In this document: piece after piece, positions 1-64,000 of the stretch
How positions within the stretch are numbered: the stretch's first letter is position 1
Layout: each line of letters opens with the position of its first letter
Notes under the pieces: model-generated
The model's database searches: none
Seen by the model: only the letters and a program-made list of their open reading frames with translations
What the model was told of the DNA's origin: nothing
Program-made: the position numbers and the translations under genes
Assembly: GCF_950295315.1 (NCBI RefSeq)
Contig: NC_080181.1
Location: 33,620,441-33,684,440 of the forward strand
Reading direction: 5' to 3'
Source: Erinaceus europaeus
Lineage: Eukaryota; Chordata; Mammalia; Eulipotyphla; Erinaceidae
DNA: 64,000 nt

Positions 1-2980
1 TATCTTTCTGACTTAGCTCAATTAACATAATTCCTTCTAGCTCTGTCCAAGATGGGTCAGAGAAGGTGGGTTCATTGTTCTTGATAGCTGCATAGTATTC
101 CATTGTGTCTATATACCACAGCTTTCTCAGCCACTCATCTGTTGTTGGGCACCTGGGCTGCTTCCAGGTTTTATCTATTATGAATTGTGCTGCTATGAAC
201 ATAGGAGTACACACCTCATTTTGGTTGGGTGTTATGGAGTCCTTGGGGTATAACCCCAGGAGAGGAATTATTGGATCATATGGAAGGTCCATGTCTAGCC
301 TTCTGAGAGTTTTCCAGACTGCTCTCCACAGAGGCTGGACCAATTTACATTCCCACCAGCAATGTAAAAGGGTTCCTCTGTCCCCACAGCCCCTCCAACA
401 TGTGTTGCTGCTGTCCTTTTTGATGTATGCCATTCTTACAGAAGTGAGGTGGTATCTTAGTGTAGTCTTAATTTGCACTTCTCTGACAATCAGTGACCTA
501 GAGCAGTTTTTCATATGTTTGTTAGCCTTTTGGATCTTGTCTGAGGTGAATGTTTTGTTGATATCCTCTGCCCATTTTTGGATGGGGTCATTTGTTTTTT
601 GGTGCTAAGTTTGCTGAGTTCTTTATATATTTTGGTGATTAGTTTCTTGTCTGATGTATGGCATGTGAAGATCTTCTCCCATTCTGTGAGGAGTCTCTTT
701 GTTTAATAGTTTCTTTGTATGTACAGAAGCTTTTCAATTTGATGTAGTCCCATTGGTTTGTTTCTGCTTTAGTCTTCCTTGCAATTGGGTTTGATTCATC
801 AAAGATGGCCTTGAGGTGTAGGTGGAAAACTGTTTTACCAATGTTTTCTTCTAAGTATTTGATTGTTTCTGGCCTGACATCCAGGTCTTTGATCAATTTG
901 GAGTTGATTTTTGTTTCTGGTGAGATAAAGTGGTTCAATTTCATTCTTCTGCATGTTACAACCCAGTTTTCCCAGCACCATTTATTGAAGAGAGCCTCCT
1001 TCTTCCATTTCATCCTTTGGGCCCCCTTATCAAAGATTAGATGTCCATAGGTGTGGGGCTTTATTTCTGGGCTTTCAATTCTGTTCCACTGGTCTGAACA
1101 GTACCATGCTGTTTTGATGATGATGGCTTTATAATATAATTTAAGGTCTGGGAGTGTGATGCCTCCATTTCTGTTTCTTTTCCTCAAGATGGTTTTGGCA
1201 ATTCTAGGTGTTTTCAGGTTCCAGATAAATGATTGTAGTGTTTGTTCTATTCTCTTAAAGAAGCTTGGTGGAACTTTGATGGGTATTGCATTAAATTTGT
1301 ATATGGCTCTGTGGAGAATATTCATTTTGATGTTATTTATTCTTCCAATCCATGAGCATGGGATATCTTTCCATTTCTTGGTATCAGTTTCTATTTCCTT
1401 GAGTAGCGACTCATAGTTTTCAGTATACAAGTCTTTCACTTCTTTGGTCAACTTTATTCCTAGGTATTTGATTGATTTTGCTGAAACAGTAAATGGGAGT
1501 GATTTATGGATGTCTTCTTCTTCTTCAGATTTAGTGTTTGCATAAAGAAATGCCACTGACTTTTGTACATTGATTTTGTAGCCTGATACCTTGCTATATT
1601 GCCTAATAACAACCAGTAGTTTTCTGCTGGATTCTTCAGGTTTTTCTATGTATACTATCATATCATTTGCAAATAGTGAGAGCTTGACTTCTTCCCTTCC
1701 AACTGTATTCCTTTGATTTCTTTCTCTTCCCTGATTGCTATGGCAAGAACTTCAGATACTATGTTGAAGAGTAACGGTGACAGTGGACAGCCCTGTCTAG
1801 TCCCTGATCTAAGGGGGAATGCTTTCAGCTTCTGTCCATTGAGTATGATGTTGGCTGTAGGTTTGCTATATATAGACTCCATGATCTTGAGGAATTTCCC
1901 ATCTATTCCCATTTTTTGTAGAGTTTTCAGCATGAGTGGGTGTTGTATTTTGTCAAAGGCTTTCTCTGCATCTATTTAGATAATCATGTGGTTTTTGGCT
2001 TTGATTTTATTGATGTGGTGAATAACATTGATTGACTTATGGATGTTGAACCAGCCTTGCATTCCTGGGATGAATCCCACTTAGTCATGATGAACAGTCT
2101 TTTTGATATGTTGCTGTATCCGGTTGGCCAAGATCTTGTTTAATATTTTGGCATCTATGTTCATCAGAGATATTGGTCTGTAGTTTTCCTTTTTTGTTAT
2201 GTCCCTATCAGCTTTTGGTATCAGGGTGATGTTGGCTTCATAGAATGTGGAAGGGAGTACTCCTGTTTCTTCAATCTTATGGAAAAGCTTAAGAAGTATG
2301 GGTGCTAACTGTTTCCTGAAAGTTTTGTAGAATTCATTTGTGAAGCCATCTGGTCCAGGACTTTTGTTGTTGGGGAGATTCTTAATAATGGTTTCAACTT
2401 CTTTGTCTGTGATTGGTGCATTTAGATTTTGTAGTTCTTCTTGGTTCAGTTTTGGAAGGGCATATGCTTCTAGGAATTGTTCCGTTTCTTCCAGATTCTC
2501 TAGCTTGGTGGCGTATAGTTCTTTATAGAAGTTTCGCAGGATTCTCTGGATTTCTGTGGTGTCAGTTGTGATATCTCCTCCATCGTTTACAATTCTATTA
2601 ATTTGAGTCTTCTCTCTTTTTTGTTTGGTGAGTCTGGCTAGGGGTTTGTCAATTTTGTTTAATCTTTCAAAGAACCAACATTTGGCTTCATTGATCTTTT
2701 GTATGGTTCTCTTATTTTCAATGTTGTTTACTTCTGCTCTAATTTTAGTGATTTCTGTCCTTCTGGTTGCCTTAGGGTTCCTTTGTTCCTCTTCCTCTAA
2801 GTCCTTGAGGTGTGCAGTAAGGTCGTTCATTTGAGCTTCTTCTTGGTGTTTAATATGTGATTGTATGGCTATAAGTTTCCCTCTCAGTACTGCTTTAGCT
2901 GTGTCCCAAATATTTTGATAGGTTGTGTCTTCATTTTCATTACTTTCCAGGAACATTTGAATTTCCTGCTTGAGTGAGTC
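1..2980 (-). pseudogene. L1 ORF2 pseudogene, minus-strand arm of the inverted L1 pair
   Basis: Read on the minus strand this is LINE-1 ORF2 from about residue 269 of the family protein to near its end; the 3' end runs off the window. Broken frames at 2956-2081, 1933-1658 and 1661-639 give RT-domain peptides ([47 protein letters not shown]) and the C-terminal region. The catalytic loop, FADD in the intact copy of this window, here reads FAND. Private damage includes stops where HHDQVG and IISIDAE would continue (near 2081 and 1972). A one-base loss near 1700 and another frame break near 700 are shared with the plus arm. Not functional; the endonuclease is absent. Confidence 0.95.
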
Positions 2981-5158
2981 AAAGGAAAACTACAGACCAA
3001 TATCTCTGATAAACATAGATGCCAAAATATTAAACAAGATCTTGGCCAACCGGATACAGCAGCATATCAAAAAGATTATTCATCACAACCAAGTGGGATT
3101 CATCCCAGGAATGCAAGGTTGGTTCAACATCCATAAGTCAATCAATAAAAGCAAAGCCAAAAACCACATCAATAAAAGCAAAGTCAAAAACCACATGATT
3201 ATCTCAATAGATGCAGAGAAAGCCTTTGACAAAATAAAACACCCACTCATGCTGAAAACTCTACAAAAAATGGGAATAGATGGGAAATTCCTCAAGATCA
3301 TGGAGTCTATATATAGCAAACCTACAGCCAACATCATACTCAATGGACAGAAGCTGAAAGCATTCCCCCTTAGATCAGGGACTAGACAGGGCTGTCCACT
3401 GTCACCGTTACTCTTCAACATAGTATCTGAAGTTCTTGCCATAGCAATCAGGGAAGAGAAAGAAATCAAAGGAATACAGTTGGAAGGGAAGAAGTCAAGC
3501 TCTCACTATTTGCAAATGATATGATAGTATACATAGAAAAACCTGAAGAATCCAGCAGAAAACTACTGGTTGTTATTAGGCAATATAGCAAGGTATCAGG
3601 CTACAAAATCAATGTACAAAAGTCAGTGGCATTTCTTTATGCAAACACTAAATCTGAAGAAGAAGAAGACATCCATAAATCACTCCCATTTACTGTTTCA
3701 GCAAAATCAATCAAATACCTAGGAATAAAGTTGACCAAAGAAGTGAAAGACTTGTATACTGAAAACTATGAGTCGCTACTCAAGGAAATAGAAACTGATA
3801 CCAAGAAATGGAAAGATATCCCATGCTCATGGATTGGAAGAATAAATAACATCAAAATGAATATTCTCCACAGAGCCATATACAAATTTAATGCAATACC
3901 CATCAAAGTTCCACCAAGCTTCTTTAAGAGAATAGAACAAACACTACAATCATTTATCTGGAACCTGAAAACACCTAGAATTGCCAAAACCATCTTGAGG
4001 AAAAGAAACAGAAATGGAGGCATCACACTCCCAGACCTTAAATCAAAACAGCATGGTACTGTTCAGACCAGTGGAACAGAATTGAAAGCCCAGAAATAAA
4101 GCCCCACACCTATGGACATCTAATCTTTGATAAGGGGGCCCAAAGGATGAAATGGAAGAAGGAGGCTCTCTTCAATAAATGGTGCTGGGAAAACTGGGTT
4201 GTAACATGCAGAAGAATGAAATTGAACCACTTTATCTCACCAGAAACAAAAATCAACTCCAAATTGATCAAAGACCTGGATGTCAGGCCAGAAACAATCA
4301 AATACTTAGAAGAAAACATTGGTAAAACAGTTTTCCACCTACACCTCAAGGCCATCTTTGATGAATCAAACCCAATTGCAAGGAAGACTAAAGCAGAAAC
4401 AAACCAATGGGACTACATCAAATTGAAAAGCTTCTGCACATACAAAGAAACTATTAAACAAAGAGACTCCTCACAGAATGGGAGAAGATCTTCACATGCC
4501 ATACATCAGACAAGAAACTAATCACCAAAATATATAAAGAACTCAGCAAACTTAGCACCAAAAAACAAATGACCCCATCCAAAAATGGGCAGAGGATATC
4601 AACAAAACATTCACCTCAGACGAGATCCAAAATGCTAACAAACATATGAAAAACTGCTCTAGGTCACTGATTGTCAGAGAAGTGCAAATTAAGACTACAC
4701 TAAGATACCACCTCACTCCTGTAAGAATGACATACATCAAAAAGGACAGCAGCAACAAATGCTGGATGGCTGTGGGGACAGAGGAACCCTTTTGCATTGC
4801 TGGTGGGAATGTAAATTGGTACAGCCTCTGTGGAGAGCAGTCTGGAAAACTCTCAGAAGGCTAGACATGGACCTTCCATATGATCCAATAATTCCTCTCC
4901 TGGGGTTATACCCCAAGGACTCCATAACACCCAACCAAAATGAGGTGTGTACTCCTATGTTCATAGCAGCACAATTCATAATAGATAAAACCTGGAAGCA
5001 GCCCAGGTGCCCAACAACAGATGAGTGGCTGAGAAAGCTGTGGTATATAGACACAATGGAATACTATGCAGCTATCAAGAACAATGAACCCACCTTCTCT
5101 GACCCATCTTGGACAGAGCTAGAAGGAATTATGTTAAGTGAGCTAAGTCAGAAAGATA
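1..5158. repeat. Large L1 inverted repeat (arms about 2.2 kb, spacer about 0.8 kb)
   Basis: Bases 1-2191 are the reverse complement of about 2985-5158 with only scattered substitutions and a few small indels; long stretches, such as the [12 protein letters not shown] to GITLPDL coding block, are identical at protein level. Bases 2192-2980 are extra ORF2 sequence present only on the minus arm and form the spacer. The outer end of the left arm is cut by the window edge. Confidence 0.92.
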
Positions 5159-5199
5159 AAGATGAGTATGGGGTGATCCCACTCATCAACAGAAGTTGA
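2981..5199 (+). pseudogene. L1 ORF2 pseudogene, plus-strand arm of the inverted L1 pair
   Basis: LINE-1 ORF2 from about residue 525 (KENYRPISL) to the C-terminal stop near 5199, in fragments 2970-3524, 3521-4099, 4147-4521 and 4759-5199. It keeps RT motifs [12 protein letters not shown] and a damaged FAND loop, then the C-terminal region with the LLHCWWECK cysteine/histidine cluster. It shares two frame breaks with the minus arm (one base missing near 3481; a break near 4460). Private changes are a deletion of about 20 bases near 4041 and a short internal duplication at about 3138-3190. Upstream ORF2 and ORF1 are missing because the sequence switches strand at 2980/2981. Confidence 0.95.
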
Positions 5200-6105
5200 A
5201 GAAGAAGATCTGAAAGGGAAACTAAAAGCAGGACCTGACCAAATTACAGCAGGAACCTCACATCTCCACTATAGAGCCTCTACTTCCCCCAGTCCTGGAA
5301 CCTTTGGATAGGGCCCACTTTCCCATATGCCTCTCCCAATCCATATCAAATAATATTGCATCTGCTGATCGCAACCTAATCAACACAACGATTGCCACCT
5401 CAACATGCTTCACCTCAGACTGTGTCCAGAGACTTCATGTTGGGAATGACTACCCTTCAGCTTCATTACTCGGGTGAGACCTTCCATACCAGGTGGTTCA
5501 CTTTCTAACAAAGCCCCAAAACCTAGATATACACTAGTTTCGGTGAGAGAGAGCATATGTTCACACGTATCCACAAACTACTGCAAAATACATACCTGAA
5601 AGCAGAAGTACACTAGAGTTTGCAGTGAGTACCCCCCTAACACTTCCTCTCCACTATTCCAAGCTTTGCGTCCATGATTGCTCAACAATTTGTTTGGCTT
5701 TGTATGTTAACTCTCTTTTCAGCCACCAGGTTCCAGATGCCATCAGGATGCCTGCCAGGCTTCCCTGAACTAAAGACCCCACCAATGTATCCTGGAGGTC
5801 CGCGTCCCCAGAGACCCACCCTAATAGGGAAAGAGAGAGGCAGACTGGGAGTATGGATCAACCAGTCAATGCCCATGTTCAGCAGGGAAGCAATTACAGA
5901 AACCAGACCTTCCACCTTCTGCAACCCACAGTGACCCTGGGTCCATGCTCCCAGAGGGATAGAGAATGGGAAAGCTATCAGGGGAGGGAGTGGGATATAT
6001 GGAGATTGGGTGGTGGGAATTGTGTGGAGTTGTACCCCTCCTACCCTATGGTTTTGTTAGTTTATCCTTTCTTAAATAAAAAATAAATAAATAAATAAAT
6101 AAATA
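5200..6105 (+). mobile_element. L1 3' UTR and (AAAT)n tail of the plus arm
   Basis: Continues from the ORF2 stop. From about 5580 it matches the 3' UTR of the intact L1 at 27.8-28.27 kb (phrases ACAATTTGTTTGGCTTTGTA, GAAGCAATTACAGAA, TGGTGGGAATTGTGTGGAG). It ends in AATAAA-like (AAAT)n at 6068-6105. The first 350 bases differ from the intact copy, so the subfamilies differ in their proximal 3' UTR. Confidence 0.9.
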
Positions 6106-6335
6106 TAAAGAAGAGAAGCAGCTGGGGATGTAGATTTGGGAAGGATTTGCAGATGCCCAAACTGTGAGAGGTGGTCCAATTCCTGAGACTTGGTCAGTAG
6201 GGATCCTAGTGGAAGAAAACAAACTCATCCTAACTAATTGAGGGAAGAGTTTGTCAGGAAGGTGTTATTCACAGAGGTAAGACCCAGAGCTGCCACAACC
6301 CCCTACATCCCCTCCCCCACTTTGTTTTATCCAGA
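6106..6335. other. Unassigned single-copy sequence
   Basis: Flank after the L1 tail. No repeat family or coding signal recognised. Confidence 0.5.
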
Positions 6336-6500
6336 GGGGGAGAGAGAGGGGAAGGAGGAAAAGGGGATGGAGAGGGAAGGAAGAGGGGGAAGAGGGAGAG
6401 GGGAAGGAAGGAAAGGGGGAGGAAGGGTAGAGGGAAAGAGAGAAAGGGGAGGAGGGGGAGGGAGAGGGAAAGAGGAAGAGGGGGAGGAGGAAGAGGGAAA
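6336..6500. repeat. GA-rich low-complexity tract
   Basis: Almost pure purine (GGGAGAGG, GGAAGG, GGAGG units) on the plus strand. The open frames across it on both strands are compositional artefacts. Confidence 0.9.
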
Positions 6501-6590
6501 ACATAACACACATAGCACAGAAGCTTCCTTCAGTTTGATGGGAGTCACATGGCCTAGCAGCACACTATTCAGGTGAGCTATTTCAATGAC
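6501..6590 (-). mobile_element. SINE-E fragment
   Basis: Reverse complement of the SINE-E head (GGTGAGCTATTT at the tRNA-like 5' end, GAAGCTTCCTTCAGT in the middle). Its CT-rich tail is the adjacent GA-rich tract. Confidence 0.65.
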
Positions 6591-7435
6591 CCACCACTAC
6601 CTGTTGATGATTGTTAAAGTTATGCCTCTGACCTGGATGCCGAAACTAACAAGATCAAAGCAATAATATTTCCCATGCTCCAGCTACACCTCTCTCCTCA
6701 ACAGCTGTCTGTGTGGGGAGTGGGGGCACAGCAATAACACTTAGTTTACAAATTGTGTAGCTGGACCTCAGGAATATTCAACCAAGTGGCAGAACTGGGC
6801 TTCCTATAGCTCTATGGTCCCTATATGTCAAAATCTTCCTACAAGGCCACACAGCTGTCATCAAACAGGATTAGGGAGAAGCACCAGCAATTTCAGAAGC
6901 AGAGAGCCAAGCATTCGCTCCTGGCAGTGCTCACTCTGTGCTAATCACCATCAGCAGGAGTGGGGCACACAGCAGCAGGACTGAGCCCTTTAATTACACA
7001 TTACCCCAGCTTGCTCCCTTTGACAAGCTACCTGCCATGAGCACTGAGGGAAGCATAGTCCTGCACAAGCTGGCCCCAACAAGACAAGGCCTGGGACCTG
7101 ACTTCCCAATCCTCCCCTTTCCTAGGTCCATCTGTGTCCCTCCCTCCCAGGGCTCTGTGTCCACAATTCTGCTAACCTTGGGTCCTGTTTCAGGATGAAT
7201 GAACATCTTCTATGCATTGATTAGAAACTATCTTCCTTGCTCCTTGATGTTTAAGTATCTGCTGGGGAAAAACCCAACTCAGCTTCTCCAAGGAAACTTT
7301 CTCTGGTCATTCTGAATGTACTCTCACACTAACTCCCCATCCCCTCTGCCTCCTCACTATCCTGCAGTTCTCATCTTTCTTCCCCACTAGCACAGAAGCT
7401 CTGGGAGAGTAAGAACTCTTCTTGATCTGTTTTAG
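6591..7435. other. Unique sequence, no gene seen
   Basis: About 845 bases of ordinary composition with only short, stop-rich frames. No splice-flanked exon candidate or repeat was recognised. Confidence 0.5.
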
Positions 7436-7499
7436 GTATATTTTATCTATGTATTTACTATCTATCTATGTATTTATTGTATAGAGACAGAGAGAAACA

Positions 7500-7590
7500 G
7501 AAGATTCAGAGGTTCAGGCCTTTCCAACTAATTCCTGTGAACTTCTCTTTGAATCATCATATAAGAACTATTCTGTTTGTCCTCCTCCTC
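7500..7590. repeat. Unclassified dispersed repeat, copy 1
   Basis: About 85 bases (TTCAGGCCTTTCCAACTAAT ... GAATCATCAT) recur in the same orientation at 12,955-13,035, and both copies run into a polypyrimidine tract. It matches none of the SINE or L1 parts I can define here. Confidence 0.6.
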
Positions 7591-7707
7591 CTTTCTTCTT
7601 GTTCCCCTCCTTCTCTTCCTTCTCCCCTTTCTTTTCCTTAAGTATTTATTTTTTTAATCTAATAAGAAAGAGAGAAATTGAGAGTGAAGAGGAAATAGAG
7701 AAGGGGA

Positions 7708-7912
7708 GAGAGGGGGCCCAGTGGTGGTGCACCTGGTTAAGTGCACATGTCACAATGTGCAAGGACCCAGGTTCAAGCTCCTGGTCCCATCTGCAGGGGA
7801 AAAGTTTTACAAATGGTAAAAAAAAAAAAAAAAGTGTTGCAGATATCTTTCTGTCTCTCTCCCTCTCTATCACCTTCTTCCCTCTCAATTTCTGGCTGTC
7901 TATCTAATAAAT
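7708..7912 (+). mobile_element. SINE-A
   Basis: tRNA-like head GTGGTGCACCTGGTTAAGTG, B-box-like GGTTCAAGCTCC, internal poly-A expansion, CT-rich tract and CTAATAAA tail. Inserted in opposite orientation into another SINE-A. Confidence 0.9.
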
Positions 7913-7913
7913 T

Positions 7914-7961
<48 letters not shown>
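7913..7961. repeat. (TG)n(GA)n microsatellite
   Basis: Pure TG followed by pure GA dinucleotides at the junction of two oppositely oriented SINE-A copies. Confidence 0.95.
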
Positions 7962-7963
<2 letters not shown>

Positions 7964-8185
7964 GGAGAAAGACACCTGCAGCACAGCTTCACCACTCATA
8001 AAGATTCCCCTCTAGGTGGGGATCAGGGACTTGAACCCAAGTCCTTGCGCATAGTCACATGTGCACTCTACTAGGTGCACCACCACCCAGTTTCCCAAGA
8101 ATTCTCATTCCTTATCACTTCACTGTACCTCTAGCACCCACAGCCATGCCTGGCATTTATTAATGAAACAAGAATTGGTGCTCAC

Positions 8186-8226
8186 TAAATGAATGAATGA
8201 ATGAACGAATGAATGAATGAATGAGC
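8186..8226. repeat. (TGAA)n microsatellite
   Basis: About ten TGAA/CGAA units, in a context resembling an old MIR-type sequence (CCTGGCATTTATTAATGAA) just upstream. Confidence 0.9.
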
Positions 8227-8575
8227 TGGTAAGAGATAAGAATATGGCTGAGAGGGTACAGGGCTTCCACAATGAGACCTCCAGCCCATCCCTTCCTCTG
8301 CCATAGGCCCCAACTGTGCAGCTTCAGATGTTGACTGCAGTGCCTCCTCATAAAAGCAGGCTCAGCTAAATATTGCAAAGCACTCCTGGCAAAGCTAACA
8401 CTGCATGTCAGGAGCAGGGTTCATCCCTGGGAGCAAAAGCTAGAAATGCTTTCACTACTCTGGGCCTCTGGATATTTGTTGTCCTCATGGCAGGAGGGAG
8501 TGTGAGCAGATAGAAGCACCTTTGATTCTAATGTAGAGAATGATGCCCACTTCATGTCAAACCCCAGCTTTTTCT
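8227..8575. other. Unique sequence, no gene seen
   Basis: About 350 bases between the TGAA repeat and a (TCC)n tract. No repeat or coding evidence. Confidence 0.5.
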
Positions 8576-8577
8576 AG

Positions 8578-8868
8578 GGCCTCCTCTTCCTCCTCCTCCT
8601 CCTCCTCTTCCTCTTCTTCCTTCTCTTTCTACCAGGGTTATCACCAGGACTTGGTGTCTTCATGGCTCCACTATTCCTGTCTGCCATTTTTTTCTCAGTA
8701 AAGGATGAGAGACAGGGGAGAGAGATAGAGAAAAGAAGAGACACATGCAGCACTGCTTCACCACTTGTGAAAGTTACTCCCTGCAGGTGGGGCCCAGAGA
8801 CTTGAACCTGGCATTCTGGAACTTTAAGGATGACAAATGCCCCTTTCCATCACAGCACCATCTCCACA
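8578..8868 (-). mobile_element. SINE-A with 3' module, preceded by a (TCC)n tract
   Basis: (TCC/TTC)n at 8578-8627, then the reversed 3' module (ACCAGGGTTATCACCAGGAC), purine tract, GCAGCACTGCTTCACCACTT and tRNA-like head. Long form of SINE-A. Confidence 0.85.
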
Positions 8869-9029
8869 TATGCTGTCTTTGCTATTAGGAGAAGTAAAAA
8901 GCAAGATGAGTACTGGGGTTTCCTCTTTTCCATCCAAAGGACAGTGCCTTCCAAAGATTTGTTTATATGACACAGGAAAGGGAACCCAGGATCTATTGCA
9001 TGTACAATACCACTAAGTGTGCCTTCTGG

Positions 9030-9210
9030 ATCAATTTTTCACTCTTTGAGAAAGAGGAAAGAAAAAGACAGACCACAGAGAGGAGTGACCCCACAACACC
9101 CCGCTACCATCCATGGAGCTTTTCCAGTGCTATCTATACTGTTCCCATGTGGTGGCAGGATTTGAACCCAGGGCCTTAAGCACACAGGGTATGCCCTCTG
9201 CCTGGATCCC
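9030..9210 (-). mobile_element. Degenerate tRNA-derived SINE
   Basis: The purine tract, GGATTTGAACCCAGGGCCTT (reversed B box) and terminal CTGGATCCC fit a reversed SINE. The family is uncertain. Confidence 0.55.
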
Positions 9211-9239
9211 AAAAGGGAAAGATTTTTTTTTTTTCAAGA

Positions 9240-9400
9240 GTGGCTTGGGCCAGTGAATTAGCTAACTTAGTGTGCTCCTTTGCCATGTGCACAACCCAGG
9301 TTTGAGCTCAGTCACCATTGTATTGAAGGAAGCTTCAGTATTATTGTGGTTCTTTCACTATCTCTGTTCTCCTCTGCCTCTTGAGAGAGAAAGAGAGAGA
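9240..9400 (+). mobile_element. SINE-E
   Basis: Head GGGCCAGTGAATTAGCTAAC, CACAACCCAGGTTTGAGCTC (B-box region) and GAAGCTTCAGTATT, running into the large purine microsatellite. Confidence 0.75.
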
Positions 9401-9532
9401 GAGAGAGAGAAGAAGAAGAAGAAGAAGAAGAAGAAGAAGAAGAAGAAGAAGAAGAAGAAGAGAAGAGAAGAGAAGAGAAGAGAAGAGAAGAGAAGAGAAG
9501 AGAAGAGAAGAGAAGAGAAGAGAAGAGAAGAG
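9384..9532. repeat. (GA)n(GAA)n(GAGAA)n compound microsatellite
   Basis: Three successive pure blocks of 2-, 3- and 5-base units, all purine. The poly-K/R frames across it are artefacts. Confidence 0.97.
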
Positions 9533-10175
9533 GGTGAGTTCATGAGAATTATTTCTACATTACAAGTGCATGGCACATAGTAGGAGCTAATTGTACACTT
9601 TTCAAAAGAAAGGGTAATGAAGTATGGCTGATCTTTGCTAATCAGGATGGGATGGCCTAGCAGAAGACACTTAGGTTGGATGAAGCCTAGAGTTCTCCTC
9701 CCATGCTGGGGCCACCATTTGCAGTCACACAGCTGGTCCCAAGTGTGGCAGTGCGTCAGCTTCCTTCTCCTGGCCTGCTTCCAAGGACACTTGATACAAC
9801 CTTAAACAGAGGGAGAGGTAAGGCCATCCTTGGAGCTCTGAGAAGATATAATTACAGATTTTCCACATCATTCACCACTGACATAGTGATCACTGAACAC
9901 TGGGGAAAGATTGTCTTCCCAAGTAGAGGCTTACTCTGGGACAGGGAGGTCAGTGAACTCAGCCACACTTCCTCCAGGAATACAAAGACCTGGAACCCTC
10001 CACCTGCTCACCCACCCCCCTCGCTGTACAAACAGGAGTTCAAAAGAGGCACTTAACCTCCTCCAGACAAAACAGAGGACAGTGCCCTTGGCTCCAAAGA
10101 CAAATAAAGACAGAGATATCCTCAAGGGAGACCCACAATGAGGATGAGTCAGAAGACCTCCCTCCTTTGGGGAGG
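9533..10175. other. Mostly unique sequence with MIR-like traces
   Basis: GCATGGCACATAGTAGGAGC near 9570 is MIR-like. A 117-codon frame at 9703-10056 has no recognisable domain and no splice or promoter support; I treat it as chance. Confidence 0.5.
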
Positions 10176-10179
10176 GCAA

Positions 10180-10345
10180 GGTGAAGAGGTAGTATAATGG
10201 TTCTGCAAAAAAGTCTTTCATGCCTAAGATTTCAAAGCACCAGGTTCAGCCCCCAGCACCACCATAAACCAGAGCTGAACAGAGCTCTAGTAATATATAT
10301 TAATATTATGTTAATATTAATATATATTAAATTAATAATAAAAAT
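10180..10345 (+). mobile_element. SINE-C with AT-rich tail
   Basis: AGGTAGTATAATGGTTCTGC head, CCAGGTTCAGCCCCCAGCAC B-box region, CCATAAACCAGAGCTGAAC, followed by an AT-rich tail of nested ATATTAAT units. Confidence 0.85.
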
Positions 10346-10384
10346 CAAGACCTTCCTCTAGTGTCAACTCACATTCTTTTTTTG

Positions 10385-10567
10385 TGGCCAGGACAGAGAG
10401 AAATTGAGAGGGCAGGGAAGATAGAGGGAGAGGAAAAGAAAGACACCTGCAGACCTGATTCACCACACATAAAGTGTCCCCTCTGCAGGTAGGAAGCAGA
10501 GGTTCAAACCTAGGACCTTGAGGATGATGATAATTGCATGTAACTGAGTGTGCCACCACCCAGACCC
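10385..10567 (-). mobile_element. SINE-A
   Basis: Reversed purine tract, CACCTGCAGACCTGATTCAC, and a head ending GTGTGCCACCACCCAGACCC. Confidence 0.9.
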
Positions 10568-11505
10568 CTAAATCACCTTCTATTTGAGCAAATACACAAG
10601 TATGCCTCTTGGAAGCTCTCACTCTTATCTAAGAAAGGCTATAAGACTACCACCTCCTGGGATCAGTGAGATCACAGAAGACGATACTCATGAAGGCAAG
10701 CCCACCTGCATCCCCATGGGAAGAGACCACCCTCACCACTCCCTCACTCTGAGCCAAACCACACCCATGGACATTGGTGGCAAATTACCACCTCCCAGCT
10801 CTGTCCCTTCATCTCCAAGATTCTCAGCCTTGACATAATCTGATACCACCAAGAGGCCTTGGGCAGAGGTAGCTGCCCTCTCAGGGAGCAGAGCAGGAGC
10901 AGATGTATCCAAGGGGGAGCCAGAGAAGGAAGAGCCTGTGGTACCAGCTGTCATGGCTGCTGCCCTTGTGAAGTCAGGAGGGTCTTTGGGGCTCTGATTC
11001 TCTCCTCAGATCTGTATGGTTTTTTGTTTGTTTGTTTGTTTGTTTTGTTTGGTGACAAGAAACAGAGCTAAGGATCAATAAGGGTAGCGGGGGGCCCAGG
11101 GGCTCTTGGGAACACTCATGGTGAGTATCCAGGAGGCTCACTATTATAGTTCTATCTTTCTCTCGACCTAGTTCTGAGTATGTCTCAGAGACATGCAAAA
11201 TGTCTACCAGACAAGATTTTGAGGGCTGGCTGGTCTGTTGGTTGTAGACCTGGTCTAGGCATCATTAGAATCCCTGTAAGATGGCTGCCATCTTGGCTTC
11301 CCAGGGACTGAGAGATTCTAGCATTGAACTTTAGCACTTCCAGTGTTAAAGTTGGGACAACCCTGAGCACCCCAGACATGTACCTGTTCAGTGACAATAT
11401 AGGTAGGAAATTAATCTAAACCACACTTCTCCCTGCCTTGAAACCCTCCCACAGCTAGGTCTCCCTCCATCCCTCCAGTCAGGGCCTTCTCCAATTCAGG
11501 GAAAG
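10568..11505. other. Unique sequence with a (TTTG)n tract
   Basis: No gene recognised. (TTTG)n lies at about 11,021-11,052. The rest has no strong match to the repeats defined in this window. Confidence 0.5.
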
Positions 11506-11507
11506 AA

Positions 11508-11725
11508 GGGTATACCAGGCAGTGTCAATCCTGGTTAAGTACACATGTTACAATATGAAAAGACCCAGATTCGAGCTTCCCAGTCCCCACCTGCAGAGGG
11601 AAAGCTTCATAAGTGATGAAACGGTGCTGCTGGTGTCTCTCCTCCTTGCTGTCTTCCTCTTTCCCTCTCAATTACTGTCTGTCTCTATCCAGTAAATAAA
11701 ATTAATAAATAAAATATTTTTTAAA
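11508..11725 (+). mobile_element. SINE-A
   Basis: CCTGGTTAAGTACACATGTT head, AGATTCGAGCTTCC B box, TCCCCACCTGCAGAGGGAAA, pyrimidine tract and an A/T tail with repeated AATAAA. Confidence 0.92.
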
Positions 11726-12950
11726 AGGAAAGGAGGAGGTGAGGAAGGTAACACCCACCTTTGTTCTGGACATGAGGAAGGGTATTTTTAGTGTAGGATA
11801 GATATTTCTAGAAGCTGACTGGGGCAAGGGATGAAGGAAGAATCCAGAGATGAGGAACAAAAGAAAGTCCCTAGGTCCTATCATTAGTGGGATAGCACCC
11901 ACTTTTTGAACACAGTTGAACCCAGCTCTCCCACCACCCCCACCCCAAATTCCCCCTCTGGACTCTGCATGTTCCTCTTTCTTTGCTGTACTTGAGAAGG
12001 CAGTGATATCCTGCTGACAGCTTTGACAGAAACACATCTAATTTAGACACAGCAGTGAGCAAGCCAGTTGCCTCCTCCCTGGGCCTCATCCCACAAGGCT
12101 CAGATTGTCACACCCTGTTGGAGTCACCCCTGCTTCCTCCACAGGGGCAGCTTGGGACCCACAACAACTCAAGTTGGACCCTCAATGTCCAAGGAATCAT
12201 ATTTCCTGCCTTTCAAGCATGTTAAGCTGTTCTTGGTGCTATCATCCATACAACATCTTGTTTTTCCCTTTGCCCAAGAAATTTAAACTACTTTTTCCCA
12301 GCCTCCTTGAGACATAATTGACATGTAACATCCATTTTGACATGTAAGTCAAAGCATCAAGTCATATACCCCAAGCATGTGTCAATCGCCATGGAGAAAC
12401 TTACTCAAGGTTCACCTGGCAGAGCTGCCCCGGGGTCCAGCCTCCTTCTGGCCTGTTTTGCTCCACTCACCAGAAGCATCAGCAAACAAACCTGCTGGGC
12501 TCTGGGGTGGCAGATGAGGAAAAGTGTTACAGTCACATTCTGATGAGCATCAGGCCACAGGCACCAGTGACCCGAGAAACAGCCCAGATGTCCCTACCTC
12601 CAGGGGCCCCCACTTCAGCCGCCCGAGCCCAGCTGGGAGCCTGAGGAAATACCTTTTGAGACAGACTGTACCTACAGAGCTGCCAGCAAGGGTTCAGAGA
12701 GTTTCTAACTCCCAGCCTCCTTCCAAAAGAAATAAAGCAGAGGTGTCAGCTCTTGGAAAGCTGCCTTTCCAAAGCTTTGCCCAAGTTAAAGAAGCTCTCA
12801 GCAACATGAGCTCTTCTGGGTGATTTCCTGCCAAATGAGAGGGGTGGGAAAAGCAAACAGCCATGCCAGCTTGAAAGGTGGGGTGGGAGGTAGTGATGTG
12901 GTGCTGCATTGTCCTCCCTCAGCGACATTAGCATTAATGGGACACAGATG
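11726..12950. other. Unique sequence, 1.2 kb, no gene seen
   Basis: Only short frames. 12,305-12,400 (TTGAGACATAATTGACATGT) resembles the 3' end of ancient mammalian L1 elements, at low confidence. No exon call is possible. Confidence 0.45.
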
Positions 12951-12954
12951 TTCC

Positions 12955-13035
12955 AGAAGCAAATTCAAAAGATCAGGCCTCTCCAACCAATTTCTGTGAC
13001 CTTCTGTGAATCATCATGTCAAAACTACTCTTTTT
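12955..13035. repeat. Unclassified dispersed repeat, copy 2
   Basis: Second copy of the 7500-7590 sequence (GATCAGGCCTCTCCAACCAA ... GAATCATCAT), again directly upstream of a polypyrimidine tract. Confidence 0.6.
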
Positions 13036-13120
13036 CTCCTTCCTCCTCCCCTTCCACTTTCCCTCCCTCTTTCCTTTCCCCTTCCCCTTTCTCTTTCCCT
13101 TCCACTCCCCTTCCCTTTCT
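13036..13120. repeat. Polypyrimidine tract (first of three)
   Basis: Nearly pure C/T. Similar tracts lie at 13,412-13,510 and 13,712-13,782, separating three minus-strand SINEs. Confidence 0.9.
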
Positions 13121-13412
13121 TATTTATTTATTTATTTATTCCCTTTTGTTGCCTTTATTGTTTTTTCATTGTTGTAGTTATTATTGTTGTTGTTGTTGCT
13201 GTTGTCATTGTTGGATAGGATAGAGAGAAATGGAGGAGAGAAGGGGAAGACAGAGAGGGGGAGAGAAAGATAGACACCTACAGACCTGCTGCACTGCTTG
13301 TGAAGCGACTGTCCTGCAGGTGAAGAGCCAGGGGCTCGAACCTGGATCCTTACGCTGGTCCTTGCACTTTGTGCCACGTGTGCTTAACCCGCTGTGCTAC
13401 CGCCTGACTCCC
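13121..13412 (-). mobile_element. SINE-B
   Basis: Reversed (AAAT)n tail, GTTGCC/ATTGTTGT spacer, TTGTTGGATAGGATAGAGAG, GAAGCGACTGTCCTGCAGGT, GGGGCTCGAACCTGGATCC (B box reversed) and GCTTAACCCGCTGTGCTACC (A box reversed). Confidence 0.93.
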
Positions 13413-13511
13413 TCACCTTCCCTTTCTTCTTCCCCTTCTTCTTCTCCTCCTTCTTCTTCTCTTTCTCCTCTTCCTTCTCCTTTTCCTTCTTCTCCTCCTC
13501 TTGCTTCTTTT

Positions 13512-13711
13512 TAAATATTTATTTTTTTAATCTTAAAAGATTAAGAGTGAATAGACTCTAGATAGGGAAAGAGAAAGAAAGATGCCTGCAGAACTGCCTC
13601 ACTGCTTATGAAGCTTCCCCACAAGTGGGGACTTGGGACTCAGGGCTCAAACCTGGGTTCTTGCACAACGTAATGTGTGTGCTCAACTGGATGTGCCACT
13701 GTCCAGACCTT
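13512..13711 (-). mobile_element. SINE-A
   Basis: Reversed AATAAATATTT tail, purine tract, and a head ending GATGTGCCACTGTCCAGACC. Confidence 0.88.
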
Positions 13712-13782
13712 CCTTCTCTTTTTCTTCCTCCTCCTCTTTTTCTTCTCCTCCTCCTCCTCTTTCCCCCTTCTCCTTTTTTTTC

Positions 13783-14022
13783 TGCCACCAAGTTTATTGC
13801 TGGCTCAGTGTCTACATGACAGTTCTACAATTCCTGGTTGCCATATTCAAATTTTCTTTTAGTAGCAGGTGAGAGAAAGAAGATAGAAAAGAAAGAGAGA
13901 AAAAAACACCTGCGTAACACTACTCCACCACTCATGAAGATTTCCCCTCCACAGGGCTCGAATCCAGATCCCTGTGCGTGGTAATGTGTGTACTCTGCCA
14001 TGTGAGTCACCACTCCACTCCC
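13783..14022 (-). mobile_element. SINE-A, long form
   Basis: Reversed 3' module (GCCACCAAGTTTATTGCTGG ... CTACAATTCCTGGTTGCCAT), purine tract, GGGCTCGAATCCAGATCCC and reversed head. Third of three same-strand SINEs in 900 bases. Confidence 0.85.
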
Positions 14023-14329
14023 TGGTACTCTTATTTCAACAGGAAGCACAGCCCTTGCTGCCATTATGGAAAGTCTGGTCTATGGGTCTTGGTCTAGACT
14101 CACTGAGGTTCCTCATCTAGAGCAAGAGGGTTACGTTTAGCCTGAATGGAACCCCAGTTTCTCTTCCAACAGGCTGGTGGCCAACACGTTCAGTGCCTCT
14201 GCACCTCACCTTTCCTCATCTGTGAAAATGGGACTCTTGACAATGTTCATATGTAGTAACATTGTCAGGACAAGTTGATGTGAAAATTAAAAAAAAAAAT
14301 ACATGAAAATATGCTGACACCTAAATTCT
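14023..14329. other. Unique sequence with a MIR fragment
   Basis: About 14,195-14,290 (TCCTCATCTGTGAAAATGGG) is the MIR core, plus strand. The rest is unassigned. Confidence 0.6.
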
Positions 14330-14462
14330 GGCTTTTTTTTTTTAAGATTTATTTATTGGAGAGATCCAAAGCATCACTCTGATACATGAAATGCTAGAAT
14401 TTAAACTCAGAACTTTATGCTTGAGAGTTCAAGACATTTTCCACTGTGCTACCTCCTGGGCA
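14330..14462 (-). mobile_element. SINE-D
   Basis: Reversed A/T tail, CATCACTCTGATACATGAAA, TTTAAACTCAGAACTTTATG and CCACTGTGCTACCTCCTGGG (reversed tRNA-like head). Confidence 0.8.
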
Positions 14463-14524
14463 GCAATCCTCTGCACAGAGAACATAGAGAGGGGTTCTTA
14501 TAGTATCTACATGTGATTCACTTT

Positions 14525-14785
14525 GTCTATACCTGGGTGGAGAAAAAAGACTTTAAGGTCAAGTCTCAGGCCCACATCTGCCAGGGGAAGGCTCACAAGA
14601 GGTGAAGTAGTACTATAAATAGCTCTCTTTCTTTCTCTCTGTATGTCTCTCTTCCTCTTTCTTCTTTTATCCTTTACCACTACTCTCATCTCTCACGCTA
14701 TGTAAGAAAAGATAGAAAAAATATGAAAAAAAAGCATGGCTACCAAGAACCATGGAGCTGTGCAAGCCCTATTGATAGCCTTGGG
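14525..14785 (+). mobile_element. SINE-A, degenerate long form
   Basis: Altered head (TACCTGGGTGGAG), CACATCTGCCAGGGGAAGGC, pyrimidine tract, A-rich segment, then a decayed 3' module around 14,735-14,785. Confidence 0.65.
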
Positions 14786-14869
14786 ATGGGGGCAAGACTT
14801 GTAAAAGAAAGAACTAATTCCTGTTTTATAGATTGGAAATCAAGGTTTTAGAGTTGACAGGGAGCTCAA

Positions 14870-15130
14870 GGACAAAAGTACTGCTGGAGACCCCATGTGG
14901 GATATAAAGAAACAAAGCAAGAGACCATACAGAAGCAAACCCAAATGAGCCCCTGGATTCTGACTGCAGAACTGAGGTCACCAGAGGGGGTGGAGGAAAG
15001 ACACAAACTGAGGTGTCCATGAGACTTTGGGGGGAGGGAGGTTGATTCTTTGATATAAAAGTGGCATGAGGTGTAAACTTGTACTTTTCAAACCTATACA
15101 ATCTTGTTAACCACACTACTTCAGCTTTAA
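14870..15130 (+). mobile_element. Old L1 3'-UTR fragment
   Basis: GAACTGAGGTCACCAGAGGG, a G-rich block, then GGTGTAAACTTGTACTTTTC resemble the 3' UTR of the old L1 copies near 42.1 and 46.0 kb. Divergent. Confidence 0.5.
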
Positions 15131-15395
15131 AAAGAGAGAGAAATTAGGTTACAGTCCCAGACACACTTGTGACTTCCCACATTACATAATCAGAGTTATT
15201 TACCACACTATTCTTATTATTCTACTTAGCTCTCTCACTTAGTATATGGTAAACTTTAAGAAAAAAAATATATCCTTCCTGAAGTCTCCCAAAGCATAAC
15301 ACTGTACAGAGGCAGAAGTCTGAGTTTTGGGGAGTCTGTGAAAGGCCCCTGCCTCTTGGGGCTCTTACACATGTTCTAGGTCATTCCTCTATCTT

Positions 15396-15525
15396 TTCTA
15401 AATTTATTTATTATTTGATAGAGACAGAGAGAAACTGAGAGGGGAGGGGAGATAGAGAGAGAGAGACAGACAGACATCTGCAGCCCTCCTCCACCACTCG
15501 GGAAGCTTCCTCCCAGCACGGGGAT
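15396..15525 (-). mobile_element. SINE-A, 5'-truncated
   Basis: Reversed ATTTATTTATTATTTGATAG tail, purine tract and CCACCACTCGGGAAGCTTCC. The tRNA-like head is missing. Confidence 0.75.
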
Positions 15526-15983
15526 TGTTCCTCTCTCTCAGTAAGTTCATACACTTTTTCTCTCTTCCTCAGGCACTTGTCACCTTGCCACATACCTGGT
15601 TGGAATATCCTCAGGGACCACTGGCCCACAGACAACAGCATGAATGAAGACAAGGCATCCAACTTCGGGGTGCCACCATGTGGGGTTCAGCCTAGGAGAC
15701 ACATGTATGGCATGCTCTGTAATCACAAACAGCTCCCAAACTCAAACATTCTTCAGATGCCCTTTGAGTCTCTATCACTTGACAAGTCATAATCACATAT
15801 GTACATGTTTACCAAACTGCTCCAGATTTATTACTCTTCCACACACAAATCAGATATCAGTTAAATATGAATAGCATGAATAACTGAATGGATAAGCAAA
15901 TGAATGAGTTAATGAAGTATCTAGATTAGCTAGGTCACCTAGCTGGAATCTGAGTATCTTGCTTACTGAAAGTGTCTATTTAT
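15526..15983. other. Unique sequence, no gene seen
   Basis: About 460 bases. No repeat or coding evidence. Confidence 0.5.
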
Positions 15984-15998
15984 GAAAGGAACATTCTT

Positions 15999-16153
15999 TA
16001 TTATTATTATTATTTCTTCTTTATTGGAGGATTAATGGTTTACAGTCCCCACTAGGTCTTCCTCTGCCATGTTCCAGGACCTGAACCCTCCTCCCTCCCC
16101 CAACCCCAGAGTCTTTTACTTTGGTGCAGTACATCAACTCCAGTCCAAATTCT
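15999..16153 (-). mobile_element. Truncated L1 3' end with TSD
   Basis: On the minus strand it reads GCACCAAAGTAAAAGACTCT ... CCAATAAAGAAGAAATAATA, the distal part of an L1 3' UTR like that at 27.6 kb. It is flanked by GAAAGGAACATTCTT (15,984-15,998) and GAAAGGAACACTCTT (16,154-16,168), a 15-base TSD with one difference. It interrupts the flank of the old plus-strand L1 that follows. Confidence 0.85.
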
Positions 16154-17115
16154 GAAAGGAACACTCTTGCATGGCTGGTGGGAACATAAGTTGGTTCAAC
16201 CCCTGTGGAAAACAGTCTAGAAATTCTTCCAGACAGTATAAATGGCTCTCCTCATGATACTACAATTATTCTCTTTGGAATCTTTCCAAAGAACACAAAA
16301 ACTCCTATTCAACAAGATCTGTGTACACCTAAGTTCAGAGCAGCACTATCTGTATTAACCCAAACGTGAAAGCAATTCCAGATGCCCAAAACAGGTTGGT
16401 GGCTAAGAAAAGTTGTGTCAACAATTGTCCTGTAATGCATTAAGCCCTCCCTTGTAAAGAAAATGAAAAGTAAAAAAGTAAAAGAAATTTTGTGGTATAT
16501 ATACACAGTAGAATGTTCATCAGCTGTAATAAATGACAAAATCTGTTCCTTTGCTATATCTTGCATGGAACTTGAAGGAATCATGTTAAGTGAGATAAGC
16601 CAGAAGGAGAGGAATAGATACCAGATGATTTCATTTTCAGGTAGAATTTAAAAAACAAGGGAAGATGTGGTTGGGTAATAATGCACCTGTTTGACTGCAC
16701 TTAGTACACAAGGACCTGATCAAGTCCCCAGTCCCCACCTGTAGGAGGAAGCATCACAAGCAGTGAAACAATACAGCAGGTATCTCTCTCTCTTCCTATT
16801 TCTCTCCCTCTCTATCTCCCCCTTTTTTCTCAATTTCTCTATCTCTAACCAATATTAATTAATTAAAAAAAGAAAAAGAATAAAGGAGAGAAGGTAAAAC
16901 ACAGGATAAAACATAGACATGGTGTGTTCTGTTACAACAAAGACAAAGACCCTAGAAGAACAGAGACTTGAGTGGGCATGATGGCAGCAGAGGAACTTCA
17001 GTTGGTGGTGTAAGTGGTGTATAGACACTTATCATGGAGAGATAAGAAACTGTACTGTGGAGACAACAAATGTCTTGCATATCATCATTTCCCAAAGAAA
17101 TGACAAACAAACAAA
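16154..17115 (+). mobile_element. Old L1 ORF2 3' end plus 3' UTR, interrupted by SINE-A
   Basis: Decayed ORF2 C-terminus at 16,154-16,655 (GCATGGCTGGTGGGAACATA, TGTGGTATATATACACAGTA, ATCATGTTAAGTGAGATAAG), then the SINE at 16,665-16,878, then 3' UTR to about 17,115. Frames are broken throughout. Confidence 0.85.
16665..16878 (+). mobile_element. SINE-A
   Basis: Head with GCACCTGTTTGACTGCACTT, GTCCCCACCTGTAGGAGGAA, CT-rich tract and TTAATTAATTAAA tail. Inserted in the old L1 3' UTR. Confidence 0.85.
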
Positions 17116-18764
17116 AAAAGGAAAGCCTATTTCTGATATTACCTACCAAAGGGCCCCAAATGGAAGATATGGACCAATATATTTGTGGTCTGCAATATAA
17201 TATTCCAAGCTTCCAAAAGCATTGCTGTCCTCACAATTTAAGAACTAGATATATGCTCTACTTGCTCACAGTCATCTCACCATTGATGGCCACTGTCCCT
17301 GGCACATGGTAGGCACTCAGTCTCTGTTAAATGAATAAACACTTCTGGCAGATGGAACTTCAAAGAAGTCCCATGTCTGTATTCAAGCCAGAATCCTACT
17401 TTTCTAATGAAATATTAAATGGAAAAATATATTCCCTGGGAATTATCAGGGATATCCCTGGAAAATTTGGTACTTATTGATACATAATTCAGAGCTTGGA
17501 CATTCAAACCAGCATGTTAAATTGGTAGATCTTGGTAGTCTCTATATAAGTGATAATAATGCAGTGCACACAATAAATGCAAATAATTCTCAGTCATAAA
17601 TCCAATCTCTGGAGTCTCCCATCATGTGTCGTTTAAAAAAGTATCTTTGGAGAACTTCAGTTTACTCATCTATAAATGTAGGCAATAGTGTTGCCTACCA
17701 ACTAGAGAAGTCGAGAGGATTAAGGTAAATGTTATCTGGAATACACTAAGCAGTTATTCATACAACTGTTTAAATAGAAGGTAGCATTACAGGAGGAAGC
17801 TGTTTAAAGCTCTCAGAGCATTTTGTATGAAAATCTCCCTGACATCATTCTATAGACAGAAAAATTATATCAGGACATTCCTTGAAATGTGTTATCCTAA
17901 TGGGAGCATTCCCTCTAAATCCCACTTCTACCACAATTAACTATCCAGTATTAGGTGGATTCAGATTGAAATTACAAAAAAAAATTTTTTTTTTGCAACA
18001 GGAATGTATACTGCAAAACAAAATGTGTTGCTTTTGAAGTGATTTTGGAGCCTTGGTAATTAGTCTAGCAAGTTCCAAAGATACATTCTGTAGTCATCAT
18101 TCAGTATTTGTTTCTTTCAGTAGTCTGCTTTTAAAAAATAAAATAAAAATAAAATTTAACTGGAGATAAACATCTGTTAGGAAGCTGCCTGAGACAGCTT
18201 AACGCCTACCCTCCCCCTGAGGCCTTACTGGGCTTTGGATCCTGAGGAACCCTCCTTGGATCCCACATCCTTTCTTCCTGCCAGGCTGCTCCTGGGTCAC
18301 TTCTCAGCTCTGATGGCTGCTGAAACAAGACAGATGCTGCTATACAAAATAACTCAAGAACCAGAGCTTGTTGCTTCCAGCACTTAAAAAATTTGACATT
18401 CAAATATGCAAATATTTTATGGCTTGAAGAGAAAAGAGGAGGGGGTGAGCAGGGGAGTCACATTTACAACAAAACATACTGGATATGTAAGCAAACTGGA
18501 ATTTACACTTCTGGATTATAATAAAACCATTGAGGTTATCCAATAGCAGAATTTGCCATGATCTGGCCCAGGGTCCCTTGTCACCACAGAAACCACCATA
18601 CTTGTCACAGGGCCTTCAACAACTACAGTAGAAGATAGAGGATATTTGAGGCTCCAGCCTGCCTGAAAAAGTAACAAGGAAGTCAGAACTTTGTCTTTAC
18701 CTGATTGATAGCTATGTCTATTTTTAAAATGGGATGGCTTGAAAGATGTGACTTAAAATTCTGC
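17116..18764. other. Mostly unique 1.6 kb with two MIR fragments
   Basis: MIR-like pieces at about 17,285-17,345 (CTGGCACATGGTAGGCACTC) and 17,645-17,770 (CTTCAGTTTACTCATCTATA), both plus strand. No gene recognised in the remainder. Confidence 0.55.
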
Positions 18765-19112
18765 CATGCAATCTTCTCTTTTGCTATACCATGTATGGAA
18801 CTGGATGGAATCATGCTGATTGAAATAAGGCAGAAAAGGAAGGATGGATACTGGACGATCTTACTCATAAGTGGAAGTTAAGAAGCAATGCAAGGGAAAA
18901 CTCAGGGAGAAATTGAGCAAAATGTAGTCAATTTCTACAGATTCCCAAGACTCTTAAGAGGGAGGTAGGTGGGTAGACAGGAGGCTGGGAACCTGCTGTC
19001 CTATGTTGGAGGGCAAGATGTGAACACTGTCTAGAAGAGCTGTGGAGCTGCATGACATCAATTTAATACATCAACATTTCCACAATGAAGTGATCTAAAA
19101 AAAAAAAATCAC
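18765..19112 (+). mobile_element. Old L1 ORF2 tail and 3' UTR
   Basis: GAACTGGATGGAATCATGCT and TGAAATAAGGCAGAAAAGG mark the ORF2 C-terminus. The 3' UTR ends near ACAATGAAGTGATCTAAAAA with a poly-A. Confidence 0.85.
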
Positions 19113-19383
19113 CAGAGTACTCATACACTTGGAGTGGGTTTTCCGGGACATTTGAGGAAGTGAGCAAAGTCAACCTCAGTGTCTTAAACAGAGAAGTGAA
19201 AATAACAACAAAGCAGAAGTCCAAAATCAATCTGGGTCACTCCATGCATAGCTGAGCTATTTTAATCAATCCTCAGACCTCTTAGCGTCACTGTCTCCTC
19301 ATGCCTGTGAGTGGAGTCAGTCTAGATGTATTCAGAGTTGCCTTTTGGAGCCTTGAATTCTAGGGAAGACTTGTAGTAGTGAG

Positions 19384-19535
19384 ATGGGAATCAGACACAC
19401 TGGAGTCTTAGTGATGTCTTCATTATTTATTTGTTTTGTGAGTTTGGACAAGCTTCATAATGGGAAGCCCTGGTTTCTCATTCATGAAAGAACAGGAATA
19501 TTGTCTACCTCATCACGTTACTGTAAAATTTAACG
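19384..19535 (+). mobile_element. MIR fragment
   Basis: AATCAGACACACTGGAGTCT, TGTGAGTTTGGACAAG and a degenerate TCTCATTCATGAAAGAACAG follow the MIR order. Confidence 0.65.
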
Positions 19536-19539
19536 ACCT

Positions 19540-19787
19540 TGGGATTTGGGCGGTAGGGCAGTGGGCTAAGCGCACATGGCGCAAAGCGAAAAGATCAGTG
19601 TAAGGATACCGGTTCTAGCCCCCAGCTCCCCACCTGCAGGAGAGTCGCTTCACAGGTGGTGAAGCAGGTCTGCAGGTGTTTTTCTTTCCCCCTCTCAGTC
19701 TTCCCCTCCTCTCTCCATTTCTCTCTGTCCTATCTAACAATGATGACAACAATAATAACTGCAACAACAATAAAAATTTTTTTAAAA
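19540..19787 (+). mobile_element. SINE-B with TSD
   Basis: GGGCGGTAGGGCAGTGGGCT head, CACCTGCAGGAGAGTCGCTT, AGGTGGTGAAGCAGGTCTGC, pyrimidine tract, TCCTATCTAACAATGATGAC and A/T tail. Flanks TTTAACGACCTT and TTAACTACCTT look like a diverged TSD. Confidence 0.9.
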
Positions 19788-20062
19788 ATTAACTACCTTA
19801 CCAGTGTGTCCTGGAGCCCCACCTCCCCAAGGCCCTATCCTGCTAGGAAAAGATAGAAACAGGCTGGGGTATGGATCGACCTGTAAACACCCATGTCCAG
19901 TCGAGAAGCAGTTACAGAAGCCAGACCTCTCACCTTCTGGACCCCATAAAGATCTTTGGTCCATACTCCCAGAAGGGTAAAGAATAGGGAAGTTCCCAAT
20001 TGTATGGAATCCCTCTTAATTCACAATATTATCAATCATTATTAAATCACTAATAAAAAAGT
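19788..20062 (+). mobile_element. Old L1 3'-UTR fragment
   Basis: CCTGGAGCCCCACCTCCCCA, GAAACAGGCTGGGGTATGGA, AGAAGCAGTTACAGAAGCCA and a terminal CACTAATAAAAAAG match the L1 3'-UTR end, divergent and with internal deletion. Confidence 0.8.
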
Positions 20063-20221
20063 TTAAACGCAATTAGACAAGTAGAGTAGTTGATATAGGG
20101 TAAGTTCTGGTTTTATTCCTTCTTTCTTATAATTGCTTCTCTTTTGTGATGGGAATTACCAAATACAAGTAGAAGAGATGAGGATTTGTTTTAGGGAAAC
20201 CTGCATGATGAGTTGTATCAA

Positions 20222-20432
20222 TACTATGTTCTCAGAGAAGCAATTACAGAAGCCAGATCTTCCATCTTCTGCACCCCATAATGATCCTGGGTCCATACTC
20301 CCAGAGCTATAAAGAATAGGAAAGCTTCCAATGAAGGGGATGGGATGCAGAACTCTGGTGGTGGAAATTATGTGGAATTGTACCCCTCTTATCCAACAGA
20401 CTTGTCTTCATAATTAAATCAATAAAAAAAAA
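20222..20432 (+). mobile_element. Second L1 3'-UTR fragment
   Basis: AGAAGCAATTACAGAAGCCA ... GGTGGTGGAAATTATGTGGA ... CAATAAAAAAAAATTG. It overlaps in content with the previous fragment, so it is a separate insertion or a duplication. Confidence 0.85.
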
Positions 20433-20459
20433 TTGTGTTCTAGCCAGCTAGGACATAGC

Positions 20460-20605
20460 CTTTAATTCATCTGTATTTATCAGAGAGACACCCTAGCACT
20501 ATTCAGCTCTGGTTTATGATGATACTAAGGATTGAATCTTGGACATCTAGGGTCTCAAGTATGCAAGTCCTGTACACCGACACTTTGACCTATCTCCCTG
20601 ATTCT
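20460..20605 (-). mobile_element. SINE-C
   Basis: TAGCACTATTCAGCTCTGGT, GGATTGAATCTTGGACATCT (B box reversed) and CTATCTCCCTGATTC (reversed head). Confidence 0.8.
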
Positions 20606-20899
20606 GAGATCACTTTTGAAGGTTCAGATTTAAATCCAAACAAACCCAGGACAGAGAACTTCATTGTGAGACCATTTGGATGACATTTCTTCAACTTATA
20701 ATTCAGCTACCTTCTGATGCTAATCACAATTCTCATGCCCTAAGGTGGTTAGCAGTGCCTTTTAAGACCAGTCAAATAATAAAATTTGAACTTTATGATA
20801 TGATATCCCTCTCCATTATATATCACTAAAAAGACTATCAATAAAGACCTACAGAAATTAAGTTTAGCAATGTTCTGTAACTTATGATGTCCTTTTGTT

Positions 20900-20998
20900 T
20901 TTATCTTTCTTTTTATGCAGTGCTGGGGATCAAACACATAGGGCATTACACATACAAGGTATATGCTCTGCCACTGAGCCACCTCTCTGGCCCTTTTG
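20900..20998 (-). mobile_element. SINE-D-like fragment
   Basis: GTGCTGGGGATCAAACACAT and CTGCCACTGAGCCACCTCTC fit a reversed tRNA-derived SINE head. Confidence 0.6.
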
Positions 20999-21205
20999 TT
21001 TTAAATTTACTCATAGTTAACTATTCCTCAGGTGGAATGAGTAGACACTGAAATTCATTGATTTTATCAATTAAATCAGCTCATGACCTTGACATTTTCT
21101 TCATACTTCTTAAAAAACTACTATTTATTAGGACCTGTGCTGAACACTCCAAAAAAAGAAAGAAAGAGAAAAGTAAAAAAGAAAGAAAGAAAGAAAAGAG
21201 AAAAG

Positions 21206-21411
21206 AGGGGCCAGAAAAGCTGGTAGCACACCTGGTTGAGTGCACATGTTACAATGCAAAAGGACCTGGGTTTGCACCTCCAGTCCCCACCTGCAAAGGG
21301 AAATCTTTGCAAGTGTTGAAGCAGGGATGCAGGTATCTCTTTCTCTCTCCCTCTCTATTATTCTCTTCCCTCTATATTTCTGGCTGTTCCTACCCAACAA
21401 ATAAATAAAGG
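21206..21411 (+). mobile_element. SINE-A
   Basis: GGTAGCACACCTGGTTGAGT head, TCCCCACCTGCAAAGGGAAA, pyrimidine tract and ACCCAACAAATAAATAAAG tail, preceded by (GAAA)n. Confidence 0.9.
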
Positions 21412-21540
21412 TAGTATTTTAAAAAAATTTTAGAAAGAAAAGAAAAAGAAAATGAGAGCAACAGTTCTCTAGTTAATTTATAAGATGAAGGAATCCTGGT
21501 TTATCAACATCAATACACTTGAATACATCAAAAAAAAATG

Positions 21541-21839
21541 AAAATGTCTCATGATCCAGAAATACCACTCTTAATTATATATCCAAAGGACTTGAACACC
21601 CAGAAAGAAATATACACCCTGTATTCATAGTTGCACTATTTACAATAGTCGAAATATGGAGACAACCTAAATGATGTTTGGATGAAGTTATAGGATATAT
21701 ACACAGTGGAAACTACTCTTTGCAATAAAAAAAAAAAAAGATGAGACTATATTATGTGGAACAAAATGGATGGAATTGGAGGTGATTATGGTAAGTGAAA
21801 TAAGTAAAACAGTAAAAGGCTTTACTGCTGGATGGTTTC
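21541..21839 (+). mobile_element. Old L1 ORF2 3' fragment, outer layer of the nest
   Basis: Decayed ORF2 C-terminus (CCAGAAATACCACTCTTAAT, GATATATACACAGTGGAAAC, AAATGGATGGAATTGGAGGT). It is interrupted by SINE-B at 21,855 and resumes after 28,372. Confidence 0.85.
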
Positions 21840-22100
21840 AAGAATATAGAGGTCAGGGAGTTGGGCGCTAGTGCAGCGGGTTAAGCACATGTGGCGCAAA
21901 ATGAAACGACCAGTGTAAGGATCCAGGTTCGAATCCTGGCTTCCCACCTACAGGGGAGTCACTTCACAGGCGGTGAAGCAGGTCTGCAGGTGTCTATCTT
22001 TCTCTCCCCCTCTCTATCTCCCCCTCCCTCTCTCCATTTCACTCTGTCCTATCCAACAATGACGACATCAATAACAGCAATAATAATTACAAAAACAATA

Positions 22101-22688
22101 GTGGATCAACTAGGAATACCAAAGGAGACCACCCAGACCGAAACAAGACAGGACTAGAATGACCACAGAAACCCAGTAAATCACCCGTGAGTACAAACAC
22201 GTGTGGCTGGTGACAGAGAGGAGAGAGGGGCCTAAGGAGAGATTAAGTGACTGCTAACAGTTCAACAGTTTGTCAGTGGAGACACCACCTCCAGTCTGCT
22301 CCACCAACAAGGGGACAGCTGAAGGGAGGAAAGGACTCCCCAGAGACTCACCAAGTACAACTCTGAGTCTCCATTGCTACTACCCTCAGAATCTGGAGCA
22401 GCAACAGGGAGGGACACCAGGGCACAGAGATCTAACCGGGAAACTCAGGAGAAGACCTATACCTCGGTGGCATAGCTGAAGGGCTGTGAAAGTCTCTTTG
22501 CATAACCACTGGATTATCTCTGCCACACCCTGCTTTATCTCTTGGTCAGGAGTCATTGATTAAGCCAAGAAGCCTATTGATAGTTTAAAAGCCCTCAGGC
22601 TACCATAGCCTACAGGGGAAAAAAAAAAAAGGCTTTTACACCACTGAACTCCAACTCAGGGATTGAAAAAACTGTTAACTTATATAAA
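22101..22688 (+). promoter_or_regulatory. L1 5' UTR (internal promoter region)
   Basis: 588 bases upstream of ORF1. L1 5' UTRs carry an internal pol II promoter; here that role is inferred from position. A CACGTG E-box lies at 22,198-22,203. Homologous, more diverged sequence stands alone at 61,495-62,125, where the E-box reads CATATG. A poly-A run precedes ORF1 at about 22,619-22,631. Confidence 0.8.
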
Positions 22689-23663
22689 ATGGTTAAAACA
22701 ACAAGAAAAAATAATGGAGACTCGAACCAGGACAAGAGTCCAGCTAAAAGTCCTCCAGAGGGCGAAGCACAAAACAACGAGTTCAACATCCAAACATTAG
22801 CTAAGGAAATAATAACAGGAGTGAGTAAAGAATTTGAAAAAATTGTAATCAGAACTGCAGGAACAACAAATGAGAATATGCAAGAAAATTCTAATAATCT
22901 CATGGTTATTAGAGAGCTGAAAGCTGAAATTGCTGAGCTAAGAAGGCAACTAGCTGAACAAGCTAAAACAGTATCAGAGCAGGGCAACAAAATAGATGAA
23001 CTCCAGAAAGCAGTAGAGGGCAGAGAGAATAGAATCAATGAGGCTGAAGACAGAATTAGCAAGATTGAGGATGAATTAGAGACAAATAAAAAAGAAGTAA
23101 GAGATCTCAAAAAGAGATTAAGAGATGCTGAAAACAATAACAGAGTCCTATGGGATGACTTCAAAAGAAACAATATACGCATTATTGGCTTACCAGAGGA
23201 AGACAGAGAAGGGGAGGAAGAAAGCGTTCTCCAGGCCATAATAGCTGAAAATTTCTCTAGTCTAGACAACACCAAAGACATAAAGATTCAAGAAGCCCAG
23301 AGGGTCCCAAACAGAATTAACACAGACCTAAAGACACCAAGACATGTCATACTTAGATTGGAAAGGAATAAGGATAAAGAAAGGATCCTGAAGGCTGCAA
23401 GAGAAAAACAAAGAGTCACCTACAAAGGAAAATCCATAAGATTAGCAGCAGACTTCTCCATACAAACACTACAGGCCAGAAGAGAATGGCAAGATAACTA
23501 TCGAGTGCTCAATGAGAAAGGCTTTCAGCCAAGAATACTATATCCTGCTAGATTGACATTCAGACTAGATGGAAGCATCAAAACCTTCTCAGACAAGCAA
23601 CAGTTGAAGGAAGCAACCATCACCAAGCCTGCCTTGAAAGAAGTTCTGAAAGGTTTCCTATAA
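22689..23663 (+). CDS. LINE-1 ORF1 protein, RNA-binding trimer subunit
   Basis: 324 residues, close to the usual 330-370. ORF1p coats L1 RNA in the cytoplasmic RNP and acts as a nucleic-acid chaperone in target-primed reverse transcription. A polar N-terminus (MVKTTRKNNGDSNQDKSP) is followed at about residues 70-155 by a long heptad coiled coil (ELKAEIAELRRQL, EDRISKIEDELE) that would trimerise it. An RRM-like domain starts near residue 160 (NIRIIGLPEE) and includes TPRHVILRLERNKDKERIL. The C-terminal domain holds YKGKSIRLAADFS and KGFQPRILYPARLTF. The start is the first ATG after the 5' UTR and the stop is TAA. No frame damage is visible. ORF2 begins 56 bases downstream on the same transcript. 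Confidence 0.96.
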   Translation: MVKTTRKNNGDSNQDKSPAKSPPEGEAQNNEFNIQTLAKEIITGVSKEFEKIVIRTAGTTNENMQENSNNLMVIRELKAEIAELRRQLAEQAKTVSEQGNKIDELQKAVEGRENRINEAEDRISKIEDELETNKKEVRDLKKRLRDAENNNRVLWDDFKRNNIRIIGLPEEDREGEEESVLQAIIAENFSSLDNTKDIKIQEAQRVPNRINTDLKTPRHVILRLERNKDKERILKAAREKQRVTYKGKSIRLAADFSIQTLQARREWQDNYRVLNEKGFQPRILYPARLTFRLDGSIKTFSDKQQLKEATITKPALKEVLKGFL

Positions 23664-23719
23664 ACAACCAGACCACCACAAATAGAACATATATCAAAAC
23701 ACTCTAAAACTCTACAAGA

Positions 23720-26700
23720 ATGGCGTTAAAATATCTTCAATCTTTGATATCAATAAATGTGAATGGCCTGAATTCACCTATTAAAAGACACAGAGTAGGA
23801 AGATGGATCAGAAAACACAACCCAACAATATGTTGTCTACAGGAAACTCACCTAACGCAACAAGACAAACACAGACTTAAAGTGAAAGGATGGAAAACTA
23901 TCATTCAAGCCAATGGCCCACAAAAAAGGGCAGGAACAGCTATTCTCATATCTGACATGATAGACTTTAAAATAGATAAGATTAAAAAAGATAGGAATGG
24001 ACACTACTTAATGCTCAGAGGATCAGTCAATCAAGAGGACTTAACAATTATTAATATCTATGCACCCAATGAGAAGCCATCTAAATACATCAAACTTCTA
24101 CTGAAAGAGCTACAGCAATACATTAACAGTAACACAATCATAGTAGGGGACTTCAACACCCCACTCTCTCAACTTGACAGATCATCCAGGAAGAAAATCA
24201 GTAAAGACATAAGGGAGCTAAATGAAGAGATAGATAAACTAGAACTATTGGACATTTTCAGAGTCATTCATCCCAAGAAACTGGAATACACATTTTACTC
24301 AAATCCACATGGATCATTCTCAAGGATAGACCATATGTTAGGCCACAAAGACAGCATCAGCCTATTCAAGAGCACTGAAATCATCCCAAGCATCTTCTCA
24401 GACCACAGTGGAATTAAACTAACACTTAACAATCAACAAAAGATTAGTAACAGTACCAAAATGTGGAAGCTCAACAGTACACTTCTTCACAACTTCTGGG
24501 TCAAAGAGGAAATCAAGGAAGAAATCAAAATGTTTCGAGAGTTCAATGAAAATGAAGACACAAGCTACCAAAATATTTGGGACACAGCTAAAGCAGTCCT
24601 AAGAGGGAAGTTCATAGCTATACAAGCACACATTAGGAAACAAGAAAAGGCACAAATAAACAGCCTGATTGCACATCTTAAAGACCTAGAAGAAGAACAA
24701 CAAAGGAACCCTAAAGCAACCAGAAGGACAGAAATTACTAAAGTTAGGGCAGAAATAAATAACATTGAGAATAGGAAAACCATACAAAAGATCAATGAAA
24801 GTAAATGTTGGTTCTTCGAAAGAGTAAACAAAATCGACAAACCTTTAGCCAGACTCACAAAACAAAAAAGGGAGAAGACCCAAATAAATCGGATAGTAAA
24901 TGAAAGAGGAGATATCACAACAGACACTGCAGAAATTCAACATATCATGCGAGGCTTCTATGAACAACTATATGCCACCAAGCTAGAGAACCTGGAAGAA
25001 ATGAATGATTTCCTAGATACCTACCAACTTCCAAAACTAAGTAAAGAGGAAGTGGATAACATGAACAGGCCCATCACAGCTAATGAAATTGAAACAGTTA
25101 TCAAAAATCTTCCCAAAAATAAAAGTCCTGGACCAGATGGTTTTACAAATGAATTCTACAAAACTTTCAAAGAAGAACTAATACCTCTACTTTTAAAAGT
25201 CTTCCAGAAGATTGAAGACACTGGAATACTCCCTGCCAGCTTCTATGAAGCCAACATCACCCTGATACCAAAAGCAGACAGGGACACAACCAAAAAAGAA
25301 AACTACAGACCAATATCTCTGATGAACATAGATGCGAAAATATTGAACAAAATTCTAGCCAACCGGATACAGCAGTATATCAAAAAAATTGTTCATCATG
25401 ACCAAGTGGGGTTTATCCCAGGCATGCAAGGTTGGTTTAATATACGTAAATCAATCAATGTGATCCACCACATCAACAAAAGCAAGACCAAAAACCACAT
25501 GGTCATATCAATAGATGCAGAGAAAGCCTTTGACAAAATACAACATCCCTTTATGATCAAAACACTACAAAAAATAGGAATAGATGGAAAATTCCTGAAG
25601 ATAGTGGAGTCTATATATAGCAAACCTACAGCCAACATTATACTCAATGGTGAAAAACTGGAAGCATTTCCCCTCAGATCAGGTACTAGACAGGGCTGCC
25701 CACTATCACCATTACTATTCAACATAGTGTTGGAAGTTCTTGCCATAGCAATCAGGCAGGAGCAAGGAATTAAAGGAATACAGATTGGAAGAGAAGAAGT
25801 CAAACTCTCCTTATTTGCAGATGACATGATAGTATACATGGAAAAACCTAAGGAATCTAGCAAGAAGCTTTTGGAAATCATCAGGCAATACAGTAATGTG
25901 TCAGGCTATAAAATTAACATTCAAAAGTCAGTGGCATTCCTCTATGCAAACACTAAGTTAGAAGAAATTGAAATCCAGAAATCAGTTCCTTTTTCTATAG
26001 CAACAAAAACAATAAAATATCTAGGAGTAAACCTAACCAAAGAAGTGAAAGACTTGTATACTGAAAATTATGAGTCACTACTCAAAGAAATTGAAAAAGA
26101 CACAAAGAAGTGGAAAGATATTCCATGCTCATGGGTTGGAAGAATTAACATCATCAAAATGAATATATTACCCAGAGCCATCTACAAATTTAATGCTATC
26201 CCCATCAAGATCCCAAGCACATTTTTTAGGAGAATAGAAAAAATGCTACAAATGTTTATCTGGAACCAGAAAAGACCTAGAATTGCCAAAACAATCTTGA
26301 GAAAAAAGAACAGAACCAGAGGCATCACACTGCCAGATCTCAAACTGTATTATAGGGCCATTGTCATCAAAACTGCTTGGTACTGGAACATGAACAGACA
26401 CACTGACCAGTGGAATAGAATTGAGAGCCCAGAAATGAGGCCCCACACCTATGGACATCTAATCTTTGACAAAGGGGCCCAAACTATTATATGGGGGAAG
26501 CAGAGTCTCTTCAACAAATGGTGTTGGAAACAATGGGTTGAAACATGCAGAAGAATGAAGCTGAATCACTGTATTTCACCAAATACAAAAGTAAATTCCA
26601 AGTGGATCAAGGACTTGGATGTTAGACCAGAAACTATCAGATACTTAGAGGAAAATATTGGAAGAACTTTTTTCCGCATAAATTTTAAAGACATTTTCAA

Positions 26701-27544
26701 TGAAACGAATCCAATTACAAGGAAGACTAAGGCAAGTATAAACCTATGGGACTACATCAAATTAAAAAGCTTCTTCACAGCAAAAGAAACCACTACCCAA
26801 ATCAAGAGACCCCTCACAGAATGGGAGAAGATCTTTACATGCCATACATCAGATAAGAGTTTAATAACCAACATATATAAAGAGCTTATCAGACTCAACA
26901 ACAAGACAACAAATAACCCCATCCAAAAATGGGGGGAGGAATTGGACAGAATATTCACCACAGAAGAGATCCAAAAGGCTGAGAAACACATGAAAAAATG
27001 CTCCAAGTCTCTGATTGTCAGAGAAATGCAAATCAAGACAACAGTGAGATATCACTTCACTCCTGTGAGAATGTCACACATCAGAAAAGGTAACAGCAGC
27101 AAATGCTGGAGAGGGTGTGGGGTCAAAGGAACCCTCCTGCACTGCTGGTGGGAATGTCAATTGGTCCAACCTCTGTGGAGAACAGTCTGGAGAACTCTCA
27201 GAAGGCTAGAAATGGACCTACCCTATGACCCTGCAATTCCCCTCCTGGGGATATATCCTAAGGAACCCAACACATCCATCCAAAAAGATCTGTGTACACA
27301 TATGTTCTTGGCAGCACAATTTGTAATAGCCAAAACCTGGAAACAACCCAGGTGTCCAACAACAGATGAGTTGCTGAGCAAGTTGTGGTATATATACACA
27401 ATGGAATACTACTCAGCTGTAAAAAATGGTGACTTCACCATTTTCAGCCAATCTTGGATGGACCTTGAAAAAATCATGTTGAGTGAAATAAGTCAGAAAC
27501 AGAAGGATGAATATGGGATGATCTCACTCTCAGGCCGAAGTTGA
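23720..27544 (+). CDS. LINE-1 ORF2 protein, endonuclease and reverse transcriptase
   Basis: 1,274 uninterrupted residues, the normal L1 length. The N-terminal APE-type endonuclease (about 1-240) shows [39 protein letters not shown] and SDHSGIKL, carrying the Asn, Glu, Asp and His active-site positions. The reverse transcriptase (about 450-850) shows [52 protein letters not shown] and the catalytic FADD with Asp701 and Asp702. The C-terminal region has the CX3CX7HX4C cluster ([18 protein letters not shown], near 1128). The protein nicks target DNA and copies L1 or SINE RNA there. L1 ORF2 is translated poorly after ORF1. No missing key residue was seen. Confidence 0.97.
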
Positions 27545-28290
27545 AAAACAAGATTAGAAAAGAAAACGCAAGTCAAACCTGAAATGGAATTGGAGTATTA
27601 CACCAAAGTAAAAGACTCTGGGGTGGGTGGGTGGGTGGGGAGAATACAGGTCCATGAAAAATGATGAATGAAATAGTGGGGTGGTATTGCTAAATGGGAA
27701 TCTGGGGAATGTTATGCATGTAAAAAAAAAAAAAGAAGTAGAAACGCAAAGCAGAAATTGACTGAGTTTGGAGTATGGCACCAAAGTAAGAAAGCAGAAG
27801 TATACTAGAGTTTGCAGTGAGTACCTCCCTAATACTTCCTCTCCACTTTTCCAAGCTTTGGGTCCATGATTGTTCAACAATTTGTTTGGCTTTGTATGTT
27901 AACTCTCTTTTCAGTCACCAGGTTCCAGGTATCATCAGGATGCCGGCCAGACTTCCCTGGATTGAAGACACCACCAATGTGTCCTGTAGCTCAGCTTCCC
28001 CAGAGACCCATCCTACTAGGGAAAGAGAGAGGCAGACTGGGAGTATGGACCGACCAGTCAACACCCATGTCCAGCGAGGAAGCAATTACAGAAGCCAGAC
28101 CTTCTACCTTCTGCAACCCTCAATGACCCTGGGTCCATGCTCCCAGAGGGATAGAGAATGGGAAAGCTATCGGGGGAGGGGGTGGGATATGGAGATTGGG
28201 CAGTGGGAATTGTGTGGAGTTGTACCCCTCCTACCCTATGGTTTTGTTAATTAATCCTTTCTTTAATAAAAAAAAAAAAAATTAAAAAAA
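27545..28290 (+). mobile_element. L1 3' UTR with AATAAA and A-rich tail
   Basis: Contains a GGGT repeat near 27,620-27,640, ACCAAAGTAAAAGACTCTGG, an internal A13 run at about 27,722, then the shared distal block (TTTGTTTGGCTTTGTATGTT ... GGGAATTGTGTGGAGTTGTA). AATAAA at 28,265-28,270 merges into the A-rich tail, which is broken by a T. The distal block is the most dispersed sequence of the window. Confidence 0.93.
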
Positions 28291-28372
28291 AATTACAAAA
28301 ACAATAAAAACAACCAGGGCAACAAAAGGGAAAATAAATAAATATTTATTTTTAAAAAAGAATATAGAGGTC

Positions 28373-28482
28373 TAAAGCAAATGAATTTAAACGAAAAAAG
28401 GTAGCCGCACCATCAAAGACCTTGTGAGACTATGGTGGTTATGAGGCACAGAACTTTGGTGCAGGGTATGGTGACTTTTTTG
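28373..28482 (+). mobile_element. Old L1 3'-UTR continuation after the nest
   Basis: CTTGTGAGACTATGGTGGTT resumes the old L1 interrupted at 21,840. Confidence 0.6.
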
Positions 28483-28540
28483 TAATTCCATCCATTTTGT
28501 TCCACATAATATAGTGGTATTTCTGGATCATGAGACATTT
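28483..28540 (-). mobile_element. Inverted, internally deleted copy of the same old L1
   Basis: On the minus strand it reads ATGTCTCATGATCCAGAAAT then ATTATGTGGAACAAAATGGA, matching 21,543-21,568 and 21,750-21,778 of the plus-strand fragment with about 180 bases between them deleted. Confidence 0.8.
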
Positions 28541-28589
28541 AATTTCTTTTTATTTATTTAATTTATTTGTTTGTTTATTTATTTTGCCA

Positions 28590-28898
28590 TTAGGGTTATT
28601 TCTGAAGCTTAGTGCCAGCACCTTTAATCCACCACTCTCCATGGCCACTCCCCAGACTCTTTTTTTTTCTTTCTATTTTATTTGAAAGGATGGGGTAAAA
28701 ATAGAGAAGAGAGGGACATAGAGAATGAGGGAAGGAAGTAGGGAGGGAGGGAAGAAAGGAAGGAGGGAGGGAGGGAAGAAGAAGATCCACCCCACGGGGG
28801 GGGGGGGGGGAGGGGGGGCCTGGGGAGTGAAGGCTCAAATGTAAGTCTTTTCACAGGGTAATGTGTACACTCAATTGGGTGTGCCACTGCATGGTCCA
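28590..28898 (-). mobile_element. SINE-A, long form, with purine and poly-G expansion
   Basis: Reversed 3' module (GCCATTAGGGTTATTTCTGA), purine tract of GGGA/GGAA units, a G run at about 28,796-28,818, and a head ending GGGTGTGCCACTGCATGGTC. Confidence 0.85.
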
Positions 28899-29097
28899 AG
28901 GTACCTCCATTTTTATTTGCCTAAACTTTTATTTCCCTGTGTGATCTTAGGACAATCTTGAAAAACTGTAGAAAGACCTCTATTAGGAAGCTTTACATGG
29001 AAGCCTCCCATTTCCCAGCCCCACCTCTAGGCCTATGTGCTTGGACCATGAAGCCAGATTTGCCACAGAATTTTTCCCTTGATAATTTATGCAAACG

Positions 29098-29432
29098 GAG
29101 ACGGGGAGGTGACCCAGTGTGTTAAGCGCACATGGTACCAAGCATACAGACCGGCATAAGGATCCCAGTTCGAGCCCCCAGCTCCCCACCTGCAAAGGGT
29201 CACTTCACAGACAGTGAAGCAAGTCTGCAGGTGTCTATCTTTCTCTCCCCATCTGTTTTCCCCTCCTTTCTTGATTTCTCTCTGTCCTATCCAACGACCA
29301 CGACAGCAATGACAACAATAATAACAACGATAAACAACAAGGGCAACACATGGAAAAAAAAAAAATGGCCTCCAGGAGCAGTGGATTCATAGTGCAGGCA
29401 CTGAATCCCAGCAATAACCTTGGAGGCAAATA
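29098..29432 (+). mobile_element. SINE-B, long form
   Basis: Head CCCAGTGTGTTAAGCGCACA, CAGTTCGAGCCCCCAGCTCC, pyrimidine tract, CAACAA-rich linker, then the 3' module GGCCTCCAGGAGCAGTGGAT ... CTTGGAGGC, whose ends pair with each other. Confidence 0.93.
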
Positions 29433-29838
29433 ATAATTTGTGTAAATAGTGCTGTGGTGGGGGGAAGGGAAGAATATGCCTAACTTATGGTTGAAAAGGT
29501 GTATCCTATAAACACCCTTGTAGCTGCCTCCTTCTCAGTAGGGTTCTTATTTCCTGCAGCACATCCTTGAGGGGACAGTTGGCAGGCCTAGAGGTCCTGG
29601 TCTGTAAGATTTCCAAGAAGTTTACTAGAACTGAGTTATGCCCACTGGTCTCTACGGGGGGTGGGGGGGACTGTGAATCACCTCTCAGTTGCCCTAAAGG
29701 TGAGGAGGAATAAGACAGACCTCTTTCCTCCTTTCTCAACTTGGTCCACACTGAAGGAAAGGGAGGAAGAAGAATAAATCCAGAGCCCCATTTTGGGGCT
29801 GACAGGGGTGCTTCTGTGACCATTAGCCCCAAGTTTGT
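29433..29838. other. Unique sequence, no gene seen
   Basis: About 400 bases with a G-rich run near 29,655-29,670. No coding evidence. Confidence 0.5.

Positions 29839-29895
<57 letters not shown>
29839..29895. repeat. (TG)n microsatellite
   Basis: About 28 uninterrupted TG units, followed by a short SINE-like CT tract and A/T tail to about 29,945. Confidence 0.97.
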
Positions 29896-29897
<2 letters not shown>

Positions 29898-29945
29898 CTC
29901 TCTCTGTATATTTCTCATTAAAATAAATTAAAAAATGTCTTAAAA

Positions 29946-30705
29946 GAAATAATTATCTGCCAGTGTCCATAGAGGGAGAATGAAAGGCACTGAGAAATAG
30001 AAATGGGGTGGGACCTTGTCACCTATACAAATGATGAGAGAGAGCTGCAGAGATCTCCTGTGAGAGAGCTCCCTTTCCTTCTATGCCCGACAGGGCCTGC
30101 AGTGGGTGTCAGGCCCTGTGCCAGTGGGCAGCAAGCCTGACCAAAAATACATTATGTATACAGAAGAACTGCCAGAGGACAAGTGAGATGAGAATGCAAA
30201 GTTCAGAGAGAACAGCATCTCCCTGGGTCCTGGGCACAATAGAAAGCAGTTCAGCTTCTCCACCCATGCAGGGGGTACTTGGTTGCCTGCAGAAGCCTCC
30301 TGGATCCTTCCCCACTGCCTTGTCTCTGCCCACTACCTATCACATACTTTGTTACATGGCCCACAGAAAATTATCTGTGTCTTGAGAACATGGGACAATC
30401 CCATTTCTTGGCTTTCTCCTCGCCAGCAGGATGAGATAGGGCCCCCTGGCAGGAAGAGGGGAGGAAAAACATCTGGAGAAGCAGGAGACCAGGGTCTACT
30501 GGCTTTGAGCATGCTCTCATCTTCCAAAGATTATGAAAGAAGCCATAAGGGAGAAGAAAGTAGAGCACCTTGGGGAAGAACCCCCCCTAATCTTAAACCC
30601 TGTGTTTACAAAATAAAGCATTTCCCCTTTACACAAAGGACTAGAACAGACTAGGGCAGACAGACTGTTAAGGACTTTGCCATTAGGATCCCACTTGGGG
30701 TGGGG
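29946..30705. other. Unique sequence, 760 bases
   Basis: GGTGTCAGGCCCTGTGCCAG near 30,105 is faintly MIR-like. Frames at 30,083-30,385 and 30,283-30,654 overlap on several strands and show no domain. No gene is called. Confidence 0.45.
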
Positions 30706-30711
30706 TGAGGG

Positions 30712-31046
30712 GGTCAGGCAGTAGGGCAGCGTGTTAAGCGCAGGTGCTGTAAAACATAGGGACCAGTGTAAGGATCCTGGTTCTGGAGCTCTGCTCCCCA
30801 CCTAGAGGGGGGTCACTTCACAAGCCGTGAAGCAGGTCTGCAGGTGTCTATCTTCTCTCCCCCTCTCTGTCTTCCCCTCCTCTCTCGATTTCTCTCTGTC
30901 CTATCCAACAATAACAACAATAATAACCACAACAATGATAACAACAAGGGAAACAAAAAAGGAAAAAATAGCCTCCAAGAGCAGTGGATTCCTGGTGCAG
31001 GCACCAAGCTCCAGCAATAACCCTGGAGGCAAAAAAAAAAAAAAAA
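30712..31046 (+). mobile_element. SINE-B, long form
   Basis: GGCAGTAGGGCAGCGTGTTA head, CAAGCCGTGAAGCAGGTCTG, pyrimidine tract, linker, 3' module GCCTCCAAGAGCAGTGGATT ... CCCTGGAGGC and a poly-A tail. Confidence 0.95.
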
Positions 31047-31478
31047 TCTGTTCAGATGGAGGGGCTTAGCCTCTGATCTGCTCCATTCTGCATGACTGCT
31101 TCCCCCAAGAAAGATCCAGAACATCTCATTCTTTCTGAGTAAATTCTGCAAGAAGGATGAAGCTCCACTAGAATTTTTTTACGCAGATTAGATCAGACCT
31201 GGGTTCAGTTCTCACCCTAGTTTAGAGCTGTCTTGTGTTAAGTTTCTTCCAGCACAACACTCCAAGAGAGGGAATTCTGTACATTTCCCTTTAGTCAGAA
31301 AGAACATGGGAGGCCGTACTCCTTTACCTAAGGACCTAGCAAAAGCACCCTTGACAATAGACTTGAAATGTTATTCTTAGAATATTATAAGAAAGTTGTG
31401 TATTAGAGAACTTATATTTAGGGAACATTTGATCTACTTATTTGGTTTTCTGCTTATTGAATTACTTACTTATTTATT
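31047..31478. other. Unique sequence, no gene seen
   Basis: About 430 bases. CAGACCTGGGTTCAGTTCTC near 31,194 hints at MIR but the match is short. Confidence 0.45.
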
Positions 31479-31479
31479 A

Positions 31480-31608
31480 GAAACACAGAAGCCAAGAGAG
31501 AGTGGAAAAGAACATAGCATTCAAGCTTCTTTCAGTGGATTGGGGGTTGGGCTTGAACCTGGGCAAAGTGGAACACTATCCAAGTGAGCTATTTCATCAA
31601 CTCAAGGA
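31480..31608 (-). mobile_element. SINE-E fragment
   Basis: TCAAGCTTCTTTCAGTGGAT, GGGCTTGAACCTGGGC and CCAAGTGAGCTATTTCATCA (reversed head), followed by (TTTTA)n. Confidence 0.65.
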
Positions 31609-31629
31609 ATATTTTATTTTATTTTATTT

Positions 31630-31742
31630 TGAGCAGAGAAACTAGAGCACTCCTTAGCTCTGTCATATGCAGTGTTGTGGGTTGAATCTAAAACTTCAAG
31701 CTTGCATGTTTTGTGCTTTACTGCTGAGGTATCTTTCAGCAT
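31630..31742 (-). mobile_element. SINE-C
   Basis: GAGCACTCCTTAGCTCTGTC, GGGTTGAATCTAAAACTTC and a reversed head. First of two adjacent copies. Confidence 0.75.
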
Positions 31743-31756
31743 TTTTTTTTCAAAGT

Positions 31757-31872
31757 ATGTTCTTTTCTCCAGAGCACTGATCAGCTCTAGTTTATGGTGA
31801 TGTCAAGGATTGAATCTGAGACTTCAGAGCCTCAGGCATGAAAGTATTTTGCATACCGACTATGGTTTCTGC
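31757..31872 (-). mobile_element. SINE-C
   Basis: AGAGCACTGATCAGCTCTAG, GGATTGAATCTGAGACTTCA and CCTCAGGCATGAAAGTATTT. Second adjacent copy. Confidence 0.85.
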
Positions 31873-32182
31873 CTGGTATTGCACCAAAGCAAAAGACTCT
31901 GGAGAAGGGAAGGAGTAAAGAGGATATTGGGGTCCTGGTGTATAATGGTGGGAAGGGACCTAAACTGGGGGTAAAACTATTTTGCAGATACCTATCATGG
32001 GAAGATGAGAAATTATACCAGTGTGTCAGTAACTGCACTGTAAACCACTAAAAAGAGTATTTTAAAAGACTATCACCTAAGAAATATAGGGGGGGTAAAG
32101 CATGTTGGGGAGACAATGAACCCTGCGCTAATAATAACTGTGTAAATCAGCATTTCTTCAATAAAGTGATTTTTTAAGAAAG
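31873..32182 (+). mobile_element. Old L1 3'-UTR end
   Basis: TGGTATTGCACCAAAGCAAA, AGACTCTGGAGAAGGG and a terminal TCAATAAAGTGATTTTTTAA. An older subfamily than the complete L1. Confidence 0.8.
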
Positions 32183-32607
32183 CAAGAATAAATAAGCAAT
32201 AACCTGAACAGGAAATTCACAGATGACCATCAGATACATGAATGTATCTCAGCTCTAATAATGACCAAGGAAACTCAGATTAAAACCACTAACAGCACAC
32301 ACATCAGAATGGGTCAAACATTATCAAAACAAGGATAGCAAAAGCTGAATAAGGGCAAGAGACCGGCATACTTTAATGATGACTCTTTAGTCATTATCAG
32401 GCCACCCCATCAACTGAGGCCCTATTCGGGGAGTCCTGAGATTCCCAAACAGAGATGATGGGCCTAAACCTCTAATAAATCCCTCTCTCCATTGTTACCG
32501 GTCATCTCTATCAAGAACAACAAAATATACCCCTTTGTGGGCCCCCATAGGACCTTGCCTTCAACTTGGATCAACAACATCCTCCAAAGGGAGGCTGGAC
32601 AACATAC

Positions 32608-32903
32608 TCTATGCTACACCTGAGGAAGATGAGTCGATATTGGGGCAGCTTGGAATGTTCCTACTCATGACCACAGAATGTGAGCTCAGATCTACAGGGA
32701 TACAGAGGTCACATAGGCTCCTAAGCTGAATATGGGCCCCAGACCACATCAAATTGATAGGGTTTACAGTTAACAATATTTATATACCTTTTCCATATTT
32801 GGGAGATACTCTCTTCCCTGATCCAGCTTTTTGGTCCTTTTTCTAGCCATGATATCACCTCCCAGACTTGAATCCACCTTCATATTAGATTTCTGGCTCA
32901 GGG

Positions 32904-32963
<60 letters not shown>

Positions 32964-34103
32964 AAACTAGTATATCCACAGCCCCTTTGGCATATAACTA
33001 AAATATGCCTACTAGCTAACAACAAAACAGAGACCCCCCCCCCAACTCTTCATCTGCACTTGCAGCCTTTAAATACATGATTAGTCAACAATTTGTTTGG
33101 CTTTGTATGTTAACTCTCTTTTCAGCCACCAGGTTCCAGATGCTAGTATGATGCCAACCAGACTTCCCTGGACAGAAAACCCCACCAGTGTGTCCTGGAG
33201 TTCCAATTCCCCAGAACCCCACCCCACTAGGGAAAGAGAGAGGCAGGCTGGGAATATGGATCACCCTGTCAACGCTCATGTTCAGCGGGGAAGCAATTAC
33301 AGAAGCCAGGTTTTCCACCTTCTGCATCCCACAATGACCTTGGGTCCATTTGGACAACATACTCTATGCTACACCTGAGAAAGATTGGTTCTGATATTGG
33401 GGCAGCTTGGAATGTTCCTACTCATGACCACAGAATGTGAACTTAGATCTACAGGGATGCAGAGGTCACATAGGCTCCTAAGCTGAATATGGGCCCCAGA
33501 GCACATCAAATCGATTGGGTTTATAGTCCAAAATATTTATACCCCTTTCCCATATTTGGGAGCTACTGTCTTCCCTGATCCAGCTTTCTGTTCCTTTTCT
33601 AGCCATGACATCATCTCCCCCAGATAATAACTTGGATTCACCTGTATATCAGATTTTAGGCTCAGGGGGAAAAAGGGGGGGGAACTAGTATAGCCACATG
33701 CCCTTTGGAATATAAAATATTCCAAAATATTCTAAAATATGCCTACTAGCTATCTACAAAATGGAGTAGTCCCCAACTCTTCATCTGCACTATTCCAACC
33801 TTTACGTTCATGATTAGTCAACAATATGTTTGGCTTTGTATGCTAACTCTCTTTTCAGCCACCAGGTTTCAGGTGCTAGTATGATGCCAACCATACTTCC
33901 CTGGACAGAAAACTCCACCACTGTGTCCTGGAGCTCCACTTTCCTAGAGCCCCACCCTACTAGGAAAAGAGAGAGGCAGGCTGGGAGTATGGGTCACCCT
34001 GTCAACACACATGTTCAGCGGGGAAGCAATTACAGAAGCCAGACCTTCAACCTTCTGCATCCCACAGTGACCTTGGTTCCATACTCCCAGAGGGTTAAGG
34101 AAT
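32608..34103 (+). repeat. Tandem duplication, two units of about 745 bases
   Basis: TGGACAACATACTCTATGCT begins at about 32,607 and again at about 33,350; the following order of landmarks is the same in both units. Unit 1 carries the large (GA)n, whereas unit 2 has only a short G/A run. The copies are clearly diverged from each other. Confidence 0.9.
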
Positions 34104-34350
34104 AGGAAAGCTATCAGGGGAGGGGATGAGATATGGAGTTCTGGTGGTGGGAATTGTGTGAAGTTGTACCCCTCTTATCCTATCGTTTTGTCAATGTTTC
34201 CTTTTTATAAAGAAATTTTAAAAAAGAATAGGAAAACTATCAAGGGAGGGGATATGATACAGAGTTCTGGTGGTGGGAATTGTGTGGAGCTGTACCCCTC
34301 TTATCCTATGGTTTTGTTAGTGTTTCCTTTTTATAAATAATACTACTAAT
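34104..34350 (+). repeat. Tandem duplication, two units of about 120 bases
   Basis: GAATAGGAAAGCTATCAGGG at 34,100 and GAATAGGAAAACTATCAAGG at 34,226 each start a terminal L1 3'-UTR block ending TTTCCTTTTTATAAA, so the 3' end is present twice. Confidence 0.9.
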
Positions 34351-34651
34351 AAAAAAGAATGGGTCAAATAAACAAAGTGATGAAATTTTTTCTAGTCCCT
34401 AAAGAAACAGGTATTCTGATCTGCTGGCAATAGTTCCCAATTGGTGTGGCCAATTGTTCAACTGAGACTAAACCTAGGCATAATTTAGGACATAAAAACT
34501 TTTTCATTAGATAAATACCCTACAGAAATGTATGTACAAATCCTCCAAAAGACAAAGCAGAATGACATAGCTGCAGCATAATTTTTCAATCAAGAATGAA
34601 AGCAAGCCAAAGGCTCATTATTAATGGAATTAATAAATTATATCATCTCGA

Positions 34652-34845
34652 GGCCAGGCAATGGCACACTTGGTAGACCAGACATGTTACCATGTGCAAG
34701 GACCCAGATTCAAGCCTCCTGGTCCCCACCTGCAAGGGGGAGTTTTATGAGTGGTGAAGCAGTGTTGCAGGTGTCTCTCTTTCTCTCTCCATCTCAATTT
34801 CTCTCTGTCTCTCTCCAATAAATAAATAAAATATTTTTTTAAATA
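34652..34845 (+). mobile_element. SINE-A
   Basis: GGCCAGGCAATGGCACACTT head, CCCACCTGCAAGGGGGAGTT, CT tract, CCAATAAATAAATAAAATAT tail. Confidence 0.92.
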
Positions 34846-34921
34846 TAGCAGATCATATAATGGAATGCTATTCACCAGTGAAAATGAATGAACCGCTATA
34901 CTAAACAGCATGAGTATTTAG

Positions 34922-34922
<1 letters not shown>

Positions 34923-34961
<39 letters not shown>
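34923..34961. repeat. (CA)n microsatellite
   Basis: About 19 CA units inside the ancient L1 3' region. Confidence 0.95.
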
Positions 34962-34964
<3 letters not shown>

Positions 34965-35089
34965 AGGTCAACCCCAGAAAAATAATATTTAATGAGTAAG
35001 CAAACACTCTATTCATGTAAGTTCATAAATGGGCAAAAACTACTAGTCTCTAGGAATGAACACATAAGTGACTTATATAATAAGTCTTG

Positions 35090-35137
35090 GTGTATGGTAA
35101 TGTGTGCTCTACCAGGTGTGTCACTGTCCAGCCTACC
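35090..35137 (-). mobile_element. SINE-A head fragment
   Basis: GGTAATGTGTGCTCTACCAG ... TGTCCAGCC is only the reversed tRNA-like head. Confidence 0.6.
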
Positions 35138-35371
35138 TGCTTGGGCAGAGGAGCTCACTGAATTCAGATCCTCTGGGCCTCTCATCTCCTGTGGATGCTG
35201 AGAATGCTGAGGGAATCTTGGCTATGGTAAAATAGCAGCTGCTTCCATTTCCCTGGATATCGGCTCCTGGATGACTCAATATTTCCCCATCCTCTAGTGA
35301 AATCCAGTAGAGTTCCTAGATAAAGCCTTGCCTGTCCCCCAAAGTAAACTTGTGTGTCACTTTTTTAATTT

Positions 35372-35637
35372 TTGTAATTGCCACCAGGGTTATTACTGGA
35401 GCTCAGTGCCTGAATGACAAATCTACTGCTCCTGGTGGTTATTGTTATTTTTCTTTTTAAAATACTTTTACAGAGAGACAGAGAAATTGAGAGGGAAGGG
35501 AGAGATAGAGAGGGAAAGGGAAAAGACACCTGCAGCACTGCTTCACTACTCCTAAAGCTTCCCTGCTGCCTGGGGTGACTGGAGGCTTGAACCTGATTTC
35601 TTGCACATAGTAACTTGTGCACTCTACTCGATACACC
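35372..35637 (-). mobile_element. SINE-A, long form
   Basis: Reversed 3' module (GCCACCAGGGTTATTACTGG ... ACTGCTCCTGGTGG), purine tract, GACACCTGCAGCACTGCTTC and a head ending at about 35,637. Confidence 0.9.
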
Positions 35638-36200
35638 TCAGCAAGGTCTCTCTTATCAAATCTCTCAGTAACAGTTGCACATATCTGTGTACATAGGTGA
35701 TTTCCAGAGCCAACTCAAAATGAAAATGAAACAAATGGGTCAAAGCCTGAACAAGTGAAAACAGGTATTTTACATTTTTGAAAAGTTGCCTGGAAGGTTC
35801 ATCAATAGTACTCTGTTCTCTCGAGTCACTCCATGACCTCTGGCACAATCCATCGTTCACAAATTGCAGATCAGCTGAATCAGCATCCCTCACACAAATC
35901 TGCAGCTAGATTGTGCAGTCGGGTCACAGAAATCTGTACTCCATCCTCTGAAAGGAACAGACTGAAAAAATACAAATTAGAGGACGGGGAGAGGAGGAGC
36001 TTCCTGAAGGAAAAGTCAGGGGCAGGTGGATCAAATTCTAGCAGGGTGACCAGCACATCTACCTTGGTATCTACAGGAGAGAAAAGTAATGTCTCATCCA
36101 CACTTTGTTCTTTGTGTCTGATGGATGGGTCTCTAGCTTACGACAATGGATTCATCAAAGGCAAGTCTTTGTCTCAAATAATATTTTTATTTAAAAATGC
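35638..36200. other. Unique sequence, 560 bases
   Basis: A 177-codon frame (35,833-36,366) runs from here into the next SINE, and no domain is recognisable. Composition is ordinary; conservation could not be judged. Confidence 0.45.
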
Positions 36201-36204
36201 AGGA

Positions 36205-36360
36205 AGAAGGAGTGGTGTTGATGCATCTGGTAGATGTGCCCTGGTCCCCACCTGCAGGGGGAAATTTCACAAGCAGTGGAGCAGTGCTGCAGGTATCTCT
36301 CTGCTGTCTCTCCTTCTCTACCTCATTCTCTATAAAAAACAAAATGAAGTAATAAAAATG
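36205..36360 (+). mobile_element. SINE-A with internal deletion
   Basis: GGAGTGGTGTTGATGCATCT head jumps directly to CCTGGTCCCCACCTGCAGGG; the B-box segment is missing. Ends in a CT tract and A-rich tail. Confidence 0.8.
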
Positions 36361-36384
36361 AAATAATAACTAAATAGCAGGAAT

Positions 36385-36535
36385 AATGAGACCAGCATGA
36401 TAGCTCAACTAGGAGGGTGCCTGTTCTGTTCTGCACATGGCCCAGATTCAAACCCTGGCTTTATCAGTGCACTGGGAGAAGCTTTGGTGATATGGTGTGG
36501 TATCTTTTACTTCCTCCCTTTGTCTCTCTATCTCT
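36385..36535 (+). mobile_element. SINE-E
   Basis: GACCAGCATGATAGCTCAAC head, GGCCCAGATTCAAACCCTGG, GAAGCTTTGGTGATATGGTG and a pyrimidine tail. Confidence 0.75.
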
Positions 36536-36539
36536 TTTT

Positions 36540-36862
36540 ATTTCTTTATCGCCACCAAGGTTATCGATAGGGCTCAATGCTGGCACTATGAACTCACCAC
36601 TCCTAGTAGCAAGGGTTCTTACTGGAGTTCTTATGCATAGTAACCTGAAGGTTCAACCCAGAATGCTCCCACTTCATCTCTTTCTAGCTGAAGAAGTCAT
36701 CCTAAATGGTGAAGCCCAGATGATGGCGATAAAACAAAAACAGATCAAGGATCAGGGAGATAGTGCAGCAATAGCTCATAAGACTTCAAATAGTGATATC
36801 TAGTGAGTCTCTTTCTCTCTCTCTCTCCCTCTCCCTCTCCCTCTCCCTCTCCTCTTTCCCTC
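36540..36862. repeat. SINE fragments and a (CT)n tract
   Basis: 36,540-36,670 has a reversed SINE 3' module (GCCACCAAGGTTATCGATAG ... CACTCCTAGTAGC). 36,740-36,800 is a plus-strand SINE-C-like head (CAGGGAGATAGTGCAGCAAT). Pure CT/CCCT units follow at 36,808-36,862. Confidence 0.55.
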
Positions 36863-36877
36863 TTGTGAAAACAAATA

Positions 36878-36998
36878 AGACCTGGGTGTCAGTACACCTG
36901 GTTGAGTGCACACATACCATGAACCAGGACCCAGGTTCAAGCCTCCAGTCCCCACATGCAGGGGGAAGCTTCATAAGCCATAGATTAATGCTATAGGA

Positions 36999-37045
<47 letters not shown>

Positions 37046-37435
37046 TGCCAGGATTTGGTTCCTGCATTACGAATCCACTGCTCCTGGAGGCTATTTTCCC
37101 CCTTTTGTTGCCCTTGTTCATCATTGTTGTTATTAGTATTGTTGTTATTATTGTCATTGTTGTTGGATAGAAATGGAGAGAGAAAGGGAAGACAGAGAGG
37201 GGGAGAGAAAGACACCTGCAGGCCTGCTTCACCGCCTATAAAGCGACCCCTCTGAAGATGGGGAGCCAGGGGCCTGAACCAGAATCCTTACACTGGTCCT
37301 TGCAATTTGCACCATGTGTGCTTAACCCGCTGTGCTACCCGCCTGGTCCCTAGGTCTCTCTCTCTTTCTATCTACCTCCCCTCCCCGTCCCAATTTTTCT
37401 CTGTCCTATCAAATAAATAAGTAAACATTTTAAAA
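36878..37435 (+). mobile_element. SINE-A, split by a minus-strand SINE-B
   Basis: Head and body at 36,878-37,040 (GTACACCTGGTTGAGTGCAC, CCCACATGCAGGGGGAAGCT, (CT)n). The tail resumes at 37,351-37,435 (CTGTCCTATCAAATAAATAA). Confidence 0.85.
37041..37350 (-). mobile_element. SINE-B, long form
   Basis: Reversed 3' module (GAATCCACTGCTCCTGGAGG), TTGTTGTTATTA linker, purine tract, CAGGCCTGCTTCACCGCC and a head ending GCTTAACCCGCTGTGCTACC. Confidence 0.93.
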
Positions 37436-38135
37436 AGAAAATAAATCATTTTCAATTAAAAGATAAAAACTGGAACACATGTGTGATTCTGCCTTTGTCA
37501 TCTACGTATAATGGCACTCCATCAACATGGAGAATCTAATTCCAGATGCATCCTAAGCAGACAAGACCATCACCAGCCATTACCCTCCATCTCTCTCCCA
37601 CTCCTTGTGCCTCCAGTTAGAAGGTGCATGAACTGGGGGAATATATAGGCAAAAAGACCAAAGGAAGAAGGAAGCTTCCTGCCCAGAGATCAAGAGTCTC
37701 CACTGTACTGAAATTCTTAATGGGATAGTTTGGAGGAGAGAGAGGGAGAGAGAGAGACACAGAGAGAGACAGAGAAAAACAGAGAGAGACAGAGATAGAG
37801 AGATTGAATATGATCACAAAGTCTTCACAGTAGTCAAGAACAAGAGGCTCAAACTGGCAAATGCAGGCGAGAGAAAATATTTGTCAAGGACATGTGATTA
37901 AGTGTTAGAAGAAGGAGCTTTCAACAGAGTGAATAAAAAACTCAAAACACCATTAAAACCAAGTCACAGGTATGACAAAGGTGCTGGGGAGCTGTGGGAG
38001 AGTCCCCAAACTCCATACACACTTTTCCGAGGAGTGGGCATGTGCTGATATTCTCATGTTGAGGGTACATGATAGGTGCTCATTAGACACACTTGCTACC
38101 TGATAGATCAGGGAGTGCAAACAAACCAGGGTCTG
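37436..38135. other. Mostly unique sequence with a (GA)n tract
   Basis: GA-rich repeat at about 37,735-37,805. GTACATGATAGGTGCTCATT near 38,067 is MIR-like. No gene seen. Confidence 0.5.
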
Positions 38136-38136
38136 G

Positions 38137-38466
38137 GGGCCAGGCAGTGGCACCCTGGATTGAGCACACATATTACCATGTGCAAGGACTTGGGTTCAAA
38201 CCCCCAGTCCTCACCTGCAGGGTGGTGAAGCAGTGCTGCAGGTATCTCTCTGTTCTTGTTTCTTTCTCTTCTCTCTTCTCTCTTCTCTTTTCTCTATCTA
38301 CCTATCTATCTATCTATCTGTCTATCTATCTCTCCTACCCATCTCAATTTATCTCTGTCCTTTCAAATAAAGAAATAAAGGGGGTGGCAAATGGCCTCCA
38401 GGAGTAATGTATTTAATTGTGTAGGCACTGAACCTCAGTGATAACCCCGGCAGCAATAAAAAAATT
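38137..38466 (+). mobile_element. SINE-A, long form, with (CTAT)n
   Basis: GGGGCCAGGCAGTGGCACCC head, GGTGGTGAAGCAGTGCTGCA, (TCTTC)n and (CTAT)n at about 38,265-38,330, then 3' module GGCCTCCAGGAGTAATGTAT ... CCCCGGCAGC. Confidence 0.92.
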
Positions 38467-39148
38467 ATAATGAAATAAAATAGCAGGGTCTTAAACCAGC
38501 TGCAGAGATCCCTCAGCTGCCATGTTGCACTGACTCGTGGCTTGGCCCCAGGAAGTAGGCACACTTTGTCTGGCTCCCATGCTCTGAGTCTCACACCTTC
38601 CATGAAACACTCACACCCATCCCTGCCTTTCTTCTTGATCATTGATGTTCCAGAGGTATTTTTAGTTTGCCTGCTTGGCAGTTTCTCAAATGCTTTTCAA
38701 GAGGCTGGTGGGCACATATTGAGAGTTACATAGTACGAATTGAGGAGCTCTCTCAAAACCTGCCCACTGCTTCTTCATTCTACAGCACCCCCCACACACA
38801 TACACACACATACCCGGTTCCCTCACATACACACACAAGGGTCTCTGCTTGGTTCTCTGTTTTAGTTTTGTTCTCTGACAATGTATGGGTGCCAGATGTC
38901 CAGGCTGGATTGAATCTAATAAATCTACCTGAACTTTGGCATGAAAGAAAAAAAAAAAAAGCTTTTAAAGAGACTACTTTTTTTCCTGTCATTAGGCATT
39001 CAGTTCTCCAATAGTCTCATCTTCATTTAACTTTAGAACAAAAATCATGAGGCTTTCAAGTTCTGATTTTTAACTTCCATAAGAAAGGGCTGGGCTGGTG
39101 GCAGCAGAGGCCACAGGAAGGGTAAATTTGCCTACTTGATATAAACAA
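38467..39148. other. Unique sequence, no gene seen
   Basis: A short (CA)-rich patch lies at about 38,790-38,840 and a poly-A run near 38,948. No exon recognised. Confidence 0.45.
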
Positions 39149-39188
<40 letters not shown>

Positions 39189-39240
39189 AGGTTATCACCA
39201 GGGTACAGTGCCTACACAATTAATCCACTACTTCTCCTAG

Positions 39241-39304
<64 letters not shown>

Positions 39305-39415
39305 TACTAGAAAGGACAGATAGAAGTTAAGAGGAAGACAGGGAAAGAGACACCTGTAGCATTGTTTCACCACCCATGAAGCTTCCCTCCTTGCAGTTGG
39401 GCTCTTTGCACATGG
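39149..39415 (-). mobile_element. (AT)n followed by SINE-A, long form, with (CT)n
   Basis: (AT)n at 39,150-39,186. The reversed 3' module (CAAGGTTATCACCAGGGTAC), (CT)n at about 39,244-39,304, purine tract and GAAGCTTCCCTCCTTGCAG follow; the tRNA-like head is truncated. Confidence 0.82.
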
Positions 39416-39601
39416 AAACAACAAAAAAATATTTAAGGATGAGACCCCTTTCCTCTGTGTTTACTGAAAAGTTTAGGAAATTTTGACAGCAAGACAAACA
39501 AAAGTTGGATGGATAGACTCTTGATGCTAAGGTAGCATACACTGTCTTAAAAGGTTGAGAGGTACTTTGTTGATCCTCTACAAAAAATGCTTAAAAGCTC
39601 T

Positions 39602-39812
39602 TATGACTGGCTGGTGATTTATCTGGATGAGCACAAATGTTCCAGTGCACAACAACCCAGGCTCAAGTCCCTGGTCCCCATCTGCAGGAGGGAAAACTTT
39701 ATAAGCAGTGAAGCAAAGCTGCAGGTATCTTTTTCTTTCCTTATCTTCTTCTTTCCTCTTGATTTCTCTCTGTCACCATTAAAGAAAATAAATTAAATTA
39801 AAATTTTAAAAA
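39602..39812 (+). mobile_element. SINE-A
   Basis: GACTGGCTGGTGATTTATCT head, CCCAGGCTCAAGTCCCTGGT, GGTCCCCATCTGCAGGAGGG, pyrimidine tract and AATAAATTAAATT tail. Confidence 0.85.
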
Positions 39813-39826
39813 CAGCTTTTACAAGG

Positions 39827-40215
39827 GGACTGACCAATAAGATAGCTCACTTGGATAGTGTACTTGTCTTTTCATAGACATGACAAAGATTCAGTAAAGC
39901 CAAAATCCCCATTCTCCATCTCTCTCTTCATCTTTCTTGTCTAATTTTTAAAGATGTATTTATTTACTTATTTGGATAGAGACAGAGAGAAACTGAGATT
40001 AAAGGGGGAGACAGAAGAGAAAGAACAAGACTGCAAAACTGTTTCACCATTTTTGGAGTATTACCCTGATGGTGGAGACCAGAGCCTTAAACATGGTAAT
40101 ATGTGATCTCAATCAAGTGCACCACCACTGACTCTGTCTCCATCTTTCCATTTGAAAAAGTTGACCTGGAATGGTGAAGCCACAGTAATGAGTGACAACC
40201 AAAAAAAAAAAAAAT
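39827..40215 (+). mobile_element. SINE-E, split by a minus-strand SINE-A
   Basis: Head at 39,827-39,945 (CAATAAGATAGCTCACTTGG). The tail resumes at 40,137-40,215 (CTGGAATGGTGAAGCCACAG then poly-A). Confidence 0.65.
39948..40136 (-). mobile_element. SINE-A
   Basis: Reversed TATTTATTTACTTATTTGGA tail, purine tract, and a head ending AAGTGCACCACCACTGAC. Confidence 0.82.
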
Positions 40216-40636
40216 TTAAGTAAAAAAGTTTTATAAGATTCCTGGGTAGCTGAGAGGCAGCCTAAAAGTAATAATACCTAAAAGTGAAACTAGGGTGCAA
40301 AACTTGAATTTTTTCATCCCTGAAGAAAGAGCATAAAATTAAATGACAAAGCCTAGAATCTCTAGAGTTCAGATTCCTCCCCTATTAAAGAAGGAGTTTG
40401 GGTGACAATTGTTAAGATCCTTTATAACTCAATAATTGTGTGACTCTGGAGGTCTCATCAAGTGTGAAAAGAACTAGATTCTAAACAGTGAGTTCCAGAC
40501 TTTGGAGGCTTTATACCACCTGCCAGTGGCAAGTCAGTTTCCTTAATTACTAGCTGTAGAGTCCTGGGCTCCTCTAACTCCACAAAGAACAGACCATGGC
40601 CAAACAACTTCCAGACTGGGAGAATACCCACCAGAA
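40216..40636. other. Unique sequence, no gene seen
   Basis: About 420 bases. A long minus-strand frame (41,072-40,458) here translates CA and GA repeats and is not a gene. Confidence 0.5.
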
Positions 40637-40641
40637 CACCC

Positions 40642-40648
40642 ATACACA

Positions 40649-40698
<50 letters not shown>
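40642..40698. repeat. (CA)n microsatellite
   Basis: About 28 CA units, nearly pure. Confidence 0.97.
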
Positions 40699-40699
<1 letters not shown>

Positions 40700-40796
40700 A
40701 GAGACTGAGGTACTGGCAGTCTAAATCAAAAGGTAAGCTTTTCAGCAGGGAATGGGATAGGGGGAAGAGGAGGGTTAGAAGAGATGGAAGAAAATA

Positions 40797-40893
40797 TGGA
40801 GAACCAGACCAGCGATATAGATCAGCTTTGTCACATGCATGACCCAGGCTCAAATTCACTGAGCTCCGCTGCACTGAAGTTTCAATGGTGTAG

Positions 40894-40951
<58 letters not shown>

Positions 40952-40990
40952 CTCTCTTCCCTCTCCCTCTCTTTCTCCCCCTAAAAAAAA
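40797..40990 (+). mobile_element. SINE-E with long (CT)n
   Basis: GAACCAGACCAGCGATATAG head, CATGACCCAGGCTCAAATTC, then (CT)n at about 40,896-40,950 and a CCCT tract. Confidence 0.78.
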
Positions 40991-41112
40991 TATGGAAAAC
41001 CAAGAATTTCTTTTCAGAGGTGCCTCCCTTTGGGGACTCCAAGGGGGAGGGACTGAGGAAATAACTGTCCAAAGAGGAAAAAGGGCTCTATCCTAAGAGC
41101 AAGAGAAAAACC

Positions 41113-41270
41113 AGGCCAGGTAGTAGCACCTGGTTGATCACACATGTTACAGTGTGCCATTGGGACACTTCACAGGCAGTGAAGCAAAGCTACAAGTGTC
41201 TCCCTTTCTCTTTCCCTATCTCCCTTTCTCCACTAAATATTTTTCTCTGTCCTATCCAACAAAATAAAGC
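41113..41270 (+). mobile_element. SINE-A with internal deletion
   Basis: AGGCCAGGTAGTAGCACCTG head jumps to ACTTCACAGGCAGTGAAGCA, then CT tract and ATCCAACAAAATAAAG tail. Confidence 0.82.
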
Positions 41271-41575
41271 AAGAGAAGATTTGTGCATGCTCCTTGACAA
41301 ATCACAAGGGAATGTGGGAAACATGACCCTTTCATGCCCAGCTCTTCAATGTCCTGTGTAGACATGAAGCAGGTGACAGAAAGGACAGGTTCACTGCTCT
41401 CTGCAGGTGACAGAGGTGTCTGTTGCAAATGTTGGAAGCAGGGCAAGGTCATGTGACAACAGCACCCAGTCTAAGCATGCATACCAAGTACCTCCTCTGA
41501 ACCAGCCTGAAAAATCACTGCCATGTCCTTCCATCTAATACATAGGTGTGATCTTGTGCCATTCGGCCTCATTTA
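41271..41575. other. Unique sequence
   Basis: About 305 bases, nothing recognised. Confidence 0.5.
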
Positions 41576-42165
41576 AAAACGTTGTGAGCTGGTACAGCCC
41601 CTTTGGAAGACTGTGTAGAGAGTCCTTAAACAAATAAAAATGGAGTTACCTTATGAACCAGGACTCTTGGCCATTTATCCAGTGGACACCCAGGCAAAAA
41701 TTTGAAGAGCCATATGTACCCTCATATTCATAGCAGCATTGTTCTCACAGTGGCCCAAAGAATGGGAGCAGCCTAAATGTTCATCCACAGATGACTGGCT
41801 AAAGAATTTATGGGATATATATTTCATCGAGTACTACTTTGCAATCAAAAATGATAATATTGTGTCCTTTGAGACAAAATGGATGAAACTGGAGATGATT
41901 ATACTTAGCAAAATAAGTAAAGAGATGAAAGACAATAGCCAGATAGTTTCACTCACATGTGAAATCTAGAGATCTGATTTACATGAACTTGTCAAAAAAA
42001 TAATTCCAAACAAAACAGAAGCAAGTAAACCATTTGTAAGACATGAGAACTATGCTGGTTATCTTTGGGAGGTAGAAGGATGGGGATATGGAAATTTGGT
42101 GGTGGGTGTGGAGCTATACAATGAAATTTACAATTTTGTACCAAAATATTAATAAATTTTTAAAA
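41576..42165 (+). mobile_element. Old L1 ORF2 3' end and 3' UTR
   Basis: GTACAGCCCCTTTGGAAGAC, TATGTACCCTCATATTCATA, AAATGGATGAAACTGGAGAT give the ORF2 C-terminus. The 3' UTR ends TTAATAAATTTTTAAAAAGC. Confidence 0.9.
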
Positions 42166-42174
42166 AGCATTGTG

Positions 42175-42330
42175 AAACTAGAGAGGGAGTTCAGCCCACT
42201 AGAGCACCAATTTGCATGCAGAAATCACAAATTCAATCCCCAACATCACTTTATGTCAAAGCTGAGTAGTGCTCTGGCCCTTTCCCTTTCCCCTTATTTT
42301 CTCTTGTGATAAATAAAATAAATATATTAA
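42175..42330 (+). mobile_element. tRNA-derived SINE (C/E-like)
   Basis: GAGAGGGAGTTCAGCCCACT head, CAAATTCAATCCCCAACATC (B box), AGCTGAGTAGTGCTCTGGCC and AAATAAAATAAATAT tail. Confidence 0.72.
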
Positions 42331-42355
42331 TACTAAATTTACTTTAAAAAATGTT

Positions 42356-42535
42356 GTGGGGATTGGGAGGTGGTTCACAAAGTCAAATACACCATGGGAA
42401 AAGGCCTGGGTTTGTGGACCCAGCCACCAAATAGGAGCATCTTGTAAAAGAGGAAACAGGAAGTGATGAAGCAGTGTTGTGGTATCTCTCCTCCTCCCTG
42501 TCTCTCTCTTCTTTGTCTCTTACCTTCTAGTTGAA
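42356..42535 (+). mobile_element. SINE-A, divergent
   Basis: TTGGGAGGTGGTTCACAAAG head, GGAAGTGATGAAGCAGTGTT and a CT tract. The poly-A-proximal end is worn. Confidence 0.7.
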
Positions 42536-42884
42536 ATATTAGGGAAAAACCTGTGGGAGCAATTCAAAACATACAGGTGGAAGAAAAGCCTTGGCAACAA
42601 CAATAACAAAAGCTTTGGGATTTTGTGGTTGTGTTTTGGTTAGATGCCTCTCAGCCCTGATTTAGGAATATACATACCTTTTTCTCCATGTGGAATAGTA
42701 GGTGTCAAATAGGCAAATTTGCCCTCCCCTCATCTGGTCGAATTTTCTGCATGTGGAATTAAAGAATAAAACTTTCATAGTAGCAGGTCACATGCACAAC
42801 CCCTTAAAGTCAAATAATGACTCCTGGCCTCTTCTTAGAGCTGCTAATGGGATCAAATAAATGATGTTTCCCTTTCTTCCTTGT
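42536..42884. other. Unique sequence
   Basis: About 350 bases, nothing recognised. Bounded by a (TCC)n tract at 42,885-42,932. Confidence 0.5.
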
Positions 42885-42934
42885 CTTCTTCTTCTCCTCC
42901 TCCTCCTTCTCCTCCTCCTCTTTCTCCTTCTATA

Positions 42935-43103
42935 GAGATAGAATTTGAGAATTAAGGGGGTTATAGAGAGGAAGACAGGCACCTGTTGCCCTGCTTCAGT
43001 GCTCATGAAGCTTCACCCCTGCAGGTGGGGGCCAGGGACTTGAACAAGGGTCCTTATGTATGGTGATGTGTGCACTCTTCCAGGTGAGCCACCACCCAGC
43101 CTC
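42935..43103 (-). mobile_element. SINE-A
   Basis: Purine tract, CAGTGCTCATGAAGCTTCAC, GGGACTTGAACAAGGGTCC and CCAGGTGAGCCACCACCCAG. Confidence 0.88.
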
Positions 43104-43292
43104 TTCAGCTAAGTGACATTTAAGAGAAGCACCTTGTTGTAAGCTGTGATCTTGCCTTTCTGTAGATGCCTGTCCACCATCTCACATTGATCTACCCTGC
43201 GTTGGATGCCTCTGCCTCTCACCACCAAGAGTAGACACCCTGATTCTGTCTGTTTTACTGTTTGCTGTCTTATTCCCTTCCTTGTTTGATTT

Positions 43293-43337
43293 GAAGAAGA
43301 AGAAGAAGAAGAAGAAGAAGAAGAAGAAGAAGAAGAA

Positions 43338-43368
<31 letters not shown>

Positions 43369-43371
43369 TAG
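43293..43371. repeat. (GAA)n microsatellite
   Basis: About 25 GAA units with one GGA interruption. The poly-S and poly-K frames are artefacts. Confidence 0.97.
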
Positions 43372-43671
43372 GAGAAAAAGATATTTTCTTCACTCTTGCC
43401 AGTGTGTCTTAATTTCCCTCTCCCTTGACTATGATTTTAGCAGCTCTGCTATTTAGCTCAGTGGTGTCACAGCAGACAGTTTGTGGGAAAGGAACTGTGC
43501 TAAGTGGCATAGCATTGGAATCCAGGACTGGCTTTGTGGTAACTAGAAAGCTCTCTGCCATTTTTGCTGCTCTGTGTTTAATCACACTATTTTCTCCACC
43601 CCATATACACATACACACACTCCAACCCCCTAAAGAGATCATCAGTGAGTCTTTTTCCTTGATCTTTTGTT
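43372..43671. other. Unique sequence
   Basis: About 300 bases. GCATTGGAATCCAGGACTGG is weakly MIR-like. No gene. Confidence 0.45.
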
Positions 43672-43872
43672 TACTTATCTATTTTGATAGGACAGAGAGA
43701 AGTTAAGAGGACAAGGGGAAATAGAGTGAGAGAGAAAAAAAAAAACCTGCAGCCCTGCTTTACCATTCATGAAGCTTCTTTTCCTACAGGTAGGGATTGG
43801 AGGCTTGAACCTGGGTCCTTGTACATGGCAACATCTGCGCTCAACCAACCAGGTACATTACCACTCAGCCTC
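43672..43872 (-). mobile_element. SINE-A
   Basis: Reversed TTACTTATCTATTTTGATAG tail, purine tract with A-run, CCTGCAGCCCTGCTTTACCA and reversed head. Confidence 0.87.
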
Positions 43873-44024
43873 TCCTCTGGGTTTTTATTGCCAACCTGGT
43901 CACAGCTGTCACCCCATAAAGAGACACTGCCTTCAAGAAACACTGCAGCAAAGGGAGTTGTGCCAGCTCCTGTTCTAGCACCCAGAAAGCCTACCCACAC
44001 CCATTGCTAGAATCCCTGCAGAGA

Positions 44025-44202
44025 GCAGGCAGATAGCTCACCTAAGAGAGTACCCGCTTTGCTTTGCACAAGGCCCAAGCTTGAAGCCCCAGTCCTGCTT
44101 GTGAGTATTGAGGCAGTGGCAGAAACTGTAGTAGAGGCTTTACCTTACTTGCTGGGCCACTGTGGGCCCCTCTCTACCAGAGTCTTAGTCTATGAAGAAA
44201 AC
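44025..44202 (+). mobile_element. SINE-E-like, cut by the LTR
   Basis: GCAGGCAGATAGCTCACCTA head and AAGCTTGAAGCCCCAGTCC, running to the LTR boundary at 44,203. Confidence 0.6.
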
Positions 44203-44839
44203 TGCGACGGACCACTCGAGCGGAGGAGCAGCAGGAAGGAACAGAGTCCCCGAAGAGACCGGTGAGTGGACCAGGAGTCAGCGCAAGGGAGAACAGAATT
44301 ACACCACACTCATTTAGGAGGGTGACTCTGAATTCAATGTTTATTCAGCAAGTGAGAGTTTATATATCTTTTAGTCTTACATAAACAATATCTGGAACAG
44401 AAAGTAAAGCTCATTTCTTCATTAGATGGCCTTGCAGTTTTACACAGAAATGTCATACTTTATGGGGTGATGCATTTCTGAGTAATAGGCTTAGCAGACA
44501 GTATTTTATGTAGAGTTTTAACATATTTCATAAGAGGAGGTAAGTATTATTAAGAATTTTTTCTAAAGCTTCATGTATTTGATGACCCATAACTTCGTCC
44601 ACCTCACTGCTTTGTATACATTTCCTGTTCATCTGTATCTAATCTGGGAACAGGGGCTGTTCGTCCCCGATTACACGGTATTATTACCATGTACATAATG
44701 AAAACAATAATCAGAGTTTCCTATTTAGATCTGCTCAGGATGCCAAGACCCACTCCCAGAATTCTTCTTCCTTGAAGAGAGTTTTCCTGGGTGCTGACCC
44801 TGTCAGACCTGTCGTTCTGGAGTTTAGTGAGGCGTGGCA
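44203..44839 (-). mobile_element. Solo ERV LTR (class-II-like)
   Basis: Minus-strand reading starts TGCCACGCCTCACTAAACTC and ends GTGGTCCGTCGCA, i.e. TG...CA. It has TATATAAA near 44,360-44,367 and AATAAA (TTTATT on plus, 44,340-44,345), so R is short. Flanks GAAAAC (44,197-44,202) and GTAAAC (44,840-44,845) are a 6-base TSD with one mismatch; 6 bases suits class II ERVs. No gag, pol or env sequence adjoins it. Confidence 0.85.
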
Positions 44840-44877
44840 GTAAACTACTACCTCTGTCTGCTCACCAATAAGATGTG

Positions 44878-44962
44878 GTAAAAGGCAAGCAAGTCTTGAA
44901 TCAGACAATATTCAAATCCAAGCTCTGTCACTGTGTGACCACTAACCAGTCACGAAATGAGA
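44878..44962 (+). mobile_element. MIR fragment
   Basis: CTTGAATCAGACAATATTCA and CCAAGCTCTGTCACTGTGTG fit the MIR core. Confidence 0.75.
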
Positions 44963-44967
44963 ACCAA

Positions 44968-45158
44968 GACACCTGGTGGTGTCTCAGTCCACAGAGAGCA
45001 CACAACACCAGGCATAAGGACCCAAGTTCAAGCCTCCAGTCTCCACCTGCAGAGGGACATCTTCATGAATGGTAGAGCAGTATTGTTTATGCCTCTACTC
45101 TTATTGCTCTCTCCCTTGTTCCCCCTTTATCACTCACCTATCAAAAAAGAAAGAAAAA
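44968..45158 (+). mobile_element. SINE-A (first of three in tandem)
   Basis: ACACCTGGTGGTGTCTCAGT head, CCAAGTTCAAGCCTCCAGTC, CTCCACCTGCAGAGGGACAT and a CT/A-rich end. Confidence 0.85.
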
Positions 45159-45402
45159 TGAGGAGCCACAGGTAGCATACCCATTAGATCACATATGTTA
45201 CTATACACACAGACCAAGGTTCAAGATCCAGGTCATTACCTTAAGGGGGGGGAGAGCTTTACAAATGATGAAGCAGTGCTGCGGTGTCTCTATTTCTCTC
45301 TGTCTGTCTACCAGAAAAACAAACAAAAATGTAAAAGAAAAAGGCTGCTGGGAGTGGTTGAGTAGTGGGGACTAAGCCCCAGTCATAATCCTGAAAGAGG
45401 GA
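45159..45402 (+). mobile_element. SINE-A, long form (second of three)
   Basis: AGGAGCCACAGGTAGCATAC head, GATGAAGCAGTGCTGCGGTG, then a 3' module GGCTGCTGGGAGTGGTTGAG ... AATCCTGAAAG. Confidence 0.82.
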
Positions 45403-45411
45403 GAGATAAAT

Positions 45412-45622
45412 GACTGGGAGGAGGCAGACCTAGTAGAGTATACATGTCACTATGCACAAGGACTTGGGTTTGAGGCCCCAGTCACCACCTATAGAGGGGG
45501 TGCTTCACAAGTGGTGAAGCAGTGCTGCAGGTATAGCTCTTTTTTCTTCTTTCTCTGTCTCTATCTCCCCTTCCCTCTCTATTTTTCTCTGTCTCTATAT
45601 AGTGAATAAATAAAATATAAAA
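45412..45622 (+). mobile_element. SINE-A (third of three)
   Basis: CTGGGAGGAGGCAGACCTAG head, GTGGTGAAGCAGTGCTGCAG, pyrimidine tract and AGTGAATAAATAAAATAT tail. Confidence 0.88.
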
Positions 45623-45718
45623 CAGGAAGGAAGGAAGGAAGGAAGGAAGGAAGGAAGGAAGGAAGGAAGGAAGGAAGGAAGGAAGAGAGGGAGGGAGGGA
45701 GGGAGGGAGGGAGGGAGG
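45623..45718. repeat. (GGAA)n(GGGA)n microsatellite
   Basis: About 14 GGAA units then GGGA units, growing from the SINE tail. Confidence 0.97.
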
Positions 45719-45904
45719 ACCAGATGAAGAACATGTGATTTTAGGAGCAAAGTGTCTTCCTGGACATGTGAAGGTCATTTGGCTCCCCCTGGCCCATCTT
45801 CCATTCCCACTCTACTCAGCCTCACCTACCTCCATTCAAATCCCAAAATGCCAAGTAAAATGGATTACTTATAGGGATTGAAGTAAACAACTTCAAGCTT
45901 TCCG

Positions 45905-46165
45905 TTTTCAAAGATATAGCAGAGAAAGACAATTACCAGATGATCTCACTCCTGTGTGGGAGACACAAATCAAGGAAGCAAAACTAAACAAAACCAGACC
46001 CCAAAATTCTGATGTGTAATTGAGGTTACTGACAGGTGGTAGGAGGGAGAGGAAGCACAGTGGACTGGGGGGGGGGGGGTACCACTACCTCAGTGGTGGA
46101 TGTGGTGGGATAACACATAATTTGAAGCAAGATGAAATCATGCCCTTAAAAAGAAAGTAAGAAAA
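45905..46165 (+). mobile_element. Old L1 3' end
   Basis: GATGATCTCACTCCTGTGTG, TAACACATAATTTGAAGC and a terminal A-rich stretch. It includes a G run at about 46,068-46,079. Confidence 0.75.
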
Positions 46166-46397
46166 ACAAGGGTATGGCAAGCCTTCCCATAAAAGTTCTT
46201 CTCTTATTGGCTCCATTTTTGGGAAGCAGAATTAATGAGAGCTCTAGGAGGGTCTCTAGGAGAAGGGTGCTTATAACTATGTTCTTTTTCAGATGCCTGC
46301 AGGAGGAGGAAAGGATTAGTTATGACCCAACCTGTCATTTTACCAGATAATGGATGTTGTCTTGTTTATCTGTTTATTGTTGCTGTTGTTGAGTGTA
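46166..46397. other. Unassigned sequence
   Basis: Nothing recognised apart from a short TGTTGTTG tract at its end. Confidence 0.4.
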
Positions 46398-46628
46398 TTT
46401 GGCCACCAGGGTTAGTGCTGGGGCTCAGTGCCAGCACCACAAAACCACCACTCCCAGTAGCCATTCCCCCCCCCCCTTCTATTTTCATTTGGTAAGGCAG
46501 AAAAATTGAAGAGAGGAGGAGGAAGAGAGACAGAAAGATAGACACCTGAATATCTGCTTCACCACTCATGAAGCATCTCCCCTGCAGGTGGGGAGTAAGG
46601 GCTAGAACACAGGCCTCTGCTTATGGTA
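46398..46628 (-). mobile_element. SINE-A, long form
   Basis: Reversed 3' module (GCCACCAGGGTTAGTGCTGG), C run at about 46,467-46,480, purine tract, GCTTCACCACTCATGAAGCA and a partial head. Confidence 0.85.
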
Positions 46629-46629
46629 A

Positions 46630-46768
46630 TATTACTACCAGGGTTTTCAGTGGGGCTCAGTGCCTGCATAATGAATCCACCACTTCTGGCAGCCATTTTT
46701 TTCTTTATATTTTCTCCTTTTCTTTTTACTTGATAGAACAGTGAGAAACTGAGAGGGGATAGAGAGAT

Positions 46769-46821
<53 letters not shown>

Positions 46822-47196
46822 GGGGGTCAGGCAGTATTATAGCGAGTCAAGTGTTCATGGCCCAAAGTGCAAGGACCTCCATAAGGATCCCGGTTCTAGG
46901 CCCTGGTTCCCCACCTGCATGGGGTGGGGTCACTTCACAAGCGGTGAAGCAGGTCTGCAGGTATCTGTCATTCCCTCCCCCTCTCTGTCTCCCCCTTCTC
47001 TAGATTTTTTTTGTCCTATCCAACAACAAAATAAATGGCAACAACAAGGGCAACAAAATGGGGAAAATGGCCTCCAGGAGCAGTAGATTCATAGTGCAGG
47101 CACCGAGCCCTAGCAATAACTCTGGAGGCAAAAAAAAAAAAAAAAAAAAAAAAACATAGGTAGGTAGATAGATAGAAAGAGAGATAGATAGATAGG

Positions 47197-47258
<62 letters not shown>

Positions 47259-47365
47259 CCTGCAGCCCTGCTTCATTACTCATGAAGCTTTCCTCCTGCA
47301 GGTGGGGACAAGGGGCTTGAGTCCTTGCACATGGTAACATGTACATTCATAGGTATGATACTGCC
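46630..47365 (-). mobile_element. SINE-A with (GATA)n, split by a SINE-B
   Basis: The 3' module and purine tract run from 46,630 into (GATA)n at 46,769-46,819. After the inserted SINE-B, (GATA)n resumes at about 47,160-47,258 and leads into CCTGCAGCCCTGCTTCATTA and the head to 47,365. Confidence 0.85.
46824..47153 (+). mobile_element. SINE-B, long form, inserted in (GATA)n
   Basis: GGTCAGGCAGTATTATAGCG head, AAGCGGTGAAGCAGGTCTGC, 3' module GGCCTCCAGGAGCAGTAGAT ... CTCTGGAGGC and a poly-A of about 24. Confidence 0.93.
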
Positions 47366-47431
47366 CACATCACCAGATACCAAATCTTAATCCTCCTAGA
47401 TTTGTAAAAGGAAGCTGGAAAAAAAAAAAAA

Positions 47432-47720
47432 AAGACCAGCAAGTGGCTCACTTGGTAAAAATACACGTATCTCCGCACTCAGGGACCCAAGTTCAAGTCC
47501 TGGGCCACCACACAGAAACACCTACAGGGGAGAAACTTCATAAGTGGTGGAGAGGTGCTGTGATGTCTTTCCTTTTCTCTTTCTATCACTCTCTTTCTCT
47601 ATCTCAGTTTCTCACCCTCTACTTAGAGGAAAGAGAAGAAAAATTGTCCTCCATAAATAATGGAGCCATGTAGGTACCAATTCTCAGTGATAAGCCTGAT
47701 GGCAACTAAATAAATAAATG
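47432..47720 (+). mobile_element. SINE-A, long form, divergent
   Basis: GACCAGCAAGTGGCTCACTT head, CCCAAGTTCAAGTCCTGGGC, GGGGAGAAACTTCATAAGTG, pyrimidine tract, then CCTCCATAAATAATGGAGCC and an AATAAATAAATGG tail. Confidence 0.75.
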
Positions 47721-48414
47721 GAAATCATCAAGAATTCTACCTCACCCAATCCCCATTTCAGTGATGAGGAAATGACAGTAGAGAATGACATTTAGCCAGG
47801 TTTCCAATGTAGAGTAGAAAACTCTAGAGAAAATAGCTTAATCAGAACCACGAAGGCCAAGCAGACCGGGCAGACACAAATATAAAAGAAAGTACCTTCT
47901 CCCTTCTCTTTCCTTCTTCCCATCTCTGACAACTGAGAGTGGGCGTAAGCTGAACAGGCAGCAAGCACTCAAACTGGGGAGAAAGTGTTCAGGAAAAGAG
48001 GAAAAGCATACTCTCTGGGGAGACTGCTCTCTTCTTGCTCAGTTTGTGATATTGGAATAATTCACTTGATATAGTAATAGAACTGAAGATGCTGGAGTGC
48101 AGTACTGTTCACCATCTATTGTTCTTTGGAAGGGGGTGCCTGATCCAATCAAGGAGAATAGATGGTCTTTCTTCTCCCCCTTCCCCACCCACCCACCCCC
48201 ACCCTGTCTACTCTCCCTATGAGCAAGGGGCTGCTTCCCCTGCACCCCCTCCAAGTCTTCCTAATGATTCTTCCACTGGATTTCCCAGGAGATCTCAACA
48301 TGTCTGGAGCTCATTTAGATTCTGTTTGGATCTTTCTGAATGTTCTAGAAGAGGATCAGAATTCTAGAGTGAGAAGGAACTTTAGTGGCCATTGCATCCA
48401 ATTTGTTGACTTTT
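47721..48414. other. Mostly unique sequence
   Basis: CCCCATTTCAGTGATGAGGA near 47,750 is MIR/L2-like. A 143-codon frame (48,162-48,593) is proline-rich by composition and ends in a purine repeat; it is not a credible gene. Confidence 0.5.
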
Positions 48415-48491
48415 CTTTTTTAAATTTTTCTTTTAATTTTATTATCTTTACTTATTGGGCAGGCAGAAATCAAGAGGATGGAGGAGATAGA

Positions 48492-48532
<41 letters not shown>

Positions 48533-48652
48533 CCTGCAGCACTGCTTCACCACTTGCAAAGCTTTCCCCTGCAGGTGGGGACCAAGAGCTTGAACCTGTG
48601 TCTTTGCATGGTAATATGTGTGCTCAACCAGGTGCACCACCACCCAGCCCCC
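48415..48652 (-). mobile_element. SINE-A with (GA)n
   Basis: Reversed A/T tail, (GA)n at about 48,494-48,532, GGCCTGCAGCACTGCTTCAC and GGTGCACCACCACCCAGCCC. Confidence 0.9.
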
Positions 48653-48654
48653 CA

Positions 48655-50276
48655 TTTTTAATTTTTAAAATTATTGTATTGCAGGGGTTAATAGTTTACA
48701 TTAAATACAGTTATTTATACATGTGTAAAGTTTCTCAGTTTTCTGTGTAATACTCTCACCCCAAGCCTAGGTCCTTCTCTACCATCCTGCACAGGATCTG
48801 AAAGCCCCCCATACACCCACTCAGAGTCCTTTACTTTTATACAGAACACCAAACTCAGTCCAAGTTCTACATTGTATTTCTCCTTCTGTTCTTATTTCTA
48901 TAAATGAGATCATTCCTGTGACGGACCGCTCAGGTGGAGGAGCAACAGGAAGGATCAGGGAACTCTGAAGGTGACCACCTGGTGGGTCAGGAGGAGAACA
49001 GAATACAACACACTCTGTTGGAGGGTGAATCTAAACTAGTTTTATTTAGCAAGTGAGAGTTTATATATCCTTCAGCCTTACATAAACAATATCTGAATAT
49101 AGAAAGTAATGGCCTTGCGGTTTTGCAGAAAATGTCGTACTTCATGGGGTGATGTATTTCTGAGTAATAGGCTTAGCAGATAGTATTTTATGTAGAGTTT
49201 TAACATATTTCATAAGAGGAGGTGGGTAAGTATTATTAAGAATTTTTCCTAAAACTTTATGTATTTGATGACCCATAACTTTGTCCACCTCATTTCTTGT
49301 TCATCTATATCTAATCTGGGAAAAGGAGCTGTTCATCCCCGATTACACAGCATCATTACCATGTACATAATGGAAACAATAATCAGAGTTTCCAGTTTAG
49401 ATCTGCTCAGAATGCCAAGACCCACTCCCAGAATTTTTCCTCCTTGAAGAGAGTTTTCCTGGGTGCTGACCCTGTCAGACCCATCGTTCTGGAGTTGAGT
49501 GGGGCGTAGCAGGTTTCTTTTTACTTTCACTTTACTGTAACATTCTTTTAGTTTTATCTACACACTTTCAAGTATGATTATCTCTCTTAAAAACTTAACT
49601 CAATTTTACTTGATTAGAACTTCTGCTTTTATACAGTTTCACAGTTACATAAACATTGGTACGAAACAAAAGCAAAAGATAAGTATCGGGGTTTGTAGTT
49701 TTGCCTAGAATCATAATTCCTGCTCTGTACTGTTCATGCAGCACTATTTGTTTTTAGTTAATTTGTTTTTCCCTTGACATTTGTATAATCAGCTGGCTAT
49801 CAGTGATTTTATTGTTTGTCCTGCAAATTCTTTTGGCTAGGATTTTGGAGCATGAGTCTTATGAGTGCACGCCTAGTAACAGCTGATGGATCATGACTAT
49901 ATTGTGGATGATTCCTCATCCAAATTCTATAAACAGTTGATATTAATCATGAGAAATGTCACCTATTTTGTAAGCAGGGCCATGGTCAGTCATGACCATG
50001 GGAGCTATACTTTTTGGGTTTATAGGTTTATTATGTTTGTGGGGGGGGGGGTGCCATCTTCTAGTCAAAACATTCTAACATAGACTCCTTTTGCGGCATC
50101 CTAGCCCATTCCCGGGGATGCAGCTTCCTTGAAGTCCGTCATCCTCATAGCCTTGGCAGTTGACCTTGTCAAGCTCCACAGGGGGTCAAGGCATGGGGCG
50201 CCACACATTCCATTTTCATTCTTCTCTTTTTGGTTTATCTCACTTAACATGATTCTCTCAAGTTCCATCCCTGCAT
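48655..50276 (-). mobile_element. L1 ORF2 tail and 3' UTR, split by an LTR element
   Basis: Minus-strand 3' UTR at 48,655-48,916 (GTAAAGGACTCTGAGTGGGT). The ORF2 C-terminus follows at 50,206-50,276 (GGAACTTGAGAGAATCATGT, TAAGTGAGATAAACC). The break falls at the LTR TSD. Confidence 0.85.
48917..50205 (-). mobile_element. Compound ERV LTR element with exact 6-bp TSD
   Basis: Flanked by CATTCC at 48,911-48,916 and 50,206-50,211. Minus-strand reading starts TGTGGCGCCCCATGCCTTGA and ends GCGGTCCGTCACA (TG...CA). Bases 48,917-49,510 are homologous to the whole LTR at 44.2-44.8 kb, including AATAAA (49,041-49,046 reversed). 49,511-50,205 is additional, and its outer end resembles the LTR start a second time (CTTCAAGGAAG, GGAATGGG). 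No retroviral gene recognised. Confidence 0.8.
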
Positions 50277-50450
50277 ATTTATTTATTTTTATTTGATCAG
50301 ACAGAGAGAAATTGAGAAGGAAGAGAGAAAGAGGTGGGGGGGGGGGGCGTGGAGTCCTATTGCACTGCTTCACCACTCATGAAGCTTCTCCCCTGCAGAT
50401 GGAGACTAGGGACATGAACATAACCAGTTACATGACCATCCAGGCCCCAA
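50277..50450 (-). mobile_element. SINE-A
   Basis: Reversed TATTTATTTATTTTTATTTG tail, purine tract with G run, CACTGCTTCACCACTCATGA and a worn head. Confidence 0.85.
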
Positions 50451-51335
50451 TTCTCTCAACTTTCTATGAGATCCAGTGACATGCCAAGGTCCCATAGCCT
50501 AGTCATAGTGGATGCAAAGTAAGAGTGAAGCCACTAATTTACTTAAATGTTTTCTCAGACAAAAAAGCATCCCCTGAAGATGGAGATTCCATTTTAAGGT
50601 GAGAGAAGATCTAGCCTTATGCCAGGCATACAGCAGGCATGTAAGAGAAGTCAGTTGGTTACATACAGAACTGCCCTCGTTGCCAAGAGCATCTGGATCT
50701 GCAGAGCTCCATCCACCCCAGCTCTGGGCTTCAGAACCTTCTTTGAGATTATGCCCTCCCCTGACTAGGAGAGAAGAGAGTGCATTCGATAGGACAGAGC
50801 AGAAGCACAGAGCCCTGAGAGGAGAGACAGGTGGCATGGAGGAGGCCCCAGGAGGTAGAGATGGATGAGGGGAGGTAAGTACATTCTCGGACTCTCTGTG
50901 GGAGTAGAATGACAAACCCAAGTGTAAGAAAGCCTCGAGTCATCAGGAGAAGCATGAGCCACTCTGGAGGCAGGTGACAGGGTGTGGGGAACACTCCCCC
51001 CACCTCCACAGTGCTGGGTTTGTCTGGGGCTGGATGAACAAGCAAATTAGCTCCAGACCCATTAGTAAGAGGAAAAAACCAAGTTTAATGGCATGCATCT
51101 GGAGACTTCATGTGGCCATAAATTCTAAAGTCAAATAGAACCAAGTAGGGGTTGGTATTCCAGGCTGAGGAGCCAGTGACCTCAGGAGAGGGGAGAGGGG
51201 GCTGCACAGCCTAAGGAGGGATGATGTCATCTTTACTATAAAAAGAAAGATGAGAGTCTCAGCTAGAAAGAACCTGCCTGCAGATGAATCTGCTCTTACA
51301 AGATACCCACCATACCACCCCATACCACCATCTTC
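50451..51335. other. Unique sequence, no gene seen
   Basis: MIR-like trace near 50,470-50,500. Overlapping frames on both strands (for example 50,921-50,499 and 50,599-50,868) show no domain. Confidence 0.45.
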
Positions 51336-51339
51336 ACCA

Positions 51340-51448
51340 GAGGGACAGGGCAAACAGTCACTTTCACTGCTGGGATCAAACTTGGGATCATATGCTTCCA
51401 AGCCCCACATCCGATTTCTGAGCCACCTCCCAGACTTCTTTAGAGAGA
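51340..51448 (-). mobile_element. SINE-D-like
   Basis: CTGCTGGGATCAAACTTGGG and TTCTGAGCCACCTCCCAGAC fit the reversed SINE head. It lies inside the 245-codon minus frame 51,845-51,108, which argues against that frame being a gene. Confidence 0.6.
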
Positions 51449-52050
51449 CTCCTGGGCGAGTTGGTCTGATTTGAACAACTTCAGAGGAGAAATGAAGGAA
51501 ATGAAGGAAAGAATTGAAATCCAAGTGACAAAGCAAAGTATGTCCAAGGACAGAGAGGACTTGTGGAGCATCAAGGACTTTGCATTTCTGTAGCCTGTGA
51601 TGCTGATCCAGGCTAAATGCTAAAGTACCCATCTGCTGAGTTTCCCTGGACACTGTGAAACCAGGGCAGACCCCAGAATTCAAGGTTCCTGGTGTCTGAC
51701 AGAAGGTGTGATGTCTGCAGAGCCACTTACTGCTCAGCTTCCCAAACATCGAGAGCTGAGCTCCCACTGAGGGACACCTCTGCTGGGAGCAACGTGAGCC
51801 CTGTTTCACTTTTGTTCTCCTTCCACCTGCTAAGCTCTTCAGCAAATGATGTCATCTCACTGGTTGGCTCCCTAGTCTGAAATCACAGATGTCTACTTTC
51901 AACCTGTGTCTATATGGGTATATACCTTGCAATCCCCCTACCACTCTGCCTCCATCTGCTTCTCTGACACCCCTATACCTGAGTCACTAGAATTGCCTTC
52001 TTTTTCTTTTCCAAAAAAATAAACTTCACTGTTCCCAATGACCACTTTTT
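51449..52050. other. Unique sequence, no gene seen
   Basis: About 600 bases without recognisable repeats. Confidence 0.45.
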
Positions 52051-52051
52051 C

Positions 52052-52190
52052 ATTTGTCTTTCTTTTTGGTGAGAGACAGAGATGAAGAAAGGGGAGAAGA
52101 AGAGATAGGAGAGATACCTGTACTCCTTGCTCTACTACTCATAAAGCTTCACCCCTGTAAGGGGGACCCTCGGGGGCTGAAACCATGTCA
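52052..52190 (-). mobile_element. SINE-A
   Basis: Purine tract, CTACTACTCATAAAGCTTCA, CCCCTGTAAGGGGGACCC. The head is eroded. Confidence 0.72.
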
Positions 52191-52234
52191 CCACTTTGCT
52201 CTTCTTATTTTAGCAGCTCCATTCATATGTGGCC

Positions 52235-52330
52235 CACTGTTATCCATGGACAGAGCACAGGACTTGAATCTGGCTCCTGCTCTGAATGTGACAGAGCAGA
52301 GTAGTGCTCAGGTCTCTCTCAAATATAAAT
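52235..52330 (+). mobile_element. SINE-C 3' fragment
   Basis: GCAGAGTAGTGCTCAGGTCT then AAATATAAATAAAAAC, the distal part of SINE-C. Confidence 0.55.
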
Positions 52331-52557
52331 AAAAACTAAATTAACATAAAAATGAAGGGAAAGGCATCTCAAGTGAATTCTGGCAGAGTCTGATTCCCTT
52401 AGATGAGTTGCCCTTAACTATGACTCTTCACTAAGACTCTGGGGCTTGGGAGTGGGGGTTGTGTGAGGGAGGCTGTGCTCCACCTGTGAGAACACTACAG
52501 ATGCCTGCTTTCATGTCCTTGGGGTTAAAGAATTGACATCCCTGACTTTCCCATTTG
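52330..52557. repeat. Direct duplication, copy 1 (about 220 bases)
   Basis: From AATTAACATAAAAATGAAGG to CTGACTTTCCCATTTG it is repeated at about 53,300-53,522 with few substitutions. It matches no repeat family here. Confidence 0.92.
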
Positions 52558-52690
52558 TACAATTGTTTGTCATTTATTTTATTTATGAGAGAGTGGGGAG
52601 GTAGAGCATCACTCTGGCACATGCAGTCAATGCTGGGGGTCAAGCTCAGTTTGATACTTTATTCACTGTGCTACCTCCTAGGCCAATACA
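52558..52690 (-). mobile_element. SINE-D
   Basis: GAGCATCACTCTGGCACATG, GGGGGTCAAGCTCAGTTTGA and CACTGTGCTACCTCCTAGGC. Confidence 0.8.
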
Positions 52691-52739
52691 GTACATTTTT
52701 CAAGAGTTGTGATATTTTATTTATTTTATTTTATTTTTA

Positions 52740-53055
52740 ATGGTCTCTCTGGGTAAAGACCTGGGTTACTTGGCTGCCCAATCAGAGAGCTAAGTCATGC
52801 TGATTGTCAAGCCTCTTGTGGTTGATGGAATGTTCTAGATGCAGTATGCGCCCAGAATCCAGACAGCCAAAAGCCCAGACCTGCCAAGGCACACTTCCGA
52901 AACAAATGGCCAATTTATTATAGACTGGGAATGGAAGAAAAGTGCCACAGAAATTGTTTGCACCTGCTGAACAGGCTGGCTCTTGGCAAGAGTCCCTAGA
53001 AGGCTCAGGCAGTCAGGGGTAGTATGAGGGCAGAGGGAACGAGCACAGCACAAGG
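52740..53055. other. Unique sequence
   Basis: About 315 bases. Contains a CCAAT motif (TGCCCAATCAGAGAG near 52,775) but no start site or gene can be tied to it. Confidence 0.4.
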
Positions 53056-53057
53056 AT

Positions 53058-53295
53058 AGGAACTGAATGGTGGCACACCTGGCAGAGGATATACATTACC
53101 ATGCACAGACAACCAGGTTCAAGGCCCTGGTCCCCACCTGTAGGGGGAAGCTTTACAAGCAGTGGGGTAGTGCTTCTCTCTTCCTCTCTGCCTCAAAACC
53201 TCTATCAAAAAATTAAGAAGAAGGAAAAAACTGCCAAGAATGGATGTGTTCTATACAGAGCTCCAGTGATAACTTTGGTGGCAAAATAATAAAAT
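53058..53295 (+). mobile_element. SINE-A, long form
   Basis: GAATGGTGGCACACCTGGCA head, TCCCCACCTGTAGGGGGAAG, a short pyrimidine tract, 3' module CTGCCAAGAATGGATGTGTT ... CTTTGGTGGCA. Confidence 0.82.
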
Positions 53296-53299
53296 TAAA

Positions 53300-53522
53300 T
53301 TAAATTAACATAAAAATGAAGGGGAAAGCATCTCAAATGAATTCTGGCAGAGTCTGATTCCCTTAGATGAGTTGCCCTTAACTATGGCTCTTCACTAGGA
53401 CTCTGAGGCTTGGGAGAGGGGGTTGTGTGAGGGAGGCTGTGCTCCACCTGTGAGAACACTACAGATGCCTGCTTTCATGTCCTTGGGGTTAAAGAAGTGA
53501 CATCCCTGACTTTCCCATTTGC
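53300..53522. repeat. Direct duplication, copy 2
   Basis: Same orientation as copy 1 and about 965 bases downstream. Differences include GACTCTGAGGCTTGGGAGAG versus GACTCTGGGGCTTGGGAGTG. Confidence 0.92.
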
Positions 53523-53685
53523 ATCTCATGTCAATCATCCTATTTTTTGAATGCTGGCACAATGCAGAATTTCCTCCTCCTTCTCACAGGTCAAGGTTCC
53601 CCATTTCTCCTGTGGCATAAAAAAAGGTTGGAAAAGAACTTTTTCCCCCATTTTCTTTTATTTCTTCCTTTCTTCTTTTCTTTTT

Positions 53686-53925
53686 ACTGCCACCACTACT
53701 GTTTCTAGCAGCCATCTTTCTTTCCGTTTCTTATTTCTATTTTATTTAGTAAGACAGAAAATTTGAGGGGGGAGAGAAGAGCTGAGGAGGGAGAAAAGAG
53801 AAAAACATCTACAGACGCACTTTATCATTTGTGAAGCCTCCCCCCTGCAGGTAGGGAGCAGGAACTTGAACACAAGTCCTTTTGCAAGCTAATGTGTGTG
53901 CTCAACTAGGTGTGTCACCATCCAA
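53686..53925 (-). mobile_element. SINE-A, long form
   Basis: Reversed 3' module, purine tract, TTTGTGAAGCCTCCCCCCTG and a head ending TAGGTGTGTCACCATCC, followed by (TTTTC)n to 53,975. Confidence 0.82.
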
Positions 53926-53974
53926 ACTTCTTTTTTCTTTTTCTCTTTTTTCTTTTTTCTTTTTTCTTTTTTTT

Positions 53975-54968
53975 TTTTTGCCACCAGCTCTATGCCTGAA
54001 GCACTAATCCACTGCTCCTGATGGATTTTTTTTCTTTCTTTTACTTTACAACACAGAGAGCTGTCATAAAAACTGCAGTAAAGGTGGGCGCAAGGAATAA
54101 CATCATTGCAAGACTGGCCAGCTCCTCATGGGGCGCGAGCGCTTCCACACTGCGATCATCATCTCTGGCATTATGCTATTCCACTGCAGAATACTGTGCC
54201 CCAGTATGGTTCCGTAGCCCCCATGTCCACTTGGTCGATTCCAAATTATATTCCTCCATGAGGATAATTTCTGGAACCATCCGTTCCACCCCGGTTCCAT
54301 GGCTGCCAGTTCTTAGCAACATCGCCCCACCAGATATTCGTCGGGATGCGGCATCATCTAAGTTCATTTCCCATGTCTACGCTCGACCGGACCTGCCAAT
54401 ATACGTGGATATCTTCGCCCACCCTGTCCGACGCTTGACGTCTCGTCACCCAATCTGGTCCCCTATGCCTACACTGAACTTCTCTGTTCCAGTCTCTTGG
54501 AAACAGAGTTGGCAGTCAGCTGAGGTAAAGAACAAACACCTCATCACAGACCCCTGCAAGCGTCAACCCGACTTTGACCTAGCACGTTATGATTGGGCCC
54601 TCCTCAATCGCTATCGAACAGGCCATGGCCGGTGCGCCGCTATGTTCCATCGCTGGGGAGCCAGAGACGACCCGAACTGCCCCTGCGGCTAACAGACAGA
54701 CTATGACCCACATAGTCAACGACTGCCACCTCTCCAGATTCAAAGGAGGTCTCGAAACTTTACATCAGGCTCAACCTGACGTTGTTGACTGGCTACGGAA
54801 GAAGGGCAAACGCTAGAAGAAGAAGCACAGAGAGAAGAGTGAAGTTGAGAGACAGAGAAAGAGAGACACCTTGTGAAACTTCCCCCCTGCAAGTGGAGAC
54901 AGGGGGGTTGAACTTGGGTCCTTGCTCATAGTAACGTGTGTGCTCAACCGGATGTCCCACCACCCAGC
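53975..54968 (-). mobile_element. SINE-A, long form, split by a foreign-looking retroelement
   Basis: Reversed 3' module at 53,975-54,060 (CACTAATCCACTGCTCCTGA). It resumes at 54,826 with GTGAAGTTGAGAGACAGAGA, GTGAAACTTCCCCCCTGCAA and a head ending CCCACCACCCAGCCCC at 54,968. The gap falls in the ACAGAGAG motif common to these SINEs. Confidence 0.88.
54061..54825 (+). pseudogene. C-terminal fragment of a non-L1 retrotransposon reverse transcriptase
   Basis: One frame (about 54,060-54,692) encodes 210 residues without a stop: RNNIIARLASSSWGAS, ALCYSTAEYCAPVW, MRIISGTIRSTPVPWLPVL, DWALLNRYRTGHGRC and CPCG. A single frame slip near 54,690 leads to TMTHIVNDCHLSRFKGGL and a stop at 54,814-54,816. 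The AEYCAPVW block and the C-terminal CxCG...HIVxDC zinc-knuckle-like motif are known from jockey/RTE-like non-LTR element proteins of invertebrates, not from mammalian L1. The catalytic palm is missing, so it is 5' truncated. It is CpG-rich unlike its surroundings. After the stop comes only AAGAAGAAG. CACAGAGAG occurs at 54,052-54,060 and 54,826-54,834, a possible TSD. The clade is uncertain. Confidence 0.85.
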
Positions 54969-56394
54969 CCCAAGGAGAACTTCTTCAAGGCACATCTTTG
55001 AAGCTGCCCAGTCTGAGACTGGGCATTCAATGAAACCCTTCCAAGATCTAGTGCAGCCCCACACCAGTCTACTCACAGTGCCTCTGAGAAACAATATCCG
55101 AACAGCTGGACTAAAATATTCTACTTATTCTACCCTCAAGGTTTCTAAACTCTTGGCCTCTTGACATCCCATTTTGAAGACTGAATCCAGAACAGAAATA
55201 AGTACCATCTAAGTTTCTCAAAAACCAAGTGGGGGGCCAGAGAAAGCTGGCCAGGTAGGCGACTACACTGCCATACTACAGGCTCAGGTGTGGCCCCTGT
55301 ACCATGTGTGAGGTGCTATGACCCAGACCATCTGGGGGTCTAGGCTCTGGTTCTCTGAGACTTCCACCCAAACCTCCTCACCAGCCCATCAGAATACTAA
55401 AGAAAAATCTCTGATTCAGAGCCTGGAGCCTCCATGGTTTAAGAAGAGCTGCTTTGTACACAGCCTCTGACTCACACACCTGCTGGGTGGTTGGGTGTGG
55501 GGCAAGTGAGGCAGTGGCCTGAGTCACCTGAGTCACATGGAGAGGAAAGCTAGTCTCTCCTCCAGATGAATCACTTCCCTGCCTGCTTCTAATAGGACCT
55601 TGAGTTATTCCCTGCTTAGTGCCTTCGCCTCCACCCGCCTGACCCTCACCTCCCTCTGCATCAAACCGCCTCTGTGTCCAAGAGGCTGGTTGAGAAAACC
55701 ATCCCAGCACCCCAAAAAGGCACCCAAGAAGCCAAGTGACTCAAGAATAAAGACCCACCCTCTTCCCCCACACCATCTGCTCTCATCATCACCAGCTTCT
55801 GGGAGGTTAGGGGGAGCAAAAAGAAAAGGGGTGAAATTCCCCTTCCCCATCCCGCAGCTTATAGACAGCGTGTGAACCTTCCATTAGCTGATTGGATAAT
55901 ACCTTGTTGTGTTTCTTCTCAGCAGTGACTAATAAAGCTTCTTCTCATTTCCATTAATTACCCCCTCCTCACAGAGACGGGTACCACCACCTGGCATGGC
56001 CCTGGAGGGGCCTCTGTGAGCCCCCCTCTTCCCACTGGCATCCCTCCCTGCCCTCACACCTGCCTCCTCTCTCTGTGCTGCCAGCAGAGCCAGGGCAGCT
56101 GTGCTGCTGTTGCTGTCTGTTCCCTCAGTGGAATGCTTGGGCCCACTCACTCTGGCCGAAGCCCTGGGCACATGGGTACCCCACGGCCCCCCACCATCTG
56201 CGCCTCAGGGGGATCAAGCTGGGCTCCCTGACCAAAGCTGCCAGCTGAGGGCAGAGCACAGAACCCCCAAGGGCATGTGCAGAAACCTCAGTGCAGTGGG
56301 GCTCAGTTTACAAGAACTTCCCAGCTCTCTCTGCACTGGATCTTGGTAAAATCAGTTTTCCCCTAAGGAAAAACTTGGGCAGTGTTAGTCCTGC
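54969..56394. other. Unique 1.4 kb, partly GC-rich
   Basis: 55,228-55,370 may be a worn SINE. 55,375-56,394 shows no repeat. GATTGGATAATACC (inverted CCAAT) lies near 55,890. Overlapping frames on both strands (55,378-55,710, 55,600-55,875, 56,016-56,349) match no protein family I recognise. Confidence 0.45.
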
Positions 56395-56532
56395 TCTTTA
56401 TTTTATTTTACTTTATTCATTTTTTTATTTGCTAGCTGTGGTTTATAGTAGTACTGGGAATTGAACCTGGGACTTCAGAGTTTCAGGTATGAAAGTTCTT
56501 TGCAGGACCATGGTGCTATCTCCCCAGCTCTA
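56395..56532 (-). mobile_element. SINE-C
   Basis: Reversed A/T tail, GCTGTGGTTTATAGTAGTAC, GGGAATTGAACCTGGGACTT and GTGCTATCTCCCCAGCTC. Confidence 0.88.
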
Positions 56533-56925
56533 GTCCTGGTCTTTAAAGATAGGGAAACTGATGCTCCAGAATCTTATACAACTCCCTCACTCCCACTCAG
56601 TCTAGAGTTTGTGGGTGCCACAGCGTGATCTAGCCCAACATGGGGATTATGAAACACCCCACCTGCACCCTGGAATCTTCTATGGGTGTTGTGAGAGCTG
56701 TAGAATCAGGCAGCACCGTGGGTGACTCTTAACTCAATTTCACTCTATCTTATTTGCCAATCCATCACATTTTGAATGCCTTTCAAATACAACATCACCT
56801 CCTTCGAGGCCCAAACTCTGTTGTGAAGAGGAATGATGGATTGCCTCAATTGGGAAGAACAGAGGCTCAGGTCACACAGCTACTGAGGGGGGTGACTGGG
56901 CTGGGCCTAGGGTCAGGCACTCAGA
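56533..56925. other. Unique sequence with MIR/L2-like traces
   Basis: GGGAAACTGATGCTCCAGAA (56,555) and AGAGGCTCAGGTCACACAGC (56,860) resemble the MIR/L2 core. No gene. Confidence 0.5.
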
Positions 56926-56927
56926 TC

Positions 56928-57062
56928 CCATGGAGGTGGCACAATGGTTGTAAAGTGTTGACTCTTCAAGTCTGAGGTTCTGTGTTTGGTCCTTGGTATT
57001 TCATGTGTGTCAGTGATGTTCCAGTTCTCCCTCTCCTCCTCTCTCTTTCTCATTAATGAGTC
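56928..57062 (+). mobile_element. SINE-C/D-like
   Basis: AGGTGGCACAATGGTTGTAA head, CTCTTCAAGTCTGAGGTTCT, GTCCTTGGTATTTCATG and a CT tract. Confidence 0.7.
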
Positions 57063-57119
57063 AGAGACCAGCACAAGAGCCTGTGTAACCTCTGCATCCC
57101 TGTAGGTCTGTGCTCACAT

Positions 57120-57595
57120 TCCATGGTGATAACTAGGAACATTCTAGGCTGTACTCATCTCAGGACTAGTCTTCTTCAAAGGGCAGAGTACATTGACCCA
57201 GTCTCCCTTCAGAGAGTGGGGCAGTCCCTTCTATTGTTGTTCCACATTAATTGCAAATCCTGTAGAGGCCCACAAGAAGGTCCATGATGCTGTTCCTGAT
57301 AGAGATAACTAGTAATGGTGGAGAGAGTGATCTTCCAGAGGACTAGGCCCCTCTTATCTATATGGGAATCCTAGAATTTCTTGACTAGGGCCCTGGATGA
57401 TGGGGTGACCTGGTAATGACCAAGAGAGCCATTACTTAAGTATGCTGGTCTCTTGCCCTTATCCAGCTTTTGTAGTCACTTTTTTATCTGAAAAGGTTAG
57501 CTTTAGAGTGATTGAGGGAAGTGAAATAGGAAGTGAGTGAAGAGGGAATCTAGGTCTAAATAGAAACTATTTGATTAAACAATTCATGGTATCTT
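57120..57595 (-). mobile_element. L1 3'-UTR upstream part, inverted
   Basis: On the minus strand it reads AAAGTGACTACAAAAGCTGG, CCAGGTCACCCCATCATCCA, TCTCTCCACCATTACTAGTT, homologous to 32,340-32,640. With 58,230-58,920 it makes one L1 3' UTR in two opposed pieces. Confidence 0.82.
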
Positions 57596-57599
57596 TTTA

Positions 57600-57812
57600 A
57601 CAAAATTTTTATTATATTTATTTATTTATTGGATAGATACAGCCAGAAATGGAGAGGGAAAGAGGTGATAGAGAGGAAAAGAGATAGACACCTTCAACAC
57701 TGTTTCATCACCAGTGAAGCCTCTCCCCTGCAGGTGGGGACCAGGGGCTTGAACCCAGGTCCTTGTGCACTGTAACATGTATGCTCAACCAGGTGCTCAC
57801 ACTTGGCCCCCA
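57600..57812 (-). mobile_element. SINE-A
   Basis: Reversed ATTTATTTATTTATTGGATA tail, purine tract, CCCCTGCAGGTGGGGACCAG and reversed head. Confidence 0.9.
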
Positions 57813-58035
57813 GTGATGCCTTCTTTAAGTCTTTTTACTTGTTTGCTATACTTATTGAGTCACTGCAAATTATTGTGCACCTTTAAGTTATATATTTCCC
57901 CCTAACTATGAATACATATACACATGTACCCTATTGCTATAACAAAGTTATTTGGTTTACTTTGAAAATCCCATGGTTAGGATTTACTTACCATACCAGA
58001 CCTTACCATGATTTATGTCATTTAATGCTATTTAC

Positions 58036-58187
58036 AAATAACTGTTGGGCAGGGGTAGATAGCATAATGGTTACGCAAACAGACTTTCACGCCTGAGGCT
58101 CCAAAGTCTCAGGTTCAACCCCCTGCACCACCATAAGCCAGAGCCGAGCATTGATCTGGTAAAAAAAATAAATAATAAATAACTGTT
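58036..58187 (+). mobile_element. SINE-C with exact 11-bp TSD
   Basis: Element at about 58,047-58,176: GGTAGATAGCATAATGGTTA head, TCTCAGGTTCAACCCCCTGC B box, CATAAGCCAGAGCCGAGCAT and A-rich tail. AAATAACTGTT flanks it at 58,036-58,046 and 58,177-58,187. Confidence 0.95.
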
Positions 58188-58229
58188 TCTTATATACTCA
58201 CAAGACCAGTTGCTTCTAGTCTCCCTGGT

Positions 58230-58920
58230 CTAAGATTAATGAGATCAGATTGATGAGGGGTACAGTTAATGGTATGTATATACTTTCCCTATATTTGGGA
58301 GGTACTCTTTTCCCTGATCCAGCTTTCTAGTTCTATTTCCAACTCTGACACCATATTCCCAGACAATACCTTTATCCTACCTGCACATTAGCTATGGGAC
58401 TCGGGCAAAAATCAGTAAAGTCACGGGCCCCTTAAAATATACCTAAAATAGACTTCCTAGCTTTTTCCAGAAGGGAGACCCCAAATCCCATCTGCTCTTT
58501 TCTTACCTTTAGGTTCCTGATTATTAAACAATTTGTTCTGCTTTATATCTTAATGCTTTTCAGCCACCAAGTTGCACATGCTACCATGATGCCAACCTGA
58601 CTTCCTTGGACAGACAACTTCACCAATGTATCCTGGAACCCAACCACTCCAGAGCCCTGCCCTACTATGGAAAAATAGAAACAGGCTGGGGGTATGGATC
58701 TACCTGCCAACATCCATGTACAGCAGGGAAGCAATTACAGAAGCCAGACCTTCCACCTTCTGCACCCCATAATGATAGTGGGTCCATACTCTCAGAGGGA
58801 TTAAGAATAGGGAAGCTTCCAGTTTAAGGGATGGGATACAGATCTCTGGTTGTGGGAATTGTGTGGAATTGTAGCCCTCTTATCCAAAAGACTTGTTGAT
58901 CATAATTACATTAACTGAAA
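58230..58920 (+). mobile_element. Old L1 3' UTR, downstream part
   Basis: CCCTATATTTGGGAGGTACT, AGCCACCAAGTTGCACATGC, GGGAAGCAATTACAGAAGCC and TTGTGGGAATTGTGTGGAAT follow the order seen at 32.75-34.2 kb, ending with an A-rich tail near 58,930. Confidence 0.92.
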
Positions 58921-58941
58921 AAATTAAAACCAAAAATCAGA

Positions 58942-59420
58942 GACCAGGTAGTGGCGCCTGGTAGAGTGCATACCTTACCACTTACAAGGACTCATGTTCA
59001 AGCCCCCAGTCCCCACCTACAAAGGGGGAGGGAAGCTTCACAAGCGGCAAAGCAGTACTGCAGGTATCTGTCTTTTCCTTCTTTCTTTCTTTCTCTCTCT
59101 CTTTCTTTCTTTCTTTCTCTGTTTCTCTCTTTCTTTCTTTCTTTTTTACCAGAGTACTGCTCAGCTCTGGCTTATGACGGTACAAGGGATTAAACCTGGG
59201 ATTTTGGAGCCTCAAGCATGACTGGTTTTTGCATAACCATTATGCTATCTCCCTCACCTTTTTTTTCCCTCTCTATCCCCTCTCTTCCCTTTCAATTTCT
59301 TTGTCACTATAAAAAAAAAAAATGGCTGCTGGGAGCAGTGGATTTGCCATGCAGACACTGAGCTGCAACAATAATCTTGGTGGAAGTAACATAAATAAAT
59401 CATAAAAAAAAAAAAATCTA
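58942..59420 (+). mobile_element. SINE-A, long form, split by a SINE-C
   Basis: Head GACCAGGTAGTGGCGCCTGG and (TTTC)n to about 59,146. It resumes at 59,263 with a pyrimidine tract, 3' module GGCTGCTGGGAGCAGTGGAT ... CTTGGTGGAAG and a tail with poly-A. Confidence 0.87.
59147..59262 (-). mobile_element. SINE-C
   Basis: CAGAGTACTGCTCAGCTCTG, GGGATTAAACCTGGGATTTT and ATTATGCTATCTCCCTCACC. Confidence 0.88.
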
Positions 59421-59619
59421 ATGCTGGCTTCTTACTGACTCCAATAAGCTATGCTGACTTCTCCAACCTGTAACCAAGTAAACCCAGGAAAGCTCCTAAG
59501 TGTTCGGGTTCTTACTGCAATATTGTCATTTTTTCAGTGCAGAGACAAGAGACACTTCATGGCACTGGGTAAGAGCTCAACAAGCTGCTGTGCAAAGTGC
59601 TTATAAAACACTCATAGCA

Positions 59620-59845
59620 AGGGCCCCTGGGTGGTGCACTGGGTAAAGTGTCCATGCTACTATGAGCAAGGATGCAGGTTCAAGTTCACCAGGAATGCTC
59701 CATGAGCAGTGAAACAGGCTGCAAACACCTTTCTTTTCTCTTTCCTTCATCTTCCCCTCTACTTATTTCTCTACTTCTCTGTGTCCCTTAGTAGTAGAGT
59801 TGTGCAGGCACTGAGCCCCAGGAATAAACCTAGTAGCAAAAATAA

Positions 59846-59884
<39 letters not shown>

Positions 59885-59885
59885 G
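59620..59885 (+). mobile_element. SINE-A, long form, with (AAAT)n tail
   Basis: GGCCCCTGGGTGGTGCACTG head, GAGCAGTGAAACAGGCTGCA, pyrimidine tract, GTTGTGCAGGCACTGAGCCC module and about eleven AAAT units. Confidence 0.88.
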
Positions 59886-59904
59886 AAAGAAATGTAAAAC
59901 AAAG

Positions 59905-60070
59905 TAAGGTCAGGAGATAGCAGAGTGGTTATGCCAAAAGACTGCCATGCCTCAGGCTCCAAAGTCCCAGGTTCCATTTCTCCACACCACCATCCATAAC
60001 GCAGGACTGAGCAGTGCTCTGTCCTCTCCCTCTCTCTCTCTCTCTCTCTCTTATTAAAATAAATAAAAAG
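59905..60070 (+). mobile_element. SINE-C
   Basis: GGTCAGGAGATAGCAGAGTG head, TCCCAGGTTCCATTTCTCCA, ACTGAGCAGTGCTCTGTCC, (CT)n and TTAAAATAAATAAA tail. Confidence 0.9.
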
Positions 60071-61335
60071 AAAAAGTGATTCACAAAACTCACCCCTGGG
60101 CAAAGTTGCCAGCAGAAGAGGAGCATAAGAACTGAAGATGAAGGGTGACTCTTGGAGGAATATTCCCCCATTCCCAGAGTACACAGTGGGGCAAATAGCA
60201 GATCCTGGGAGACTCTGTGGGTAGGGACAGAGTCGCACTTGACTATTCCCTTTATGGTTCTCTCAGTCCTTCCTGATCAGATGAGTTCCAAAGATGTTTC
60301 TGACTCCACCTCTAGGGAGCCCTCATCATCTGCTGGGATCTAACCAGATCCACAAATATTCTCAAACACCCAGATACATATATATCCCCTATACACATTA
60401 TGGAACAATGATGAATTCACCAAGGGCCCATTCAACCTCAAGTTTATGCCAGATAATCAGGGAGCAACTATATAATTTCCACAGATAAGTTTGCCAAGCC
60501 TATTCCTTTCCAACACCATACCTAGGTGTTCACACACACATGCACATGCACATACACACGCACACTTCCTGCCCCCCCACCACCAGGCATGCTTGGCCAC
60601 TGCTCCCATCCAGTTCAGAAGCAGCAGTGGTGGTTGCGATGGCAATGGGGCTGGTTGTTGCTAAGGAAGCCAGGAGGCCAGGGTGGGGGGAGGCGAGTGG
60701 GCAGCAGCCCAGCAGGGCAGCCCCCCCACCCCCACCCCCACCCCCAATGTGTGTCTGAGCGCCTCAGGCCCTGGAAACGGTGTTCCCAGCTGGCTGCCAT
60801 GGTAACAGCAGGCTTGGGAAACTATTCATCACTGTCTGGACAGATTGCCCCAGCTTGCACTTGCTCTTTCTTCTCCATAAGTGGGTAATTGAGGTGTGAA
60901 AGGGTCCTTGGTGGCTGGGCCAGGGCACAGAGGGCAAGGGGCTGGTGGCATGACTAGTCCTGATCAGGTGTTCCCAGGAGATGGGGAAGCCACTGACAGG
61001 GTAGCTCCCAAGGAAAGGACCCAAGAGCTGGGGAGGCAGCCTCAAAACTTAAGAGGTACTGCCCACCTCTCTGACAGACATTCCTTCTCAGGAGCACTGA
61101 GACCTCCACACCCACAGAAGTCACCCTGATAATGAGACCTGCAGGTTAGGCTCCAGGTGAGCTGGAGGTCAAGTACATCTGGTCACTTCTAGCAGGGTGC
61201 CTGGAAGATGCAGTGACAACAGAGGTCAGGCTGATAGGAAGTGAAGGATCTCGGCTGAGAGTTGGTGGTCACTGGGTCCAAATGACATGAGACTAAGGGA
61301 CAGCTGAGTCTGAGGCTGACAGGACAGGTTACATT
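60071..61335. other. Unique 1.27 kb, GC-rich centre
   Basis: No repeats recognised. A CA-rich patch lies near 60,532-60,565 and a C-run near 60,720-60,745. No coding frame can be supported. X-box-like motifs within it are listed separately. Confidence 0.5.
60633..60806. promoter_or_regulatory. Cluster of X-box-like (RFX) motifs
   Basis: GTTGCGATGGCAAT (60,633-60,646) and GCTGCCATGGTAAC (60,793-60,806) are near-palindromic and close to the RFX consensus GTTGCCATGGCAAC. GTTGCTAAGGAAGC (60,657-60,670) is a weaker match. They lie in GC-rich single-copy DNA. Function is inferred from motif only. Confidence 0.4.
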
Positions 61336-61339
61336 TCCC

Positions 61340-61494
61340 AGAGCTGGACCAGTGACATAGCTCACTTAGATAGTGCACTATTTTGCCATGTGTGTAACCC
61401 GCTGTGGTCTCTGCCTCTCTGTCTCTATTGAAAAAAAAAAGAAGAAGAAGAAGAAGAGAGTGGCAGCAGCTGTGTCTCTCTCCTCTCCTGGTCA
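61340..61494 (+). mobile_element. SINE-E
   Basis: GGACCAGTGACATAGCTCAC head and GATAGTGCACTATTTTGCCA, ending in A-run and (GAA)n. Confidence 0.75.
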
Positions 61495-62125
61495 ACTAAG
61501 AATAACAAAGATCACCTAAGAACACAACAAGACAAGACTTGGAATACTTTGGGAACTCACCAAATCACGGGTGAGTGAAAACATATGTGGCTCGTGGACA
61601 GAGAGGGTTCTAAGGAGAGATTCCTGGGGCTGAAAGCCTGATCTACTCAGGAGCAACTGGTAACAGTCCAGCAATTTGCCAGTTGAGGCACTGCCTCTGG
61701 TCTGAGTTTTATCAACAAATAAACTGCTGACAGGAGGAGAGGATTCCTTAAGGCTCACCAAATGGAACTGTGAGTCTCCACTGCTACTGTCCCTTGGAGG
61801 CTGGAGCAGCATTGGGGGAGGCCCTATGCTGACATCAGCAGGCAGAGACATGATTGGGCAACTCAGGAGAAGACATACACTCCCAGTGGTCTGGAAGTGG
61901 GGCTGTATAATGGCAGCCTTTCCACATTGTTCTTCTAATGAATTCGGAAACACATTGAATAATAGCCTCAGAACCCACTGAATATAAATAGGATTTGTTT
62001 AGAAACTCACAGGGCCAAGGAGTGCTGCCTATCTCAGTTCTGGCTTCTGTCAGAGCATCTGAATTGGGCATAGGACTTTGGAGGTTGGGGCGTGGGAGTC
62101 TCTTTGCATAACCACTGTTGAGTGG
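61495..62125 (+). mobile_element. Isolated L1 5' UTR without ORFs
   Basis: Homologous to 22,133-22,515 of the complete L1: TGTGGCTCGTGGACAGAGAG, TCTAAGGAGAGATT, GAGTCTCCACTGCTACTGTC, ACTCAGGAGAAGACATACAC and GTCTCTTTGCATAACCACTG appear in order. It is about 200 bases longer near its 3' end than the young copy. No ORF1 follows; a SINE fragment adjoins. Confidence 0.88.
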
Positions 62126-62182
62126 TGTTCCCATGGGATGCCCAAAAGCTTGAACCCAGGTCCTCATACATGGCAAAGTGTG
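62126..62182 (-). mobile_element. SINE-A head fragment
   Basis: AGCTTGAACCCAGGTCCTCA then GGCAAAGTGTGTTCTCTAGG. Confidence 0.6.
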
Positions 62183-62285
62183 TTCTCTAGGCCCAGGAGA
62201 TGAAATAGTGAAACTTAAATCTCTCAAGCATGAGACCCCAAGTTCAAGTTCTGGCATTTCATGCTGCAGAGTGAAATTCTGAGAT

Positions 62286-62323
<38 letters not shown>

Positions 62324-62345
62324 TCTTTCTAATAAATAAATATTT
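62183..62345 (+). mobile_element. SINE-D with (CT)n
   Basis: GCCCAGGAGATGAAATAGTG head, AGTTCAAGTTCTGGCATTTC, (CT)n at about 62,288-62,320 and TCTAATAAATAAATATTT tail. Confidence 0.85.
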
Positions 62346-62359
62346 AAAATAAGTAAATA

Positions 62360-62650
62360 AAATGCAGTGGTGCTCCCAGTTGAGCATGCACATTGCCATG
62401 AACAAGGACCTGGATTCAAGCCCCCAGTCCCTGCCTGCAAGGGGGGAAGTTTCACTGGCCATGAAACAGTGCTGCAGGTGTCTTTCTCTCTTCTATCTCC
62501 TTTCCCTCTGTCAACTTCTCTCTGTTCCATCAAATAAAAGAAAGTGGGGGAGGGAAAAAAAATGACCACTGGGAGTGATGGATCCATCATTCAGGCACTG
62601 AGCCCAATTATAACCTTGGTGGCAAAATATAATAATAATAATAAATCTAA
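62360..62650 (+). mobile_element. SINE-A, long form
   Basis: GCAGTGGTGCTCCCAGTTGA head, GATTCAAGCCCCCAGTCCCT, CCATGAAACAGTGCTGCAGG, pyrimidine tract, 3' module ACCACTGGGAGTGATGGATC ... ACCTTGGTGGC and (AAT)n. Confidence 0.9.
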
Positions 62651-62766
62651 AGTATGCTTCCTACTAGGTGAGCCATCTCCTAGCTCCCTCACTTCATCTT
62701 TCTGGGCTTCAGTTTCTCCTGGGTCAATGGGTCCATTTTAATACACTATGGTGATTCTCTGAGCTC

Positions 62767-62922
62767 AACTCTTTTTTTAAAAAAATATTTTACTTATTAA
62801 TGAGAAAGGAGGAGAGAGAGAACCAGACGTCACTCTGGTACATGTGCTGCCGGGGACCAAACCCAGGACCCCAGGCTTGAGAGTCCCATTCCCTATCCAC
62901 TGTGCCACCTCCTGGACCACTC
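62767..62922 (-). mobile_element. SINE-D
   Basis: CAGACGTCACTCTGGTACAT, GGGACCAAACCCAGGACCCC and CCACTGTGCCACCTCCTGGA. Confidence 0.9.
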
Positions 62923-63605
62923 AACTCTTTAACTCTCTCCCACAATACCCCTCCCCTGCCCAGCAACACCTTACACCCCTGACAGTCATTTGTTCCCATC
63001 AGATCCAAAATACAGAACTCACAAGGCAGTTAGTTGGTTTGTTGATGTTATTTTTTTCCCCAGGCAGGAATTTGAATTTAAACTGCATCTTAGTCAGCAC
63101 AGAAGCTGGGCCAAGACACAATGGATCACACAAAAGCAACTCAACCCTCCTCTCCCACTCTCTTTGTTCCCGCTCTCCTCCCATCATTCAGCCAAGCAGT
63201 ATCAATGTGGCTGCTAAGCATGGCACAGACATGTACTCCACAGTGACAGGCCCTGTGTCCAGGAGTACCTGACAATCCCATGAGGAAAGAACACAAACAT
63301 GGGCAGGAAAAAACAAAGGTATCTCGGGGCCTTTGCATGTTGCCTTGACCGCTCTCCTTATTCATTTCCTCTTGACATCACACTTCCAGGGTCTGTCTTA
63401 GAGATAGGACCTGGTCTCCTGTCTTCACATCCATGGAGAAAAGCAAACTGCCTGGAGACCTCCAGCCCCCTTTCTGCCAGGATCTCACCTTCCTGACTAG
63501 ATGCACTAAAATTGTTCCCAAACCTCTGCACCTCAGACATCAATGCAAGGCTTCAATGGTTGGGTCTGTCAGTGGTTGGCTGCAGACTACAGATCAAAGA
63601 CAGTA
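62923..63605. other. Unique sequence, no gene seen
   Basis: About 680 bases. The 142-codon frame 62,844-63,272 starts inside a SINE and shows no domain. Confidence 0.45.
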
Positions 63606-63609
63606 GAAG

Positions 63610-63735
63610 CCAGAAACCCAGGAAGTAATACAGTGCTGAGATTATTAGACTCTCAAGCCTGAGGTCCCAAATTCAGTCCCGGGCATTGCATACTTTAAAG
63701 TGATGCTCTGGTTTTCTTTTCTTCTCTTTTTTTGC
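63610..63735 (+). mobile_element. SINE-D
   Basis: CAGGAAGTAATACAGTGCTG head, TTAGACTCTCAAGCCTGAGG, CAAATTCAGTCCCGGGCATT and a pyrimidine end. Confidence 0.82.
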
Positions 63736-63739
63736 CCAC

Positions 63740-63902
63740 CCCTTTTTAAAATGTTTTTATTTTTTATTGCCACCAGGGTTATCACTGGAACTTGGTGCCA
63801 ACATGATGAATCTATTGCTCTTGGTAGCCATTTTTTTCTTTTTTCTTCTTTCCTTCTTTCTACTTTATTTGATAAGCCCAAGAGAAATTGAGAGGGGGGA
63901 CC
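63740..63902 (-). mobile_element. SINE-A, long form, 5'-truncated
   Basis: GCCACCAGGGTTATCACTGG ... CTATTGCTCTTGGTAGCCAT (reversed 3' module), CTACTTTATTTGATAAGCCC and a purine tract, then abrupt change at about 63,902. Confidence 0.82.
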
Positions 63903-64000
63903 AGCAATGCGGGGAGAGCTTTATGAGTGGTGAAGTAGTATTGCAGATATCTCTCTCCCCCCTGTCCTGACTATTTCACTATGTCCTAACAAGTAAAAGA
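63903..64000 (+). mobile_element. SINE-A body fragment, runs to window end
   Basis: GGGGAGAGCTTTATGAGTGG, TGAAGTAGTATTGCAGATAT and TGTCCTAACAAGTAAAAG. Begins mid-element without head, tail-to-tail with the preceding minus-strand SINE. Confidence 0.78.

What the first reader, a model, noticed from the sequence alone, without database searches (positions are those of the whole stretch)
54061..54825. CpG-rich reverse-transcriptase fragment of a non-mammalian-type retrotransposon inside a hedgehog SINE
Seen: 210 stop-free codons, one frame slip, then 40 more codons to a stop. The protein has AEYCAPVW, TPVPWLPVLSNIAPP and a CxCG...HIVNDC C-terminus. By eye about 20 CpGs fall within 54,116-54,447, whereas the flanks have almost none. 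It sits within a SINE-A at a CACAGAGAG repeated on both sides and ends AAGAAGAAG with no poly-A. Known: these C-terminal motifs occur in jockey/RTE-like elements of invertebrates; mammalian L1 and BovB C-termini look different. Inference: a recent, 5'-truncated insertion from an element newly arrived in this lineage, possibly by horizontal transfer. If many copies share the 3' end, this is an undescribed mobile family in a mammal.
Basis: partly seen in the sequence, partly recalled or inferred. Interest (0 to 1): 0.9.

Follow-up and report, generated by a model that had tools for sequence, protein, structure and literature searches.

The report
Known hedgehog Vingi retrotransposon fragment
The segment is the broken tail end of one copy of a jumping gene whose exact 3' end occurs 17,749 times in this genome; it is very likely the Vingi retrotransposon described in hedgehogs in 2011, so the finding is real but probably not new.

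Summary
The insert is 54,061-54,825, with a 9-bp target duplication (CACAGAGAG), 39 CpGs against 2 and 7 per kb in the flanks, a reverse-transcriptase C-terminus with one frame slip, and a 3' end of (AAG)3 without poly-A.

It belongs to a large young family. The exact 22-nt 3' end occurs 17,749 times in the window's own genome (letters reversed: 0). Copies share the 3' end, start at different points, and 36 of 63 carry 7-14 bp target duplications (swapped control 1.5%). The longest copies read about 995 codons: AP-type endonuclease plus reverse transcriptase, no RNase H match. Full length is about 3.1 kb. Five of 30 sampled copies are 0.2-kb internal-deletion derivatives.

This fits Vingi-1, reported from hedgehogs by Kojima, Kapitonov and Jurka (2011). 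I saw that paper only as a citation, and the Repbase sequence was not held, so the identity is inferred. 'Undescribed' is therefore very likely wrong.

Horizontal origin is plausible but unproven. One unnamed 96% contig is probably host DNA; other outside relatives in the listed hits reach at most 61%, most without a name. Verdict: already known.

The parts
54052..54060 (.). left copy of the 9-bp target-site duplication CACAGAGAG
   Evidence: exact match to 54826-54834; found again by rule
54061..54825 (+). 5'-truncated insert of the LINE family (very likely Vingi-1), matching positions 2292-3052 of the 3,053-nt stretch shared by copies L031 and L035
   Evidence: 96.6-98.3% DNA identity to other genomic copies over about 760 bp; position
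54063..54692 (+). open C-terminal part of the reverse-transcriptase frame, ending at TAA after a one-base slip near 54,691
54693..54816 (+). rest of the C-terminus in the next frame, HIVNDC to the TAG stop
54817..54825 (+). (AAG)3 3' terminus, no poly-A; the same type of end in 42 of 42 aligned loci (39 distinct places), some with small changes
54826..54834 (.). right copy of the 9-bp target-site duplication
   Evidence: SINE family not tested

Best explanation
The segment is a 5'-truncated, frame-broken copy of a LINE family whose exact 3' end occurs 17,749 times in this genome, very likely the known hedgehog element Vingi-1, and it was likely inserted by target-primed reverse transcription. 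In that mechanism the element's endonuclease would nick the target and its reverse transcriptase would start copying at the (AAG)n 3' end, usually stopping early. Shown here: shared 3' ends, ragged 5' ends, short target duplications, an endonuclease-plus-reverse-transcriptase frame without an RNase H match, and short internal-deletion derivatives.
For: 17,749 exact 3' ends, reversed-letter control 0. 150 of 150 scored fragment matches at 95-100% aa identity (capped list). 42 of 42 aligned loci share the 3' end; 12 longer loci start at different points. Target duplications of at least 7 nt in 36 of 63 copies against 1.5% when left ends are swapped. One ~995-codon frame with PF03372/PF14529 and PF00078, no RNase H family at E 0.01 in the 4 long copies scanned. 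Internal-deletion derivatives in 5 of 30 sampled copies and one in L028. Literature: Vingi recently expanded in hedgehogs, with a derivative family Vingi-1N3_EE of 311 copies under 1% diverged (PMC3183009, passages; PMC5753468, passages).
Against: Identity with Vingi-1 was not tested by sequence: the 2011 paper is not held and Repbase is not available. No labelled clade references were held, so the tree does not place it next to Ingi. 27 of 63 copies showed no duplication of at least 7 nt by my rule.
Confidence: 0.92

Rival explanations
1. It is a second, undescribed LINE family of this genome, distinct from Vingi-1 and separately acquired from an invertebrate.
For: No direct sequence comparison with Vingi-1 was possible. 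Apart from one unnamed 96% contig, listed outside protein relatives reach at most 61% identity.
Against: Endonuclease-plus-RT frame without RNase H match, young burst and internal-deletion derivatives agree with what is printed or recalled of hedgehog Vingi. Such an abundant family would hardly have been missed in a published repeat survey of the same host (inference).
Confidence: 0.06
2. About origin rather than identity: the Vingi lineage came down vertically in mammals, was lost in most, and burst late in hedgehogs, without horizontal transfer.
For: Vingi remnants are reported in the human genome: X12_LINE (PMC5753468, passages) and one pre-amniote Vingi fossil (PMC9004415, passage). Vingi is also reported in reptiles.
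Against: Copies are young (median 1.7% from the majority outside CpG columns) and no mammal is named among the listed hits (120 of 426, 120 of 655 and 79 of 79). This is weak, because most hits are unnamed and repeats are usually masked in gene sets.
Confidence: 0.3
3. It is an assembly join or contaminant from another organism.
For: Its base composition and protein relatives look foreign.
Against: 17,749 exact 3' ends on many contigs, with separate truncation points and separate target duplications.
Confidence: 0.01

Closest known systems
Vingi-1_EE / Vingi-1_AAl, hedgehog LINEs (Kojima, Kapitonov and Jurka 2011, Mol Biol Evol 28:17-20; seen only as a citation, content recalled)
   Same: Endonuclease plus RT, no RNase H match, recent burst, short internal-deletion derivatives, hedgehog host (inferred)
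   Different: Nothing known; sequence identity could not be tested
RTE1_Sar of the common shrew (PMC6542046, passages)
   Same: Non-L1 LINE in a eulipotyphlan mammal with proposed horizontal origin (there, nematodes)
   Different: RTE family; that study found no RTE1_Sar in hedgehog reads
L1 (hedgehog L1 frames in the same window)
   Same: LINE with endonuclease and RT (recalled); distant RT similarity to solved L1 ORF2p
   Different: The window's L1 row sits on a very long separate branch of the tree, its place unsure; this family ends in (AAG)n, not poly-A

Membership tests
Vingi clade / Vingi-1 | AP-type endonuclease plus reverse transcriptase | tested here: met
   PF03372, PF14529 and PF00078 in L031
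Vingi clade / Vingi-1 | no RNase H domain (recalled as the difference from Ingi) | tested here: met
   no RNase H family at E 0.01 in the 4 long copies scanned
Vingi clade / Vingi-1 | non-autonomous derivatives made by internal deletion (recalled; the name Vingi-1N3_EE seen) | tested here: met
   5 of 30 sampled copies and one in L028
Vingi clade / Vingi-1 | recent expansion | tested here: met
   median 1.7% from the majority outside CpG columns in 19 copies of at least 400 bp
Vingi clade / Vingi-1 | sequence identity to Repbase Vingi-1 | not testable with these tools
   Repbase and the 2011 paper not held
Vingi clade / Vingi-1 | RT tree position beside Ingi | not testable with these tools
   no labelled Ingi or Vingi rows among the hits; the tree has none
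Vingi clade / Vingi-1 | hedgehog host | tested here: inconclusive
RTE / BovB | RTE-clade reverse transcriptase | not tested
   no labelled RTE reference held; motifs judged unlike RTE from recall only
L1 | RT groups with L1 | tested here: inconclusive
   the window's L1 row falls outside all 34 other rows but on an overlong branch
L1 | poly-A tail | tested here: not met
   (AAG)n 3' ends in 42 of 42 aligned loci

The most novel reading that the evidence does not exclude
A foreign LINE that entered the hedgehog lineage by horizontal transfer is still jumping today: a second autonomous retrotransposon beside L1 in a living mammal, with its own 0.2-kb SINE-like hitchhikers, and a source among animals whose elements are so far seen mainly in unnamed metagenome contigs.
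Probability: 0.3. Interest if true: 0.5.

Novelty: already known. Interest (0 to 1): 0.2.

Why it matters
If horizontal origin and present activity were shown, hedgehogs would be living mammals in which an invertebrate-type LINE runs beside L1, a natural test of how a mammal tolerates a new retrotransposon. As it stands, the window adds a well-preserved example, and a genome-wide count of 3' ends, to a family that is very likely the described one.

Tried and rejected
Rejected readings: undescribed family (Vingi is in print for hedgehogs); contaminant or assembly join; a single stray copy.

Led nowhere: Pfam on the 210-aa fragment found no family, and the 51-aa piece only a sub-threshold chance match; PDB with the fragment gave nothing; tRNA and Rfam scans of the window gave nothing; IMG/VR held no relative. 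Literature searches for Vingi with horizontal transfer, Vingi with mammal and recent Erinaceus assemblies with transposable elements added only the human fossil count. Horizontal transfer could not be decided: no donor, and no related mammals are held. P0123 (96%, one 2,072-bp ENA contig) groups with the genome's own copies and is most simply host DNA; not proven.

Full report
1. What is in the window. The insert runs from 54,061 to 54,825 between two copies of CACAGAGAG. Its frame is open to TAA at 54,690-54,692; the C-terminus continues one frame over to TAG at 54,814-54,816, followed directly by AAGAAGAAG. The slip is one extra base near 54,691 against the column majority of 39 distinct copies (42 loci, 3 dropped as the same places fetched twice). 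CpGs: 39 in 54,062-54,825 (observed/expected 0.76), 21 in 54,116-54,447, 2 and 7 in the 1-kb flanks, 316 in the window (0.11); in 50-bp steps the insert is the most CpG-rich 764-bp stretch of the window. The right flank has 17 repeat-like relatives in the window, most at 70-78%. No other match to the element lies in the window at E 1e-3.

2. The family. The window's own genome (2.72 Gb, 1,172 contigs, unnamed) gave 150 scored matches to the 210-aa fragment, the number scored out of 30,525 loose first-look candidates, 150 of 150 at 95-100% identity. The exact 22-nt 3' end occurs 8,856 + 8,893 = 17,749 times; the letters read backwards occur 0 times. Copies with any change in those 22 bases are not counted. 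The 42 aligned loci (39 distinct places) end in TAG(AAG)n, some with a changed base. Twelve longer loci share this end and start at different points, 95.6-97.4% identical in pairs over at least 900 bp. I looked at the first 30 places on contig C1. Five are short derivatives (L043, L058, L063, L064, L069) that join about 115-150 nt of the 5' end to 42-68 nt of the 3' end. Five run off the stretch held, and the other 20 start within the element or are short 3' pieces. A sixth derivative lies in L028. The derivatives show that the 5' end lies about 30 nt upstream of the 3,053-nt stretch shared by L031 and L035, so full length is about 3.1 kb. The window copy covers 2292-3052 of that stretch.

3. 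Target duplications. Of 69 distinct loci, 63 had both ends inside the stretch held. Of these, 36 had an exact duplication of at least 7 nt (lengths 7-14) and 26 of at least 9 nt. With left ends swapped between copies the mean fractions were 1.5% and 0.4%. Twenty-seven of 63 had none by this rule, L031 among them.

4. The protein. L031 carries one 995-codon stop-free frame with endonuclease (PF03372, PF14529) and reverse transcriptase (PF00078); no RNase H family matched at E 0.01 in the four long copies scanned. Its RT is distantly similar to solved R2 and L1 ORF2 proteins. With the first 300 residues of that frame as query, 131 genome matches were scored out of 16,106 loose candidates, at 92-100% identity; 3 of 131 lie in a stop-free 995-codon frame. 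Whether any copy is active is unknown.

5. Age. Of the 30 sampled loci, 24 were aligned with the window copy (left out: the five derivatives and L061, which has 68 bp only). For the 19 of at least 400 bp the median distance from the majority is 2.2% overall and 1.7% outside CpG columns (range 0.74-2.57%); the window copy is at 1.2% (8 of 673 sites). Against the 39 copies nearest to the window fragment, a biased set, the window copy is at 0.89%. The sample itself is conditioned on an unchanged 22-nt end, which leans it young. At a recalled mammalian rate near 2.2e-9 per site per year this would be several million years; the rate in this animal was not measured.

6. Relatives elsewhere. C-terminus: 426 proteins, 120 listed, 41-60% identity; named ones include the eel Synaphobranchus kaupii (55%), Latimeria (53%), a pseudoscorpion, a sand fly, aphids, beetles and a moth. 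RT plus C-terminus: 655 found among the 7,992 candidates scored, 120 listed; one ENA contig at 96%, the others 43-61%. Endonuclease part: 79 found, all listed, at most 59%; named ones are fishes, a sand fly and an aphid; two distant ones carry an RNase H domain. No mammal is named in these lists. That is weak evidence, because most hits are unnamed and repeats are usually masked in mammalian gene sets. In a tree of 35 rows (4 copies of this genome, 30 chosen from the listed hits, and the window's L1), the genome's copies and the 96% contig form one clade (100/100), beside P0124 and P0125, two unnamed JGI proteins (96/91); the named arthropod rows lie outside the 20-row part that holds them (87/100). 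The L1 row has an overlong branch and its place is unsure.

7. Comparison with what is known. Hedgehog Vingi elements were reported by Kojima, Kapitonov and Jurka in 2011. I could not read that paper; its content is recalled, and I saw it cited in PMC5753468, PMC3183009, PMC3391268, PMC3747384 and PMC3500645 (passages). PMC3183009 lists Vingi-1N3_EE with 311 copies under 1% diverged in Erinaceus europaeus and calls hedgehog Vingi a likely horizontal transfer (passages). [quoted passage not shown] Features tested here agree. The two strongest tests, alignment with the Repbase sequence and a labelled tree, could not be run. The shrew element RTE1_Sar (PMC6542046, passages) is a parallel case from another family; that study found none in hedgehog reads.

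8. Verdict. The claim of an undescribed family is very likely not. Horizontal transfer remains an open suggestion already in print.

Noticed in passing
window 1-2192 and 2981-5158: A large inverted repeat of L1-like sequence: arms align over 2,201 columns at 97.3%, with ungapped pieces of 881 nt at 100% and 728 and 391 nt at 99%; it starts at the window edge, so it may be longer. A recent inverted duplication or arm-to-arm conversion is possible.
   Followed up: partly
window 22584-27544: Two long stop-free frames of 359 and 1,278 aa that look like L1 ORF1 and ORF2 (by eye); the stretch aligns at about 81% with the L1-like arms at 5-5222. Possibly an intact L1; no domain scan was run.
   Followed up: no
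L028 545-740; L043, L058, L063, L064, L069 around 1322-1523: 0.2-kb derivatives joining the family's 5' end to its 3' end, with at least three different junctions (87/3012, about 100/2985 and 119/2998 in L031 coordinates).
   Followed up: partly
L039 4357-6571: A copy whose part 836-1463 is inverted against part 1464-3053, meeting at that point: a 5' inversion of the kind recalled from L1.
   Followed up: no
P0123: A 2,072-bp ENA contig encodes a 582-aa piece of the same family at 96% identity; it groups with the genome's own copies, so it is probably host DNA in a metagenome.
   Followed up: partly
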